Shown: positions 1 to 64,000 of the stretch, piece by piece
Position numbering within the stretch: position 1 is the stretch's first letter
How the letters are laid out: each line of letters begins with the position of its first letter
From: Rhodanobacter sp. Soil772
GTDB taxonomy: Bacteria > Pseudomonadota > Gammaproteobacteria > Xanthomonadales > Rhodanobacteraceae
Length of the DNA: 64,000 bases
Direction: 5' to 3'
Assembly: GCF_001428385.1 (NCBI RefSeq)
Contig: NZ_LMSK01000001.1
Span: forward strand, 187,355-251,354
Notes under the pieces: model-generated
Database searches by the model: none
The model's input: the letters and a program-made list of their open reading frames with translations, nothing else
Told to the model about the DNA's origin: nothing
Translations under genes and position numbers: made by a program

Positions 1-151
1 CGCGCACGGCGTCGTCCTGCGCGGCCTGCGCGAACACCAGGCTCAGCTCGTTGAGGGTGTCGCGGTTCAACGCGTTGAGCTTGTCCGGGCGGTTGACCAC
101 GATCGTGCGCACTGCGCCGCGGTTGCTGATTTCCAGGTTGCGATAGGCCAT
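1..151 (-). CDS. Enoyl-CoA hydratase/isomerase family protein, N-terminal part (cut by window edge)
   Basis: The reverse strand reads MAYRNLEISNRG followed by a TIVVNRPDKLNALN segment. This is the usual start of crotonase-fold enzymes: a short beta strand, then the NRPxxxNAL motif near the CoA site. Only about 50 N-terminal residues lie in the window, so the catalytic loop and oxyanion residues cannot be seen and substrate cannot be assigned. Members hydrate or isomerise 2-enoyl-CoA esters in fatty acid or branched-chain amino acid breakdown. Other genes in the window (isovaleryl-CoA dehydrogenase, MCC beta) make methylglutaconyl-CoA hydratase one possibility, but that is inference. Confidence 0.8.
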   Translation of the reverse strand, partial: MAYRNLEISNRGAVRTIVVNRPDKLNALNRDTLNELSLVFAQAAQDDAVR

Positions 152-317
152 GAGTGGTTCCCGATCAGTGCAAAAACGCGATGGTAGCAGCGGGAACCTT
201 TGCCGCCGCGGGGTTTCTCAAGCCACGAGCGCCAGCGCTGCACGAATCGCGCGAACCGCTTAGGATGAACCGTCAGGATCGATTGTCGCGATAGGGAAAG
301 GCCCGGTGGAGAAAGGC

Positions 318-1034
318 ATGACACATCTGCGTTGCGGGCTGCTCGGCGCAGTGCTGTTGCTGGGCGGAGTGGCGCATGCGCAGAGTGCGGTGCCGACGAC
401 GAAGCCCGACAAGGCGAAGCTGTCGTACGCGATCGGCTACCAGATCGGCAGCCAGTTCGCCGACGGCAAGCCGGACGTGGAAATCCCGATGCTGGTGCGG
501 GCGATCCAGGATGCCTACGCCAGGCGCCATCCCAGCGTGTCGATGCAGGACATGCATCAGCAATTGCAGCGGCTCGACCAGCAGATGCATGCCGATGCGC
601 TGGCCGAGTTCAACCGGATCGCCGCTCTCAATGCGCGCAAGAGCGCGCAGTACATGGCGCAGAACCGGCGGCAGTCCGGCGTGGTGCAACTGCCGTCGGG
701 CATCCAGTACGCGGTGCTGAGCAAGGGCAGCGGCAAGGCCAGCCCCACCGTGAGCAGCACGGTGACGGTGAACTACCGCGGCATGCTGGTCGACGGCACC
801 GAGTTCGACAGCACCTGGGCGCATGGCGCGCCGGTCAGTTTCACCGTCGACAAGGTGATCCGCGGCTGGCAGGACGTGATTCCGCGCATGCACGTGGGCG
901 ATCGCTGGAAGGTGGTGATTCCGCCGCAGCTGGCGTACGGCGAAACCGGCGCGTTGCCGCGGATCGGCCCGAACGAGGCACTGGTATTCGAGATCGAGCT
1001 GCTCGCGATCAAGCCGGATACGGGCAAGCCCTGA
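318..1034 (+). CDS. FKBP-type peptidyl-prolyl cis-trans isomerase, exported (Mip/FkpA-like)
   Basis: The protein has a signal peptide (MTHLRCGLLGAVLLLGGV...AHAQS), an N-terminal helical FKBP_N-type dimerisation region with the KLSYAIGYQIGSQF signature, and a C-terminal FKBP domain over roughly the last 115 residues (VTVNYRGMLVDGTEFDS, then VIPRMHVGDRWKVVIPP and LAYGETG). It should catalyse prolyl isomerisation and chaperone folding in the periplasm. I chose ATG 318 over an upstream in-frame GTG at 306, because GGAG at 308-311 sits 6 nt before 318 and the signal peptide then starts properly. It is transcribed toward the DUF1289 gene, 38 nt downstream. Confidence 0.9.
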   Translation: MTHLRCGLLGAVLLLGGVAHAQSAVPTTKPDKAKLSYAIGYQIGSQFADGKPDVEIPMLVRAIQDAYARRHPSVSMQDMHQQLQRLDQQMHADALAEFNRIAALNARKSAQYMAQNRRQSGVVQLPSGIQYAVLSKGSGKASPTVSSTVTVNYRGMLVDGTEFDSTWAHGAPVSFTVDKVIRGWQDVIPRMHVGDRWKVVIPPQLAYGETGALPRIGPNEALVFEIELLAIKPDTGKP

Positions 1035-1072
1035 GAGCCTGCTCAAGTCCCGCGGTGGTAGCATGGCGGGGC

Positions 1073-1264
1073 ATGTCGAACGCCCCGATCCCCGCCGAAA
1101 CTCCACCATTGACGCCCTGCATCGGCACCTGCCGGCTGGATGCGCGCGGCTATTGCATCGGCTGCCAGCGCAGCGGCGAGGAGATCGGTCGCTGGCGCGC
1201 GATGAGCGACACCGAACGGTTGCATGTGATGCGCGATATCCTGCCGCTGCGCAGGACCTCATGA
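1073..1264 (+). CDS. DUF1289 small cysteine-rich protein
   Basis: This 63-residue protein carries the DUF1289 pattern: PCIGTC, then RGYCIGCQRS, then an EIGRW segment. The four clustered cysteines suggest metal binding, possibly a small zinc or Fe-S site; the family has no proven function. The stop codon overlaps the ATG of the NUDIX gene by 4 nt (ATGA at 1261-1264), so the two are probably translationally coupled. It would be easy to miss because a longer frame runs through the upstream FKBP gene; the start at 1073 is set by the family length. Confidence 0.85.
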   Translation: MSNAPIPAETPPLTPCIGTCRLDARGYCIGCQRSGEEIGRWRAMSDTERLHVMRDILPLRRTS

Positions 1265-1854
1265 TCGGCGAGTTGGTCAGCGCCCTGCGGCCGTTGTCGG
1301 CGCCGCCGACCGGGCCGGGCTGGAACCACGCGGACATGTCCCGCTTGCTCGGCAGCAGTCAGCGCTTGCCGGCGGCCGTGCTGGTGGGCTTTCGCGAAGG
1401 CGTGCAGCCGCGGCTGGTGCTCACCGTGCGCACCGACAACCTGCAGGCGCATGCCGGCCAGGTGGCGTTTCCCGGCGGGCGCAGCGACCCGGGCGATGGC
1501 GACGCACTCGCCACCGCATTGCGCGAAAGCGAGGAGGAGATCGGTCTCGACCGCGCGCTGGTGACGCCGCTGGGCTATCTCGACCGCTTCGAAACGATCA
1601 GCGGTTTCTGCGTCACCCCGGTGGTGGCGAAGATTGCGGCCGAGGCGCAGCTGTATCCGGCGCCGGACGAGGTGGCCGAGGTGTTCGAGGTGCCGCTGGC
1701 GTTCCTGCTGGAACCGGCCAACCTGCGCCGCTATACGATGGAATTCCGCGGCCACCAGCGGCCGATGGTGGAATTCATTCACGGCGGCCACCGCATCTGG
1801 GGCGCCACCGCCGCGATGCTGTACAACCTGTTGCAGAGGATGGGACGCACATGA
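1261..1854 (+). CDS. NUDIX hydrolase, CoA pyrophosphatase type (NudL/YeaB-like)
   Basis: The 197-residue protein has the NUDIX box in the form FPGGRSDPGD, then a spacer and RESEEEIGL, which binds the catalytic divalent metal (the REXXEE glutamates are present). The flanking pattern LLTVR-type strand, HAGQVAFPGG and the GF.VTPVV segment match the YeaB/NudL subgroup that cleaves CoA and acyl-CoA diphosphates. It starts inside the stop of the DUF1289 gene and its own stop overlaps the sulfurtransferase start by 4 nt (1851-1854), giving a compact three-gene operon. CoA pyrophosphatase activity is inferred from subgroup features. Confidence 0.88.
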   Translation: MIGELVSALRPLSAPPTGPGWNHADMSRLLGSSQRLPAAVLVGFREGVQPRLVLTVRTDNLQAHAGQVAFPGGRSDPGDGDALATALRESEEEIGLDRALVTPLGYLDRFETISGFCVTPVVAKIAAEAQLYPAPDEVAEVFEVPLAFLLEPANLRRYTMEFRGHQRPMVEFIHGGHRIWGATAAMLYNLLQRMGRT

Positions 1855-2702
1855 CGCTGAGGACCACCTTGATTGACGCGACGGAACTGGCTGCGCTGCC
1901 AGCGCATGCGGTGCTGATCGTGGATTGCCGCTTCGACCTGACCGATCCGGCGAAAGGCGAGCGTGATTATCTGGACGGCCATATCCCGGGCGCCGTCCAT
2001 GCCAGCCTCGACCGTGACCTGTCCGACCTGTCGCGCCAGGCCGAAGGCCTGGGCCGGCATCCGTTGCCGCTGGAGTCCGCGTTCAACGCGCTGTTGTCGT
2101 GCTGGGGCTGGCAGCCGGGCATGCAGGTGGTGAGCTACGACGCCGCCGGCGGCGCGCTGGCCGCGGCGCGATTGTGGTGGCTGCTGCGCCTGGTCGGCGT
2201 ACATGAGGCGGCGGTGCTGGATGGCGGCTACGCTGCGTGGCTGGCGGCCGGCCTGCCGGTCGAATCCGGCGCGGCCGCTCCGCGGCCGGTCAGCAAGGTG
2301 TCGTTGCGCTATAACGCGAACCAGGTGCTGCTCGATCATGTGGCGGTGCGCGACGGCGCGGCCGGCCAATTGCTCGATGCGCGCGCCGCGCCCCGCTACC
2401 GCGGTGATGTCGAGCCGCTGGATCGGGTCGGCGGCCACGTGCCCGGCGCGCTGAACCGGCCGTTCGCCGACAACCTCGGCAGCGACGGCCGCTTCAAGCC
2501 GGCGGCGCAACTGCGCGATGAGTTCCTGGCGGTGCTCGGCGTGAACGCACCCTCGCATGTGGTGCACATGTGCGGCTCCGGCGTCACCGCCTGCCACAAC
2601 CTGCTGGCGATGGAACACGCCGGCCTGCACGGCTCGCGGCTGTACGCCCCATCGTGGAGCGGCTGGGTCAGCGACCCGTCGCGGCCGGTGGCGAAAGGTT
2701 GA
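1851..2702 (+). CDS. sseA: Sulfurtransferase, thiosulfate/3-mercaptopyruvate type (two rhodanese domains)
   Basis: Two tandem rhodanese domains occupy about residues 5-140 and 155-280. The N-terminal, inactive one has the DCRFDLTDP and GHIPGAVHASLDRDLSDL segments; the C-terminal one carries the active loop CGSGVTAC with the catalytic cysteine. The CGSGVTA form is typical of 3-mercaptopyruvate sulfurtransferases, as opposed to the CRKGVTA form of classical rhodaneses. It moves sulfane sulfur to a thiophilic acceptor such as cyanide or thiols in the cytoplasm. It is the last gene of the overlapping operon and meets the convergent crotonase gene 1 nt beyond its stop. Confidence 0.92.
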   Translation: MTLRTTLIDATELAALPAHAVLIVDCRFDLTDPAKGERDYLDGHIPGAVHASLDRDLSDLSRQAEGLGRHPLPLESAFNALLSCWGWQPGMQVVSYDAAGGALAAARLWWLLRLVGVHEAAVLDGGYAAWLAAGLPVESGAAAPRPVSKVSLRYNANQVLLDHVAVRDGAAGQLLDARAAPRYRGDVEPLDRVGGHVPGALNRPFADNLGSDGRFKPAAQLRDEFLAVLGVNAPSHVVHMCGSGVTACHNLLAMEHAGLHGSRLYAPSWSGWVSDPSRPVAKG

Positions 2703-2703
2703 T

Positions 2704-3462
2704 TCATTTTTTCTCTTTGAGCCGGGCGACCAACTGCTGCAGCACCGCCTGCGTCTGCGGGTGGAAGAACGCCTCGACGAAATCGTCCAGCGGCAGCGCG
2801 TCCAGATCGGCGTAGGCCGCGGCGAGGTCCGCGCGGGCCAGCGTGCGGGTGGCCAGCATCGCGTGCGGTGGCAGCGCCAGCAACTCGCCCAGCCAGCGGA
2901 TGGCGCGGGTGGTGACCTGGTCGACGCCGGTGAGTTCGTCGACGAAGCCGCAAGCCACCGCCTCGGCCGATTCGATCATGGCACCGGCGACCAGCAGCCG
3001 CTCGGCGCGATAGGTGCCGACCACGCGGCGCAGCGCCAGCTGGATCGCCTCGGGCACGATCAGCCCGACCTGCACCTCGTTGAGGCCAATCCGGTACGGA
3101 CCTTCGGCCATCACCCGGTAGTCGCAGAACAGCGCCAGCACCGCGCCGCCGGCCGGGCTGTGGCCGGTGATCGCCGCCACCAGCGGAATCGGTGCGTGCG
3201 CCAGCGTGGCACACAACGCGAAGAACTCGCGCCAGTATTCGCGCACGCCGGCGCGGTCGCGGCCGAGCAGGGCCGGTATGTCGACGCCGGCCGAGAACAA
3301 CCCCTGCGCGCCGGACAGCACGATGCCGCGCACACCGTCGCGCGCGGCGTCGTCGACGGCAGCGCGCAACGCGCGCAGCAGCTCCAGATTCAGTGCGTTG
3401 ACCGGTGGACGGGCCAGCTGGATCTCGCGGATCCCGTTGTCATGGTTGGTGATGTTGAGCAT
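2704..3462 (-). CDS. Enoyl-CoA hydratase/isomerase family protein
   Basis: This is a 252-residue crotonase-fold protein. The N-terminus (QLARPPVNALNLELL) and the oxyanion-hole segments (FSAGVDIPAL and AAITGHSPAGGAVLALFCDYR) are clear, followed by GLNEVQVGLIVPEAI, which holds one of the usual catalytic glutamates. It has no C-terminal peroxisomal-type or dehydrogenase extension, so it is a monofunctional acyl-CoA enzyme. Exact substrate is unknown. It is convergent with the sulfurtransferase gene and lies 18 nt after the DUF4139 gene on the same strand. Confidence 0.88.
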   Translation of the reverse strand: MLNITNHDNGIREIQLARPPVNALNLELLRALRAAVDDAARDGVRGIVLSGAQGLFSAGVDIPALLGRDRAGVREYWREFFALCATLAHAPIPLVAAITGHSPAGGAVLALFCDYRVMAEGPYRIGLNEVQVGLIVPEAIQLALRRVVGTYRAERLLVAGAMIESAEAVACGFVDELTGVDQVTTRAIRWLGELLALPPHAMLATRTLARADLAAAYADLDALPLDDFVEAFFHPQTQAVLQQLVARLKEKK

Positions 3463-3480
3463 GGTGAACTCCGGTTGGGA

Positions 3481-4953
3481 TTACTGTGGTTGTTCGTCGG
3501 CGGTCCAGCTGTAGCGCACCGCGTAGTCCAGCACGGCCTTGCCGTTGGCCGGCACGTCGATGCGGAACTCCAGCGTGTCCGGCGTCTGCTGACTGGGCTT
3601 GCTGCTGGATGAAATCAGTGTCCACTGCCGCCAGCGGCTGGGATGCTCGCGCACCGTCACCGTGCGTGCGCTGTCGCCGGCATTGCTGAGGCTGATGCGG
3701 AATGCCTCATCCAGGGTGCGGCCGGCCTTGTCGGTGCTGAAGGCGGTGCGCTCGCGCGTGGCGCGCAGGTCGAACGCGGTGCCCAGGGTGAAGGTGGCCT
3801 CGCTGCCTTTCGGGGTGTCGTCGATGCGGCCTTCGCCGATGAACTGTGGCGTGCCGCTCCGGTCAGCGGTGAGCACGCGCAGGTAGCCGGCGGGCAGGCT
3901 GTCGAACGCCTTCAACTTCAGCGTGCTGACGATGGCGCTGCCGCCGCCCTGGTTGAAGTCGCGGCTGAGGATCGGCTGTTGCGGCTGGAAGCTGTTGCCG
4001 TTCTCGTACAGCGCGGTGCGCACGCAATCCAGCGTGCGCGTGGCGTACAACGGCACCTGGCTGACGCTGCCGTCGGGCAGCTCGACCGCGGCGGGCAGGG
4101 TGTAGCTACGGTAGTCGCCCACGCTGTCCTGCTGCGGCATGTCGGCACTCTCGGCCTTGGCGTTGAAACCGCGCGCCATCGTCATCATCGGCCGCGGCGC
4201 CGAGGCCTTGGCCATGTTCGGCTCGCCGGCGATCAGGGTGACCTGCGCATCGTGCCAGTCGCGGCCGCTGCGGTTGGCGATGCTCGCGCGCGATTCGAAC
4301 TGCATGCGGCAGGCTGTGCCGGGCTGCAGCGTCGCCACGTAGGCGGCGCGCCAGCCGAGACCGGAAGTGGGATAGCTGAGCACGGCCCGGGCCTGGCCGG
4401 TGCGCGCGGCGTCCACGCGCAGGCTGAGGCTGGATCCGGTGGGGAAGTCGGCGCCGCTGCTGCGCACGGCCGCGTAGTGGATGACCAGGCTGGTGCGGCC
4501 GTTGCCGTCGCGCACCAGCAGACCGTCGCCCGCGCGCAGCAAGGTGCCGCTGGCCAGCGGCTCGCCGCTGCTGCCGAGTACGTCCACGTTGCGGCCGACC
4601 AGGCCGGTCAGCGCCGCATCCGCACCCTGCGCCAGCAACAAACGCTGCGAGATCACCTTCGCGCTGGCGTCGGGGAATCCCAGCGCCAGCGCTTCGGGAT
4701 CGAGGAAGGTCGGCAGGTCGCCGATCACCACGTCATGCGTGCCGGCAGCGAGCGCCAGCGAGCGTTGCTCGCGCACCACCGCGTAACCGTCCCCGACATC
4801 GCCGCCGCCATGGCTGGCGTACAACGTGGCGCTGTCGCTGCGATACAAGGTGAGCGCCGTGGTGTCGGCAGCGTAGGCCGGCCATGCGCCGGCCAGGGCA
4901 GCGATACAGGCGAAGGCAAGGGCGGAGCGATGTGCTGTCGTCATGAGGCGCAT
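3481..4953 (-). CDS. DUF4139 domain protein, exported
   Basis: The 490-residue protein starts with a signal peptide (ALAFACIAALAGAWPAYAAD). Next come a short beta region (TLYRSDSATLYASHGG) and a long DUF4139-type domain with LSYPTSGLGWRAAYVATL, W.DAQVTLIAGEPN and, near the end, TVTVREHPSRWRQW and DYAVRYSW. In this family the domain is all-beta and the function is unknown; the export signal suggests a periplasmic or cell-surface role. A second in-frame ATG nine bases downstream (4944) is an equally good start. It reads away from the GNAT gene. Confidence 0.8.
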   Translation of the reverse strand: MRLMTTAHRSALAFACIAALAGAWPAYAADTTALTLYRSDSATLYASHGGGDVGDGYAVVREQRSLALAAGTHDVVIGDLPTFLDPEALALGFPDASAKVISQRLLLAQGADAALTGLVGRNVDVLGSSGEPLASGTLLRAGDGLLVRDGNGRTSLVIHYAAVRSSGADFPTGSSLSLRVDAARTGQARAVLSYPTSGLGWRAAYVATLQPGTACRMQFESRASIANRSGRDWHDAQVTLIAGEPNMAKASAPRPMMTMARGFNAKAESADMPQQDSVGDYRSYTLPAAVELPDGSVSQVPLYATRTLDCVRTALYENGNSFQPQQPILSRDFNQGGGSAIVSTLKLKAFDSLPAGYLRVLTADRSGTPQFIGEGRIDDTPKGSEATFTLGTAFDLRATRERTAFSTDKAGRTLDEAFRISLSNAGDSARTVTVREHPSRWRQWTLISSSSKPSQQTPDTLEFRIDVPANGKAVLDYAVRYSWTADEQPQ

Positions 4954-5138
4954 TCCATCGTGGGGACCGGATTGTCATCATAGCGACGGCGCATGCATGC
5001 CGTGCGTCGACGGCGTCGCTGCGTGCCGAGGAATGCCGGCATCCGCGCTGGTTCCCTTGCCGTTGGTCAGGATTGTCCAAGCGTCGATGGCACGGATTCA
5101 CTATCGTGATGTGCGGATTCCTTGTGGACGCTCCGACC

Positions 5139-5639
5139 ATGTCTGCAACTTCGACGATCGAAATCGCACCTGCCCGCCTGCCGGACGACATCGAAACCGT
5201 GCGCGGGCTGTTCGCGGAATATATCGACAGCCTCGGCATCGATCTCTCCTTCCAGCACGTGGCCGTGGAGCTGGCGCAATTGCCCGGCAAGTACGCGCCG
5301 CCGCGGGGCGTGATCCTGATCGCTCGCGATGGCGCGGGATCGGCGCAGGGTTGCGTGGCGCTGCGACCCTGGTCGCAGCCGGGCGTGTGCGAGATCAAGC
5401 GCTTCTATGTGCGACCTGCGGCGCGTGGGCAGGCGCTGGGACGGCGACTGGCCGAGGCGGTGATTGCCTGGGCGGGCCAGGCCGGCTACGTGCGCGTGCT
5501 GCTGGACACGCTGGCCTCGATGCAGGCGGCCCGGCAACTCTATGCCGCGCTGGGTTTTCGTCCGGTGGCGCCGTATTACGACAACCCGGTGCCGGGCACG
5601 TTGTACATGGCGCTGGAACTCGAGCCGGGAACGGTCTGA
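5139..5639 (+). CDS. GNAT family N-acetyltransferase
   Basis: This 166-residue single-domain acetyltransferase has the acetyl-CoA-binding motif A at IKRFYVRPAARGQALGRRLAEAV, the R/QxxGxG/A pattern that clamps the CoA pyrophosphate, then the motif B helix and the ARQLYAALGFRPVAPY segment at the C-terminus. The acceptor is unknown. An in-frame start 66 nt upstream would add 22 residues that do not fit the family, so the ATG at 5139 is preferred. It is convergent with the AraC regulator, whose stop codon begins 2 nt after its own. Confidence 0.85.
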   Translation: MSATSTIEIAPARLPDDIETVRGLFAEYIDSLGIDLSFQHVAVELAQLPGKYAPPRGVILIARDGAGSAQGCVALRPWSQPGVCEIKRFYVRPAARGQALGRRLAEAVIAWAGQAGYVRVLLDTLASMQAARQLYAALGFRPVAPYYDNPVPGTLYMALELEPGTV

Positions 5640-5640
5640 G

Positions 5641-6273
5641 CTACGCCGCCCAACCCGCGCGAAAAACGGCGGGAGTCATGCCGAACGTCTTCACGAATTC
5701 GCGGTTGAGATGGGCCTGGTCGTAGAAGCCCGCGTCGAGCGCCGCCTCGATGACCGGTGTGTGATCGCGCAGCAGCGCCTTGGCCTTGTGCAGGGCCAGC
5801 AGGACGTGGAAGTTGTGCAGGCTGGTGCCGGTCTCGCGGCGGAACGCGCGTGCCAGGTGGCCGGCGGAAACCGCGCAGGCTTGCGCGATCGCTTCCACAT
5901 CGGTGTGCAGCGAAGGGCGCACGGCCAGCAGGGTTCTGGCCTGCGCGCCGAGTGCATCGTGATGGCTGTCGGTCGAAACCTTCTTCGTGGCGGGTGGCAC
6001 AAAGCGCGAGCTGAAGGCCCAGCCGCTGCCGTCGACCGGCTCGAAGCGGTGGATCACGCCTGCCGGCACCACGATGGTGTCCCCGGCGACGACCTCGCGG
6101 CAGGTCGTGGGAAGGCGCAGCCGTGCCCGGCCTGCCAGCACCTGCACGATCTCGTCGCCGGCGTGGAAGTGCGGCCGGAAGCGCCAGGCATAGCGCGCAC
6201 CCGCGATCGTCTCGACCCGGCCGGCTTCGCCCGGGCTGACCGTGAATGAAGTGCGGGCGGCTGCGGCGTGCAT
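5641..6273 (-). CDS. AraC family transcriptional regulator
   Basis: The protein is 210 residues. The N-terminal half is a cupin-like sensing domain (FHAGDEIVQVLAGRARLRLP, then PAGVIHRFEPV). The C-terminal half has the two AraC helix-turn-helices: AIAQACAVSAGHLARAFRRETGTSLH, and then VIEAALDAGFYDQAHLNREFVKTFGMTPAVFR, the conserved second HTH signature. It is shorter than typical 280-residue AraC regulators, matching the compact cupin-AraC subgroup often linked to exporter or acetyltransferase control. It lies 6 nt after the thioesterase gene on the same strand. The target and ligand are unknown. Confidence 0.87.
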   Translation of the reverse strand: MHAAAARTSFTVSPGEAGRVETIAGARYAWRFRPHFHAGDEIVQVLAGRARLRLPTTCREVVAGDTIVVPAGVIHRFEPVDGSGWAFSSRFVPPATKKVSTDSHHDALGAQARTLLAVRPSLHTDVEAIAQACAVSAGHLARAFRRETGTSLHNFHVLLALHKAKALLRDHTPVIEAALDAGFYDQAHLNREFVKTFGMTPAVFRAGWAA

Positions 6274-6279
6274 GGGCGG

Positions 6280-6737
6280 CTAGGCAGTGGCGGTGCGGAT
6301 CGCCTCGGGCAACGGCACCGGCTTGCCGCTGGCCGGGTCCATCCACACCATCACCACGTGGCCGTCGCAGTACAGCCGGTCGGGGTGTTCGGCGTCGATC
6401 ACCCGGTGCGCGAGCGTCATCGAGCTGTTGCCCACGCGCGCGCAGAACAGCTGCACCTGCAGCTGTGCGGGCCACGCGATGGGGCGACGGTAGTTGACTT
6501 GGCTGGCGGCCATCACCGGCATCGCGTGATCGTCGAACCACGGCCCGGGCACGTGGCTCAGCCACTGCAGCCGCGCCTCTTCGAGGTAGGTGAGGTAGTT
6601 GGAATTGTTGACGTGATTGAACGCGTCGAGGTCGCGCCAGCGCACGCCGATCGAGGCGACGAACAGCGGCTTGCCGGCTTCGGTTTCCGGCGCGGCAGTG
6701 CTCGCAGCGTCGACGACCGTGGTGGATTTGCGTGGAC

Positions 6738-6741
<4 letters not shown>
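6280..6741 (-). CDS. Acyl-CoA thioesterase, 4HBT/YbgC hot-dog fold
   Basis: The 153-residue protein has the 4HBT hot-dog signature [28 protein letters not shown], with the catalytic Asp followed by the HVNN segment, and a central [12 protein letters not shown] strand. These enzymes hydrolyse short or aromatic acyl-CoA thioesters. The ATG at 6741 overlaps the uvrA stop codon by 4 nt (6738-6741), so it is translated from the uvrA transcript. The first 25 residues ([19 protein letters not shown]) look like a flexible extension. Confidence 0.85.
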
Positions 6742-9725
<2,984 letters not shown>

Positions 9726-9855
9726 GGACGCCGGATATGGGGGGGATCGTTTACTATACCAAGGAGTTTCGATAGTTCACTGTGCTTCGGCGGAATGCCC
9801 GGTGGATTCCGGTTTCATTGCCATGCTCGCCATGGCCAGATGTGGGAGGCGCGCC

Positions 9856-10356
9856 ATGCGCAAGTGGGTGGGAATGACGGCCGGCGCCGTGCTGACGCTG
9901 GGGATGGCGGGCCAGGTCATGGCGGCGCAGCCGAGCGAGAAACAGGTGCGCCAGCTGTTCCAGGTGATGCACATGGAGCGCATGTTCGACCAGATGAACT
10001 CGCAGATGGCCGGCGTGATGGGGCAGGCGGTGCCGTGCGTGCCGGCGTCGTACTGGCAGGGTTTCATCGACGCCAGCGGCAGTCAGCAGTTGCTCGGGCG
10101 GATGGTGCCGATCTACCAGCATCACTTCAGTGCTACCGACGTGACCGGCCTGCTGAAGTTCTACAAGTCGCCGCTGGGCCAGAAGGTGATCACGCAGATG
10201 CCGGTGACCATGGCCGAGGGCATGAAGATCGGCCAGGAGTGGGGCCGCGAGCGCGGCCAGGCGATGGTCCGGCAGTTGCAGCAAAACGGTACCCTGGACG
10301 CCAACGGGCGCTGCCCCGCCAGTCCGGCGGCTACCGCGCCGAAGCCGGGCCATTGA
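9856..10356 (+). CDS. DUF2059 domain exported protein
   Basis: This is a 166-residue protein with a signal peptide ([23 protein letters not shown]) and the DUF2059 helical domain ([20 protein letters not shown], then [25 protein letters not shown]). The pattern of an aromatic followed by TxxDxxxLxxFYxSPxGxK is the family hallmark. The function is unknown; members are periplasmic. ATG 9856 is chosen because GGGAGG lies at 9844-9849, 6 nt upstream, and the signal peptide begins there. The C-terminus is a short low-complexity Pro/Ala tail. Confidence 0.85.
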
Positions 10357-10416
10357 GCCGCGCAGGCCCCGGTCCACGGCCATCCGGCGGGGTTCGGGGC
10401 CGGTTGTGGTCAGTAT

Positions 10417-10446
10417 TTGACCAGCGCGCGGGCAGATCGTTATAAT
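10417..10446 (+). promoter_or_regulatory. Sigma-70-type promoter for rplU-rpmA
   Basis: TTGACC at 10417-10422 and TATAAT at 10441-10446 are separated by 18 nt, close to the sigma-70 consensus. They lie about 70 nt before the rplU start, so transcription would begin near 10453. Confidence 0.8.
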
Positions 10447-10513
10447 CCGCAGTTCGCCAGGCCTGACAAGGTCATGGCGATACCCAAGAGAATAACGACA
10501 GAAGGGCATTCCC

Positions 10514-10828
10514 ATGAGTTACGCAGTCATCAAGACCGGTGGCAAGCAGTACCGTGTGCAGCAGGGCGACGTGCTGCGCGTGGAGCTGTTGACCGCCGAA
10601 GAAGGCGCCACCGTGAGCTTCGACCAAGTGTTGCTGGTCGGCTCCGGCGAGTCGGTCACCGTCGGTGCGCCGGTCGTCGAAGGCGCCACCGTCAGCGCCA
10701 CCGTGCGCAAGCACGGCCGTGCCGACAAGATCCGCATCATCAAATTCCGCCGCCGCAAGCACTACAAGCGTCAGCAAGGTCACCGTCAGCATTTCACCGA
10801 AATCGAGATCACGGGCATCAACGCCTGA
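10514..10828 (+). CDS. rplU: 50S ribosomal protein L21
   Basis: The 104-residue protein starts [19 protein letters not shown] and contains [20 protein letters not shown] near the C-terminus, the signature of L21, which binds 23S rRNA in the large subunit. It is the first gene of the conserved rplU-rpmA pair with obgE downstream. A good promoter lies upstream, and rpmA begins 18 nt after its stop. Confidence 0.98.
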
Positions 10829-10846
10829 GCACTGGAGCACTGAGTC

Positions 10847-11104
10847 ATGGCACATAAAAAAGGCGTAGGTTCCAGCCGCAACGGTCGCGATTCGAACCCG
10901 AAATACCTCGGCGTCAAGATCTACGGCGGCCAGGCCATCGAAGCCGGCAACATCATCGTGCGTCAGCGCGGCACCCAGTTCCATCCGGGTGTGGGCGTGG
11001 GTCTGGGTCGCGACCACACGCTGTTCGCGCTGGTCGACGGCACCGTCAAGTTCGCTGTCCGCGGCGACAAGAACCGCCGTTTCGTCGACGTCGTCCAGGC
11101 GTAA
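10847..11104 (+). CDS. rpmA: 50S ribosomal protein L27
   Basis: The 85-residue protein begins [20 protein letters not shown], the conserved N-terminus that reaches toward the peptidyl transferase centre, followed by [12 protein letters not shown] and [12 protein letters not shown]. It has no N-terminal cleavage extension of the Firmicutes type. It is co-transcribed with rplU, and a strong intrinsic terminator follows 25 nt after the stop. Confidence 0.98.
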
Positions 11105-11129
11105 GCCTTCCGCGACGCGATAGCGAAGG

Positions 11130-11159
11130 CCCCGCTTCGGCGGGGTTTTTGTTTTTTTG
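11130..11159 (+). terminator. Rho-independent terminator after rplU-rpmA
   Basis: A GC-rich hairpin (CCCCG, tetraloop region CTTCGG, CGGGG at 11130-11145) is followed by a T-rich run ending at 11159. It should end the ribosomal protein transcript before obgE. Confidence 0.9.
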
Positions 11160-11162
11160 TAA

Positions 11163-12366
<1,204 letters not shown>

Positions 12367-12501
12367 TCGCCCGCGGATTCGACGCTGGGGGCCGGCGGAC
12401 ACACGCCCGCCGTCGATCCATCCATAGCTGGGCCCGATTTGGAACAGCGCAGTCCAACGGGCGTCCGACGAGGGAGGCTGTGCGCGGATTCGCTTGCGGT
12501 C

Positions 12502-12520
12502 GATAACGAGAATGATTATC
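12502..12520 (+). promoter_or_regulatory. Fur box upstream of iron-uptake operon
   Basis: The 19-mer GATAACGAGAATGATTATC matches the classical Fur consensus GATAATGATAATCATTATC at 16 of 19 positions by direct comparison. It lies 31 nt before the cupredoxin start, a position suited to repress the operon when Fe(II)-Fur is loaded. Confidence 0.85.
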
Positions 12521-12551
12521 ATCAACGCCACTTTGCTTTGAGTGGATCCTC

Positions 12552-12881
12552 ATGATGCGTGAGTTTTTCATCGCTGCCTGCCTGATGTTTGCCGGTTTCT
12601 CCGCGCATGCAGGCGAGGTGCCGGAATACCGGCTGGTGATCAGCAATCACCGCTACCAGCCGGCTGAGCTGAAGGTTCCCGCCGGTATCAAGTTCAAGCT
12701 GGTGGTGGAGAACCGCGACGCTTCTCCGGAAGAGTTCGAGAGCACCGAGTTCAATCGCGAGAAGATCGTGATGCCGAACAGCTCGGCCCATATCTACATG
12801 GGCCCGCTTGCCGCCGGGCACTACAAGTTCTTCGGCGACTTCCATCAGGACACGGCGCAAGGCGCGCTGTTGGTGGAGTAG
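12552..12881 (+). CDS. Periplasmic cupredoxin-domain protein of an FTR1 iron-uptake operon
   Basis: The 109-residue protein has a signal peptide (MMREFFIAACLMFAGFSAHAGE) and one cupredoxin-like beta domain (YRLVISNHRYQPAELKVPAGIKFKLVVENRD, EFNREKIV, GHYKFFGDFHQDTAQG). This form, with EEFES and a late FFGDFH in place of a full blue-copper His-Cys-His-Met set, resembles the EfeO-type cupredoxin domains that accompany FTR1 permeases. It probably binds or oxidises iron in the periplasm before transport. A Fur box lies just upstream, and the FTR1 gene follows after 4 nt. Confidence 0.82.
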   Translation: MMREFFIAACLMFAGFSAHAGEVPEYRLVISNHRYQPAELKVPAGIKFKLVVENRDASPEEFESTEFNREKIVMPNSSAHIYMGPLAAGHYKFFGDFHQDTAQGALLVE

Positions 12882-12885
12882 CCGC

Positions 12886-13734
12886 ATGCCAGGCATCGCA
12901 TTGCTGGTTTTCCGGGAAGTCCTGGAAGCCGCCCTGATCATCACCATCGTCTGTGCGGCCACCCGCGGGGTACCGCGGCGCGGGCTGTTTGTCGGCGGCG
13001 GCCTGACCCTGGGTGTGCTGGGCGCGCTGTTGGTCGCCCTGTTCGCCGGCGCACTGACGAATGCCTTCAGCGGCGTCGGCCAGGAAGTCTTCAACGCCAG
13101 CGTGCTGCTGGCCGCGGTACTCATGATCAGCTGGCATGTGCTGTGGATGTCCGGCCATGGACGGGCGATGGCCGCGGAGATGAAGGCGCTGGGAGGTGCC
13201 GTCCAGAGCGGCTCCAGTTCGTTGATGATGCTGTTGCTGGTCGTGGCGCTGGCCGTGTTGCGTGAAGGCTCGGAAGTGGTGCTGTTTCTGTATGGCATGG
13301 TGGCCGGTGGCGCGGTTGGCGTAATCGGAGGGCTGGCGCTGGGCGTGATCGCGGGTAGCGCGGTGGGTTTCGCCCTGTACTACGGCCTGTTGCGGATCCC
13401 GCTGCGGCATTTCTTCAGTGCGACCAATGCGATGCTGATGTTGCTGGCTGCGGGCCTGGCGTCATCGGCAGCGCGCTATCTGGTGCAGGCTGATCTGCTG
13501 CCGGCGCTCACCGACCCGCTGTGGGACAGTTCCTGGCTGTTGTCGAATGACTCGCTGCCGGGGCAGACGCTGCATATCCTGATCGGCTATGACGCCCGTC
13601 CGTCCGGGATCATGCTGGTGTTCTACACCGCCACCCTGCTGATCCTGCTGGGCGGCATGCGCTGGGTCGCTCGCGCTGCCGCCCCGCGTGCTGGCCATGC
13701 GGCCGCTGCGATCGCAGCGCAACCCCAGCCCTGA
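12886..13734 (+). CDS. FTR1 family high-affinity iron permease
   Basis: The 282-residue membrane protein has about seven hydrophobic segments and the two REXXE motifs that bind iron in FTR1/EfeU proteins: FREVLEAALI near residue 9 and REGSEVVLFLYG near residue 127. It moves ferric iron across the inner membrane. The start at 12886 follows the cupredoxin stop by 4 nt, and the Fur box lies upstream of that gene, so the unit is iron-regulated. No EfeB peroxidase is present nearby; the cupredoxin and the next exported protein are its partners here. Confidence 0.9.
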   Translation: MPGIALLVFREVLEAALIITIVCAATRGVPRRGLFVGGGLTLGVLGALLVALFAGALTNAFSGVGQEVFNASVLLAAVLMISWHVLWMSGHGRAMAAEMKALGGAVQSGSSSLMMLLLVVALAVLREGSEVVLFLYGMVAGGAVGVIGGLALGVIAGSAVGFALYYGLLRIPLRHFFSATNAMLMLLAAGLASSAARYLVQADLLPALTDPLWDSSWLLSNDSLPGQTLHILIGYDARPSGIMLVFYTATLLILLGGMRWVARAAAPRAGHAAAAIAAQPQP

Positions 13735-13828
13735 TTCCGCGTACCAGCCACGCTGTCGCGGCTTGCCGCCTCGAGCGGGTGCGGTGCGCGCCCGATTCAC
13801 CCGAACCTGATTTCAAGGAAGCTCCTGC

Positions 13829-14569
13829 GTGATCACCCATTCCCGATTCTCCCGCGGCACCTGTCTGATGTTGTTCGCTGCCGTTGCGCTGGCAGGTGCC
13901 GGGCGTGCGCATGCCGATGACTTCATCGTGTATTCGCCGCACGTGATCGCGACCCAGACCGAGATCGAGTTGCGCGGCTACAGCTTCGGCGATGGCCGAT
14001 CGGACATGGATGGTCAGCGCGCCGCCGAATTGTCCGTGGCGCACGCCTTCACCGGCTGGTGGAAGCCCGAGCTCTATCTCGCCGAATACGAAAAGGAACC
14101 GGGCGCCGGCGGAAGTCTGGTGGGCTACGAGTTCGAAAACACCTTTCAGCTCACCGAGCCAGGGCGTTACTGGGCGGACTTCGGCTTGCTCGCATCCTAT
14201 GGCCACCCCAAGGATGGCGGGCCCGGCGAACTCGAGTTCGGTCCGCTGATCGAGAAGACCGTGGGCCGCTTCGACCACCGGGTCAACCTGATCTGGGAGA
14301 AGCACGTCGGCGCGGGTGCGGCGTCCGGAACCGAGTTCCGCTACAGCTACGCGGGGACCTACGCCGTGTCGAGCGCGTTCCGCCCGGGCATCGAGGCCTA
14401 TGGTCGCCCAGATGACGATGCGTACCAGGCCGGCCCGATCGTCGCCGGCGAATGGCATGTGCCACACAGCAGCGGCAACCTGGAATACCGCTTCGGCGTG
14501 CTGCTGGGCATCAACGCGGCGGCCCCGCGTCGCACCTGGCTGGCCCAGCTCGAATACGAGTTCTTCTGA
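13829..14569 (+). CDS. Exported, beta-barrel-like protein of the iron operon, function unknown
   Basis: The 246-residue protein starts with a signal peptide (TCLMLFAAVALAGAGRAHADD). The rest alternates short beta strands rich in aromatic and charged residues (IVYSPHVIATQTEIELRGYSF, WKPELYLAEYEKEPG, FRYSYAGTYAVS) and ends in LAQLEYEFF, a terminal aromatic typical of outer-membrane barrels. It lies 94 nt after the FTR1 gene on the same strand. I infer an outer-membrane or periplasmic role in iron acquisition; I recognise no named family with confidence. Confidence 0.7.
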   Translation: MITHSRFSRGTCLMLFAAVALAGAGRAHADDFIVYSPHVIATQTEIELRGYSFGDGRSDMDGQRAAELSVAHAFTGWWKPELYLAEYEKEPGAGGSLVGYEFENTFQLTEPGRYWADFGLLASYGHPKDGGPGELEFGPLIEKTVGRFDHRVNLIWEKHVGAGAASGTEFRYSYAGTYAVSSAFRPGIEAYGRPDDDAYQAGPIVAGEWHVPHSSGNLEYRFGVLLGINAAAPRRTWLAQLEYEFF

Positions 14570-14588
14570 GCCACCGGCCACCGCGGCG

Positions 14589-16196
14589 CTACATGCGGAA
14601 CACGCCGTAGCGCTGTGGTTCGATCGGCGCGTTGAGCGAGGCGGAGATCGCCAAGCCGAGCACGCGGCGGGTGTCGACCGGGTCGATGATGCCGTCGTCC
14701 CACAGCCGCGCGCTGGCGTAGTAGGGGTGGCCCTGGCGTTCGTACTGGTCGCGCAACGGCGCCTTGAACGCTTCTTCCTCATCGGCCGACCATTCGCCGC
14801 CCTTGGCCTCGATGCCGTCGCGCTTGACCGTGGCCAGCACGCTCGCGGCCTGTTCGCCGCCCATCACGCTGATACGCGCATTCGGCCACATCCACAGGAA
14901 ACGCGCGCCGTAGGCGCGGCCACACATCGCGTAATTGCCGGCGCCGAAGCTGCCGCCGATCACCACGGTGAACTTCGGCACGTGCGAGCAGGCCACGGCG
15001 GTGACCATCTTTGCGCCATCTTTGGCAATGCCGGCCTGCTCGTACTTCTTGCCGACCATGAAGCCGGTGATGTTCTGCAGGAATACCAGCGGCACGTTGC
15101 GCTGGTTGCACAGCTCGATGAAGTGCGCGCCCTTGAGTGCGCTCTCGGCGAACAGGATGCCGTTGTTGGCGACGATGCCCACCGGGTAGCCGTGGATGTG
15201 CGCGAAACCACAGACCAGGGTCTTGCCGTAGCGCGCCTTGAACTCGTGGAACTCGGAGCCGTCGACGATGCGTGCGATCACCTCGCGGATGTCGAACGGG
15301 CGGCGGGTGTCCTGCGGGATCACGCCGTACAGTTCCTCGGCCGGGTACTTCGGCTCGACCGGCGCGCGCAGCGCCAGCGGCATCTCCTTCTTGCGGTTGA
15401 GGTGGGCCACGATGTCGCGCGCGATCGACAGCGCGTGTGCGTCGTTCTCGGCGTAGTGGTCGGCCACGCCGGAGATGGACGTGTGCACGTCCGCGCCGCC
15501 CAGCGTCTCGGCGTCGACCACCTCGCCGGTGGCCGCCTTCACCAGCGGCGGGCCGCCGAGGAAGATCGTGCCCTGTCCGCGCACGATGATCGTCTCGTCG
15601 CTCATCGCCGGCACGTAGGCGCCGCCGGCGGTGCACGAGCCCATCACCACCGCGATCTGCGGGATGTTCAGCGACGACATCCGCGCCTGGTTGTAGAAGA
15701 TTCGCCCGAAGTGTTCCTTGTCCGGGAACACCTCGTCCTGCAGCGGCAGGAACGCGCCACCGGAATCGACCAGGTAGATGCAGGGCAGGTTATTTTCCAG
15801 CGCCACTTCCTGCGCGCGCAGGTGCTTCTTCACGGTGATCGGGAAATAGGTGCCGCCCTTGACGGTAGCGTCGTTGGCGACCACCACCACCTCGATGCCA
15901 TTGACCCGGCCGATGCCGGTGATCAGGCCGGCAGCGGGCGCGGCGTCGTCGTACATGCCGTGCGCGGCCAGCGGCGACAGTTCCAGGAACGGCGAGCCCG
16001 GATCGAGCAGGGCGCGGATGCGTTCGCGCGGTGGCAGCTTGCCGCGGGCGACGTGCTTTTCGCGTGCCTTGACGCCGCCGCCCTCGGCGCTGCGCACCAG
16101 CTCGCGCTGCAGGTCGTCGACCACGGCGCGCAGTTGGGCGCTGCTGGCCTGGAACTCGGGCGAACGCGGGTCGATCTGCGAGGCGATGATGCTCAT
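14589..16196 (-). CDS. mccB: Methylcrotonoyl-CoA carboxylase, carboxyltransferase (beta) subunit
   Basis: The 535-residue protein has the crotonase-like carboxyltransferase halves of biotin-dependent acyl-CoA carboxylases. The N-domain has [38 protein letters not shown] and [16 protein letters not shown]; the C-domain has [27 protein letters not shown] and [16 protein letters not shown]. The FPDKEHFG and [16 protein letters not shown] wording is specific for MCC beta compared with propionyl-CoA carboxylase. It works in leucine degradation, carboxylating 3-methylcrotonyl-CoA. The biotin-carrying alpha subunit is not next to it, which is unusual for a liu operon. An upstream extension of the frame was rejected because the family begins at the ATG at 16196. 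Confidence 0.93.
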
Positions 16197-16293
16197 GGTG
16201 CGTGCTGGCTGTAGGGAGTCGAATGCCGATGATAGCGGCGCACGCCCTCCATCAGAACCACGGACTTCGGCGAGCGGCCCGCAGGGGCGACTT

Positions 16294-18381
16294 CTACGCC
16301 CGCGGCTCGCGGCGCAGGTCGGTGGCGTCCGCAGTGTGGAAATGCCGTTTGAACGCGACGTCGCCGGCGGCCGGCTCCTCCAGTTCACGCGCGTAGCGGT
16401 GGCCGGCGTAGACCGCGTGGGCGATCAGTCCCGGCGCTTCGGCGTCGCCGATGCGGCGCAGCGAGCGGATGCCGGCCTCGGCCCAGGCCGCTTCGCGCTG
16501 CTGCAGTTCCTGGAACAGCGCATCGTCGGGCACGCGCGCGGTGACGGTGACCACCGCATCGCAGGCGAGCTCGCGGCGCTGGCCGCTCCAGACGTCTTCC
16601 AGGGTCAGCGTCGAACCGTCGAAGCCGGCGATGTTGTGCGATACCAACGGCTCGATCCCGAGCTTGGCCATGCGCTTGCGGATATGCCGGTAATCCAGCG
16701 TATTCAGGCTCCACGGGGCGATGCTGTCGTCGGGGGTCACGTAGGTCACGTCGCAGCCGTGCGCGCGCAGCATCTCGGCCGCGACGCTGGCGTAGTAGAA
16801 ACCATCGTCGTCGAAGACCACTACGCGACCCTGTGGCAGGCGGCCGTCCATCAGGTCGTCGGGGGTGAATACGCGCGGGTTGTCGACGAAGCCGGCGATG
16901 GCGAAGCCGTTGCTGCGGCCGTAGCCGTCGCGGCGCCAGTGGCAACCGGTGGCGAGCACCACGTGTTCGGCGCCGAAGTCGAGCACGTCCTGCGCACCCA
17001 ACGCGGAATCGAGGTAGACGGCCACATTCGCGAGTTTGCCGATCTGGCCGGTGCGCCAGTCGCGCACGCGCGCCCATTCGGCCAGGCCCGGCAGGCGGGC
17101 TTCGCGGGTGACGCGCCCACCCAGCTCGCGGCGCGCCTCGGCCAGACTCACCTCGTAACCGCGCTGGCCGAGCGCGCGCGCGGCCTCCAGCCCGGCCGGC
17201 CCGGCGCCGACCACCAGCACGCGGCTGGCCGAGCGCTTCGCTTGAATGCGCTCCGGATGCCAGCCCTTGCGCCACTCCTCGCCCATGGTCGGGTTCTGCG
17301 TGCAGCGGATCGGCGAGATGGTCATGTCGCCGGACACGCAGATGTTGCAGCCGATGCATTCGCGGATGTCGTCGATGCGGCCTTCCTCGATCTTGCGCGG
17401 CAGAAAGGGATCCGCGATCGACGGACGCGCGCAGCCGATCATGTCCAGCACGCCGCGCTTGAGCTGCGACACCATGGTGTCCGGCGAGGTGAAGCGGCCC
17501 ACGCCCACCACCGGCTTGCTGGTGGTTTGCTTGACGAAGTCGATGAACGGCTCCTGCGCACCTTCGCCGGCGAAGCGCGAGGGCACCGAGTCGTTGTACC
17601 AGGCGGCCAGGTTCACGTCCCACAGGTCGGGCAGCTCGGCCAGCATGCCGACGATGTCCTTCGCCTCGGCCAGCTCCACGCCGCCGGGCCCGAGCAGTTC
17701 CTCGGTGGCGAAGCGCAGCGCCACCGCGCAGGTGTCGCCGACGGCATCCTTCGTGTCCTGCAGCACTTCGCGCAGCAGGCGCACGCGGTTCTCCAGCGAG
17801 CCGCCGTACTCGTCGCTGCGCTGGTTGCGCCGGCGTTGCAGGAAATGCATCGCCAGCGACAGGTCGTGCGCCGCGTAGACGTAGATGATGTCCATGCCCG
17901 CGCGCTTGCCGCGGATCGCCGCCTCGCGATGCCAGCGGCGATATTCGCGAATATCGTGCAGGGTCATCGCGCGCGCCTGCGACGGGTAGCCGTATTTGGA
18001 CGGCTGGTGCGACGGCGCCAGCAGCACCTCGCGCGAATACAGGTTCGACGCGGTGGGGCCGTTGTGCGACAGCTCGAGTGCGGCCAGCGCGCCGTGCGCG
18101 TGCACCTTGTCGCACATCAGCGCCAGCGCGGGGATGTCGCGGTCGTCCCACAGCCGCGCCTCGACGTAGGGCGTGAGGTCGCCGCTGGGGTGGATTTCGC
18201 ACTCCTCGGTGGAGACCACCGCCCAGCCACCCTCGGCCTTGGTCTCGCGCATCGCCGCATGCGCCAGCGGCATCGCATGGCCCATGCCGTTGCAGTGCGG
18301 CACCTGGAAGAAGCGGTTCTTCGCCGTCACCGGGCCGATCTGTAGCGGAGTGAACAGGATGTCGTAGCGCGGATCTCTCAT
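16294..18381 (-). CDS. Trimethylamine dehydrogenase-type flavoprotein (OYE-like + 4Fe-4S + FAD-fold domain)
   Basis: The 695-residue protein is colinear with Methylophilus trimethylamine dehydrogenase (compared from memory). Cys30 in QVPHCNGMG matches the cysteine that holds 6-S-cysteinyl FMN; Tyr169 and His172 (YVYAAH) and Asp264 match its catalytic triad; Cys342, 345, 348 and 360 (CIGCNIC..IRC) would bind a 4Fe-4S cluster; [16 protein letters not shown] begins the ADP-binding part. The substrate-bowl residues differ: Glu60 replaces Tyr60 and Asp352 replaces Trp355, while the third aromatic (Trp261) is kept. This is nearer to histamine-dehydrogenase-like sites, so the substrate is another amine. 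The start overlaps the APC transporter stop by 4 nt. Confidence 0.85.
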
Positions 18382-19700
18382 TCGGCGATGGCCTTGATGA
18401 CTGGTGCCGGTTTGCGGCGCAGGCGCATGAACGCATACAGCGGCAGGCCCGCCGCGATCAGTCCCAGCGCATACAGGAACGGCTCGTGACCGATGCCGAC
18501 GAAGGCGAACACCACGAACGCCACGCAGGTGACGGCGACCAGCAGCACCCGGCGCGTGGCGCACGTCGCGCTGCGCCGCCACCACAGCACGATCAGCGCG
18601 AGCGCGCAGCACAGGTAGAGCGGCAGGTTGGCGGCGGTCACCACCCGGGTGAGGAAGGTGAACGCCGACACCAGCGATTTGCTGTAGCTCATCCAGACCA
18701 TCACCGAGGCGAGCGCACCGATCACCAGCAGCGCCACCGCCGGCGCGCCGTGGCGGTTATTGCGCGCCAGCACCGCCGGCAGCACGCGGTTGACGGCCAT
18801 CGTGCGGGTCAGCTCGCCGGCGAGCAGGGTCCAGCCGTTGAGCGCGCCCAGCCCGCTGATCACCACGAACAGCGCCAGCCAGCGCCCGGAACCGGCAGCG
18901 GCGAAGCGGTCCATCAGCAGCGCGAACGGTGCGCTTGCCTCGGCCAGTTCCTGCTGCCGGATCAGCAGCAGCGGCACGGTGGAGACGATGATGTAGATGA
19001 TCGCGGTCAGTATGGTGCCGGTCATGGTCGAGCGCGGAATCGTGCGCCCCGGGTCGTCCACCCGTGCCGCCGGCACGCTGGCCGATTCGATGCCGAGCAT
19101 CGCGAACAGGGCGATGGTCGAGGCCGCCATCACGTCGGCGAGGGTGACCGGCGTGGTCGGCGGGTGCGCGGTATAGCTTGCCGGCGAGGTCAACAGCAGC
19201 CAGCCGCCGAGCAGCGCGATCGCCAGCATCGGCAACAGTTTCAGTGCGGTGGTGACGATCTGCACGCCGCCGCCGGTGCGCACGCCGAACAGGTTGATCA
19301 CCACCACCGACCACAGCAGGCACAGCGCGAACAGCGCCGGCTGGATCGCACCCAGCGGCGGGAACACCACCGTCATGTAGCCGACCACGCCGGTGGCGAG
19401 CGCGGCATTGGTGAGCCACATCGACACCCAGTAGGCCCACAGCGCCATGTACGCCGGCAGCTCGCCCAGCGTGCGGCGGATGTAGCCGTACGGGCCTTCG
19501 GCGTCGGGCAGGGCACGGGCCAGGTGCGAGAACACGCGGGCCAGCACCAGGCAGCCGGCCAGCACGATGACCCAGCCGATCAGCGCATTGAATCCGAACG
19601 GTGCCAGCGACGCCGGCAGCACGAAGATGCCCATGCCGATGACGTTGCCCACGACCAGCGCGGTGCAGGTCCAGAAGCCGATCTTGTTGCTGTCGTGCAT
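18378..19700 (-). CDS. APC family amino acid/amine permease or antiporter
   Basis: This 440-residue membrane protein has about twelve hydrophobic segments. The first contains VVGNVIGMGIFVLPASLAPFG, the helix-breaking GxGIF motif of the APC substrate site, and GIESASVPAARVDDPGRTIPRS is the usual cytoplasmic signature of AdiC/PotE-like basic amino acid and polyamine antiporters. It is co-directional with the downstream amine dehydrogenase (4-nt overlap) and lies 56 nt after the Rieske gene, so it probably imports or exchanges the amine substrate of that group. The substrate cannot be read from sequence. Confidence 0.85.
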   Translation of the reverse strand: MHDSNKIGFWTCTALVVGNVIGMGIFVLPASLAPFGFNALIGWVIVLAGCLVLARVFSHLARALPDAEGPYGYIRRTLGELPAYMALWAYWVSMWLTNAALATGVVGYMTVVFPPLGAIQPALFALCLLWSVVVINLFGVRTGGGVQIVTTALKLLPMLAIALLGGWLLLTSPASYTAHPPTTPVTLADVMAASTIALFAMLGIESASVPAARVDDPGRTIPRSTMTGTILTAIIYIIVSTVPLLLIRQQELAEASAPFALLMDRFAAAGSGRWLALFVVISGLGALNGWTLLAGELTRTMAVNRVLPAVLARNNRHGAPAVALLVIGALASVMVWMSYSKSLVSAFTFLTRVVTAANLPLYLCCALALIVLWWRRSATCATRRVLLVAVTCVAFVVFAFVGIGHEPFLYALGLIAAGLPLYAFMRLRRKPAPVIKAIAE

Positions 19701-19756
19701 GCCGGCTTCCGCTTGGGGTCAGTTGGGGAGGAACGGTCCGCCGGGGCGGCGCATGC

Positions 19757-20827
19757 TCATGCGGATTCGCCGGCGGGGCCGGCATACGCCGCGCGCAGCA
19801 GGTTCTGGAAATGCCAGACGCCGCCCTCGCGTTTCGGATTCAGCCGGCCGGGAACATAGAACCCGGACGCCAGTCCCTTCTGTACCGCCTCGCAGATCGC
19901 GATGTCCTCGTTCTGCACTTCGTCGCTGAAGGCCTGATCGGCGGCGATGCGTGCCTGGGCGCCGGCGTCCTGTGCGTAGTAGTAGTCGAACACGATGCGG
20001 CAGCGATCCGGCCCCAGCGGCAGGATGCGGTTGGTCTGCAGCCGCCCGGGCATGATGTTGAGCATCACGTTGGGGTAGATGAAGTAGTAGAACGCCTGGC
20101 CGTCGCCGTAGAGCTCGGTGCTGTTGCGCAACGGCGAGGATTGCAGCGAATGCCACGCGAACAGCTCGGTGTCGTAGGCGCGGTAGTCGAGCACCTTCGA
20201 CAGGCCCGGGTGCACGTGCGGCAGGTGGTAGCCCTCGAGGTAATTGTCGACGTAGACCTTCCAGTTGCAGTCGATGTCGTAGTTGTCGCGACGCAGGTAG
20301 CGCATCGCCGACAGGTCGATCGGCGCGATGCGCTCGGCGATGCCGCCGTAGACCTCGTCGAACGGCGGCACGTCCGGCTCCAGCGCCACGAACACCAGGC
20401 CCTGCCATTCGTGCACGCGCAGCGGCGGCAGGCGGATGTCCTCGACCTTGAAATCGCAGGCGTCCTGCATCTCCGGTGCGCTGCGCAGCTGGCCTTCGAG
20501 GGTGTAGGTCCAGCCGTGGTATTTGCAGTGCAGCGCTTTGGCGCCCTTGCCGTTGCACAGCGCCAGCGGCCCCGCCCGGTGGCGGCAGACGTTGGGGAAG
20601 GCGCGCAGCACGCCGTCCGGCCCGCGGATCAGCAAGATGGGCACCCCGGCAATCTGCTCCACGACATGGTCGCCCGCTTCGGCCAGTTGCTCCTGGTGGG
20701 CCACCAACTGCCAGCTGCGCGCGAATACCGCACGCTGTTCCATCGCCAGCTTCGCGTCGCCCGCGTAATAGCGGGCGGGCAGGGCGTGCGCGCGGTTGAG
20801 TTCCTCGACCATGGTGTCGGTAGGCAT
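19757..20827 (-). CDS. Rieske non-heme iron oxygenase, alpha subunit (quaternary-amine type)
   Basis: From ATG 20827 the protein is 356 residues. The Rieske 2Fe-2S site is CRH at 81-83 and CKYHGWTY at 101-108; the mononuclear iron site is DNYLEGYHLPHVHPGL, the D-x3-EGYH-x4-H form of choline monooxygenase, GbcA and stachydrine demethylase relatives. I infer an oxidative N-demethylase or hydroxylase for a methylated amine or betaine. No partner reductase gene is adjacent. A start at 20896 would add 23 residues (MRDMEAPEDDRS..) that do not look conserved, but it cannot be excluded. It is first in the group with the APC permease and TMADH-like enzyme. Confidence 0.82.
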   Translation of the reverse strand: MPTDTMVEELNRAHALPARYYAGDAKLAMEQRAVFARSWQLVAHQEQLAEAGDHVVEQIAGVPILLIRGPDGVLRAFPNVCRHRAGPLALCNGKGAKALHCKYHGWTYTLEGQLRSAPEMQDACDFKVEDIRLPPLRVHEWQGLVFVALEPDVPPFDEVYGGIAERIAPIDLSAMRYLRRDNYDIDCNWKVYVDNYLEGYHLPHVHPGLSKVLDYRAYDTELFAWHSLQSSPLRNSTELYGDGQAFYYFIYPNVMLNIMPGRLQTNRILPLGPDRCRIVFDYYYAQDAGAQARIAADQAFSDEVQNEDIAICEAVQKGLASGFYVPGRLNPKREGGVWHFQNLLRAAYAGPAGESA

Positions 20828-21162
20828 GAGCAAGTTCGGTCCCCGGATGGATGGATGCGGCGAGCGGTCGTCTTCCGGAGCTTCCATGTCCCGCATGCCG
20901 TCTCGCGCCCGCAGCAGTGTTTGCCCGATCCAGCCTAGCGCCTCCGCCGAACCGGGGGCAACCGGTGCTGCCTGCGCCGGATAGATCAGGGCACCTCTAC
21001 CAATGTAGTTGCCGTCGCCACTATCTACCGGTCGGGATCAGTTGTAGATTGCGGCGATACCCGTGAGGAGCTGCTGCCGTCCATGCAACGCGTTGTGCCC
21101 CGGCTGCGTCGCCCGAGACTCGACCCGCGCGGGCAGGGCGCGTTGTCACCGCGAGGTCGGCC
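20828..21162. other. Divergent intergenic region between Rieske gene and TPR-sulfotransferase
   Basis: This 335-nt stretch must hold promoters for both divergent genes, but no clear consensus boxes, palindromic operator or RNA gene were found. Part of it could encode an N-terminal extension of the Rieske protein up to 20896. Confidence 0.5.
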
Positions 21163-23202
21163 GTGACGGGTGTGTCAGCGACCGGTACGCTGGAACAGGC
21201 GCTGGCTCACGCGGCACGCCTGCTGGAGCGGGATCCGCTGCTGGCGGCCGAACAGCTCGACGAAATTCTGCAGGTGGCCGCGGGTCATCCAGCCGCGCTG
21301 CAGTTGCTGGCCGCCGCGCGCTCGCTGCAGGGAGACGTGCAGGGCGCGCTCGATATCCTCATTCCCCTGGCGCAGGCCCAGCCGAACTGGGCCATGATCC
21401 ATTTCGACCTGGGGCTGGCCCTGGGCCGCCGTGGGCGCGGGCAGGAAGCGATCCAGGCATTGCGCCGCGCGGTGGCGCTGAAGCCCGACCTGCCGCAGGC
21501 CTGGCGCGCGCTTGGCGACCATCTGATGGCGGCCGGCGACCAGGACGCGGCGGACGCGGCATACGCCAACCACGTGCGTTACTCCACGCGCGACCCGCGC
21601 CTGCTGGCTGCCGCCGTCGCCCTGGTCGAGAACCGCATTCCCGAGGCCGAGGCCTTATTGCGCGAGCACCTGAAGCAGGCGCCGACCGACGTGGCGGCGA
21701 TCCGCATGTTCGCCGAGGTCGCTGCCCGGCTGGGCCGCAACGAGGACGCCCTGCATCTGCTCGAACGCTGCCTGGAACTGGCCCCCAGCTTCCAGGCGGC
21801 GCGCCAGAACTACGCGCTGGTCCTGCATCGCAGCAACCAGCCGGAACAGGCGCTGGTCCAGATCGAGCACCTGCTGGCGCAGGCGCCGGCGCATCCGGGC
21901 TACCGCAATCTCAAGGCAGTGGTGTTGTGCCGGATCGGCGACTACGAACCGGCCACCGCCATCTATGCCGACCTGCTGGAGCAATACCCGGGCAACCCGA
22001 AGGTGTGGATGAGCTACGGCCATGCGCTCAAGACCGCCGGCCACGCCGAACGCGCCATCGCCGCCTATCGTCGCAGCCTGGAACTGGAGCCGTCCTTCGG
22101 CGAAGTCTGGTGGAGCCTGGCCAACCTCAAGACCTTCCGCTTCGATGCCGCCGACCTCGCCACGATGCGCCAGCAGCTGGAGCGCGCTGAGCTGGTCGTC
22201 GAGGACCGGTTGCACCTGGAGTTCGCGGTCGGCAAGGCACTCGAGGACACCGGCGATTACGAGCCGTCGTTCCGGCACTATGCTCGGGGTAACGCGATCC
22301 GCCGCGAGCAGCTGTACTACAGCGCCGACGAGACCAGCGCGCGCGTGCGCCATATCCGCGGGCGTTACACCCGCGAATTCTTCGCTGCGCGCGCAGGCAG
22401 CGGCAGCCCGGCGCGCGACCCGATCTTCGTCGTCGGCCTGCCCCGCGCAGGCTCCACCCTGATCGAGCAGATCCTGGCCAGCCACAGCCAGGTTGAAGGC
22501 ACGATGGAACTGCCCGAGGTCACCTCGATCACGCGCGTGCTGCGCGGACAGGGTGATGCCGACAGCGCGGTGCCGTACCACGATGCGCTGGCGGCGCTCG
22601 ATGCCGGTGCGCTGCGCGAGCTGGGCGAGCATTACCTTGCGCGCACCCGCATCCAGCGCAAGACCACGGCGCCGTTGTTCATCGACAAGATGCCGAACAA
22701 CTTCATGCACATCGGGCTGATCCACCTGATGCTGCCGAACGCGACCATCATCGACGCGCGCCGGCATCCGCTGGCCTGCTGTTTCTCGGGTTTCAAGCAG
22801 CATTTCGCGCGTGGGCAGGGTTTCAGCTACAGCCTTGATGATCTTGGCCGCTACTACCGCGACTATGTCGCGCTGATGGCGCATTTCGACGCGGTGCTGC
22901 CTGGCCGCATCCACCGCGTCGTCTACGAACGCATGGTCGAGGACACCGAAGGGGAGATTCGGCGCCTGCTCGATCATTGCGGCCTGCCGTTCGAGGAATC
23001 GTGCCTGCGGTTCTTCCAGAACGAGCGACCCGTGCGTACTGCGAGTTCGGAGCAGGTGCGCCGGCCGATCTACCGCGAAGGCGTGGATCACTGGCGCAAC
23101 TACGCACCATGGCTGGTGCCTTTGGAATCGACACTGGGGCAGGTGCTGCAGCAGTACCCCGACGTGCCGGGATTCGAGTCTGATGTGGCAATTTCCGATT
23201 GA
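21163..23202 (+). CDS. TPR-repeat sulfotransferase family protein
   Basis: The 679-residue protein starts at a GTG. The N-terminal about 390 residues are tetratricopeptide repeats (for example WAMIHFDLGLALGRRGRGQEAI and KVWMSYGHALKTAGHAERAI). The C-terminal domain is a sulfotransferase: the PAPS 5'-phosphosulfate loop PIFVVGLPRAGSTLIEQILASHS lies near residue 420, and the 3'-phosphate region near DARRHPLACCFSGFKQ follows. It likely transfers sulfate to a protein or glycan, with the TPRs recruiting the acceptor. It is 28 nt upstream of a TonB-dependent receptor and probably co-transcribed, a pairing I remember from other Xanthomonadales and sphingomonads. Confidence 0.85.
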   Translation: MTGVSATGTLEQALAHAARLLERDPLLAAEQLDEILQVAAGHPAALQLLAAARSLQGDVQGALDILIPLAQAQPNWAMIHFDLGLALGRRGRGQEAIQALRRAVALKPDLPQAWRALGDHLMAAGDQDAADAAYANHVRYSTRDPRLLAAAVALVENRIPEAEALLREHLKQAPTDVAAIRMFAEVAARLGRNEDALHLLERCLELAPSFQAARQNYALVLHRSNQPEQALVQIEHLLAQAPAHPGYRNLKAVVLCRIGDYEPATAIYADLLEQYPGNPKVWMSYGHALKTAGHAERAIAAYRRSLELEPSFGEVWWSLANLKTFRFDAADLATMRQQLERAELVVEDRLHLEFAVGKALEDTGDYEPSFRHYARGNAIRREQLYYSADETSARVRHIRGRYTREFFAARAGSGSPARDPIFVVGLPRAGSTLIEQILASHSQVEGTMELPEVTSITRVLRGQGDADSAVPYHDALAALDAGALRELGEHYLARTRIQRKTTAPLFIDKMPNNFMHIGLIHLMLPNATIIDARRHPLACCFSGFKQHFARGQGFSYSLDDLGRYYRDYVALMAHFDAVLPGRIHRVVYERMVEDTEGEIRRLLDHCGLPFEESCLRFFQNERPVRTASSEQVRRPIYREGVDHWRNYAPWLVPLESTLGQVLQQYPDVPGFESDVAISD

Positions 23203-23230
23203 TCGTCATCAACAATAGAGAGGGGAGCCA

Positions 23231-25720
23231 ATGCACAGGACCAGGGGTAGACAACCAGCAGGAACACGGCGGGCGGGATTGAACCGGTTGCCGCTCGCCG
23301 CGGCGATCTGTTTCGCCGTCAGCTCGGCGGCCTTCGCGCAGGACACCGGCCAGGCCCAGGCGCCGACCGGGACAGCCGCCGCGGAGCATAAGGTCGCGAC
23401 GCTGAGCGCGGTGACCGTGACCGCGCAGAAACGTACCGAGAACCTGCAGAAAGTGCCGGTCAGCATCCAGGTGCTGGGTACCGATCAGATCGAGCAGCTG
23501 CATATCAAGAACTTTGACGACTACGTGAAGTACCTGCCCAGCGTTTCCTACCAGAGCGCGGGCCCGGGCTTCTCCGAGATATACATGCGCGGCGTGGCCA
23601 GCGGCGGCGATGGCAACCATTCCGCGTCGCGGCCCAGCGTCGGCGTGTATCTGGATGAGCAGCCGGTCACCACAGTCACCGGTCCGCTCGATATCCACAT
23701 GTACGACATCGCCCGGGTCGAGGTGCTGGCCGGTCCGCAAGGCAGCCTGTACGGCGCCAGCGCGGAATCGGGTGCCCTGCGCATCATCACCAACAAGCCC
23801 GACCCCAGCGGATTCGCCGCCAACTACAGCGTCGGCATCGACTCGGTGGCCCATGGCGGCATCGGCAATACCGTCGAAGGCATGGTGAATATCCCGATCT
23901 CGAAGACGGCGGCGATCCGGCTGGTCGGCTGGCACGAGCACGATGCCGGCTACATCGACAACAAGCCCGGCACGCGCACCTATCCGGTCTGGGGTGGCAC
24001 GGTCAGTAACGCCAGGAACTGCACGTCGTCGAGCCTGCTGGTATGCCTTCCTGCGGCAAAGAAGAACTACAACGATGTCGATACGAATGGTGCGCGTGCG
24101 GCGCTGAAAGTCGATCTCAATGACGATTGGTCGGTCAACGGCACCTTCATGGGCCAGTACACGCGCGCCAACGGCAACATCGCGACCGATCCGGCGATCG
24201 GCGACCTTGCGCTCACCCACTTCTATCCCGAGAGCACCACCGACCGCTGGTGGCAGGCTGCGCTGACTGTGGAAGGCAAGATCGGCAATTTCGACCTGAC
24301 CTACGCTTATGCGCATCTCAACCGCGACAACGTCGAACACAACGACTACAGCGACTATTCGTTCTGGTACGACCAGCTGCCTTATGCGTACGGTAACTAC
24401 ATCTACGACAACAGCGGCGCCCTGATCAATCCTTCCCAGTACATCATCGGCAAGGATCACTACTCCGTGAACAGCCACGAGCTGCGCATCGCCTCGCCGA
24501 AGGAGGATCGCCTGCGCCTGGTCGGTGGCGTGTTCTGGGAGAAGTCGGTGCACGACATCGAGCAGCGCTACATGATCAACGGTTTCTCGGACTCGCTGAC
24601 GATACCGGGCTGGCCGAACACCATCTGGCTGACCGAGCAGGTCCGGACCGATCAGGATGAGGCCGTATTCGGCGAGCTGTCCTACGACTTCATTCCCGAC
24701 ACGCTCACCGGCACGATCGGCGGACGCTACTTCCGCGCCGACAACAGCCTGGGCGGCTACTACGGCTTCAGCGCCGGCTACTACCCGGGTTCCAGCTATG
24801 GCGAGGCCGGTTGCATCTCGCCACAGCCCTACCGCGGCGCACCGTGCCTGGACTTCGACAAGAACGTGAAGGAGAGCGGTTCGCTCGGCAAGGTCAACCT
24901 GACCTGGAACATCAACCCGAGCAAGATGATCTACGTGACCCGTTCCGAGGGTTATCGCCCCGGCGGCATCAATCGCCGCGGCTCGTTGCCGCCTTACAAG
25001 TCGGACTTCCTGACCAACCTGGAGTTTGGCTGGAAAACCACCTGGTTCGGCAACCGGCTGTCGTTCAACGGCTCGGTATTCGAGCAGAAGTGGAAGGATT
25101 TCCAGTTCAGCATCCTGGGCGCCAACGGTCTCACCGAAATCAAGAACGCGAACCAGGCGCGAATCAGGGGCCTGGAGTCCCAGTTGAACTGGGCCGCCAC
25201 CTACAATCTCGAGCTCGGTGCCGGCTTCGCTTTCTACGATGCCAAGCTGACGGCAAACTATTGCGGCTTTACCGACGCCAGCGGCACGCCGGTCACCGAT
25301 TGCCCCGGCGCGGAGGAGGCACCGAAGGGCACCCAGTTGCCGGTGACGCCCAAGTTCAAGGGCAATCTGGTTGCCCGCTACACGTTCGACGTCGGTCAGA
25401 ATGAGGCATTCATCCAGGGTGCGGTGGTGCATGTGGGCGAGCGCAAATCCGATCTGCGGGTGTTCGAAAACAGCCTGACCGGCAATCTCGCCGCGTACAC
25501 AACCATGGACTTCTCTGCCGGCTTCCAGAAAGGCAGTTGGTCGGTGGACATGTACGTCAACAATCTGTTCGACAAACGCGGGCAACTCTACAAGTACGCC
25601 GAGTGCGCCGAAGCGGTCTGCGCCGCCCACGGCGTAGTGCCGCAGTACCCCAACGGGCAGGTCTACACCGTCACCAACGTGCCCCGTACTGTCGGTCTAC
25701 GTTTCACGCAGAACTTCTAG
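23231..25720 (+). CDS. TonB-dependent outer-membrane receptor
   Basis: The 829-residue protein has a signal peptide ending AFAQD, a plug domain (VTVTAQKRTENLQKVPVSIQVLGTDQI, YLPSVSYQS, VEVLAGPQGSLYGASAESGALRIITNKP), and a beta barrel ending in GLRFTQNF with terminal Phe. VTVTAQKRTENLQKVPVSI serves as the TonB-box region and plug start of the large Xanthomonadales/sphingomonad class. It imports an unknown substrate across the outer membrane using TonB energy. The gene follows the TPR-sulfotransferase by 28 nt, and a strong terminator follows at 25746. Confidence 0.92.
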   Translation: MHRTRGRQPAGTRRAGLNRLPLAAAICFAVSSAAFAQDTGQAQAPTGTAAAEHKVATLSAVTVTAQKRTENLQKVPVSIQVLGTDQIEQLHIKNFDDYVKYLPSVSYQSAGPGFSEIYMRGVASGGDGNHSASRPSVGVYLDEQPVTTVTGPLDIHMYDIARVEVLAGPQGSLYGASAESGALRIITNKPDPSGFAANYSVGIDSVAHGGIGNTVEGMVNIPISKTAAIRLVGWHEHDAGYIDNKPGTRTYPVWGGTVSNARNCTSSSLLVCLPAAKKNYNDVDTNGARAALKVDLNDDWSVNGTFMGQYTRANGNIATDPAIGDLALTHFYPESTTDRWWQAALTVEGKIGNFDLTYAYAHLNRDNVEHNDYSDYSFWYDQLPYAYGNYIYDNSGALINPSQYIIGKDHYSVNSHELRIASPKEDRLRLVGGVFWEKSVHDIEQRYMINGFSDSLTIPGWPNTIWLTEQVRTDQDEAVFGELSYDFIPDTLTGTIGGRYFRADNSLGGYYGFSAGYYPGSSYGEAGCISPQPYRGAPCLDFDKNVKESGSLGKVNLTWNINPSKMIYVTRSEGYRPGGINRRGSLPPYKSDFLTNLEFGWKTTWFGNRLSFNGSVFEQKWKDFQFSILGANGLTEIKNANQARIRGLESQLNWAATYNLELGAGFAFYDAKLTANYCGFTDASGTPVTDCPGAEEAPKGTQLPVTPKFKGNLVARYTFDVGQNEAFIQGAVVHVGERKSDLRVFENSLTGNLAAYTTMDFSAGFQKGSWSVDMYVNNLFDKRGQLYKYAECAEAVCAAHGVVPQYPNGQVYTVTNVPRTVGLRFTQNF

Positions 25721-25745
25721 GCAGGGTTATTTGCCAGGCGGAACG

Positions 25746-25773
25746 AAAAGCCCCGGTGCGAACCGGGGCTTTT
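25746..25773 (+). terminator. Intrinsic terminator after TonB receptor
   Basis: AAAAGCCCCGGT and ACCGGGGCTTTT form a perfect 12-bp stem with a GCGA loop, ending in T residues. It closes the sulfotransferase/receptor transcript. Confidence 0.9.
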
Positions 25774-25910
25774 CATTTGGCGGTGGTCCGGCATGACGCG
25801 TGCGGTGATTTTCAGGCGGCCACGGTTTTTCGCCACTCCGGCGAGTGGACCCGCCGGCGTCGAGGTATGTCCGGCAATATGACGACAACGGGCGAGGTAG
25901 TCTTCGAATC

Positions 25911-25943
25911 AAAAAAAACGGCCGCACAGGGCGGCCGTTTTTT
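25911..25943 (-). terminator. Intrinsic terminator after Ala-rich lipoprotein gene
   Basis: A run of A, the stem ACGGCCGC / GCGGCCGT and a run of T form a bidirectional hairpin 19 nt beyond the stop of the lipoprotein gene on the minus strand. Confidence 0.85.
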
Positions 25944-25961
25944 CAGGAAACCAGAAAAGGA

Positions 25962-26318
25962 TCAGTGATCCTTCATGGCGTCCTTGGCTTTGTCGGCAGC
26001 GTCCTTGGCAGTGTCGGCAGCCTTGCCGGCAGCGTCAGCAGCGCTCTTCATGGTGTCAACAGCGCTGGGGGCCGTACCGGCAGCAGCCGGGGCAGCTTCG
26101 GTCGAGGCCGGAGCAGCAGCAGTGGAAGCCGGAGCAGCAGCGGTGGAAGCCGGAGCAGCGGCGGTGGCAGCTGCGGCAGCCTGCTGCGCCGTATCAGCAG
26201 CCTGCTGAGCGGTGTCAGCCGACTTCTGGGCGTCCTGCGCGGAATCCTGCGCGCCGTTGCTGCAAGCCGCCAGCAACGCGACGAGCGCGGAGGCGAGAAG
26301 GGTACGCGTAAACTTCAT
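25962..26318 (-). CDS. Small Ala-rich lipoprotein with heptad-like repeats
   Basis: The 118-residue protein begins MKFTRTLLASALVALLAACSN, a signal peptide with lipobox LAAC. It then has a helical stretch (DAQKSADTAQQAADTAQQAA), a tandem AAAPAST repeat, and a second amphipathic stretch (DAAGKAADTAKDAADKAKDAMKDH). The K/D/A heptad pattern suggests a long helix or coiled coil, as in Lpp-type envelope spacers, but there is no C-terminal Lys-Tyr-Arg motif for peptidoglycan linkage. A GGAG ribosome-binding site lies before the ATG and a hairpin terminator follows, so it is a single-gene unit. Confidence 0.8.
   Translation of the reverse strand: MKFTRTLLASALVALLAACSNGAQDSAQDAQKSADTAQQAADTAQQAAAAATAAAPASTAAAPASTAAAPASTEAAPAAAGTAPSAVDTMKSAADAAGKAADTAKDAADKAKDAMKDH
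26101..26163 (-). repeat. Three tandem 21-nt units coding AAAPAST
   Basis: A 21-nt unit is repeated three times with few changes inside the lipoprotein gene, coding the heptapeptide AAAPAST. Such perfect-length coding repeats can change copy number by slippage without breaking the frame. Confidence 0.75.
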
Positions 26319-26481
26319 GGTGGATCTCCTATGCCGTGGAATGCCATTTGGCCGTGTATTAATAACGCTTTCGTGGAAATTGCGCCACTTTTTTTATGGT
26401 ACTGCCTCTATACGTCAAAAACCGATTTAGCCAGCCGTCATGTGCCGGGTAATGAAATGAGGCCGGCGGGCCAGCCGGATA

Positions 26482-27666
26482 TCAGTCGATGCGCTCCACG
26501 GCAATCGCGGTGGCCTCGCCACCGCCGATGCACAGGCTCGCGATGCCGCGCTTGAGGCCGCGCACCTTCAAGGCGTTGAGCAGGGTCACCACCAGGCGGG
26601 CGCCGCTGGCGCCGATCGGATGGCCCAGCGCGCAGGCGCCGCCATTGACGTTGAGCTTGTCGTGCGGGATGCCGAGTTCCTTCATCGGAGTCATCGCGAC
26701 CACCGCAAATGCCTCGTTGATTTCGAACAGGTCGACGTCCCCGACTTTCCAGCCGGCCTTGTCCAGCACTTTCTGGATCGCGCCGACCGGCGCGGTGGTG
26801 AACCACTCCGGTTCCTGCGAATGGGTGGCGTGCGCCACGATGCGCGCCAGCGGCTTCAGGCCGCGCGCCTTCGCATCGTCGGCCGACAGCAGCACCACGG
26901 CGGCGGCGCCGTCGGAGATGCTGGACGAGCTGGCCGCGGTGATCGTGCCGTTCTCCTTGCGGAAGGCCGGTTTCAGGCTGGGGACCTTGGCGATATCGGA
27001 ACGGCCGGGCTGCTCGTCGGTATCGACCACCACGTCGCCCTTGCGGCCGCTCACGGTGACCGGGACGATCTCGCCGGCGAACCCGCCGTTCTGCTGCGCC
27101 GCCAGCGCACGCTTGACCGACTCGATCGCGAACGCGTCCTGCGCCTCGCGGGTGAAGTGGTACTTGTCGGCGCACAGTTCGCCGAACACGCCCATCGCCT
27201 TGCCGTCGTACGGGTTGGTCAGGCCGTCCCACGCCATGTGGTCGACCAGCTGGCCGTCGCCGTAGCGGATGCCGGTGCGGGCCTGCACCATGTGCGGCGC
27301 ATTGGTCATCGACTCCATGCCGCCGGCCACCACCACGGTCGCCGAGCCCGCCTTGATCAGATCGTTGCCCAGCATGATCGCCTTCATGCCCGAACCGCAC
27401 ACCTTGTTGATCGTGGTGCAGCCGGTGCCCGCCGGCAGGCCCGCGCCCAGCGAGGCCTGGCGCGCTGGCGCCTGGCCGAGGTTGGCCGGCAGCACGCAAC
27501 CCATGATCACTTCGCCGACATCGGCCGGGGCCACGCCGGATTGCTCCAGCGCGGCGCGGATCGCGGTGGCGCCGAGCTTCGGGGTAGGCACGCCGGTGAA
27601 CTGGCCGAGGAAGGAACCGATGGCCGTGCGCTTGGCACCGACAATGACGACGCTGACATCCGACAT
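26482..27666 (-). CDS. Acetyl-CoA C-acetyltransferase (thiolase)
   Basis: The 394-residue protein is a full-length biosynthetic/degradative thiolase. It has the nucleophile cysteine in TINKVCGSGMKA near residue 88, the NEAFA motif in FEINEAFAVVAM, the His in NGGACALGHPIGASGARL and the second Cys in SLCIGGGEATAIAVE. It condenses or cleaves acetoacetyl-CoA; with isovaleryl-CoA dehydrogenase and MCC nearby it may finish acetoacetate or fatty acid use. The upstream in-frame extension to 27723 was rejected because the family begins at MSDVSVVIVGAKRT. Confidence 0.94.
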   Translation of the reverse strand: MSDVSVVIVGAKRTAIGSFLGQFTGVPTPKLGATAIRAALEQSGVAPADVGEVIMGCVLPANLGQAPARQASLGAGLPAGTGCTTINKVCGSGMKAIMLGNDLIKAGSATVVVAGGMESMTNAPHMVQARTGIRYGDGQLVDHMAWDGLTNPYDGKAMGVFGELCADKYHFTREAQDAFAIESVKRALAAQQNGGFAGEIVPVTVSGRKGDVVVDTDEQPGRSDIAKVPSLKPAFRKENGTITAASSSSISDGAAAVVLLSADDAKARGLKPLARIVAHATHSQEPEWFTTAPVGAIQKVLDKAGWKVGDVDLFEINEAFAVVAMTPMKELGIPHDKLNVNGGACALGHPIGASGARLVVTLLNALKVRGLKRGIASLCIGGGEATAIAVERID

Positions 27667-27892
27667 GGATAACTCCGCTTGCAAGACTCGAGGGGCGCGA
27701 ACGCCTGACAGATAACCCCGCAATTATCGCAGCCTGCCGCGAAGCTCGGCAAACGGCCGCAAGTCCTTGCGGCACCGGCATTTGCGAGCGTTTCATTGGA
27801 TTTCCGTTGTGCCAAGATGCGCGGCAGGGAAGCACCGCGGCGTATCCGCTACGCCGGCGATGCATGGGATTGGGACTTCGTTGGCAGGGGGA

Positions 27893-30739
27893 ATGATGAA
27901 AACGTTCGACTCGGGTTTGCGGCGTCGCGAGATGGCGTGGCTGATGGCCATGGCGCTTGGATTGAGTGCCTGCGGCGGAGGCGGCAACGTCAAGCCGACA
28001 CCACCACCGACCGTGCCGAGTTCGCCGCCACCGCCACCGCCAAGCACGCCGACCAATCAGCCGCCGCTGGATGCCCAGCTTGCGCTGACCAACGCCTCCG
28101 GCGCACACAGCCTGGGCTACACCGGCGCCGGCGTGACCATCGGCGTGGTCGACAGCGGCATCATGCGCAACCACCCGGCGCTGGTCGGGCGGGTCAAGCA
28201 GGAATTGATCTACATCGATCCGGCCACCAACAACACCGCGATCGACGACGTGGTCGGCCACGGCACCTGGGTCTCGCAGATCGCCGCCGGCCAGGCGTTC
28301 GACAAGTTCCCCGGCGGCATCGCGCCCGGCGCCAGCCTGGTTTCGGCGCGCATCATCAGCGACGTCGAGCCGAAGGACGATGGTTCGGGCCAGGGCAACG
28401 CGGTGACCGCCGCCGATGCCGACTTCTTCGCGCAGACGCTCAATCCGGCCCTGATCAACGCCGGCGTGCAGGTGATGAACAACTCCTGGGGCGGCATCTA
28501 CTGGGATACCACCAACGCCTCGATCAACCAGGCCTTCGCCCAGGCTTACGAGCCGTTCGTGATACAGCATGGCGGCCTGGTGGTGTTCGCTGCCGGCAAC
28601 GACTCCCGCAGCGATCCCAGCGACATCGCCAGCCTGCCCAGCCTGGCGCCGCAACTGGCGCCGGGCTGGCTGGTCGCCGTGGCGGTCGACAGCAACCATC
28701 CGAGCCAGTTGGCGAGTTATTCGAACGCCTGCGGCAGGGCGATGAGCTACTGCCTTGCCGCACCGGGCGATGTGATCGTCAGCGACAAGGATGCCGTTGC
28801 CGGCACCAGCCCGGCCTACTGGGTGGTCAGCGGCACTTCGTTCGCCGCACCGGAAGTCTCCGGCGCGGCCGCACTGGTGTGGCAGGCCTATCCGTATTTC
28901 AGCAACGACCTGGTGCGGCAGACCCTGCTCGGTACCGCGCGCGACCTTGGCGCGCCCGGCCCCGACACCACGTTCGGCTACGGCATGCTGGACGCATTCA
29001 GGGCGGTCAACGGGCCAGCCAGGTTCGACTGGGGCGATGTCACGGTGAACTTCAGCGGCACCTCGACCTGGGGCAACTCGATCTCCGGTGCCGGCGGATT
29101 GATCAAGCAAGGACCGGGCAGGCTCAACCTCTGGGGCGGCAGCAGCAGCTATACCGGTCTCACCCAGGTGCAGGGCGGCACGCTCGCCGTGGCCGGGTTG
29201 AGCAGCCCCGTCGAGATTGGCGCGCAGGGCACGCTGATGTCCGGCGATTCGCCGCTGAATCCCACGGGCTTCTCGGTCTACAACAACGTGACCAACGCCG
29301 GTGTGCTGGTCGTGAGCCAGGGTGACGTCCATCTAAGCGGCAACTACGTGCAGCAGGGCAACGGGCGGATAGCACTATCGCTGGGGTCGCAGCTGTACGT
29401 GAACGGCACGGCTACCCTGTCCGGTGGGGACCTCTATGTGTACGGCGCCAATTCCAACTACACCCTCAACTCGCACACGACGGTGCTGTCGGCTTATGGT
29501 GGTTTGACGGGCACCTTTTCGGCCCTGGGCACGGCGCCGAGCGTGACGTTGACCGCGACGCTGAACTACGACGCCAACAACGCCTGGCTCGACGTGCAGC
29601 AGGTGAATCTGAGCCAGATCCTGGGCCTGCCGTACACCGCCGCCAGTTTCGGCGCTGCGCAACGCACGCAGAGCGCATTCGAGCAGATCAACAGCCAATT
29701 GCAGGGCGTAGCCAGCGGCGCACCGGCCGACGCGGGCTTTATCGCCGGTGCCGCGAGCCTGCAGCGCGCCGTTTCCACCGAGGTCATGCAGCGTTCGCTG
29801 GAAAGCCTCTCGGGCCAACTGCATGCGGCCAGTGCGGCGATGACGTTCGAGGCGATCGATGCGGGCACGCGTGCGCTGTCCGATCGTTTCGACAGCCTGC
29901 TCGATACGCCGCAGGCCGGCGGCTGGACACAGAACCTCGGCTATCACGGCGACATGTCGCGCAGCGGCTACGACAGCGTCGGCTACGACCTCAGCGGCTG
30001 GTTGGTCGGGCAGGATCATCGCGTAGGCAGCAACGGCATTGCCGGCTATGCACTGAGCCAGAGCCAAGGCCTGGGGCGGCTCGCCGAAAGTGCGGATCAG
30101 GGCCGCAGCCATGCGCTGGAAGGCATGTTGTACGGCGGCGTGATCCGCGGCGCGTGGTATACGATGGGCCGCTTCGGGGCCGGCAGCTATCGTGAAAGCA
30201 TGCGTCGCCGACTCGAACTCGGCGACCAGTTCGCCGGCGTGGCCAGCGACGGCAGCGGCCGCTACGGCGTGGCCTATGGCGAAAGCGGCTACCGTCTGGC
30301 GCTTGGCCGCACCCAGTTCACGCCGTACGTGAACCTGCAGTACGCGCAGGTGCAGCGCGACGGTTTCAACGAACGCGGCGCGTATGGCTTCGGCCTGAAG
30401 TCAGGCGCACAGACGACAGCGCGCTGGCAGGCTGGTTTGGGCGTGCGTGCCACGCGCAACTGGACGCTGGCCGGCGGTGGCAGCCTCAGCCTGCAGACAC
30501 GGATGCTGTGGCAGCAGTCGTTCGGCCTGCGCGGCGAGGTGTTCGACGCCAGCTTCAGCGGGATCGACCAGTTCGCCCCGGTCGGCGGCATCGGCCTGTC
30601 GCGCTACGGCGGCGTGCTCGGTACCACGCTGGGCTGGCAGATGACTTCACGCGCCAGCCTGCAGCTCGGCTACGACCGTTACCTCGGTCAACGCCAGCAG
30701 GCGCAGATGGCCACGGCGAATTTCAGCTGGTCGTTCTGA
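27893..30739 (+). CDS. Subtilisin-like serine protease autotransporter, predicted lipoprotein (NalP-like)
   Basis: The 948-residue protein has a signal peptide with lipobox LSAC (Cys27) and a Pro-rich linker (residues 33-58). The S8 subtilase domain carries Asp87 (GVVDSGI), His123 (GHGTWVSQIA), Asn236 (AAGND) and Ser316 (SGTSFAAPE), the complete catalytic set. A beta-helical passenger part with autotransporter-repeat wording (IKQGPGRLNLWGGSSSYTGLTQVQGGTL) follows. The C-terminal about 260 residues are an autotransporter barrel ending NFSWSF. It should be secreted to the cell surface by type V secretion. A lipid-anchored subtilase autotransporter recalls Neisseria NalP, which trims other surface proteins. 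ATG 27893 or 27896 are both possible starts. Confidence 0.9.
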   Translation: MMKTFDSGLRRREMAWLMAMALGLSACGGGGNVKPTPPPTVPSSPPPPPPSTPTNQPPLDAQLALTNASGAHSLGYTGAGVTIGVVDSGIMRNHPALVGRVKQELIYIDPATNNTAIDDVVGHGTWVSQIAAGQAFDKFPGGIAPGASLVSARIISDVEPKDDGSGQGNAVTAADADFFAQTLNPALINAGVQVMNNSWGGIYWDTTNASINQAFAQAYEPFVIQHGGLVVFAAGNDSRSDPSDIASLPSLAPQLAPGWLVAVAVDSNHPSQLASYSNACGRAMSYCLAAPGDVIVSDKDAVAGTSPAYWVVSGTSFAAPEVSGAAALVWQAYPYFSNDLVRQTLLGTARDLGAPGPDTTFGYGMLDAFRAVNGPARFDWGDVTVNFSGTSTWGNSISGAGGLIKQGPGRLNLWGGSSSYTGLTQVQGGTLAVAGLSSPVEIGAQGTLMSGDSPLNPTGFSVYNNVTNAGVLVVSQGDVHLSGNYVQQGNGRIALSLGSQLYVNGTATLSGGDLYVYGANSNYTLNSHTTVLSAYGGLTGTFSALGTAPSVTLTATLNYDANNAWLDVQQVNLSQILGLPYTAASFGAAQRTQSAFEQINSQLQGVASGAPADAGFIAGAASLQRAVSTEVMQRSLESLSGQLHAASAAMTFEAIDAGTRALSDRFDSLLDTPQAGGWTQNLGYHGDMSRSGYDSVGYDLSGWLVGQDHRVGSNGIAGYALSQSQGLGRLAESADQGRSHALEGMLYGGVIRGAWYTMGRFGAGSYRESMRRRLELGDQFAGVASDGSGRYGVAYGESGYRLALGRTQFTPYVNLQYAQVQRDGFNERGAYGFGLKSGAQTTARWQAGLGVRATRNWTLAGGGSLSLQTRMLWQQSFGLRGEVFDASFSGIDQFAPVGGIGLSRYGGVLGTTLGWQMTSRASLQLGYDRYLGQRQQAQMATANFSWSF

Positions 30740-30796
30740 TCCGGCCGATCGACGGCATGGCCGGCGGGCATCGACTGCCGCCGGCCATGCGCGACA

Positions 30797-31954
30797 TCAT
30801 GCTTTGCCGTGGAACAGCTCGCGGCCGATCAGCATGCGGCGGATCTCGTTGGTGCCGGCGCCGATCTCGTACAGCTTGGCGTCGCGCAGCAGGCGGCCGG
30901 CGGGGAACTCGTTGATGTAGCCGTTGCCACCGAGGGTCTGGATGGCCTCCAGCGCCACCTGTACCGCGTTGACCGAGGCGTTGAGCAGGCACGCGGCCGG
31001 GTCGATGCGCGACTTCACGCCGTTGTCGAACTGCTGCGCCACCATGTAGGCGAAGCCGCGCGAGCTTTGCAGCGCGGTGTACATGTCGGCGATCTTCGCC
31101 TGCATCACGCCGAAGGTGCCGATCGGCGCGTTGAACTGCTTGCGCTCGCGCACGTAGGGCAGGGCCAGGTCCAGCGCCGCCTGCATCAGGCCGAGCGGGC
31201 CGCCGGACAGCACCAGCCGCTCGGTGTCCAGGCCGCTCATCAGCACGCGCACGCCTTCGTGGACTTCGCCAATGATATTTCCGGCCGGGATCTCGCAGTT
31301 CTCGAACACCAGTTCGCACGTGTTGGAGCCGCGCATGCCGAGCTTGTCCAGCTTCTGTGCCGTGCTGAAACCCTGCATGCCCTTCTCGACGATGAAGGCG
31401 GTCATGCAGCGGCTGCCGGCCGCGCGCGGCGCGGTACGCATGTAGACCAGCAGCACGTCGGCGTCGGGGCCGTTGGTGATCCACATCTTGGTGCCGTTGG
31501 CGACCCATACGTCGCCGCGCAACTCGGCCTTGCAGTTCATCGAGCCGACCACGTCGGAGCCGGCGCCGGGCTCGCTCATCGCCAGCGCGCCGACGTACTC
31601 GCCCGAGCACAGTTTCGGGATGTACTTGCGACGCTGCGCCTCGTTGCCGTTGTGGTAGATGTTGTTGAGGCACAGGTTGGAATGCGCGCCGTAGGACAGG
31701 CCGACCGAACCGGACGCGCGCGAGATTTCCTCCATCGCCACCATGTGCGCGAGGAAGCCCAGGCCGCTGCCGCCGTACTCTTCCGGCACGGTCACGCCGA
31801 GCAGGCCCATCTCGCCGAACTTGCGCCACAGGTCGGCGGGGAACAGGTTATCGCGGTCGATGCGGTCAGCACGCGGGGCGATTTCCTTTTCCGCAAACGC
31901 ATGCACGGACTCGCGCAGCAGGTCGATGTCTTCTCCGAGCGGAAACGGACGCAT
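30797..31954 (-). CDS. Isovaleryl-CoA dehydrogenase
   Basis: The 385-residue acyl-CoA dehydrogenase has the two signatures [17 protein letters not shown] and [35 protein letters not shown]. The catalytic base is in the middle region ([16 protein letters not shown]), not in the C-terminal YEGT/YEIG position. That Glu location is characteristic of isovaleryl-CoA dehydrogenases. It oxidises isovaleryl-CoA to 3-methylcrotonyl-CoA with FAD, feeding the carboxylase whose beta subunit is encoded at 14.6-16.2 kb. The gene stands alone here, flanked by an autotransporter and a PLD-like gene. Confidence 0.93.
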
Positions 31955-32030
31955 GGCGAACTCCTTGAATGCAGACCGGCGATTTTAGCGCACGCCGCCT
32001 CGCAGCGCCGGCCACGGACGGGCGCGGGAG

Positions 32031-33587
32031 CTACAGCTGCGATTCGATCGGCAGCCAGCTCATCACCCGGGTGATCGCGCGCAGCCACCAGCCGGCGTCG
32101 GGCTCGTGCCCGAGCACCCGCGGCGGCTGCGTGGTGCGGTCCAGCCACTGCGTCGAGCCGTCCGCGCTGCGGCGGAGTTGGTAGCTCAGCGCCGGTGCGG
32201 CCAGCCGCAGGTATTCCTGGCGCAGGTCGCGGGCCAGGCCCGGATCGTCGAACAGCACGCCCATCTCGGTGTTGAGGTTGGCCGAGCGCGGGTCGAGGTT
32301 GAACGAGCCGACGAAACCGCGCGCGCCGTCGATCACGAACGCCTTGGTGTGCAGGCTGGCGCCGCTGCTGCCGAACAGGCCGTGGGTGGCGACCGGGCCG
32401 TTGCGGCGGAGTTCGAACAGGCTCACGCCGCCGGCCAGCAGGCGTGAGCGGTAGCGCTCGTAGCCACTGTGCACGGCCGGCACGTCGTTCGCGGCCAGCG
32501 AGTTGGTGATCACGCCGACCCGCGCGCCGGCATGCACCAGCGTCAGCAGTGTGGCGGTGCCCTTGCTGCCGGGGACGAAGTAGGGCGAGATCAGCAGCAC
32601 CTCGCTGTGTACGCCGCCGAGGTGGGCGGCCAGCCGCGGTTGCAGCCAGCTGCCGCGGTCGGCGGACTTCGTCTTCAGCGGCGGATCGGACGCCACCACG
32701 ATGTTCGCGCTCCAGTGCGGCGACAGTTCGTGGTTGGCCAGGCGCTGCGCGGAGGGCGAGGCGGCGACCCGATGCAGATAGACCTGCGCGGTGGCGTCGG
32801 CGGACTCGTGGGCGAGCGCGGCCACCAGCTTGTGCAGGTTTTCCGGCGTCTGCGGGTTCAGCGCCTCGATCGGCACGGCCGCGCTGGAGTTCCAGAAATC
32901 GTCGAAGATCGCGCTGGCGTCGACCACCGCCGGGCCGAGCAGGAGCATGTCGAGGTCGCGGAAGTTCACGCTGCTGCCGGCGTCGAAGTATTCGTCGCCG
33001 ATGTTGCGGCCGCCGACCAGCGCGACCCGGCCGTCGACGATCCACGCCTTGTTGTGCATGCGGTGGTTGACGCTGAAGAAACGTTGCACCATTTCCAGCA
33101 GGCGCCACACGCCGCTGCGGTTGCGGAACGGGTTGTACAACCGCACTTCGATGTTGGGATGCGCGTCCAGCGCCAGCAGCGCCGGGTCGAGTCCCTTGGC
33201 GTTGATGTCGTCGAGCAGCAGGCGCACGCGCACGCCGCGCTCGGCCGCGGCGTATACCTCGCGCGCCAGCAGGTGGCCGACCAGGTCGTCGTGCCACATG
33301 TAGTACTGCAGGTCCAGGCTGCGCCCGGCCAGGCGTGCCGAGGCGGCGCGCGCGGCGAACGCGTCCAGGCCGTCGGGCAACAGGGTCGCTGCGGTCTTGC
33401 CCGGGTGGGTGGCCAGGTACGGCGCCAGCTCGCGGTCGATCGCGGTCTGTGCCGGCTGCAGCGGCAACGCCGTGCTGGGCGCACCGGTGGCGCGCGGAGT
33501 CAGGTGGTCGGCCAGCAGCAGCCCGCTGAGCATGAGCAGCAACAGCGCCAGCACACTCCAGCCCAGCCAGATCATCACCCTGCGCAT
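32031..33587 (-). CDS. Phospholipase D superfamily protein, cardiolipin-synthase-like (ClsC type)
   Basis: The 518-residue protein has an N-terminal membrane helix (IWLGWSVLALLLLMLSGLLLA) and two HKD motifs: HNKAWIVDG (His178, Lys180, Asp185) and LHTKAFVIDG near residue 403, each followed by the NIGDEYF or NLDPRSAN element. This is the arrangement of the YmdC/ClsC cardiolipin synthases, which join two phospholipids in the inner membrane. The start at 33587 is preferred because AGGAGGT lies 7 nt before it; the upstream extension has no such site. Confidence 0.86.
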   Translation of the reverse strand: MRRVMIWLGWSVLALLLLMLSGLLLADHLTPRATGAPSTALPLQPAQTAIDRELAPYLATHPGKTAATLLPDGLDAFAARAASARLAGRSLDLQYYMWHDDLVGHLLAREVYAAAERGVRVRLLLDDINAKGLDPALLALDAHPNIEVRLYNPFRNRSGVWRLLEMVQRFFSVNHRMHNKAWIVDGRVALVGGRNIGDEYFDAGSSVNFRDLDMLLLGPAVVDASAIFDDFWNSSAAVPIEALNPQTPENLHKLVAALAHESADATAQVYLHRVAASPSAQRLANHELSPHWSANIVVASDPPLKTKSADRGSWLQPRLAAHLGGVHSEVLLISPYFVPGSKGTATLLTLVHAGARVGVITNSLAANDVPAVHSGYERYRSRLLAGGVSLFELRRNGPVATHGLFGSSGASLHTKAFVIDGARGFVGSFNLDPRSANLNTEMGVLFDDPGLARDLRQEYLRLAAPALSYQLRRSADGSTQWLDRTTQPPRVLGHEPDAGWWLRAITRVMSWLPIESQL

Positions 33588-33634
33588 CCGTGGCACCTCC
33601 TGCGTCCGATTATTCGGTTGCCACCTCACATATG

Positions 33635-33667
33635 CAAAGGCCTGCCGCGCAACGCGGCAGGCCTTTG
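33635..33667 (-). terminator. Hairpin after leucine dehydrogenase gene
   Basis: A 15-bp perfect stem (CAAAGGCCTGCCGCG / CGCGGCAGGCCTTTG, 3-nt loop) lies 49 nt after the leucine dehydrogenase stop on the minus strand. It has no long T tract, so it is a probable but not classical terminator. Confidence 0.6.
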
Positions 33668-33716
33668 GCGAGCATCGCATGCCGGTGAGGTCACCGGCAT
33701 GCCGTATCGCAACGGT

Positions 33717-34820
<1,104 letters not shown>

Positions 34821-34920
34821 TGGAACGGTGACTCCATGATTTACGGTGCCGATGGGCATCTACAGATGGGCGGCGGGGAGCGGGTGGGACCCTGCCAGGG
34901 GGTGTGAAAACGCTGGAAAC

Positions 34921-34950
34921 TCATCGCCCCGACCGGAGCCGGGGCGATGA
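34921..34950 (-). terminator. Hairpin after YXWGXW protein gene
   Basis: TCATCGCCCC and GGGGCGATGA form a perfect 10-bp stem (extended by one G-C pair) with a short loop, 75 nt past the stop of the minus-strand gene at 35026. No strong T run follows. Confidence 0.55.
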
Positions 34951-35025
34951 ATCAAAGCGACAAGTTTAATACGTCGCCCCCGCCGGTGGTGACGCGACGC
35001 AACAAGCCAGGGGCGTATGGAGTGT

Positions 35026-35361
35026 TCAGCGACCCCAGTAACCCGGCTGGAAGCGCCACTGGCGACCATGCTGCACCCAGCGTGCCGGGCGGTAGTGACG
35101 GCCCGGATGCACCCTGACCCGAGTGCCGCCGACCCACACGTGGCGATGGGCATAACCGTCCCAGCGCCAGTAGCCCGGCGCCCATGCGTAACCGCGCCGC
35201 GCCGGCGGCAGCCGCTCGAAACGGGGCGGCGGCGGGGCCACGCCGATGTTGATGCCGACCGCCACCTGGGTGCGCGCGGCGGCGGGCGGCGTATACATGG
35301 CGCCGGCGAACGTCAGGCCGAGTCCGGCCAGCAGGGCCAGCTTGAGAGGTATGCGGGTCAT
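35026..35361 (-). CDS. Small exported protein with YXWGXW-type repeats
   Basis: The 111-residue protein has a signal peptide (LALLAGLGLTFAGAMYTPPAAAR). A Pro-rich segment (VAPPPPRFERLPPARRG) leads into aromatic repeats YAWAPGYWRWDG and WRFQPGYWGR, separated by HRHVWVGGTRVRVHPGRHYRPARWVQ. This matches the YXWGXW (BcpO-related) repeat family of small periplasmic or surface proteins with no proven function. It forms a single-gene unit between two hairpins. Confidence 0.8.
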   Translation of the reverse strand: MTRIPLKLALLAGLGLTFAGAMYTPPAAARTQVAVGINIGVAPPPPRFERLPPARRGYAWAPGYWRWDGYAHRHVWVGGTRVRVHPGRHYRPARWVQHGRQWRFQPGYWGR

Positions 35362-35405
35362 CGTGTTCTCCGTCAGCGCCGCGAACCGCGGCAGGCAGGA
35401 CGGAA

Positions 35406-35449
35406 AACGAGGGGCGGCGCGCGCAGTTGACGGCGTGCCGCCCCTCGTT
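35406..35449 (-). terminator. Hairpin after M48 peptidase gene
   Basis: AACGAGGGGCGGC at 35406-35418 pairs perfectly with GCCGCCCCTCGTT at 35437-35449 across an 18-nt loop. On the minus strand it is followed by TTTTCCG, 27 nt past the peptidase stop. Confidence 0.7.
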
Positions 35450-35475
35450 CAGCCAGCGATTACATCCAGGCCCGT

Positions 35476-36273
35476 TTACATCCGGCAGTTCGGCGCGTGG
35501 CCGCTGGCGCGCGCCTGCTGGTACACCGGCAGCAGTTGCTGTGCCTGCTTGTTCAGCGCCTGCGCACGGTTGCCGGACGACGGATGGGTGGACAGGAAGG
35601 CCGGCGGCTTGCTGCCGCCCTGCGCGCCCATCTTGTCCCACAGCGTCGCCGCCGCGCGCGGATCGAAACCGGCCTGGGCCATGTAGCGCTGGCCCAGCGT
35701 GTCGGCCTCGCTTTCCTGGGTGCGCGAGAACGGCAGCAGGATGCCCACCTGCGCGCCCACGCCGAGCAGCGCCGCGGCGTTGCCGGCATCGCTGCCGCGC
35801 GTGCCGGCGTAGATCGTGCCGGCAGCCACCGCCGCCTGCGCCGCCATGTTGTCGGACACGCGCTCCGCGCCGTGCCGCGACACCACGTGCGACAGCTCGT
35901 GGCCGAGCACCACCGCCAGCTGGTCCTGGTTATCGGCCAGCTTGAACATGCCGCGGTTCACGCCGATCCGGCCGCCGGGCAGGGCGAACGCGTTGGCGGT
36001 GTCGTCGCCGATGATCTGTACCTCCCACTGCTGGGTGTTCCACGGCGGCGGCAGCACCGCGATCAGCGCGTTGGACACGCAGGTGGCGTAGGCGCGCTCG
36101 CGCGGCGCGTCCACGAACTTGCCCTGCTTGCGCATGTCGTTGAACGCGCTCAGGCCCATCTGGCTCATCTGGCTGTCCGACACCATCATCAGCTGCGAGC
36201 GGCCGGTCGGCGAGGTGACGCAGGCGGCCAGCAGGGCGGTGATCAGCGGAATGCTCAGGTTGCGGATTTTCAT
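35476..36273 (-). CDS. M48 family zinc metallopeptidase, lipoprotein (LoiP/YggG-like)
   Basis: The 265-residue protein starts MKIRNLSIPLITALLAACVT, a signal peptide with lipobox LAAC. The zinc site is HELSH (His125, Glu126, His129) and the third ligand lies in SRTQESEADTLGQRY near residue 187. ANAFALPGGRIGVNRGMF is the usual M48 strand before the active helix. It is about the size of E. coli LoiP, an outer-membrane-anchored protease in envelope quality control, and that role is inferred. It is divergent from the TetR gene. Confidence 0.9.
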   Translation of the reverse strand: MKIRNLSIPLITALLAACVTSPTGRSQLMMVSDSQMSQMGLSAFNDMRKQGKFVDAPRERAYATCVSNALIAVLPPPWNTQQWEVQIIGDDTANAFALPGGRIGVNRGMFKLADNQDQLAVVLGHELSHVVSRHGAERVSDNMAAQAAVAAGTIYAGTRGSDAGNAAALLGVGAQVGILLPFSRTQESEADTLGQRYMAQAGFDPRAAATLWDKMGAQGGSKPPAFLSTHPSSGNRAQALNKQAQQLLPVYQQARASGHAPNCRM

Positions 36274-36347
36274 GTGGGATCCTCCTTGGCTTGCAGCGGC
36301 GAAGCATACCTACAAGGTCTGCCGAGGCCGCGTGACTGTCGCTTGAT

Positions 36348-36369
36348 ATAGAACGAACGGTCGTGCTAT
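36348..36369 (+). promoter_or_regulatory. Probable TetR operator
   Basis: The imperfect palindrome ATAGAACGAACGGTCGTGCTAT, with core ACGA-ACGG-TCGT, ends 10 nt before the TetR start. Inverted repeats of this size and position usually mark autoregulation by TetR-family proteins. The spacing would also block the ribosomal protein-free region used as promoter by the downstream hydrolase. Confidence 0.6.
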
Positions 36370-36379
36370 TTTTACAACC

Positions 36380-36982
36380 ATGACGATCGCCACCCACCCC
36401 GGCAAGCGTGCGGCCACCCGCGACACCATCCTCGACCACGCCTACGCGCTGGCCCGCCGCGACGGGCTGGAAGGCCTGTCGATCGGCAGCCTGGCCAGCG
36501 ACGTGGGCATGTCCAAGAGCGGCGTGTTCGCCCACTTCGGTTCGCGTGAAGACCTGCAACTGGCGGTGCTCGACACCGGCCGCCAGCGCTTCGTGACCCA
36601 GGTGCTGCTGCCGGCGCTGAAGCAGCCGCACGGCCTGCCGCGGCTGCGTGCGATCGTGGCGAACTGGTTCGAATGGAGCCGCGAGCACCAGAGCGGCTGC
36701 GTGCTGCTGTCCGCCGTCAGCGAGTACGACGGCCGCGAAGGCGCGCTGCACGACGGCGTGGTGCGGCAGCAGGCCGGCTGGCGCGACGAGTTGCAGAAGG
36801 CGATCGCACAGGCGGTCGAACTGGGCCACCTGCGCAGCGACACCGACGTCGCCCTGCTTGCCTTCGAGATCTACGCCCTGATGCTCGGCCTGCATCACGA
36901 CGCCGGGCTGTTCGGATTCGACGAAGCCGGCCGCTGTACCAAGGCGGCTTTCGAGCGCCTGTGGCGCAGCTGGCAAACCTGA
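36380..36982 (+). CDS. TetR/AcrR family transcriptional regulator
   Basis: The 200-residue protein has an N-terminal helix-turn-helix: ATRDTILDHAYALARRDGLEGLSIGSLASDVGMSKSGVFAHFGSREDLQLAVL, the classical TetR DNA-binding pattern. The C-terminal ligand-binding part (WFEWSREHQSGCVLLSAVSEYDGREG) resembles TetR_C subgroups found next to hydrolases or lipid genes. An operator-like palindrome lies upstream, and the alpha/beta hydrolase gene starts 10 nt after its stop, so the two form an autoregulated pair. The inducer is unknown. Confidence 0.88.
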   Translation: MTIATHPGKRAATRDTILDHAYALARRDGLEGLSIGSLASDVGMSKSGVFAHFGSREDLQLAVLDTGRQRFVTQVLLPALKQPHGLPRLRAIVANWFEWSREHQSGCVLLSAVSEYDGREGALHDGVVRQQAGWRDELQKAIAQAVELGHLRSDTDVALLAFEIYALMLGLHHDAGLFGFDEAGRCTKAAFERLWRSWQT

Positions 36983-36992
36983 GGCGAAACCC

Positions 36993-37895
36993 ATGCCCAC
37001 CGTCATCGACCGACTCAAGCTCACCACCGTGCGTACCGGCTTCGTGCTGGGCGGCCGCATCGCACCGAAGCGTACGGTGAACCGCGCCGCGCGCCTGTTC
37101 GCCACCCCGTTCGCCAGCAGCCGCAGCCGCGCGCAGGCGGCGCAGGGCGACGCGGACATGCAGCGCGGCGAATTGCACGTCAACGGCGAAACCATCGCCA
37201 CCTACGTCTGGGGCGACCCCGCCACCCAGCCCTACGCGCTGCTGGCGCACGGCTGGTCCAGCTTCGGCCTGCGCTTCCTGCCGTGGGTGGCGCAGTTGCG
37301 TGCGCAGGGTTTCGCCGTGGTCACCTTCGACCAGCCCGGCCACGGCCACAGCACCGGCAAGCTGTGCACGTTGCCGGAATTCATCACGACGATCCGCGCG
37401 ATCGGCGAGCGTTACGGCAACGCCGCGCTGGCGATCGGCCACTCGCTCGGCGGTGCCGCCGTCACCTTCGCGCAGGACGAAAGCTGGCATGCCGATCGGC
37501 TGATCCTGGTGGCGCCCGCCGCCGACATGAAGGCGGCGGCCGGTCGCTTCTTCCGCTTCGTGCGCCTGGGTGGCTACCTGCGCGAGCCGTTCTACGCATG
37601 GCTGCACCGGCGTACCGGCGTGCACATCGACGAGCTGCGGGTGGAACGCAAGCTGCCCATGCTCGGCCAGCCCGCGTTGATCGTGCACGACCTCGACGAC
37701 GCGGACGTGCCGTGGGCCGAAGGCGAGCGTTACGCCCAGTACTGGCCCGGCGCGCGACTGTACACCACGCAGGGCCTGGGCCACCGCCGCGTGCTCGACG
37801 CCCCCGAAGTGATCGAGGCAGCGCTGGCTTTCGTGCGCGGCGAACAGGTGGGCACGCGCGTGATCGGCAGCCCGGACCTCGCGCTCTGCATGTAG
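36993..37895 (+). CDS. Alpha/beta hydrolase
   Basis: The 300-residue protein has the alpha/beta hydrolase core: LLAHGWSSFGLRF for the oxyanion region, the nucleophile elbow GHSLGGAAV with Ser near residue 152, a late Asp segment (IVHDLDDADVPWAEG) and the catalytic His in TTQGLGHRRVLD. The N-terminal 50 residues (VRTGFVLGGRIAPKRTVNRAARLF) are basic and may associate with membranes. The substrate is unknown. It is co-transcribed with the TetR gene. Confidence 0.85.
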   Translation: MPTVIDRLKLTTVRTGFVLGGRIAPKRTVNRAARLFATPFASSRSRAQAAQGDADMQRGELHVNGETIATYVWGDPATQPYALLAHGWSSFGLRFLPWVAQLRAQGFAVVTFDQPGHGHSTGKLCTLPEFITTIRAIGERYGNAALAIGHSLGGAAVTFAQDESWHADRLILVAPAADMKAAAGRFFRFVRLGGYLREPFYAWLHRRTGVHIDELRVERKLPMLGQPALIVHDLDDADVPWAEGERYAQYWPGARLYTTQGLGHRRVLDAPEVIEAALAFVRGEQVGTRVIGSPDLALCM

Positions 37896-37932
37896 GTTTT
37901 CCTTCTCCCCCGGAATTTCAGGGGAAATAACA

Positions 37933-37986
37933 CCGTCATCCCGGCGAAGGCCGGGATCGCACTTCCGGCCTTCGCCGGGATGACGG
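37933..37986. repeat. REP-like palindrome
   Basis: Two perfect 22-nt inverted arms (37933-37954 and 37965-37986, starting CCGTCATCCCGGCGAAGG) flank a 10-nt loop. This is the widespread GTCATCCCGGCGAAGGCCGGGAT-type extragenic palindrome of proteobacteria. It lies between the hydrolase stop and icmF. Confidence 0.85.
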
Positions 37987-38062
37987 CGTGGTAGCCCAAA
38001 ACTCCGCGCTCCCTGTCGATCCACTAGAATCGGCAAGTTCAAGCACGATGTCCGGAGTTGCC

Positions 38063-41000
38063 ATGAGTTCCCCCGCCAAGCACGTCCCCGCCAGCGCCCC
38101 GCAGACGGAAACCACCCCACTGCGTTTCGTCACCGCGGCCAGCCTGTTCGATGGCCACGACGCGGCGATCAACATCATGCGGCGAATCATCCAGTCGCAG
38201 GGTGCGGAGGTGATCCACCTCGGCCACAACCGTTCGGTCGAGGACGTGGTGCGCGCCGCGCTGCAGGAAGATGCCGACGCGATCGCGCTGTCGTCCTACC
38301 AGGGCGGCCACGTCGAGTACTTCAAATACATGGTCGACATGCTGCGCGAGCGCGGCGCCGGCCACGTGCGCGTGTTCGGCGGCGGCGGCGGCACCATCAC
38401 GCCGGAAGAGATCCGCGAGCTGCAGGCCTACGGCGTCGAGCGCATCTACCACCCGAACGACGGCATGAAACTCGGCCTGGTCGAGATGATCGAGGACGTG
38501 ATGCAGCGCGCCGGCAGCGCGGCGGCCAAGCGCGCGGAAGCCGAAGACCGCGCGCTGCCCAAGGTCGACATCGACGACGAAATCTCGATCGGCCACATGC
38601 TCTCGGCGATCGAGCTGGGCAAGCTCGACGGCAGCGAGCTCGAACACCATCGCAAGCAGTGGAAGCTGGCCGGCAAGCACACCCCGGTGCTTGGCCTCAC
38701 CGGCACCGGCGGCGCCGGCAAGTCGTCGGTGGTGGACGAATTGCTGCTGCGCTTCCTGCATGCGTTCCCCGACATGCGCATCGCCGTGCTCGCCGTCGAT
38801 CCGACGCGTCGCCGTTCGGGTGGCGCGTTGCTGGGCGACCGCATCCGCATGAATTCGTTGCGCTCCAAGCGCGTGTACATGCGCTCAATGGCCACCCGCC
38901 GCCAGCACGCGGCCACCAGCATCGTGCTGCACGACTGCATCGACTTCCTGAAGAGCCAGCCGTATGACCTGGTGATCGTCGAGACCGCCGGCATCGGCCA
39001 GAGCGATTCGGAAATCGTCGACCTGGTCGACTTCCCGGTCTACGTGATGACCAGCGACTACGGTGCCGCCAGCCAGCTGGAGAAGATCGACATGATCGAC
39101 TTCGCCGACCTGGTCGTGCTGAACAAGTTCGACAAGCGCGGTGCCGAAGACGCGCTGCGCGACGTGCGCAAGCAGTGGAAGCGCAACCACACCGCGTTCA
39201 CCGTGAAAGATGCGGACGTGCCGGTCTACCCGACTATCGCCAGCCAGTTCAACGACCCGGGCGTCACCTGGATGTTCACCAACCTGTGCCGGCTGATGCG
39301 CGAGAAGCTCGCGCTGCCGGTGGAGAAATGGTCGCCCCAGCTCGACACCACCCTGAAAGAACCGCGCGCCACCGTGCTGATTCCCGGCGCCCGCGTGCGC
39401 TACCTCGCCGAGATCGCCGAGCAGGGCCGTGCCATCAACAGCGGCATCGCGCATCAGGCCGAATTCGCCAGCAAGGCGCAGCATTACTACGAGGCGCTGA
39501 AGGAGCTGGGCGATAGCAGGCTGCCGCGCCCGCTCGATCTGTACAGCAGCGCAGACTTGCACGCATCTCCATCCGATCACGCTGAGCGTAGCCCGCAGGG
39601 CGCAGTCGAAGCGCCGCACCACGTCGACCGCTCCATCCTCCTTCTGCGCCAGCGCTACAACGCCGCGCTCAAGGAACTCAGCCACGAAGCCATCCATCAG
39701 TTGCGCGAATGGCCGGCGCTGTACGAGTCGGTCACCGCCGACGTCAACGAATACAAGGTGCGCGACAAAGTCATCCGCGTCGACAACTACCGCGACTCGC
39801 TGAGCCACCAGAAAATTCCGAAAGTCTCCCCGCCCAAATCGAAAGACTGGGGCGAACTCGTCAGCTTCCTCGGCCGCGAGAACCTGCCGGGCCACTACCC
39901 GTACACCGGCGGCGTCTACCCGTACCGCCGCAGCGGGGAAGATCCCACCCGCATGTTCGCAGGCGAAGGCACGCCCGAGCGCACCAACCGCCGCTTCCAT
40001 TATCTGAGCCAGGGCGGCGCCGCCACGCGCCTGTCCACCGCGTTCGACTCGGTCACCCTGTACGGCGAAGACCCCGCGCCGCGCCCGGACATCTACGGCA
40101 AGATCGGCAACTCCGGCGTCAACATCGCCACCCTGGACGACATGAAGAAGCTGTACTCCGGCTTCGACCTCAGCGCGCCCAGCACCTCCGTCTCCATGAC
40201 CATCAACGGCCCCGCGCCGATGATCCTGGCGATGTTCATGAACACCGCCATCGACCAGAACGTCGAGAAATACCTCAAGGAAGACGGCCAGCGCTGGGCT
40301 GCCGCGCAGCAAACCATCGACAAGCTCTACAAGAACAGCTCGCGCCCGCAATACCACGGCGACCTGCCCAAGGGTAACGACGGCTTGGGCCTGGGCCTGC
40401 TCGGCGTCTGCGGCGACGAACTGGTCGACGCGGAAACCTACGCCCGCATCAAGGCCGACACGCTCACCAAGGTGCGCGGCACCGTGCAGGCCGACATCCT
40501 CAAGGAAGACCAGGCGCAGAACACCTGCATCTTCTCGACCGAATTCGCGCTGCGTATGATGGGCGACATCCAGCAGTACTTCGTCGACCACAAGGTGCGC
40601 AACTTCTACTCGGTGTCGATCAGCGGTTACCACATCGCCGAAGCCGGTGCGAACCCGATCAGCCAGCTCGCCTTCACGCTCAGCAACGGCTTCACCATCG
40701 TCGAGTACTACCTCGCCCGCGGCATGAAGGTGGACGACTTCGCGCCGAATCTCAGCTTCTTCTTCTCCAACGGCATGGACCCGGAATACACCGTCATCGG
40801 CCGCGTCGCCCGCCGCATCTGGGCCCGCGCCATGCGCGAGCGCTACGGCGCCAGCGCCCGCAGCCAGATGATGAAGTACCACATCCAGACCTCCGGCCGC
40901 TCGCTGCACGCGCAGGAAATCCAGTTCAACGACATCCGCACCACGCTGCAGGCGATGTACGCCCTGTTCGACAACTGCAACTCCCTGCACACCAACGCCT

Positions 41001-41578
41001 ACGACGAAGCGATCACCACGCCCACCGAAGAAAGCGTGCGCCGCGCGGTGGCGATACAGATGATCATCAACAAGGAACTCGGCCTCAACTTCAACGAGAA
41101 CCCGTGGCAGGGCAGCTACGTCGTCGACACCCTCACCGACCTGGTGGAAGAAGCCGTCTACAAGGAGTTCGAGGCGATCAGCGAGCGCGGCGGCGTGCTC
41201 GGCGCGATGGACACTATGTACCAGCGCGGCAAGATCCAGGAAGAGTCGATGTACTACGAGCACAAGAAGCACGACGGCTCGCTGCCGCTGATCGGGGTCA
41301 ATACGTTCCTGCCGAAGGATCATGGCGGGGAGATCGCTACCGAGATCGAGTTGATCCGCTCGACCGAAGAAGAGAAGGGCCAGCAGATCGCCAACGTGAA
41401 GCGCTACGGCGAGGCACGCAATGCGCTGGCCTCAGACAGCCTCAAGGTGTTGCAGGTAACGGCGCGCGACCGGCGCAACGTGTTCGAGCAGTTGATCGAG
41501 GCGGTGAAGTACAACTCGCTGGGGCAGATTTCGCACGCGTTGTATGACGTCGGCGGCGAATACCGCCGCAATATGTAA
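38063..41578 (+). CDS. icmF: Fused isobutyryl-CoA mutase (IcmF)
   Basis: The 1171-residue protein has the IcmF domain order. An N-terminal B12-binding domain carries the lower-ligand motif in [12 protein letters not shown] (DGH at 30-32). A MeaI-type GTPase chaperone has Walker [10 protein letters not shown] at 214-222 and the ETAGIGQSD switch. The large catalytic TIM-barrel part has [11 protein letters not shown] and many substrate-channel segments to the end. It interconverts isobutyryl-CoA and butyryl-CoA with adenosylcobalamin, and some members also act on pivalyl- and isovaleryl-CoA. ATG 38063 has GGAG 5 nt upstream. About residues 500-525 hold an unusual extra linker (see the repeat at 39581). 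A diverged copy of its 3' end is found at 42314. Confidence 0.93.
39581..39614 (+). repeat. REP-like sequence embedded in the icmF coding region
   Basis: GCTGAGCGTAGCCCGCAGGG followed by CGCAGTCGAAGCGC resembles the extragenic GCTGAGCGTAG...CAGTCGAAG palindromes common in this order. Here it lies in frame inside icmF and codes part of the linker [13 protein letters not shown] between the GTPase region and the mutase domain. Identity as a REP derivative is from pattern memory. Confidence 0.5.
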
Positions 41579-41581
41579 GCC

Positions 41582-42121
41582 ATGTCCCGCCTGGTCGAGC
41601 AGATCAAGCAGGCTGTTGCCGCCTTTACTGGCTGCAAGACCACGCCTGCGTTGATCGGGGGATTGGCGTTGGCCGCGCACCAGGTGGTGCGCGCCACGCG
41701 CGATGTGGATTTTCTCGCCGACGCGGACGACGCGGATCGGCTGCACGAGATCCTGCTGGCGCTCGGCTACCGCTGCGTCCATCGCAGCGAGGACGCAGCC
41801 AACTACCTGCGCGAGGACGAGGGCTTGGATCTGCTGTATGCGCATCGCCCGACGGCACGACGCCTGCTCGCCGACGCCGAGGAACGTTCCACGGCCATGG
41901 GGTCGCTGCGCGTCATCAGCGCCGAAGGCCTGATCGGGTTCAAGCTGCAGGCGCTGGTCAACAACCCATCCCGCACGCGCGACCTCGACGACATCCGTGG
42001 GCTGTTGCGCGCGCAGCGTGGCCGGCTCAACATGCAGGAAGTGCAGGGGTACTTCGCGCTGTTCGACCGCCAGGAGATGCTGGATGAATTACTCGCCGAA
42101 ATCGCCAACGACAAAGCATGA
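41582..42121 (+). CDS. Nucleotidyltransferase-like protein (AbiEii/MNT-related fold)
   Basis: The 179-residue protein has the nucleotidyltransferase core PALIGGLALAAHQVVRATRDVDFLADAD: a GG, then R.TRDVDF with two acidic residues, as in AbiEii-like and MNT toxins and other minimal nucleotidyltransferases. A later helix has ISAEGLIGFKLQALVNNPSRTRDLDDI, where the lysine and the D-L-D element are typical. It starts 4 nt after the icmF stop and overlaps the next small ORF by 38 nt, so the two form a cassette. Function as a toxin or tRNA-modifying enzyme is inference. Confidence 0.75.
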   Translation: MSRLVEQIKQAVAAFTGCKTTPALIGGLALAAHQVVRATRDVDFLADADDADRLHEILLALGYRCVHRSEDAANYLREDEGLDLLYAHRPTARRLLADAEERSTAMGSLRVISAEGLIGFKLQALVNNPSRTRDLDDIRGLLRAQRGRLNMQEVQGYFALFDRQEMLDELLAEIANDKA

Positions 42122-42281
42122 CGGTGTCCGCGAGCCGTTGATCGGCAGCGACGTGCTGGATGTCGTGCAGGCGGGCAGGGGCGATCTATCGGACTGGGTG
42201 GAGTTGATGGAGGCGGTGGAGGTGTTGTGTCCAGTGTGGCCGGCGGTTGAGATTCAGCGTAACGGGGCATTTCGACTTTGA
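42084..42281 (+). CDS. Small protein partner of the nucleotidyltransferase, unknown
   Basis: The 65-residue protein (starts MNYSPKSPTTKHDGVREPLI) has a compact acidic helix region DVLDVVQAGRGDLSDWVELMEAVEVLC. It begins inside the nucleotidyltransferase gene (38-nt overlap, different frame), a common arrangement for toxin-antitoxin-like pairs. No known fold is recognised. It lies directly before the second icmF 3'-end copy. Confidence 0.6.
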   Translation: MNYSPKSPTTKHDGVREPLIGSDVLDVVQAGRGDLSDWVELMEAVEVLCPVWPAVEIQRNGAFRL

Positions 42282-42313
42282 TTCGGCAGCAACAGTCATC
42301 TGCGCCTAGTGAT

Positions 42314-42692
42314 CTCGGCGCGATGGACACCATGTACCAGCGCGGCAAGATCCAGGAAGAGTCGATGTACTACGAGCACAAGAAGCACGACGGCTCGCTG
42401 CCGCTGATCGGCGTCAATACGTTCCTGCCGAAGGATCACGGCGGGGAGATTGCTACCGAGATCGAGTTGATCCGGTCGACGGAGGAGGAGAAGGGGGTAC
42501 AGATTGCGAATGTGAAGCGGTATGGGGAGGCGCGGAATGCGCTGGCTGCGGACAGCTTGAAGGTGCTACAGACGACGGCGCGGGAGCGGCGGAATGTGTT
42601 TGAGCAGTTGGTGGAGGCGGTGAAGTACAACTCGTTGGGGCAGATTAGTCATGCTCTCTACGAAGTTGGGGGGAGTATCGGCGGAATATGTA
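42314..42692 (+). pseudogene. Duplicated, diverged 3' end of icmF
   Basis: From CTCGGCGCGATGGACAC onward, this region repeats the last about 125 codons of icmF (matching 41198-41578), with many synonymous changes and only a few protein changes (for example GQQ to GVQ, ASDS to AADS, VTARD to TTARE). Near the end one G is missing in a run of six, so the frame leaves EYRRNM and runs to 42706; with seven G it would end at the TAG at 42690-42692. It has no catalytic part and no start of its own family, so it is a remnant. A frame from 42278 reads through it and may still be translated. Confidence 0.88.
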
Positions 42693-42734
42693 GTTGCTCA
42701 TCATAACCTTATGTAAACGATCGTAGGGGACAAC

Positions 42735-45221
42735 ATGAACGTCGATGATCTGGCGCTGATTCGCGGGCAACTCGCAAGCCTTCTTGGGAGAGGGGAGCTC
42801 TCCCTGCTTTTAGGGGCTGGCTTTTCTTTAGCAAATTGCACAAAATCTGGGCGTTTGCCGAATTCACAAGGTCTGCGGGACCTAATTCTCGACGCATGTG
42901 GCAAAAAACCAGGGCCGAAAACGGCCTTAAAAGATGCCTACACCTTTGGGCGCCGTGAGCTGCCTGAATTTGATAAATTCCTTGCCTCTGTTTTTACCGT
43001 CGAGTCCGTGCCGCACTGGCAAGAGGCGATCTTCTATTACGTGTGGAATCGTATTTACACCACCAACATAGACAATGTGCTTGACGTTGCCTACGAACAG
43101 GCGCGAAGAGTGGGAAAGGCTAGCGCCGAATACACCTTCTTTAACTACACCGATCCGGGCCTATTGAGCGATACGATTGGTACTGTTCCAGTGGTGACGA
43201 TTCATGGGACTTGTAGCAGACTTAAAGACGGATTCATTTTTTCCGATATCGAATATGGGGTTGCCGCAACGAAAATTCTCGATTGGCATCGGGAACTAGC
43301 CGCTCGATTGATGGCTGGTGGCTTGGTTGTAGTCGGTAATCAACTGGATGAAAGCGATTTTGATGCATACATAGCTCAAAGGGAGAGCGCATATCCAAGC
43401 AAGGATACACAGCCAGAAAATTGGCTTGTGATGCCTAGTCCAGATGAAATAAAGGCAGAAAACTACCGTGCCGCTGGCTTCCACGTAATCGACGCTACCG
43501 CTGAGGAACTATTCGCTGTTCTGTTTGCGGCGCAACCGCCAAAAACTGTAGCTGATCTAGTAATGGAAACAAATCCGGCAATAAAAAAGGCTTCTACCGA
43601 TCAGAAAGCTTTGGTCTGGTTCCGCAGCTCTTTTTCGCCGGTTCTTGTGGAGATGGAAGATGCCAAAGGTCAAACAGGCATCTTGCGACACTTCATAACT
43701 GGTGCCCATCCAGACTGGTTCTATATTGTGCACAATGCGCATGCAGCGACGCTGCGTGCGCACGATCTGACCGGCCGGGTAGCAGCTTTAATGCAGGCTC
43801 AAGCGGTCGGCGTTGGATCTCTCAACGTGATCGGCCCGAGTGGCTCAGGTAAGACCACGGCCATCCGTTCCGCCATGGCCGAACTCGTGTCGACATACCG
43901 GTGTATGTACGAATTTAATGACGCAGCAGGTATCGATCCCGATCTTCTTGTAAGCGTTATCTCGAGGTTCTCGGAAAAAAGCATTTTAATCTTCTATTCG
44001 GCTTCGGAGTTTTTTTACGCAATTAGTCATGTCACAAATAAATTTAGTGGCAAGCCAAATCCATTCTGTCTGTTTGTCCTAGAGGATAGGACTAGTGATT
44101 ATAGACAGAATTATCAGCAACTTAAGGGCGGGGTGTCCATTCCGCCCTTCGAGATGGGTGAGTTATCAATTGATGATGCAGGTGCGTTGGCAAGGAAGAT
44201 GGGGGAGAGTGGACTTCGATTTGAGGGGTTTTCTGACCTCCCACTCGAAAAGCAGGCTGCTCGCATTATCGATAAGGAACGCGGTTACGGTGGAGACCTG
44301 TTATCGGCGCTTTTTTCTATCACCACTCATCAGAATTTTGAAGCCAAAGTATATGATGAGTATTTTTCAGTAAAAAGCCGGAAAGCAAGCTATGTATTGG
44401 ATATTGCCGCGATTCTGGATTCCCTAAGTCTTCCGTTGCCCATAAGCTATCTTGCAGGCATGCTTGATTGTTCGGTGGAAGATATTAATGCTTACCTTGC
44501 CAATGACCTCGCGGGGATCTTGCTCTATTCCCGGAAGACGTTACAGGTTAGATGTCGGCATCGCGTCATCGCCACCTATTACTTTGGGCAGTGCATCGCA
44601 GGTCACGGATCTGTGGACCTGTTGGTGGGTGTACTTACATTTCTTTCCAGGCAGTTTACCGTCGCAGATATTAAACATCATCCGCTGTCGTACAGGATAT
44701 ATAAAGAGCTTATATCCTTCGAATTTATGTACGGCAGCTACTTTGCCTTAGAGTCTAGCGGGCGCGATGTTGAGGCTGTCTATCACCACGCACAGGGCTT
44801 GTTTGGTAACGATGGAATTTTTTGGCTCCAATTCGGCCGGTTCTATCGAAAGACCGAACGCTTGGATGAAGCGATTGACTGCTTCAGAACTGGTCTCGGT
44901 ATTTACGATTCATTCCAGACGCGACATTCGCTTGGAACTACGCTTTTGGAGAAGTATTTGTTGGATGGATGTGCGGATAGGAAGCTTTACGAAGAGGGGG
45001 TTGAGGCATTGGAAGTAGAGGCGCTAAAGCGTGGTAGCCGAGATGCATATCCTGTTTCTACTCTGATTGCTTTCCTTTCCCGAATTCTGCAAGCGGATTC
45101 CTCCAATCTAGATGCTGAGAACAAGGTAAAGCGCCATGTGAGTTATGCCATGCAGCACTTTAAGGAAGATAATTACGCTATGGGTGCGGTCAGCGATTAC
45201 TTTAGGCACTTTGGGAGATAG
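42735..45221 (+). CDS. SIR2-domain P-loop NTPase with C-terminal repeats, putative STAND/Avs-type defence protein
   Basis: The 828-residue protein has three parts. Residues 20-270 form a SIR2-like NAD-binding domain: LLLGAGFS (27-31 GAGFS), TTNID (109-113), IHGT (157-158 HG) and VVVGNQLDESDF. Residues about 340-560 hold a P-loop ATPase with Walker A GPSGSGKTT (367-375); the expected Walker B region (SILIFYSASEF, 416-425) lacks the usual Asp/Glu pair. The rest is helical, TPR-like near FWLQFGRFYRKTERLDEAIDCFRTGL. SIR2 + STAND-type ATPase + repeat sensor is the design of Avs5-like and related anti-phage proteins, which deplete NAD upon sensing phage proteins. Its base use is clearly more AT-rich than its neighbours, a sign of transfer. 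The subfamily is not certain. Confidence 0.8.
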   Translation: MNVDDLALIRGQLASLLGRGELSLLLGAGFSLANCTKSGRLPNSQGLRDLILDACGKKPGPKTALKDAYTFGRRELPEFDKFLASVFTVESVPHWQEAIFYYVWNRIYTTNIDNVLDVAYEQARRVGKASAEYTFFNYTDPGLLSDTIGTVPVVTIHGTCSRLKDGFIFSDIEYGVAATKILDWHRELAARLMAGGLVVVGNQLDESDFDAYIAQRESAYPSKDTQPENWLVMPSPDEIKAENYRAAGFHVIDATAEELFAVLFAAQPPKTVADLVMETNPAIKKASTDQKALVWFRSSFSPVLVEMEDAKGQTGILRHFITGAHPDWFYIVHNAHAATLRAHDLTGRVAALMQAQAVGVGSLNVIGPSGSGKTTAIRSAMAELVSTYRCMYEFNDAAGIDPDLLVSVISRFSEKSILIFYSASEFFYAISHVTNKFSGKPNPFCLFVLEDRTSDYRQNYQQLKGGVSIPPFEMGELSIDDAGALARKMGESGLRFEGFSDLPLEKQAARIIDKERGYGGDLLSALFSITTHQNFEAKVYDEYFSVKSRKASYVLDIAAILDSLSLPLPISYLAGMLDCSVEDINAYLANDLAGILLYSRKTLQVRCRHRVIATYYFGQCIAGHGSVDLLVGVLTFLSRQFTVADIKHHPLSYRIYKELISFEFMYGSYFALESSGRDVEAVYHHAQGLFGNDGIFWLQFGRFYRKTERLDEAIDCFRTGLGIYDSFQTRHSLGTTLLEKYLLDGCADRKLYEEGVEALEVEALKRGSRDAYPVSTLIAFLSRILQADSSNLDAENKVKRHVSYAMQHFKEDNYAMGAVSDYFRHFGR

Positions 45222-45304
45222 TAAAAAACGAAACCGGGACGGAGTGAGCTGGCCCGGGTTTGACGGACACCTTTGAACGGGGACAGTCCCCCGGGAGGTG
45301 TCAG

Positions 45305-45427
45305 ATGGTCAGGTGGCAACGATTCACGGCGGAGTTCAAGCGCGAGGCGGTACGCCTCCTCGATTTGGGTGAGCGCCCGGCATCGGAGGTGGCCATCGAT
45401 CTGGGCATACGCCGCAACCAGCTCTAG
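45305..45427 (+). pseudogene. IS transposase orfA fragment
   Basis: A 40-codon frame MVRWQRFTAEFKREAVRLLD...SEVAIDLGIRRNQL ends in TAG. This is the first third of an IS3-type orfA (helix-turn-helix start, RFTAEFKREAV). The coiled-coil part and orfB are absent, so it is a remnant. TGACGGACACC at 45261 may be part of its old terminal repeat. Confidence 0.75.
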
Positions 45428-45598
45428 GCAAATAAGAGGTCGGGTTCATTTAATACCGGTCTGGGCTGATTTTGGTGGCCTCCCGCGGGGTCTGACGCCG
45501 ACCGCCCGCTGGGCCAGGGCTTCGATTTGTTGCTGGAAACGTTGGCTGCCCCACGCACGCTGTTGCTGAGTGTGCAGGCGAACTAAACGGGGTCAGGT
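45428..45598. other. Short spacer with degenerate fragments
   Basis: One frame ends ...PLGQGFDLLLETLAAPRTLLLSVQAN, which looks like the C-terminal end of an unidentified protein cut off from its start. GGTCGGGTTCATTTAAT and ACGGGGTCAGGTTCACTTA flank it; these are REP/RAYT-type debris. No intact gene is seen. Confidence 0.4.
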
Positions 45599-45916
45599 TC
45601 ACTTACAGTCGTTTGAATTTGGGTGGGGCGGGCGATGCGCGGGCCTGATGCCGGCGAAGCGTTGGGTCTTGGCTTCGACCATTGCGCGGAAGTCATCGCG
45701 ACCCAAGACGCGTTGTTGTTGAAGGTAGGTTCGGATGGCTTTCAGGTCGTCGTCGGATAGGGTTTCGTGTAACAGCTGACGGTAGGCTGCGGCGCGCGCT
45801 TCCGGTGTGGCGGCGAGCGTGGTGTATTCCGGATGCGGCGAGAGAATGGCCTCTTGGCGAAGGCCGCAGTGGCTGGCGCAGCTCGACCAAGGGTAAGCAG
45901 TCGGATTGTCCGTCAT
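45599..45916 (-). pseudogene. RAYT (REP-associated tyrosine transposase) C-terminal fragment
   Basis: The frame (MTDNPTAYPWSSCASHCGLRQEAILSPHPEYTTLAATPEARAAAYRQLL) is the C-terminal half of the RAYT/TnpA-REP family, with the PWSS and PEARAAAYR segments. The N-terminal HUH-tyrosine catalytic half is missing, so it is inactive. Its stop lies in GGGTCAGGTTCACTTACAG, the REP-type sequence that normally flanks these genes. Confidence 0.8.
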
Positions 45917-45924
45917 CCGCGCGG

Positions 45925-46002
45925 AAACCGGGACGGAGGAAGTTAAATCGAAACTGGACCCAGAGTGAGCTTTCTCAAGAAAGGCGACTCTGACCTTTGG
46001 CG
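45925..46002. repeat. REP-like unit next to RAYT fragment
   Basis: AAACCGGGACGGAG is followed by a hairpin CAGAGTGAGCTTTCT-CAAG-AAAGGCGACTCTGACC. The same two pieces recur elsewhere in the window (45230-45262, 47950-48029, 50150-50205, 61324-61352). Confidence 0.65.
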
Positions 46003-46048
46003 TGCTGATATATCAACCCGTCATACTTGCCTCAACCCAGGAGCAAGT

Positions 46049-46273
46049 ATGGAAACGATCCACGTAGTGCAGCCCTTCGACCGCGTGAAGAATGGCTTGA
46101 AACCAGGCCAGGTCCTGCAGTTCAAGACGGCCGATGAGGCCGCGCGCAGGGCGGGGCTGCTGGCCGGCAAGCATGCCGGCGTCGTCGCGTACAGCATGGA
46201 CGTGGACGAAGAGAGTGGAGAGTACGGCACGCCGCGAGTGCTGTTCGAGTCGGGGGACGTACCTGAGCTTTGA
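46049..46273 (+). CDS. Conserved-looking small protein, unknown
   Basis: The 74-residue protein (METIHVVQPFDRVKNGLKPG...) has the pattern VVQPF, then FKTADEAARRAGLLAGKHAGVVAYSMDVDEESGEYGTPRVLFESGDVPEL, suggesting one compact beta-alpha domain. AGGAG 5 nt before ATG 46049 supports translation. I recall similar small proteins in mobile or accessory regions of proteobacteria, but no function. It lies between REP debris and the IS3 element. Confidence 0.6.
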   Translation: METIHVVQPFDRVKNGLKPGQVLQFKTADEAARRAGLLAGKHAGVVAYSMDVDEESGEYGTPRVLFESGDVPEL

Positions 46274-46355
46274 TCGGCCGAAGCATAAGCTCCCCCGTCT
46301 GACAGACACCCCATAAGTAGAACTTTCTGGCATGTTTCCCCAGCCAGGAGGTTCC

Positions 46356-46622
46356 ATGAAGAAGTCACGATTCACCGAGACCCAGATCATCTCGATTCTC
46401 AAGCAGGCCGATGCCGGCGTTCCTGTGAAGGACATCTGCCGTCAGGCAGGCATCAGCGTCCCAACCTACTACCAGTGGAAGAGCAAGTACGGAGGGCTGG
46501 AGGCGTCGGAGCTACGGCGGGTCAAGGATCTGGAGTCGGAGAACGCCAAGCTCAAGCGCATGTACGCCGAGTTGGCGCTGGACAATGCGGCGCTGAAGGA
46601 CCTGATCGCAAAAAAATTGTAG
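46356..46622 (+). CDS. IS3 family transposase OrfA
   Basis: The 88-residue protein MKKSRFTETQIISILKQAD has an N-terminal helix-turn-helix that binds the IS ends and a leucine-zipper-like helix (LRRVKDLESENAKLKRMYAELALDNAALKDL). A ribosome-binding site AGGAGG lies 5 nt before ATG 46356. It ends shortly after the A-rich slippery sequence at 46610-46616 used to make the OrfAB fusion. Confidence 0.92.
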   Translation: MKKSRFTETQIISILKQADAGVPVKDICRQAGISVPTYYQWKSKYGGLEASELRRVKDLESENAKLKRMYAELALDNAALKDLIAKKL

Positions 46623-47470
46623 GGCCGGCCCAGAAACGTGAGGCCGTGCGCTTCCTGACCGAAGTGCATGCGCGGCCGCTGAGCCGGTCCTGTGACTACC
46701 TGGGGCTGTCGCGGGCGGCGTGGTACGCGCCGCCGCTGGACTGGACGGTGCGCGATGCGGAGTTGATCGCCGCGCTAGCCAAGCTGGTCGAGGCTCGGCC
46801 CAGTCGCGGCTTCTGGAAGTGCTGCGACCAGCTGCGCAAGAAGCGACCGGACTGGAACCCCAAACGCATCTATCGGGTGTACAAGGCCATGCGACTGAAC
46901 CTGCGACGGGCCGCGAAGCGGCGCCTGCCCAAGCGTGAACGGGTGGCGCTGTACGTACCCAAGCTGCCAGACACGGTGTGGTCGGTCGACTTCATGAGCG
47001 ATGCGCTCGCCTGCGGTCGGCGCTTTCGAACCTTCAACATGGTCGACGACTTCAACCGCGAAGCCCTTCACATCGAGGTGGATACATCCATCAACTCAAG
47101 CCGCCTGGTGCGCGTGTTCGAGCAACTCAAGCGCGACCATGGCCTGCCGAAGGTAGTTCGGTCGGACAACGGCCCGGAGTTCCTCGGTGAGGTGTTCACC
47201 CAATGGGCCAAGGCCAACGGCGTCGCTCTCCAGTACATCCAGCCGGGCAAGCCGAACCAGAACGCCTTCATCGAACGCTTCAACCGCACCTTTCGCGAAG
47301 AGGTTCTCGATCAGCACCTGTTCGTCTGCCTTGAGGATGTCCGCGAGGCCGCGCATTGGTGGATGATCGACTACAACGAGGAACGACCACACGACGCGCT
47401 CAACGGCATGACGCCCGCCGAGTACCGCAACACGTTCGCCGGAAGTTCTACTTTTGAAGTGTCTGCTTGA
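46616..47470 (+). CDS. IS3 family transposase OrfB, made by -1 frameshift
   Basis: The -1 frame continues from the A7 run as IVGPAQKREAVRFLTE and carries the DDE integrase-type catalytic triad: Asp in WSVDFMSDAL, Asp in VVRSDNGPEF and Glu in NAFIERFNRTF. No internal start with a ribosome site is apparent, so translation as OrfAB (46356-47470) by slippage at A AAA AAA is expected. All catalytic residues are intact, so the element may be active. Confidence 0.9.
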   Translation: MVGPAQKREAVRFLTEVHARPLSRSCDYLGLSRAAWYAPPLDWTVRDAELIAALAKLVEARPSRGFWKCCDQLRKKRPDWNPKRIYRVYKAMRLNLRRAAKRRLPKRERVALYVPKLPDTVWSVDFMSDALACGRRFRTFNMVDDFNREALHIEVDTSINSSRLVRVFEQLKRDHGLPKVVRSDNGPEFLGEVFTQWAKANGVALQYIQPGKPNQNAFIERFNRTFREEVLDQHLFVCLEDVREAAHWWMIDYNEERPHDALNGMTPAEYRNTFAGSSTFEVSA

Positions 47471-47562
47471 CGGGGGAGCTTTCGGAAGAACCAGATCAGG
47501 TTCACCTGATTCCGTGCGGACACAACGCGGTCGGAGGGCTCAGGGGCGGCTATCATGGCGTC

Positions 47563-47928
47563 ATGTCCAAGCTGCTCATGAACCTGCGTGACGTGCCCGA
47601 CGATGAGGCCAACGATGTGCGCGCGATGCTCGACGCGCAGCAGATCGCGTTCTACGAAACCAGGCCCAGTCTGTGGGGTATCTCGGCAGGGGGGATCTGG
47701 GTCACTGAAGACGCGGCCTTCGCGGACGCCAGGCGCGCGATGGACGACTACCAGCAGCAGCGCGCGGCCCGTGTCCGTGCCGAATACGCCGCTGCCAAGC
47801 TCGCAGGTACCGCAGAGACGTTCTTCACGTTGCTTCGTGCAGAGCCGGCGCGCGTCGTGATGAGCGTGTTGGGCATCCTCTTCGCGTTGGGCCTGGTGAC
47901 GCTTCCGTTCTTCCTGTTGCGCGGATAG
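47563..47928 (+). CDS. Small membrane protein, DUF6164-like
   Basis: The 121-residue protein starts MSKLLMNLRDVPDDEANDVRAMLDAQQIAFYETRPSLWGISAGGIWV, a small ferredoxin-like domain. A single membrane helix ends the protein (VVMSVLGILFALGLVTLPFFLLRG). The wording matches small proteins annotated DUF6164 in my memory, without known function. It lies between the IS3 element and REP debris. Confidence 0.7.
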   Translation: MSKLLMNLRDVPDDEANDVRAMLDAQQIAFYETRPSLWGISAGGIWVTEDAAFADARRAMDDYQQQRAARVRAEYAAAKLAGTAETFFTLLRAEPARVVMSVLGILFALGLVTLPFFLLRG

Positions 47929-47995
47929 GGCCGCAAGCAGGAACAAAGGTGACGGAGTGAGATGGCCCGGGGAACCGGGACCAGGCGAAACAGAA

Positions 47996-48029
47996 GTCAG
48001 AGCGCACTTTCTTGAAAGTCGACTCTGAC
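47996..48029. repeat. REP-like hairpin
   Basis: GTCAGAGCGCACTTTCTTG and AAAGTCGACTCTGAC form an imperfect palindrome of the same class as at 45962-46002. It is preceded by GACGGAGTGAGATGGCCCGGG, another recurring piece. Confidence 0.65.
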
Positions 48030-48084
48030 CCCTGTTTTAGCCGCTCGGCCGCCCGCCCGTTTCGGGGTTTGCCTGAATCCCACT

Positions 48085-48651
48085 TTACGGATTGGGACTG
48101 GGATGCGGGTTGTCAGGCAGCGGTGGAATCGCGCTCAAGTATTCATAGATCGCACGGAGGTCGAGATCGGTTTTCGTCCCGAACGCGGGCCACGGCATGA
48201 TCTGCAGCAGTGCCCCTGGCGGGTCGAGCGGGTTGTGTCCCGTGCGCAACGTCGTGATGAATTGATCAAGGGTCAGGCCTGCCGGCTTGCCGGTTGCGTC
48301 GGGCGTGAGATTGGGTGACTTGAATGGGGATGGCGGAAACAAACGGCCACCCGCCATGAATTCGGCCGTGTTGATCTGCTCAGGCTGACCGAGATAGGGA
48401 TTGCCGCCAGCGGCAAACGCCGGATTGGTATGGCAATCGTTGCAGCCCCCCGAGTTGACGATGTAGCTCCCGAGGCCAACCAGTGCAGGATTCTTGCCGT
48501 TGAGATTGAGCGGCACCGGGTTCAACGCGAAACCCTGCCTGACCCTGCTCTCATTGTCTTGGGCATGCAAGGCCGCGACCGGGATGGTGACGAACGCGAC
48601 ACCAAGCAGCATGAACTTGGTAAACCCCGCACTACGGGCTAGACATTTCAT
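48085..48651 (-). CDS. Exported cytochrome c-like protein
   Basis: The 188-residue protein has a signal peptide (FMLLGVAFVTIPVAALHAQD) and one heme c site, NSGGCNDCHTNP (CxxCH). A later MPWPAF segment may supply the axial methionine. The GRLFPPSPFKSPNLTPDATGKPAGLTLDQF wording is of the type found in cytochrome c subunits of dehydrogenases. It should carry electrons in the periplasm. It stands alone in this degraded stretch and may be a survivor of a larger cluster. Confidence 0.85.
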   Translation of the reverse strand: MKCLARSAGFTKFMLLGVAFVTIPVAALHAQDNESRVRQGFALNPVPLNLNGKNPALVGLGSYIVNSGGCNDCHTNPAFAAGGNPYLGQPEQINTAEFMAGGRLFPPSPFKSPNLTPDATGKPAGLTLDQFITTLRTGHNPLDPPGALLQIMPWPAFGTKTDLDLRAIYEYLSAIPPLPDNPHPSPNP

Positions 48652-48931
48652 CTTTCCTCTCCTCGACTAGATGGAAGCAAACGACGCGTTCTCCGCTTCG
48701 GGCTTCCGTCTTCTGGACGAGGACAGGAAAGCCTTCGCGTGATCACGTCAGGCAAATCTACGGCTGACCGCCGCGATGGGTCGGGCGGCAGCGATGTAGA
48801 TCGAGGGGCGGCGGCGTTATTCTGGACCTTGGCGCGTAAGCGCCCGGTGACGGCAATGAGAAGCTGCCGGTGACAATTTCCGGGAAAACCCGGGTCAGCG
48901 TGCGCTTTGCCGTCGCCGCCGTGGCCGCCCG

Positions 48932-49145
48932 TCAACCCTGCTCCAACGACTCCGTCCGCACCATGCCCTCGCGGACGTAGCGATTGACCAGCGCCGGTGG
49001 ACGTGGCCCCCGATGATTCGAGCCGGAATGCCGCTGCCTGCGCGTGCTCGTCGAACAGGCCCTTGCCGCGGCCGAGCAGGATCGGGCAGACCAGCGGGAG
49101 CTGCTCGTCGACGAGGTCCGTGGCCAGCCGTTGGTGCACCGGCAT
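48932..49145 (-). pseudogene. Dihydrofolate-reductase-like (RibD C-terminal family) fragment
   Basis: One frame reads LATDLVDEQLPLVCPILLGRGKGLFDEHAQAAAFRLESS, the typical last third of RibD_C proteins (DE..L...P.LLG.GK.LF). After this, the frame shifts and the expected end NRYVREGMVRTESLEQG is found in another frame, with TGA at 48932-48934. The N-terminal two thirds are missing. It is therefore a decayed remnant. Confidence 0.7.
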
Positions 49146-49177
49146 AAGGAATCTCGAAAAACCTTCTGCGAGACGTC

Positions 49178-49197
49178 ATTCCAGCGAAAGCTGGAAT
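49178..49197. repeat. Small REP-like palindrome
   Basis: ATTCCAGC-GAAA-GCTGGAAT is a perfect short hairpin of the common GTCATTCCAGCGAAAGCTGGAATCCAG type, lying upstream of the dihydrofolate-reductase fragment. Confidence 0.7.
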
Positions 49198-49337
49198 CCA
49201 GTGCCGTTGCGTTTCAAGGGCTTGGAGTCGCTGGATCCCAGCTTTGGGGTGCCCATAAGGGGACGGGGGGAATTAAATCGAGTTAATTACCTGCGGCGCC
49301 TTTGGGATTGCGAGGCTCATTCTTGAACACCGAGCGC

Positions 49338-50153
49338 TCAGAACGGATGCTGCCGGTAAAACTGCTCGAGCTGCCGATAGACGTCGGGTAGATGCTCCCG
49401 CAATGCTGCCGGCGTTTCGAAAAATTGCTCGCTGGCCACCGCAAAGAACTCGGCCGGGCTTTCAAGGGCATACGGGTCGATCGGCAACTCGGCTCCGTTG
49501 CGTTGCTCTTCCTGCAGGCGGTCCCACGCGCTCGAGAAGACCTGTGACCACGCGCGGCGATCCATGCGCCGGTGCAAGGGCGGGAAGCCGTTGGCGTCGC
49601 CGTTGAGCATGTCGAGCTTGTGGGCCATTTCGTGGACGACCACGTTGTGGCCCGGTTTCTTTCCGCCACTCAGTACATCCGCCCACGACAGGATCACCGG
49701 GCCACGCCCCCATGCCTCACCGGCCATCACGGTGTGGGTCTGGTGAACCACCCCCGATGAGTCCGTTTGTTGGCGACGTGGAATGAACGCGTCCGGATAC
49801 ACGATGACGCTGTGCCAACCGTCGTACCAGTCCATGCCCAGTTTCAGGATGGGTAGGCAGGCATGCGCCGCGAGCAAGACACGGTCGGCGTCGTCCAGAT
49901 GCAAGCCCTGGGTCGGCTCCAGCGACTTGCTCTCCAGGAACAGCGTCGCCAGCATGCGCAGCGTGGCCTGGTCGGTAGCGCCCAGCCGACGCGCTGCAGT
50001 ACAGCGCTGCAGCGCGTCCCGCCAGAGCGATTCGGCGATGGGGCGCCGAGTGAGGATGCGTCGTAGACGCCAGTTTCTGATTTTGTCGAACACGGCCACA
50101 TGCTGGAGGAAGGCGCAGGTCAAGAGAATCAGGGCCAAAGCGCACTTTCTCAA
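49338..50153 (-). CDS. mtfA: MtfA-like zinc metallopeptidase (M90)
   Basis: The 271-residue protein has the MtfA/YeeI features: basic N-terminus (RNWRLRRILTRRPI), LPILKLGMDWYDGWHSVIVYPDAF, GPVILSWADVLSGG, and the zinc site HEMAHKLDMLNGDANGFPPL, with a later ESPAEFFAVASEQFFE. In E. coli MtfA binds the Mlc repressor and has peptidase activity. The annotated start at 50153 lies in REP-like sequence, and an internal GTG at 50099 (VAVFDKIRNW) is a plausible true start. The insertion debris may thus have changed its 5' end. Confidence 0.88.
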   Translation of the reverse strand: MRKCALALILLTCAFLQHVAVFDKIRNWRLRRILTRRPIAESLWRDALQRCTAARRLGATDQATLRMLATLFLESKSLEPTQGLHLDDADRVLLAAHACLPILKLGMDWYDGWHSVIVYPDAFIPRRQQTDSSGVVHQTHTVMAGEAWGRGPVILSWADVLSGGKKPGHNVVVHEMAHKLDMLNGDANGFPPLHRRMDRRAWSQVFSSAWDRLQEEQRNGAELPIDPYALESPAEFFAVASEQFFETPAALREHLPDVYRQLEQFYRQHPF

Positions 50154-50203
50154 GCGAACGGGGCCATCTCAACCTGATCAGTTCCGCCTCCGTTCGTCCC
50201 GGT

Positions 50204-50390
50204 TTATGTATTGCGCATGAGGTTGTACAGGAAAGTCCGGTTGAAGCGGCTGGAGGGATGCCGGGATTTCTTCTTGTAGACAGGTTGGTTGGCGACCAGC
50301 AACACCGGGTTGGCTGCATCCTTCTCTTCGATGTAATACGCCCGCTGCGCATCGCCTTCGCTGCGATACGCTTGGCTTCCCGGTAGATGC
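50204..50390 (-). pseudogene. Possible C-terminal remnant of an unidentified protein
   Basis: One open frame without a start codon reads GSQAYRSEGDAQRAYYIEEKDAANPVLLVANQ and then PVYKKKSRHPSSRFNRTFLYNLMRNT before a stop inside AAACCGGGACG-type repeat. The amino acid mix looks like real protein. A different frame just upstream begins MPLSDNDENGAGIYREAKR, so a frameshift is possible. I do not recognise a family. Confidence 0.3.
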
Positions 50391-50445
50391 CTGCACCGTT
50401 TTCGTCGTTGTCACTCAACGGCACAGAATGGCGTGCATGCCCGGG

Positions 50446-52389
50446 TCAGCCGCTGCGGGTTGAGCCCGCCACCACCGGCAGTAGCACGGCGCTGTGTCCA
50501 TTGGGCCCATGCTCGATCGTCACGGTCGCCTTGCGGTAGTCGGACGGCTTGGCGAACAGGATGTTGGGCACGTAGCTCTGCGGGTTGCGGTCGTAGAGTG
50601 GGAACAGGCTGGACTGGATCTGCACCATGATGCGGTGGCCGGGCTTGAACTCGTAGTTCACTGTCGGCAGGCGGAACTTGTATTCCTGCACCTGGTTCGC
50701 CGGAATCGGCGACGGGTCGGAGAAGCTCTTGCGGTAGCGCCCGCGGAAGATGTCGAGCGAGACCGGCAGCTGGTAGCCGCCCATGGCCGGATCGGTCGGA
50801 TCGGTGCCGGGGTAGAGGTCGATCAGCTTGACCACGAAATCGCCGTCGGTGCCGGTGGTGCTGGCGAAGATGTCGGCGATCGGCGCGCCCTGGACCGTCA
50901 CGGTCGTGGTCAGCACCGGCGTGGCGTAGGTGAGCACGTCGGGTCGGTCCGCCACGAAGCGCTGGTCGTACACCAGCCAGGTGCGCCAGCGGTCGTTCTT
51001 CTGCGGGATCGGGCGCGGCAGGTAGGGCACCGGCTTGGCCGGGTCGGAGACGTAGCTGTCGCTGCCATCGGTGGGCTGCTCGAAGCCGAGGCCCATGTCC
51101 GCCTGCAGGTAGAGCGGGGTGAGCGACTGCTCGCTGGCCGGCTTCCAGTTCGCGAAGCTGTCCCAGTGCTGCTCGACCGGGTTGTAGATCATCGCCTCGG
51201 GCAGCGTCTTGGACTGCGGCGTGCCACGCAGGTAGTGGTTGAACCAGGGGATCATCACCTGTTGGCGAAACTGGGCGGTAGTGTTGCCCGGCCACTTGAG
51301 CGGTCCCATGTTCCAGCCGTCGCGGTTGATCTGGCTGTGCCACCACGGGCCGATCACGAGATGGTTGTTGGCGCCGTGTCCCGCTTTCTTGAGCGCTTCC
51401 CAGGCATGCACGGCGCCATAGATGTCCTCCTGGTCCCACAGGCCTTGCAGCCACATCGTGGGCACGCTGGACGGATGTGCGACGAGCAGCTTGTCGAGCG
51501 CCTGCAGCTGCCAGAAGGCGTCGTAGGCCGGGTGGGTGGAAAAGCGGTTCCACCAGGGCAGCTGCTTGAAGCCGTTGGCCTCGGCATAGGCGCCGGCCGA
51601 GCCCGCGTCGAGGAAATTGGTGTAGTCGTCGTAGCTTTCGCGCGGAATGTTCTTGCCTTCGCCCTTCTTGCTCATCTGGCCGCTGAAGTAGTCGAGGTTC
51701 ACCTGGCGCAAGGCGCCGTAGTGGTACCAGTCGTCACCCATCCAGCCGTCGATCATCGGACTTTCCGGCGCCGCGACCTTCAGCGCGGGGTGCGGGTGGA
51801 GCAGAGCCATGGCGACTGTCCAGCCGTCGTAGGACGAGCCGATCATGCCGACCTTGCCGTTCGATTCCTTCGTGTTCTTCACCAGCCAGTCGATCGTGTC
51901 CCAGGCGTCGGTGGTGTCGTCGGTGGTGGTCGGGTTGAGCGGCCCCATCGGCGGGCGCGTCATGATGTAGTTGCCTTCCGATCCGTATTTGCCGCGCACG
52001 TCCTGCCAGACGAGGATGTAGCTGCCGTCGGCCCAGTCCTTGTCGCCCGACCACACTGCGTCGGCCATGTGTGGGCTGTTGCCGGGCATCATGCCGCTGG
52101 CTTCGTAAGGCGTGCGCTCGAGCAGCATCGGCAGCTCGCGCGCATTCTTCGGGATCAGGATCACGGTGTGCAGCTTCACGCCGTCGCGCATCGGGATCAT
52201 CACGTCGCGCTTGATGTAGTCGAAGTTGTCTTGCGGCTGTTTCCAGTCGGCGGGGATGTCGGACCCGGTCTGGATCATGTCGGGCGTAACCTTCGCCGAC
52301 GTCTGGCCCATCGGAGGCATCGTGAACGCAGCGGCTGACAGGAAACAGGCAAGCGAAACGAGCGCCGCGCCCAGAGTGCTTTTCTTCAT
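50446..52389 (-). CDS. Alpha-amino acid ester hydrolase / CocE-NonD family hydrolase, exported
   Basis: The 647-residue protein has a signal peptide (LGAALVSLACFLSAAAF). The N-terminal alpha/beta domain carries the nucleophile motif GSSYDG (GxSYxG), an Asp in GLWDQEDIYG and His in IGPWWHSQ. The C-terminal jelly roll has FKPGHRIMVQIQSSLFPLYDRNP. It is colinear with the Xanthomonas citri alpha-amino acid ester hydrolase remembered in detail (YIKRDVMIPMRDGVKLHTV, DVRGKYGSEG), which acylates and cleaves beta-lactam antibiotics. The 20-residue longer start was rejected because ATG 52389 has a GAGG site and a clean signal peptide. Confidence 0.92.
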   Translation of the reverse strand: MKKSTLGAALVSLACFLSAAAFTMPPMGQTSAKVTPDMIQTGSDIPADWKQPQDNFDYIKRDVMIPMRDGVKLHTVILIPKNARELPMLLERTPYEASGMMPGNSPHMADAVWSGDKDWADGSYILVWQDVRGKYGSEGNYIMTRPPMGPLNPTTTDDTTDAWDTIDWLVKNTKESNGKVGMIGSSYDGWTVAMALLHPHPALKVAAPESPMIDGWMGDDWYHYGALRQVNLDYFSGQMSKKGEGKNIPRESYDDYTNFLDAGSAGAYAEANGFKQLPWWNRFSTHPAYDAFWQLQALDKLLVAHPSSVPTMWLQGLWDQEDIYGAVHAWEALKKAGHGANNHLVIGPWWHSQINRDGWNMGPLKWPGNTTAQFRQQVMIPWFNHYLRGTPQSKTLPEAMIYNPVEQHWDSFANWKPASEQSLTPLYLQADMGLGFEQPTDGSDSYVSDPAKPVPYLPRPIPQKNDRWRTWLVYDQRFVADRPDVLTYATPVLTTTVTVQGAPIADIFASTTGTDGDFVVKLIDLYPGTDPTDPAMGGYQLPVSLDIFRGRYRKSFSDPSPIPANQVQEYKFRLPTVNYEFKPGHRIMVQIQSSLFPLYDRNPQSYVPNILFAKPSDYRKATVTIEHGPNGHSAVLLPVVAGSTRSG

Positions 52390-52572
52390 GGCCAGAAGGT
52401 CCTCGTGATGATGGTCGCGTCCGCAATCTACCGCGGTTGCACACCGCAACTATGAGAGCGGTCACAAGGATTTTGCAATCCGGATGCGAGGAAGGGTGCC
52501 CGAAAAGGGGAAAGCCAAGAGCGCATTTTCCTGACAGGGGCGACGGGCCCGGCTTTCCACCCGGCGCTCGGT

Positions 52573-52785
52573 CTATGACGCCGCCTCGCCTGTGACGAGC
52601 CGGGAAGCGCTGTGTCGGTGGCGCGCCATCAGGTGGAACGCGGCGCCATGCGTGATCATCAGCAAGGGCACGTAGAGGATCGGGATGGCGTAGGCGGCGC
52701 CCAGTTCGCCCGACAGCGCGGAAAGATTGAGCGTGACGCCGTGGTAGTAGTCGCCGACGAGGTCGACCACAGCGGCCGACCGGCC
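52573..52785 (-). pseudogene. C-terminal fragment of a membrane protein
   Basis: The last about 65 residues of a minus-strand frame (VVDLVGDYYHGVTLNLSALSGELGAAYAIPILYVPLLMITH..RHR) form one plausible membrane helix with a periplasmic flank. Upstream, the frame turns into low-complexity Arg/Pro that is the shadow of a plus-strand LysR fragment. The gene is therefore truncated at about 52780. The family is not recognised. Confidence 0.5.
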
Positions 52786-53020
52786 TGCTGCGGCTGTCGG
52801 TGCCGCGCGTGGTGGTGTCGGTGCTGCTGGAGCCGTTGATCGCCTCCTTCTGCGAGGCGTATCCCGAGGTCGAGGTGGAGAGCCGTACGCGCCGACGGCG
52901 CCTGGCATGTTTCTCTACTACCCCAGCCGGCGGCAGATGCTGCCCAAGCTGCACGCCTTCGTCGACCACGTGAAACGCCGCGCGGTGGCCGCCGACACGA
53001 GCCGGAGCCGCACGGACTGA
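52779..53020 (+). pseudogene. LysR-family regulator remnant with internal deletion
   Basis: The first frame reads TGLLRLSVPRVVVSVLLEPLIASF..YPEVEVES, the start of a LysR substrate-binding domain. After a break the frame changes to HVFLYYPSRRQMLPKLHAFVDHV and ends at 53020, the usual LysR C-terminus. The helix-turn-helix and the middle of the domain are absent, so it is dead. Confidence 0.7.
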
Positions 53021-53159
53021 CGGCTGCCGATTCACCCCGGCACCTTTTGAAACAGCACTCTTGAATCAGCCCAGGCCTGCGGGCCGCCCAAGGTTCGTTG
53101 TTGCTTTCTTCGCGCGGCGCGTTTAAACCTTGATCATCCCCGTGCTTGCCCAGGCCTCC

Positions 53160-55559
53160 ATGAAACGACCCGCCATGTTCTCGTTGTATCCCGCTGTGCT
53201 GTTGCTTTCCGCTGCTGTCGCATCGGTTGCTGCGGCTTCGACAGCCGGCGCCTCGCCAGGCCAGGAGCCGCGGCTGCGTTCGCCAAGCGCGACCGTCCTG
53301 CCCAACGCGCAGCTGGCTTCGCCGCAAATTGCGCGGCGCGTCGAGGCGCTGCTCAAGCAGATGACCCTGGACGAGAAGATCGGCCAGCTGGTGCAGTACA
53401 ACGACCAGGGTTTCAGCGCGACCACCGCCGACGGCGACCAGGCGCTGGCCGCCAATCCGGAAACGAAGACCCGGGTGGACGCCATGCAGTTGGCGCGCGA
53501 AGGGCGGCTGGGCTCGATGCTGAACGTCGTCGGCGCCGAGAAGACGCGCGCCTTCCAGGAAGCGGCGATGCACAGCCGCCTGCACATCCCGATTTTGTTC
53601 GGCGCCGACGTGATCCACGGTTACCGCACGATCTACCCGGTACCGCTTGGCCTGGCCGCGTCGTGGGATACCAGGTTGGTCGAGGACGTCTCCCACATGT
53701 CCGCGACGGAGGCCACCACCGCGGGCGTGAAGTGGTTCTATTCGCCGATGGTGGACATCTCGCGCGACGCGCGCTGGGGCCGTTCCACCGAAGGCGCGGG
53801 GGAGGACCCGTACCTGGGTTCGGCGATGGCGCGCGCCTACGTGCGCGGCTACCAGGGGAGCGATCTGTCGAAGCCGGACAGTGTCGCCGCCTCGGTCAAG
53901 CACTTCGCTGCCTACGGCGCGGCCGAGGCCGGGCGCGAGTACAACACCACCGACATGTCCGACATCCGCCTGCGCCAGGTCTACCTGCCGCCGTACAAGG
54001 CTGCGGTCGAGGCGGGCGCCGCGACGATGATGAGTTCGTTCAACGCGCTCAACGGCGTGCCGGCCACGGCCAGCCCGTATCTGATGGACGAGATCCTGCG
54101 CAAGGAATGGGGCTTCGACGGCTTCGTGGTGAGCGACTACACCGCGGTGATGGAACTGATCAACCACGGCATCGCGCTCGATGCGGCCGCCGCCACCGAA
54201 AAGGCGCTGAAGGCCGGCGTCGAGGTGGACATGATGTCCCACTTCTACGACACGCAGATTCCGAAGCTCCTCGACGAACATAGGCTGTCGATGGCCACCG
54301 TGGACGAAGCGGTGCGCCGCGTGCTGCGCGTGAAGTTCGCGCTGGGACTGTTCGAGCATCCTTACGCGCAAGGCGCCGAGGTGACGCACGCGGTGCCTGG
54401 TCATCGCCCGCTGGTGCGCCGCGCCGCCGAGGAGTCCTTCGTGCTGCTGCGCAACGCGCCGGTCGACGGCAAGGCGGTGCTGCCACTGGGCGAGGGCGTG
54501 AAGTCGGTGGCGCTCATCGGCCCGCTGGCGGATGCCTCCAACGAGATGCAGGGCGCCTGGGGCGGCGGAGCCCGGACACCCGATGTGGTGACCCTGCGCC
54601 AGGCGCTGGAGCGGCGCATGCAGCAGCGCGGCGGCCACTTGCTGTTCGCGCAAGGCACCGACATCGACAGCGATTCGGCCGCGGGCTTCGACGCCGCGCT
54701 GCAGGCGGCCCGCCAAGCTGACGTGGTGGTGATGGCGCTCGGCGAATCGTCGGCGATGAGCGGCGAAGCCGGCTCGCGCGCCCACCTCGACCTGCCGGGC
54801 AAGCAGCAGCAACTGCTGGAGCAGGTGGCGGCCACCGGCAAGCCGGTGGTGCTGCTGGTGTTCTCCGGCCGCCCGCTGGTGCTGGACTGGGCAGCCCGGC
54901 ACGTGCCGGCGATCATGGCCGTGTGGTTCCCGGGTACCGAAGCGGGCAACGCGCTGGCGAACGTGTTGTTCGGCGACGTGGCGCCCAGCGGCAAGCTGCC
55001 GATGAGCTTTCCGCGCGCGGTGGGGCAGGAGCCGCTCTATTACAACCAGTTCCCGACCGGCCGTCCGCCGGGCGCAGCCGACCTGTCCAGGCCACCTGCC
55101 GGCGACACCCGCTTCATCTCGCGCTACATCGACGTGCCGAACGATGCGCTGTTCCCGTTCGGTTACGGCCTGAGCTACAGCAGCTTTGCCTACTCCGACG
55201 TGCGCGTTTCGCGCCGCGCGCTGCCGCTGGCCGGGGCCAACCGGCCGGATGCGAGGTCGCTGCTGACCGTGACCGCCACGCTGACCAATACCGGCAAACG
55301 CGAAGCCACCGAGGTGGCCCAGCTTTACGTGCGCAACCTCGGTGCCAGTGTCGAGCAGCCGGTGCGCAGCCTGAAGGGCTTCCAGCGCGTCACGCTGGCG
55401 CCGGGCGAGTCACGGCAACTGCGCTTCGAGCTGGGTTTCCCGGAGCTGTCCTTCTACGACGTGCGCAGCCGCCAGATCGTGGAGCCCACGCACTACACGG
55501 TGTGGGTCGGCGGCAGCTCGCAGGCGACGCAGCAGGCGGAGTTCGACGTCACGCGATAG
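53160..55559 (+). CDS. bglX: Glycoside hydrolase family 3 beta-glucosidase, exported
   Basis: The 799-residue protein has a signal peptide (MFSLYPAVLLLSAAVASVAAAS). The GH3 N-domain has QMTLDEKIGQLVQYND, YSPMVDISRDARWGRSTEGAGEDPYL, SVKHFAAYGAAEAGREYNTTDMS and the nucleophile Asp326 in WGFDGFVVSDYTAVMEL. The GH3 C-domain and an FN3-like end (VAQLYVRNLGASVEQPVRSLKGFQRVTLAPGES) follow, the layout of periplasmic BglX. It removes terminal beta-linked glucose or xylose from plant or other glucans. A start 30 nt upstream is possible but spoils the signal peptide. Confidence 0.93.
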   Translation: MKRPAMFSLYPAVLLLSAAVASVAAASTAGASPGQEPRLRSPSATVLPNAQLASPQIARRVEALLKQMTLDEKIGQLVQYNDQGFSATTADGDQALAANPETKTRVDAMQLAREGRLGSMLNVVGAEKTRAFQEAAMHSRLHIPILFGADVIHGYRTIYPVPLGLAASWDTRLVEDVSHMSATEATTAGVKWFYSPMVDISRDARWGRSTEGAGEDPYLGSAMARAYVRGYQGSDLSKPDSVAASVKHFAAYGAAEAGREYNTTDMSDIRLRQVYLPPYKAAVEAGAATMMSSFNALNGVPATASPYLMDEILRKEWGFDGFVVSDYTAVMELINHGIALDAAAATEKALKAGVEVDMMSHFYDTQIPKLLDEHRLSMATVDEAVRRVLRVKFALGLFEHPYAQGAEVTHAVPGHRPLVRRAAEESFVLLRNAPVDGKAVLPLGEGVKSVALIGPLADASNEMQGAWGGGARTPDVVTLRQALERRMQQRGGHLLFAQGTDIDSDSAAGFDAALQAARQADVVVMALGESSAMSGEAGSRAHLDLPGKQQQLLEQVAATGKPVVLLVFSGRPLVLDWAARHVPAIMAVWFPGTEAGNALANVLFGDVAPSGKLPMSFPRAVGQEPLYYNQFPTGRPPGAADLSRPPAGDTRFISRYIDVPNDALFPFGYGLSYSSFAYSDVRVSRRALPLAGANRPDARSLLTVTATLTNTGKREATEVAQLYVRNLGASVEQPVRSLKGFQRVTLAPGESRQLRFELGFPELSFYDVRSRQIVEPTHYTVWVGGSSQATQQAEFDVTR

Positions 55560-55650
55560 ATGGCCGCCCGTTGCCAGGCCGGCGGTTCCGCCCCGATCAG
55601 TCGTCGTGTTTTTCCCGAAACGCGGCCTCTCCGGCTTCCGACACCTTGTC

Positions 55651-56391
55651 CTATTCCGGGTCGATCGCGGCGCCGGGGACGTAAAGCTCGTGCCAGTTCC
55701 ACCACTTGTACGGCCGGGTCTGGGGATAGCCCTCCGGCGAGTCCTCCCACGACTCCTGGCGCCCGAGCGCCGTCATGTCGAGGTAGCTCCAGACGGTGCC
55801 CATCGCCTCGTCGCCGCGGCCGTTGATGAAGTAGGTGCGGAACACGCGGTCGCCGTCGCGGATGAACGCGTTGTGGCCATGCCACTCGTCCACGCCGAAG
55901 TCGGCGTCGAAGCTGTCGGTGATCGTGTACCACGGGATTTTTTCCCAACCCATCCGCGCCTTCAGGCGCGCGATGTCGGCCTGTGGTGCACGCGAGGCAT
56001 ACACGAGCGTCGTGTCGCGTGCGTTCAAGTGAGCGAGATGGGAAACCTGATCCGCTCCCAGGGAACAGCCGATGCAGGCATGCTCCGGCCAGCCATGCAC
56101 ACCCGGCTCGAAGAAGGCACGGTAGACGATCAGCTGACGGCGGCCCGCGAAAAGATCGAGCAGACTCGTCTTGCCTTCGGGGCCGTCGAACACGTATGAC
56201 TTTTCCACCGCCATCCACGGCATCCGCCGTCGCTCGGCGGCCAGCGCGTCGCGGGCGCGGGTCATGGCTTTCTCCCTGACCAGAAGCTGCGCGCGCGCGG
56301 CCTCCCACTCCTGCGGCGGTACAACCGGCGGCGTGTTCATGGCGCGCCGTCCTTCTTTGCGGCCGTTTCCGGGTGATTTGTTCGTGGTCAT
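55651..56391 (-). CDS. DUF899 thioredoxin-like family protein
   Basis: The 246-residue protein begins MTTNKSPGNGRKEGRRAMNT after a strong GGAGG site 5 nt before ATG 56391. The body matches DUF899: EKAMTRARDALAAERRRMPW, FDGPEGKTSLLDLFAGRRQLIVYRAFF, then HACIGCSLGADQVSHL with a CxxC, and GVDEWHGHNAFIRDGDRVFRTYFINGRG. These are thioredoxin-fold proteins with no proven function. No operon partners are obvious. Confidence 0.87.
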   Translation of the reverse strand: MTTNKSPGNGRKEGRRAMNTPPVVPPQEWEAARAQLLVREKAMTRARDALAAERRRMPWMAVEKSYVFDGPEGKTSLLDLFAGRRQLIVYRAFFEPGVHGWPEHACIGCSLGADQVSHLAHLNARDTTLVYASRAPQADIARLKARMGWEKIPWYTITDSFDADFGVDEWHGHNAFIRDGDRVFRTYFINGRGDEAMGTVWSYLDMTALGRQESWEDSPEGYPQTRPYKWWNWHELYVPGAAIDPE

Positions 56392-56647
56392 CGCAGCCTC
56401 CGGATGAGAGCGATCTCTCGTGGGTTCGGGCCGGAATGCGCCACCGCCACTGCCGATCGCTCGCTGTGGGTGATGGACCAGTTTTACCGCCGGATGTCGA
56501 ACGGCGGGAGTGACAAGTGTGGCGGGATTCACGCGCGCGGCCGGTGAAAGCTCCGAGGCGACTGCAAGATCAAAGGGATCAGGTTGAGGTGGCCCGGCTT
56601 TTTCGGACCCTGGTTTTCGGCGGGTCGATTGTTGGAATGCCGCGCGA

Positions 56648-56995
56648 TCACGGCACCGCAGCGGTGACCACGATCTCGATTTTCCAGTTCGGTCTGGCCA
56701 GCTTCGCCTGCACCGTGGCACGCGCTGGCGTGGCGCCCTGGGGTACCCACTGATCCCAGGCTTCGTTCATGCCGGCGAAGTCGGCCATGTCGGCCAGGAA
56801 GATTTCCGCGCGCAGGATGTTGGTCTTGTCGGTCATGGCCAGCTTCAACAGGTCATCGATGGCATGGAGTACCTGCTCAGTCTGACCGACGATATCGACG
56901 CTGGTGTCCTCGGCTACCTGCCCGGCGAGATACGCCACGCCGTTGTGGATGGTCATTTCGGACATGCGGGGGCCGCTATCGAAACGCTGGATCAT
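56648..56995 (-). CDS. Rid/YjgF family protein
   Basis: The 115-residue protein has the Rid signature NGVAYLAGQVAEDTS near the start, a central TNILRAEIFLADMADFAGMNEAWD segment, and PARATVQAKLARPNWKIEIVVTA at the end, where the Arg that binds the substrate carboxylate is kept. The terminal pattern IEIVVTA differs from the IEIEAIA of archetypal RidA, so it belongs to another Rid subgroup. Archetypal members hydrolyse reactive enamine/imine intermediates. Confidence 0.88.
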   Translation of the reverse strand: MIQRFDSGPRMSEMTIHNGVAYLAGQVAEDTSVDIVGQTEQVLHAIDDLLKLAMTDKTNILRAEIFLADMADFAGMNEAWDQWVPQGATPARATVQAKLARPNWKIEIVVTAAVP

Positions 56996-57118
56996 GGGGT
57001 GGTTTCCTGTAGGAATATCACCGTCATTGTTACCAGAAACAAAGGGGGCTGAGGCACTTTCCTTGCGGGTTGAATACCTCTGGCCCCTCGCGTGCAGCTC
57101 AAGAGCGCGATGTGCGCA

Positions 57119-57481
57119 TCAATGCCATGTGCGCTTGCCGCCGGCGCTGGCGGGATTCATCTCGACGCTCAGCGTGAAAGTGCGTTGTTCGTCCGGCAGC
57201 ATGGCGCCGACGCCAACCAGCTTGCGCGCGATCTCCTCGCCGCGTTCGTTGCGGATGGTCAGCACCATCGAGTATTCCCATGCGCCGCTGCCGACGGGGT
57301 TGCGAAAGCTGCCTTCCACGCGCAGTGGTACGGATGCTGGCGCTGCGCTCGCGCTGGCTGGCTCACTGAAGCGCAACTTGTGGCGGCAGGCGGGACATAC
57401 CCCCGCACTTTCCAGGATGGTCTCCCGGCAGTGCGGGCAGATGCGCGTCGCTCCGGCCGTGCCGGGATGTGTGGTGGTCAC
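57119..57481 (-). CDS. Zinc-ribbon protein next to bactofilin
   Basis: The 120-residue protein has an N-terminal zinc ribbon (CPHC and CPAC, about residues 15-32) and then a beta-rich domain (LRVEGSFRNPVGSGAWEYSMVLTIRNERGEEIARKLVGVGAM). The second part resembles small FxLYD-like or immunoglobulin-type domains. Its start overlaps the bactofilin stop by 4 nt, so the two are co-translated. It may help tie the bactofilin filament to a partner, by inference. Confidence 0.7.
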   Translation of the reverse strand: MTTTHPGTAGATRICPHCRETILESAGVCPACRHKLRFSEPASASAAPASVPLRVEGSFRNPVGSGAWEYSMVLTIRNERGEEIARKLVGVGAMLPDEQRTFTLSVEMNPASAGGKRTWH

Positions 57482-58008
57482 GAAATTGTGCCGTTGTGCC
57501 CACTGGTCTTGTGCGCGCTGTTGCTGTCCTTGGCATCGTCCCAGCCGAACTCGGCCTGGCCGCGCATGCGCGAACCGGCTGCCACGCTGAGCGATCCTGC
57601 CTTCAGGTCGCCGGTCAGCGCGCCACTTTGCTGCAATTCCACGTGCGCCGCGGATTCGATGTTGCCGGTCAGTTCGCCCGCGATGGTGACCTTCTCGGCG
57701 CGCACGCTGCCGGTCACCCTGGCACCAGGCTCGATGGTGAGGTCGCCGCGCACGTTGACATCGCCCTTGAAGTTGCCGGCTATGCGCACGTGGCCCTCAC
57801 CTTCGATCTTGCCCTCGATGGTGATATCAGGCGCGATCAGCGATTCGGTCTTGGGCTTGCCCGGCGTGGGCGTGGGTGTGGGACGGAGTGCGGGCTGCAC
57901 CGGCGTTTGCGCCTCGGGCTTGGTCTCTTGAATGCTGGGGCGTGCCAGGTCCGTGGCTTCGGGCGTTTCAGTGGCGGGGATCTTGACGGATTCTTTCCAC
58001 AGGGCCAT
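57478..58008 (-). CDS. Bactofilin (polymer-forming cytoskeletal protein)
   Basis: The 176-residue protein has a Pro/Thr-rich N-terminal tail (about residues 1-58). A right-handed beta-helix core follows (SLIAPDITIEGKIEGEGHVRIAGNFKGDVNVRGDLTIEPGARVTGSVRAEKVTIAGELTGNI), the repeating hydrophobic-Gly pattern of bactofilins, with a charged C-terminal tail. Bactofilins self-assemble without nucleotides into filaments at the membrane and place peptidoglycan or stalk factors. The zinc-ribbon gene follows in the same operon. Confidence 0.88.
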   Translation of the reverse strand: MALWKESVKIPATETPEATDLARPSIQETKPEAQTPVQPALRPTPTPTPGKPKTESLIAPDITIEGKIEGEGHVRIAGNFKGDVNVRGDLTIEPGARVTGSVRAEKVTIAGELTGNIESAAHVELQQSGALTGDLKAGSLSVAAGSRMRGQAEFGWDDAKDSNSAHKTSGHNGTIS

Positions 58009-58356
58009 GGCGGGACTCCGGTTCAGTCGGACGGAGGGTCAACCGTACCCCCCAAATGGTGCCCAAAACGGGGTTAGGTTCACTTACCCGTGCAAAAACG
58101 GGGTCACGTTCACGTCCTGTTAGCCATTGGCTGCGGGCTTGAGCACTCCGTTACGCGCGGGACGATGCATGAGGCGTGGGTAAAAATCCCGGATCAGACG
58201 GGGTGGAGGGAACGTTTCAATCCTCCTTGTCCGGCCAAAGCAGCGGTGACCATTTCTTGGGCCCACGGCAGGCAGCATGACTAAAGGCCCATGAGCGCGG
58301 AGAGGCAGGGCGCTAGATTCGAAAGTTCTTGCGTCCAACCGTACCAGGGGAAAGCT
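58009..58356. other. Intergenic region with REP-like debris before the M28 peptidase
   Basis: 58066-58088 (AACGGGGTTAGGTTCACTTAC) and 58095-58115 (AACGGGGTCACGTTCACGTC) are two direct copies of the RAYT-associated unit also seen at 45588. The rest shows no supported gene; the promoter of the peptidase should lie in its last 150 nt, but no boxes are clear. Confidence 0.6.
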
Positions 58357-59949
58357 GTGATCAAGCGTTGCATGTTGGTGATGATGTGTCTGGGAGTCAG
58401 CGGGATGGCCGTGGCGCAGGAGCCGGTGGACCTGGACATGGTCAGCCGCATCCGCCAGGAGGCGTTTCATCGTTCGCAGGTGATGGCGACTTTCAGCCAC
58501 CTGACCGAGAACATTGGTCCGCGTCTGACCAATTCGCCGCAGATGGCGCAGGCCAATGCCTGGACCCGCGGGAAGTTCAACGACTGGGGCCTGGCCAACG
58601 TTCACGACGAGGCCTTCGACGACTTCGGCCGCGGCTGGGAGTTCAGCGACGCCAGCGTGGAAATGCTCAGCCCGCGCACGCTGCCGCTGCATGCGCTGCC
58701 CAAGGCGTGGACGCCCGGCACCAACGGCCCGGTCGAGGGCGAGGTGATGGCGGTCACGATCAAGAAGCTCGCCGACCTTGAGAAATACAAGGGCAAGCTG
58801 GCGGGCAAGATCCTGTTGTTGAACGAAGCGCGCGAATACAAGCGCGGCGTCGAAGCGGATTCGCACCGCCACGACGAGGCCGGCCTGGCCGAACTGCAGG
58901 CGTTTGCCGTGCCCAAGGATGCCGACAAGGATCGCGCCAAGCGGATCAAGACCTACACCGAGCGCCAGGAGTTGACTCGCGCCGCCAACGAATTCTTCGT
59001 CGCCGAAGGCGTGCTGGCCACCCTCAGCATCAGCGGCTGGGACAACGGCATCATCCGCGTCGGCGGCGGTGGCTCGCGCAAGGCCGGTGAATCCGTTGGC
59101 GTGCCGGAGCTGGCGATGGCGGCCGAGCACTACAACCAGCTGGCGCGCGCGATCGAGCGCAAGCAGGCGGTGAAGCTGCGGGTGAACGTGAAAGCACGCT
59201 TCACCGACGAGGCCAACCAGCCCGGCTACAACACCGTGGCCGAGATCCCGGGCAGCGGCAGCAAGGCCGGCGAGATCGTCATGCTGGGCGCGCACATGGA
59301 TTCCTGGCACACCGGTACCGGCGCGGCCGACAACGCCGCCGGCGTGGCGGTGATGATGGAAGCCATGCGCATCCTCAAGGCAGTGGGCGCCAAGCCCAGA
59401 CGCACCATCCGCGTGGCGCTGTGGAGCGGTGAGGAGCAGGGCCTGATCGGTTCGCAGGCGTACGTGTCCAAGCACTTCGCCGCGTATCCGGAGCCGACCG
59501 ATCCCAAGCAGAAGGCGTTGCCGGCGTCGCTGCGCGAACCGACCGGTGCGCTGCAGAAGACGCGCGACTACGACCGCTTCTCGGCCTACTTCAACATGGA
59601 CAACGGCTCGGGCCGCTTCCGCGGCATCTACGCCCAGGAAAACCTGGCAGTGATGCCGATCTTCAAGGCCTGGCTGGAGCCGTTCCACGACGTCGGCGCC
59701 ACCACCGTGGTCACCCGCAACACCGGCAGCACCGACCACATCGCGTTCGATCGCGCTGGTCTGCCGGGGTTCCAGTTTATCCAGGATCGCCTGGACTACT
59801 TCAGCAACGTCCATCACAGCCACCTGGACACCTGGGACCATGCCGAGCCGGAAGACCTGAAGCAGGCGGCAGCCATCGTCGCGTCCTTCGTCTATCACGC
59901 CGCCATGCGCGAGGAAAAACTGCCGCGCAAGCCGCTGCTGGAAGGCTGA
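58357..59949 (+). CDS. M28 family zinc aminopeptidase, exported
   Basis: From GTG 58357 the 530-residue protein has a signal peptide (MIKRCMLVMMCLGVSGMAVAQ), supported by AGGGGA a few bases upstream. A PA-like insert is followed by the M28 metal site: HMDSWHTGTGAADNAAG (His and bridging Asp), SGEEQGLIGSQAY (Glu pair), NMDNGSGR (Asp) and HHSHLDTWDH (His). This is the layout of secreted co-catalytic two-zinc aminopeptidases and carboxypeptidases. It probably degrades peptides in the periplasm or medium. Confidence 0.9.
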   Translation: MIKRCMLVMMCLGVSGMAVAQEPVDLDMVSRIRQEAFHRSQVMATFSHLTENIGPRLTNSPQMAQANAWTRGKFNDWGLANVHDEAFDDFGRGWEFSDASVEMLSPRTLPLHALPKAWTPGTNGPVEGEVMAVTIKKLADLEKYKGKLAGKILLLNEAREYKRGVEADSHRHDEAGLAELQAFAVPKDADKDRAKRIKTYTERQELTRAANEFFVAEGVLATLSISGWDNGIIRVGGGGSRKAGESVGVPELAMAAEHYNQLARAIERKQAVKLRVNVKARFTDEANQPGYNTVAEIPGSGSKAGEIVMLGAHMDSWHTGTGAADNAAGVAVMMEAMRILKAVGAKPRRTIRVALWSGEEQGLIGSQAYVSKHFAAYPEPTDPKQKALPASLREPTGALQKTRDYDRFSAYFNMDNGSGRFRGIYAQENLAVMPIFKAWLEPFHDVGATTVVTRNTGSTDHIAFDRAGLPGFQFIQDRLDYFSNVHHSHLDTWDHAEPEDLKQAAAIVASFVYHAAMREEKLPRKPLLEG

Positions 59950-59972
59950 TTCCCAACAGGGCTGGTTGCACT

Positions 59973-59997
59973 GACGGGCCGGTCTTGCCGGCCCGTC
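59973..59997 (+). terminator. Hairpin after M28 peptidase
   Basis: GACGGGCCGG pairs perfectly with CCGGCCCGTC across a 5-nt loop, 23 nt past the stop. Only a short T run follows, so it is likely but not strong. Confidence 0.65.
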
Positions 59998-60037
59998 GTC
60001 ATTTCGGAAAAGGCGTCGTGGGCAACGCGGGCTCGTC

Positions 60038-60583
60038 TTATTTCGCGAGCGCCTTTACCGCGCCCAGCGTCTCCTGCACGTGCTGCTTCGGGTTCAGGTT
60101 CGAATAGACGTGCACGATCTTCCCCGACGGGGCGATCACATACGAGGTGCGGTCCGACCAGCCGGGCCGCATCAACAGCAGCGCGTCATACGCCTTGGCA
60201 ATCTTCGCGCCGTCGTCGGCGGCGACCGGGAACTTGCCGCCGCAGTGCTCGGTTTCCTTCGAGAAAGCCGCCAGCTCCGTGATATTGCCGGCGGTGACGC
60301 CGATCACGGTGGCGTGCTGCGCCTTGAACTGGTCGATGGCCTCCGAGAACAGGTGCGCCTCCAGATTGCAGCCCGAGGTGTGCGCGGCAGGGAAGAAGTA
60401 CACCACCACGGGACCCTTCTTCAGGGCGTCGGCAAGCTTGAACGTGAAGGGCTGGCCGGCGAGATAGGCCGGCGCGGAAAAGTCGGGCGCCTGGGTGCCT
60501 TCCTTCAGCGCTGCAAATGCCGGCAGTGCGAGGGTAGCGGTGCCGACGAGGGTGAGGGCTGCGAGTTTCAACAAGGCGTTCAT
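60038..60583 (-). CDS. Exported peroxiredoxin (AhpC/TSA, BCP-like)
   Basis: The 181-residue protein has a signal peptide (LLKLAALTLVGTATLALPAFA). The peroxiredoxin core is APDFSAP followed by VVVYFFPAAHTSGCNLEA, in which Thr69 and the peroxidatic Cys72 form the PxxxT(x)xC site. A second cysteine in KETEHCGGKF may resolve it, and RTSYVIAPSGKIVHVYSN is the late strand. It reduces peroxides in the periplasm; the reductant is unknown. Confidence 0.9.
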   Translation of the reverse strand: MNALLKLAALTLVGTATLALPAFAALKEGTQAPDFSAPAYLAGQPFTFKLADALKKGPVVVYFFPAAHTSGCNLEAHLFSEAIDQFKAQHATVIGVTAGNITELAAFSKETEHCGGKFPVAADDGAKIAKAYDALLLMRPGWSDRTSYVIAPSGKIVHVYSNLNPKQHVQETLGAVKALAK

Positions 60584-60809
60584 GGGGGATTCCTCTGACT
60601 GATAGGCCAGTCGATTTATACGCCAGAAGTGCCCGGACAGGTGCCGCCATGGCCCGGGAGTCCGTGTTGATTCCCGCTGGACCGGCAGGAGGAGTCATGG
60701 CCATGGCTCCTTTTTCCGGGTTCAGCCGCCGGGCGGGAGTTCTGGTATGTTGGCGCCGGGGAACGCGCTTGCATGTCCATTCGCATCTATCCGGCGGGAG
60801 GTCAGCCAC

Positions 60810-61196
60810 ATGGGCCACGACAAGTCACGCTCGAGCGTCTCGGTCGGCACGGTCGACTGGAGTGATCCGGACCTGGATGCGCTGCTGCAGAAAGTCGACG
60901 GCTGGCGGCTCGACAACCGCAGCGACCATCCGCCGCAGGAAGTGCAGATCCACATCAGCTCCGGATGGACGTCCAATTCCGTCGTCAGCAAGCCCGCGCA
61001 GCTGATCTGGATGGATGAGCAAACCATGGTGGTGGTGACCCGGTTTCCGGTTCCGCAAGGCGACCACGTACGCGTGGATAGCCAGCATGCGGACGGCACG
61101 CGCACCGTGTGGGGCTGGCTGGTCGAAGGACGCGAGGGTTCCCGCGCCGGAGATCGCGAACAGGGCCTGTTCCTGAACAAGTTGCGCATCGGCTGA
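60810..61196 (+). CDS. Hypothetical protein, possibly PilZ-like
   Basis: The 128-residue protein (MGHDKSRSSVSVGTVDWSDPDL) has mixed beta strands (EVQIHISSGWTSNSVV, AQLIWMDEQTMVVVTRF, GDHVRVDSQHADGTRTVWGWLV) and a final EQGLFLNKLRI. The strand spacing loosely recalls PilZ or small barrel folds, but the c-di-GMP RxxxR motif is not evident. GGGAGGT 7 nt before ATG 60810 supports the start. Function unknown. Confidence 0.65.
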   Translation: MGHDKSRSSVSVGTVDWSDPDLDALLQKVDGWRLDNRSDHPPQEVQIHISSGWTSNSVVSKPAQLIWMDEQTMVVVTRFPVPQGDHVRVDSQHADGTRTVWGWLVEGREGSRAGDREQGLFLNKLRIG

Positions 61197-61376
61197 CGGC
61201 GCGGCAGCAGGCACGAAAATGGCTCCAGGGACGGCCGGAGTCTGATGCGGTGGGAGTGTCGCGCAACAGGCGGGCGGAGTTCCGGGCGAGTCAGCCCAGT
61301 CCGTTCGATGCTGTGCGAAGGGTCAGCCCAGAGTGCGCTTTTTCGCAAATCGCCTCTGGTTCCGACACCTGAAATT

Positions 61377-63158
61377 TCAGGCTTCGACCAGGCTGCCGTT
61401 CTCGGTGTCGGCGATGACGCGATTGCGCCCGCCGCGCTTGGCGCGATAAAGCGCCGTATCCGCTGCCGTGCAAAGCCGCTGCAGCTCGTAGCCGGAAGTG
61501 CCGGTGAAGGCCAGGCCGACGCTGGCGGAAATCGACACGCCACTCCCGTCTTTTTCGATCGTCGTTGTTCCGATGGCAACCCGGATGCGATCGGCGATAT
61601 CCAGCCCCTGGTCGCGGGAGCAGTCGTGCAGCAGGATGCCGAATTCCTCGCCGCCCAGACGGCCAAACAAATCGGTTGAGCGCAATTGTTGTTGGCAAAT
61701 GGCGACGGTACGCCGCAGCACGGTATCGCCCATGGCGTGGCCGTGGGTATCGTTGACCTGCTTGAAGTGGTCCAGGTCGATGGATATCAGGCAGGCATGG
61801 CCGAGCTTCTTCTCCAGCAGGCGCAAGACGCGATCGGCCTCATTGATGAAGTGCTGGTGGTTGTAGATGCCGGTAAGTCCGTCGCGGTTGGCCATGTGCT
61901 TGAAACGCCTCTGCGAGCGCATGGTGCGGAACAGCCAGAGTGCGATGGCTGCCAGCAAGATGATCAACAGCGTGATGTAGAGCCGGCTGTTCTCCGCGGC
62001 CTTGGTGTCCAGCGCCTGCTGCAGCTTGAGGACGCTGTTCTGCTTGCCGAGCTCTTCGGTTTCCAGCTTGCGGGTCAGGACCTTCTGCTGCACCGTTTGA
62101 TAGGCCAATGCCTGTGCCGCGGCATCATCGAGCGAGCCCTTGTTCTGGGCGACATAGTGTTCGTAGTAGGCGAGTGCGGAAGCTGCGTTGCCGTGGCGCT
62201 TCGCGACCCGGTAGAGCACCCCGTAGGCATCCATAAGGTAGTCGTTGATGTCGTCCGGGCTGGCCATCGCCACGGCGTCGAGCGCCGCCTTTCGGGCGTC
62301 TTCATCTTTACCAAGTTGCTCATACGCCTGAGCTCGCTGCACCTGCGCGGACAGCGTGTGCGGGTAGTAATGGTTGACCCGGATGCTCGGCGCTATCCGG
62401 TCGAGCAGCGACAACGCTTTGGCGGGCTGGTGTTCTTCCAGGAAGAGCGTGCTAAGGATGAGCTGCCCAGTTGTTGTCATGATGGGCTGTCGAGCCGCTT
62501 CGCACGTATCGATGACCTGCTTCAGCTCCGGGCTCGAGGATGTGAGCCGCTTGGCGTTATAGAGCGCGGCAACCAGCTTGGAACGCGAGTAGCACGAGGT
62601 CGTATCTGAAGGAACGGTGTCCTCCATCATATGGGCGTACTTGATCGCCAGATCCGTCTGTCCGGCCAGGTTCAACGTCTGGGACAGATAGCTGAGAACC
62701 TGGAGGCGGACCGCCTTGTCCTGGATCCGGGGTAGGTCGATCGCGAGCTGTTGGGCCAACTTGAAGGCGTCTTCGTAGCGATGACCGACCGCCAGGTTGT
62801 TCATGAGCAGCGCCGATGCCTTGGTGGCAAGCGTCGGATCGCCTGAATGATCGATCACATCGTGCAGCGGTTTTTCCGCGGCGGCGAATTTGCCACCCAT
62901 CGAAAACTCAAGCGCATCGAGATAACGCAGGTGCCATTGCTCGGCCGTGGTGAGTACGGGCGACTCGCGATGGATCTGCGCCAGCCGTTCGGCGAACTGC
63001 CGGTGGTCCTTGATGCGCAGATCCTCAGTCTGGTCGAGGAATGCGCTTGCGTCGGTGATCCTGGGAGTATCGGTGGCGTGGTTTGCCTGCATCAGTGCGC
63101 ACAAAAGCAGGCCCGCCAAAGCGGTCCCCAGTCGTCTTCCCTGCTGACCGATGAGCAC
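61377..63158 (-). CDS. TPR-containing diguanylate cyclase (GGDEF)
   Basis: The 593-residue protein starts at GTG 63158 with an export signal. A periplasmic region of TPR-like helices covers residues 50-360 (KFAAAEKPLHDVIDHSG, NLAGQTDLAIKYAHMME, QLGKDEDARKAALDA). A coiled coil, then a membrane helix at about 393-410 (LYITLLIILLAAIALWLF), leads to a GGDEF domain: GLTGIYNHQHF, and GGEEF at 502-506. The inhibitory I-site RSTD at 493-496 is present, so it should make c-di-GMP with product feedback. It begins 11 nt after the borosin-like precursor stop and shares its operon. Confidence 0.9.
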   Translation of the reverse strand: MLIGQQGRRLGTALAGLLLCALMQANHATDTPRITDASAFLDQTEDLRIKDHRQFAERLAQIHRESPVLTTAEQWHLRYLDALEFSMGGKFAAAEKPLHDVIDHSGDPTLATKASALLMNNLAVGHRYEDAFKLAQQLAIDLPRIQDKAVRLQVLSYLSQTLNLAGQTDLAIKYAHMMEDTVPSDTTSCYSRSKLVAALYNAKRLTSSSPELKQVIDTCEAARQPIMTTTGQLILSTLFLEEHQPAKALSLLDRIAPSIRVNHYYPHTLSAQVQRAQAYEQLGKDEDARKAALDAVAMASPDDINDYLMDAYGVLYRVAKRHGNAASALAYYEHYVAQNKGSLDDAAAQALAYQTVQQKVLTRKLETEELGKQNSVLKLQQALDTKAAENSRLYITLLIILLAAIALWLFRTMRSQRRFKHMANRDGLTGIYNHQHFINEADRVLRLLEKKLGHACLISIDLDHFKQVNDTHGHAMGDTVLRRTVAICQQQLRSTDLFGRLGGEEFGILLHDCSRDQGLDIADRIRVAIGTTTIEKDGSGVSISASVGLAFTGTSGYELQRLCTAADTALYRAKRGGRNRVIADTENGSLVEA

Positions 63159-63169
63159 GGTGCGAGAGG

Positions 63170-63478
63170 TTATTGTTTGTGCGGCGTACGTTTGTGCGGC
63201 GGGCTGTGACCGGGATCGGGCGGACGATGCGGCTTGTCGTCGCCGTCATGGTCCGGCTCGTCCTCCTCATGTCCAGGCGCATTGGTGATCTGCGGTACCC
63301 GATTCGGCTGGTGTCCGAATTCTTCGGACAGAAGCGAGCTGTCGCCCGCCGCGACGGCAGACTTGAGGGCCTCGGACGCCTTCGCCTGTTCGAGAATGGA
63401 CGCTAGCTCGTCGACAGATGCGTGGCGCAGCGTGGCGTTCCGGCCGATGGCTTCTAGAAGTTCGATCGTGTCCGACAT
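63170..63478 (-). CDS. Putative borosin-type RiPP precursor peptide (separate from the methyltransferase)
   Basis: The 102-residue peptide has an N-terminal helical part MSDTIELLEAIGRNATLRHA followed by SVDELASILEQAKASEALKSAVAAGDSSLLSEEFG. The pattern (LGxxAxL.., a second helix, then AGDxxxL) is like the borosin-binding domain of SonA from Shewanella as I remember it. The tail from about residue 55 is very different: PNRVPQITNAPG, then Glu/Asp/His/Pro-rich to HKRTPHKQ. That part could be the core that is backbone N-methylated. It lies 57 nt after the methyltransferase-like gene. It has no signal peptide. An unrelated acidic helper protein cannot be excluded. Confidence 0.65.
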   Translation of the reverse strand: MSDTIELLEAIGRNATLRHASVDELASILEQAKASEALKSAVAAGDSSLLSEEFGHQPNRVPQITNAPGHEEDEPDHDGDDKPHRPPDPGHSPPHKRTPHKQ

Positions 63479-63535
63479 GTTTTCCCCCTGTTCCCACGTA
63501 TCCGTTTTGCGAGCACTGCGGATCGCCGCAGTGTG

Positions 63536-64000
63536 TCAAGCGATGGAAGCTTCCTTGTCCAGTGCCGCCAGCCGTTCACGCATGGCTGGATTCTGCTTCA
63601 AGGGCGCGCCGGGCGGTAGCACGACCGTCTCCTCGGCGGTCAATTCGGCGCCGGGCAAGTCGCGCAGCGCCATGCGGCGGATCCGCGGTTTCTGGATCGG
63701 CAAGGTGGCGCCGCGATAGATGATCACCTCGTGGTCGAGCGGATAGTCCGCGCTCAGCACGTCCACCAGTGCCTGCCGGTAGGCCGGCCCGGTGGAAAAG
63801 CGTTTCAGGGACAGATCACCCACCAGTCCGACTTGCCACAGCACCAGATAGCCGGCCGGATCAATCCGCCGTTCGTAGAAAAGCAGCTGGCTGGCCTCAA
63901 AGTGCTGGCAGCCGAAGCGGCCCGGGTCGATGCCCAGGTCGGCGTAGAGGCAGTCCTCGGCGGAAATGCCCGGTTCCATGTGCGCCTTGAAGCCTTCCGC
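63536..64000 (-). CDS. Putative borosin backbone N-methyltransferase (TP-methylase fold), 5' end outside window
   Basis: Only the C-terminal 154 residues are in the window; the frame is open at the edge. MEPGISAEDCLYADLGIDPGRFGCQHFEASQLLF, then YLVLWQVGLVGDL and VLPPGAPLKQNPAMRERLAAL, match the second half of SonM/OphMA-type alpha-N-methyltransferases, which use the tetrapyrrole-methylase fold and SAM to methylate peptide bonds. GVSAEDCLFADLxxDP and the PPxxxxxxN..RL ending are the parts I recognise. The catalytic N-terminal tyrosines and the SAM loop lie outside. It is the first visible gene of the leftward operon with the precursor and the GGDEF gene. Confidence 0.75.
   Translation of the reverse strand, partial: AEGFKAHMEPGISAEDCLYADLGIDPGRFGCQHFEASQLLFYERRIDPAGYLVLWQVGLVGDLSLKRFSTGPAYRQALVDVLSADYPLDHEVIIYRGATLPIQKPRIRRMALRDLPGAELTAEETVVLPPGAPLKQNPAMRERLAALDKEASIA

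Follow-up and report, generated by a model that had tools for sequence, protein, structure and literature searches.

The window, that is, the whole stretch of 64,000 nucleotides that we analysed, carries an intact gene for an 828-residue protein (P0001), flanked by a partial copy of the end of an icmF-like gene and by a pair of transposase genes. We take the 37988-41578 gene to be icmF from its domain order, and the transposase pair is presumably of the IS3 type. The features of the region are as follows:

37988-41578, + strand: icmF-like fused mutase, anchor of the putative hotspot (Pfam B12-binding, MeaB and MM_CoA_mutase)
41582-42121, + strand: AbiEii-like nucleotidyltransferase directly behind icmF (Pfam AbiEii above the cut-off, NTP_transf_5 just below)
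42314-42693, + strand: displaced partial icmF 3′ end, a recombination scar (86% identical; ends at the icmF stop codon)
42725-42729, + strand: AGGGG, 5 nt ahead of the start codon, likely ribosome-binding site (read off the sequence)
42735-45221, + strand: P0001, SIR2-nSTAND-TPR protein of 828 aa (intact ORF, ATG start, no internal stop)
46332-47470, + strand: transposase pair, orfA at 46332-46622 and orfB at 46475-47470 (Pfam HTH_Tnp_1 and rve)

The frame at the SIR2-STAND gene is open over 834 codons, as compared with a longest frame of 285 in 300 base shuffles of positions 42001-46000, bearing out the single 828-residue gene claimed in a preliminary description of this DNA. A promoter scan returned 2 sites against 3.2 expected, none beyond chance. 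The same description had remarked on a base composition unlike that of the neighbours. Indeed, the gene has a GC of 0.483 and a GC3 of 0.490, while GC3 is 0.738-0.898 in icmF, IS orfB, DUF6164, MtfA and the 50446-52449 gene, 0.828 in the nucleotidyltransferase gene and 0.810 in the icmF remnant. This comparison bears on the possibility that the SIR2-STAND gene and the AbiEii-like nucleotidyltransferase, which lies near, 0.6 kb upstream on the same strand, form a two-gene module. We find this hardly credible: besides their differing GC3, the two genes are separated by the icmF remnant, and the nucleotidyltransferase also lies behind icmF in congeners (loci L045, L071, L072 and L076) where the SIR2 gene was not detected.

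Within P0001, the following elements were located, all on the + strand:

42735-43544: SIR2 domain, residues 1-270 (Pfam; VIA match to ThsA)
42813-42827: GAGFS, residues 27-31, NAD-binding motif (kept in 4 of 4 close members)
43059-43073: TTNID, residues 109-113, with N111 and D113 (motif position, alignment)
43203-43208: HG, residues 157-158, with the predicted catalytic His157 (motif position, alignment)
43689-44117: nSTAND_NTPase5 core, residues 319-461 (Pfam 37.0 bits, cut-off 34; domain model)
43833-43859: Walker A GPSGSGKTT, residues 367-375 (motif position, alignment)
43983-44009: degenerate Walker B ILIFYSASE, residues 417-425 (Tyr421 at the Asp/Glu position of relatives)
44079-44090: LEDR, residues 449-452, strand with a conserved arginine (all clade members share E450 and D451)
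44592-45218: C-terminus of TPR-like helices, residues 620-828, presumed sensor (predicted structure, VIA)

The three SIR2 pieces and the Walker A motif claimed earlier are thus present, and Pfam SIR2_2 covers residues 106-249 with 36.2 bits, above its curated cut-off of 24.5. The helical TPR-like C-terminus also claimed appears in the model as helical repeats, though Pfam TPR matches are sub-threshold: the helices run from ~610 to 826, ten-residue pLDDT means are 74-96, and VIA matches the C-terminus to repeat proteins at Z 13.5-14.5. The SIR2 fold would agree with a housekeeping NAD-dependent deacetylase or a signalling sirtuin, a reading to which we give next to no weight, as the domain is of the SIR2_2 type and fused to STAND and repeats, the gene is patchy in occurrence and atypical in base composition, and P2-like phages carry it. 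We consider the product of this gene very likely to be an Avs5-type antiviral NADase acting as a single protein, with predicted roles in defence and NAD cleavage.

Structure prediction, proposed in the preliminary description as a check, recovered the SIR2 fold, with Avs5 (9jap) as the best full-length match. The full-length model (pLDDT 77.8, pTM 0.48) had EfAvs5 9jap (E 3.2e-21) and the AVAST5 filament 9nc9 as its top Foldseek matches, and VIA aligned 582 residues with 9jap, spanning model residues 2-828, at Z 21.4. A TM-score of 0.26 and an rmsd of 26.6-26.7 Å indicate that the domains match but their relative placement does not. In this model the NTPase core is poorly modelled (ten-residue pLDDT means of 47-73), and pLDDT is 52-70 over part of the SIR2 domain; when the NTPase was modelled separately, EfAvs5 and ordinary AAA+ proteins tied at Z 11-13. 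Foldseek against viral structures gave no match at E 0.001 or better.

Taken alone, the SIR2 domain fits Thoeris ThsA (VIA Z 21.7, rmsd 3.7 Å, 249 residues) like Avs5 (Z 21.4), and P0001 shares with DSR2 a SIR2 domain and a long helical C-terminus (Foldseek E 2.4e-9). The protein could then be a SIR2 effector of the ThsA or DSR2 type, responding to a nucleotide messenger or a tail protein with no STAND switch. We judge this very unlikely. No SLOG/STALD domain is among the nine Pfam families listed for P0001 at E up to 1, no ThsB-like match was found in the eight neighbouring ORFs scanned, and P0001 has STAND and repeats instead. Unlike DSR2, it has a recognised P-loop NTPase between SIR2 and C-terminus; it is 828 aa long as against the 1222 positions of the PADLOC Dsr2 model, which is not among its matches at E up to 1, and its full-length matches are led by Avs5. 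Human SAMD9 also resembles P0001 over its full length (Foldseek E 1.9e-11; VIA Z 15.7, 607 residues, rmsd 25.6 Å) but is distant, with 11% identity in the alignment; a resemblance of Avs5 to SAMD9 is reported too (PMC12931631). By description only, P0001 can be set beside proteins of the P4 satellite hotspot, which share its effector-STAND-repeat design and, according to Rousset et al. 2022 (PMC9122126), have an N-terminal TIR, SIR2 or nuclease domain, STAND and C-terminal repeats.

The effector-switch-sensor design of Avs5, which the preliminary description had attributed to the protein, held for architecture, catalytic residues and fold: both are single proteins of ~830 aa with a SIR2_2 effector, a STAND NTPase and a helical repeat C-terminus, and the residue numbers of GAGxS, TTNxD and Walker A in P0001 are nearly those published for PaAvs5-1 (PMC12931631). 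Two points refine it: P0001 is no close Avs5, and its clade has lost the Walker B acid. From the same source, Tyr421 of P0001 stands against Glu410 of PaAvs5-1, the His at the HG position against Asn, and the nSTAND5 NTPase against the nSTAND3 (PF20720) of the tested PaAvs5 proteins; nSTAND3 is absent among the nine Pfam families listed for P0001 at E up to 1. The nSTAND3/nSTAND5 boundary is soft, since both models score 30-40 bits in L084 (near-EfAvs5) and L087. In a nine-protein alignment, P0001 is about 17% identical to near-EfAvs5 L086, and BLASTP against L084 aligned 127 SIR2 residues (27%, E 6e-7) and otherwise trivial pieces only.

An HMM search, also proposed earlier, found Pfam SIR2_2 and nSTAND5; P0001 matched neither the PADLOC Dsr2 model nor the Avs5 model PDLC02170 at E up to 1. 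The latter does not cover all Avs5, since near-EfAvs5 L084 and L086 are likewise not listed for it at E up to 0.1. A PADLOC Avs5 search gave one weak partial match in 185 class genomes and none in 14 control genomes. For P0001, no NCBIfam family came near its cut-off and PHROGs gave no match at E 0.001; phmmer of relative L005 against PDB gave none. A profile of the close clade only was significant for 9jap through the SIR2 part only (E 3.1e-5). The strong 9jap match of the A6 profile was set aside as circular: the profile includes L086, which shares 92% identity with L084. P0001 is a divergent Avs5-like protein, far from Avs5 by sequence.

The clade to which it belongs has four members (from its own genome, from Xanthomonas sp. 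Leaf131 and from two contigs of P2-like phages), a lower bound, as the search for relatives was seeded on short peptide patterns and may miss members. The others are 48-56% identical to P0001, and Pfam finds the SIR2_2 and nSTAND5 pair also in close relatives L003, L079 and L080. In an unrooted tree with long branches, built without Avs5 clade 1 and 2 references, support for the clade was 100/100, with L004/L005 nearest (93/95) and EfAvs5-like rows elsewhere. L080 sits between gpA (phrog_91, 505.7 bits) and portal (phrog_68, 537.4 bits), which places it in the P2 defence hotspot, the gpA-portal interval being so described, and this slot defined, in the P4-hotspot paper (PMC9122126). L079 adjoins portal and terminase genes. 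Scans of genome contigs with the single P0001 sequence, tblastn with it against plasmids and phages, and a two-row profile scan of viral sequences gave nothing; the L080 protein had no tblastn match in phages and one distant match in plasmids (Vibrio pectenicida, 21.6%), and the two-row profile recovered, from 369 class genomes, the own gene and six short partial matches.

The catalytic and Walker A residues are invariant in 4/4 members of the clade. The Walker B position, on the other hand, holds Tyr in all four and D/E in 15/15 other relatives. This change could mean a crippled switch, and a broken or decaying defence gene would agree with the recombination nearby, with the adjoining icmF copy being a remnant, and with the survey of the genus, in which the gene was found in 1 of 45 genomes, G018 adding only a weak and distant match. 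We nevertheless think decay improbable. The 828-codon ORF is intact, the remaining key residues are conserved as above, and Tyr is common to members at 48-56% identity, two of them phage copies; a single residue would not be fixed in this way while the rest stays open. Judging from sequence and model, we take P0001 to be a probably functional Avs5-like NADase from a divergent clade that lacks the Walker B acid.

Following the mechanism of action of Avs5 (PMC12931631) and its activation through filaments (PMC12700824), the C-terminal TPR-like array would most likely bind a phage protein, and this binding would release the ATP-bound STAND module. The released protein would assemble, possibly into dimers or filaments such as are reported for Avs5. 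Once clustered, its SIR2 domains would hydrolyse NAD+ via N111 and H157, so that growth would stop before phage is made. As a hypothesis, the replacement of the Walker B acid by Tyr421 points to a switch that ATP binding drives, hydrolysis being slight or absent. If so, the receptor of this clade would bind ATP and assemble once, with no reset by its own hydrolysis. The natural change hits a residue thought central to STAND switching and poses a testable question, namely whether an Avs5-type receptor needs ATP hydrolysis or binding alone. Furthermore, the clade widens SIR2-STAND immune receptors beyond the reach of the PADLOC and PHROGs models used.

As to the surroundings of the gene, both the recombination scar and the nearby mobile element claimed earlier were found. 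About 380 bp of icmF, at 41198-41578, recur at 42314-42693 with 86% identity and one base missing near the end; the 17-mer that opens both copies occurs exactly twice, and in 0 of 100 shuffles. The mobile element is the transposase pair at 46332-47470. Rfam and tRNA scans of the window gave 0 matches each, arguing against a tRNA-type integration site, and no conserved attachment motif was seen by eye behind the icmF stop codon. In titles and abstract openings of the open-licence papers listed by our searches, neither a SIR2-nSTAND5 clade nor an icmF hotspot was named. We propose, tentatively and at somewhat less than even chances, a separate Avs5-like clade of P2-like prophages and chromosomes with a Walker-B-less switch, together with the icmF slot as an undescribed chromosomal hotspot. 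In that case, recombination recurring at the stop codon would add cassette upon cassette to the slot and shift earlier icmF ends further downstream.

From the sequences of congeners, the setting behind icmF looks like a defence hotspot; the icmF slot is a defined place to seek more defence systems in the genus. We scanned 20 cargo proteins from 16 of 33 congener loci, picked after inspection of a greedy ORF list. At least 80 bits in PADLOC were reached by 12 of the 20 (10/16 loci), which is not an unbiased rate, as the choice favoured large, low-GC or defence-like genes. The same score was reached by 0/10 controls, hand-picked out of 30 listed ORFs from 8 of the same loci, >12 kb into the stretches (Fisher p 0.0016, ignoring the non-random choice). 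The 17 unscanned loci include 10 over 10 kb (L046, L047, L048, L052, L054, L055, L068, L069, L071 and L074); by eye, the first genes at L046, L047, L048 and L055 have no defence-like appearance, an argument against a defence gene at every icmF locus. Across congeners, besides Thoeris, as a pair in genome G001, and retrons, the slot contains further defence genes, known or candidate.

The open reading frame at 42735-45221 (+) is intact and encodes the 828 residues of P0001, so that the single gene proposed in the preliminary description stands; its 834-codon open frame compares with a longest frame of 285 codons in 300 shuffles of the surrounding region, and AGGGG lies 5 nt upstream of the ATG. 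Its base composition is indeed unlike that of its neighbours, with a GC of 0.483 and a third-position GC of 0.490 versus 0.74-0.90 in the adjoining genes. The proposed union of SIR2 and P-loop NTPase is likewise found, since Pfam scores SIR2_2 at 36.2 bits (cut-off 24.5) and nSTAND_NTPase5 at 37.0 bits (cut-off 34), both above threshold; TPR matches fall under theirs. With P0001 as query, none of Avs5, ThsA and Dsr2 appeared among the PADLOC matches at E up to 1, NCBIfam gave no family close to cut-off and PHROGs no match at E 0.001.

Structure prediction recovered the expected SIR2 fold and gave Avs5 structures as best PDB matches. The full-length AlphaFold2 model, built from nine sequences (the window protein and related loci), has a pLDDT of 77.8 and a pTM of 0.48. 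Foldseek against the PDB placed EfAvs5 (9jap, E 3.2e-21, TM 0.26) and the AVAST5 filament (9nc9) on top, followed by human SAMD9, DSR2 and ThsA. In VIA the ThsA SIR2 domain matched the model at Z 21.7 (rmsd 3.7 Å, 249 residues), and EfAvs5 at Z 21.4 over 582 residues with an rmsd of 26.7 Å, meaning that the likeness holds domain by domain and not as a rigid whole. The NTPase core is weak in the full-length model (ten-residue pLDDT means 47-73). Modelled separately (pLDDT 76.2, pTM 0.64), it matches EfAvs5 (Z 12.8, 195 residues, 3.6 Å) and Cdc6/Orc, CED-4 and other AAA+ proteins (Z 11.2-12.8) equally, and is thus a STAND/AAA+ fold that singles out no family.

We describe P0001 as Avs5-like: the working parts are those of Avs5, as first suggested, but it lacks three of the Avs5 features tested, the nSTAND3 call, the Walker B acid and a match to the PADLOC model. 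L084, on a viral contig, encodes what is essentially EfAvs5, scoring 1867.5 bits against 9jap over residues 4-853, and L086 is 92% identical to it. Trivial pieces aside, BLASTP aligns P0001 with L084 over only 127 SIR2 residues (27%, E 6e-7), and with the related locus L005 over 635 columns (24%, E 1e-22). A profile of the close clade is significant against 9jap through the SIR2 part only (E 3.1e-5); the very strong match of a nine-row profile is circular, because L086 is among its rows. Since identity among the three PaAvs5 proteins, each from another clade, is just 18-21% (PMC12931631), distance alone does not exclude P0001 from Avs5. In an unrooted 18-protein tree (L095 omitted), for which the program warned about long branches, P0001, L003, L079 and L080 form a clade (support 100/100) neighbouring L004/L005 (93/95), with EfAvs5-like rows elsewhere.

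At the Walker B position all four clade members carry Tyr, and the 15 other proteins of a 19-protein alignment Asp or Glu. The alignment includes the near-copies L084 and L086; L091 and L111 were left out because a G[AS]GxS motif was missing from the start region of their open frames, and other phylum-search loci lie outside it. Walker A is intact across the clade, whose members share invariant E450, D451 and R452. At the equivalent Glu410 of PaAvs5-1, Gln is tolerated and Ala is not, which the authors interpret as a role in binding and conformational change, not in catalysis (PMC12931631). Tyr421 may be a further step in the same direction, or E450/D451 may substitute for the missing acid. 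If P0001 works as Avs5 does, its repeat domain would be the sensor, assembly would be ATP-dependent, NAD+ would be hydrolysed and infection arrested; we hypothesize a switch without hydrolysis-driven reset.

The gene lies behind an icmF-like fused mutase gene (icmF, named from its domain order), in the following order:

37988-41578 (+), icmF, ending at 41578
41582-42121, AbiEii-like nucleotidyltransferase
42314-42693, displaced icmF 3' end (86%)
42735-45221 (+), SIR2 gene
46332-47470 (+), transposase pair of an IS3-type element

The displaced end just upstream and the element downstream are the recombination scar and mobile element claimed earlier. The SIR2 gene begins 41 bp past the displaced icmF stop, which suggests that it once lay directly behind icmF and that the nucleotidyltransferase came later, bringing a fresh icmF end. 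This nucleotidyltransferase is possibly cargo in its own right; a stand-alone one directly follows icmF in four fetched congener loci too. By eye, a short ORF at 45599-45916 (-) resembles a REP-associated transposase end. Pfam lists no family for it at E up to 1, but many congener loci contain pieces of the same stretch.

The icmF region was matched in 38 of 45 genus genomes, over at least 600 bp in 34 (own included) and as short pieces only in four. We fetched 33 congener stretches, several short, at contig ends. Displaced icmF ends occur in 8 of the 34 loci (L048, L049, L052, L055, L058, L061, L072 and the window), and the last pieces stop no more than 2 nt from the icmF stop codon. L073 has a displaced piece of only 67 bp, and L061 a further internal piece short of the stop; a script count of 11 included L076 and L077, read as alignment splits inside icmF itself. 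Other genomes of the family, G190 and G1162 among them, also have pieces of icmF ends behind icmF. For the 25 loci, counting the window, that reach >12 kb behind icmF, mean GC was 0.535 in the first 1.5 kb and 0.620 at distances above 8 kb (Wilcoxon p 4.5e-5).

PADLOC, which contains known and candidate systems (the PDC and HEC labels being, we assume, candidates), was run on 20 cargo proteins from 16 of the 33 congener loci, chosen by eye from the ORF list. Twelve reached at least 80 bits:

L045:15801-17701, Thoeris pair, ThsA 629.8 and ThsB 208.9 bits
L053, UG5-nitrilase reverse transcriptase, 934.9
L067, PDC-S28, 990.5
L070, PDC-S73, 718.3
L064, PDC-S49, 80.8
L050, retron I-B RT and ATPase-Toprim, 353.8 and 549.1
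L051, HEC-04, 610.3
L060, retron III-A RT, 547.1
L057, PDC-S06, 507.1
L066, DzbA, 480.9

The Thoeris pair, in congener G001, lies behind icmF and a nucleotidyltransferase. Lower scores came from L049 (26.1), L061 (19.9), L062 (27.1) and one of two L059 proteins (13.4), and PADLOC had no match for L063, the second L051 gene, L058 and the other L059 protein. None of 10 control proteins from 8 of these loci, chosen by eye from the ORF list >12 kb into the fetched stretches, had a match at E 0.01 (12/20 versus 0/10, Fisher p 0.0016, both sets by-eye choices); with such choices and 16 of 33 loci scanned, the cargo rate is not an unbiased one. The slot behind icmF (window 41578-47467; L045-L077) looks like a chromosomal defence hotspot in the genus.

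Among the 45 genus genomes the SIR2 gene was found only in its own (3.57 Mb); G018 matched weakly, at 28% across the SIR2 part (E 4.5e-6). Five of 398 genomes of the order matched. Besides its own, these were G294, at 57% over the full length, and three with 21-27%. A six-row profile matched 28 of 398 genomes of the phylum at E 1e-10, many in the SIR2 part only; own gene aside, the matches in G805, G1133 and G1046 (in one piece) and G965 (in two) cover the greater part of the profile. A scan of genome contigs gave one relative, in Xanthomonas sp. Leaf131. This 57% relative (in L037:5130-10478) lies directly behind a gene resembling by eye the end of aceE, again a position just past a large housekeeping gene.

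Viral contigs hold two close, full-length relatives, L079 (51%) and L080 (49%), and a third viral scan with a close-clade query returned these two only. The L080 gene has on one side a gpA-type replication nickase (505.7 bits) and on the other a P2-type portal protein (537.4 bits), and the L079 gene adjoins portal (469.0 bits) and terminase; the P2 defence hotspot lies between gpA and gpQ, according to Rousset et al. (PMC9122126). Viral contigs also carry the further SIR2-STAND proteins L081, L082 and L084-L087; at the HG position, Asn occurs in five of these six. In L084 and L087, the Pfam models nSTAND3 and nSTAND5 overlap. The near-EfAvs5 gene in L086:2620-8268 lies immediately behind a gene that is gpA-like by eye, so that the P2 slot may house classical Avs5 too.
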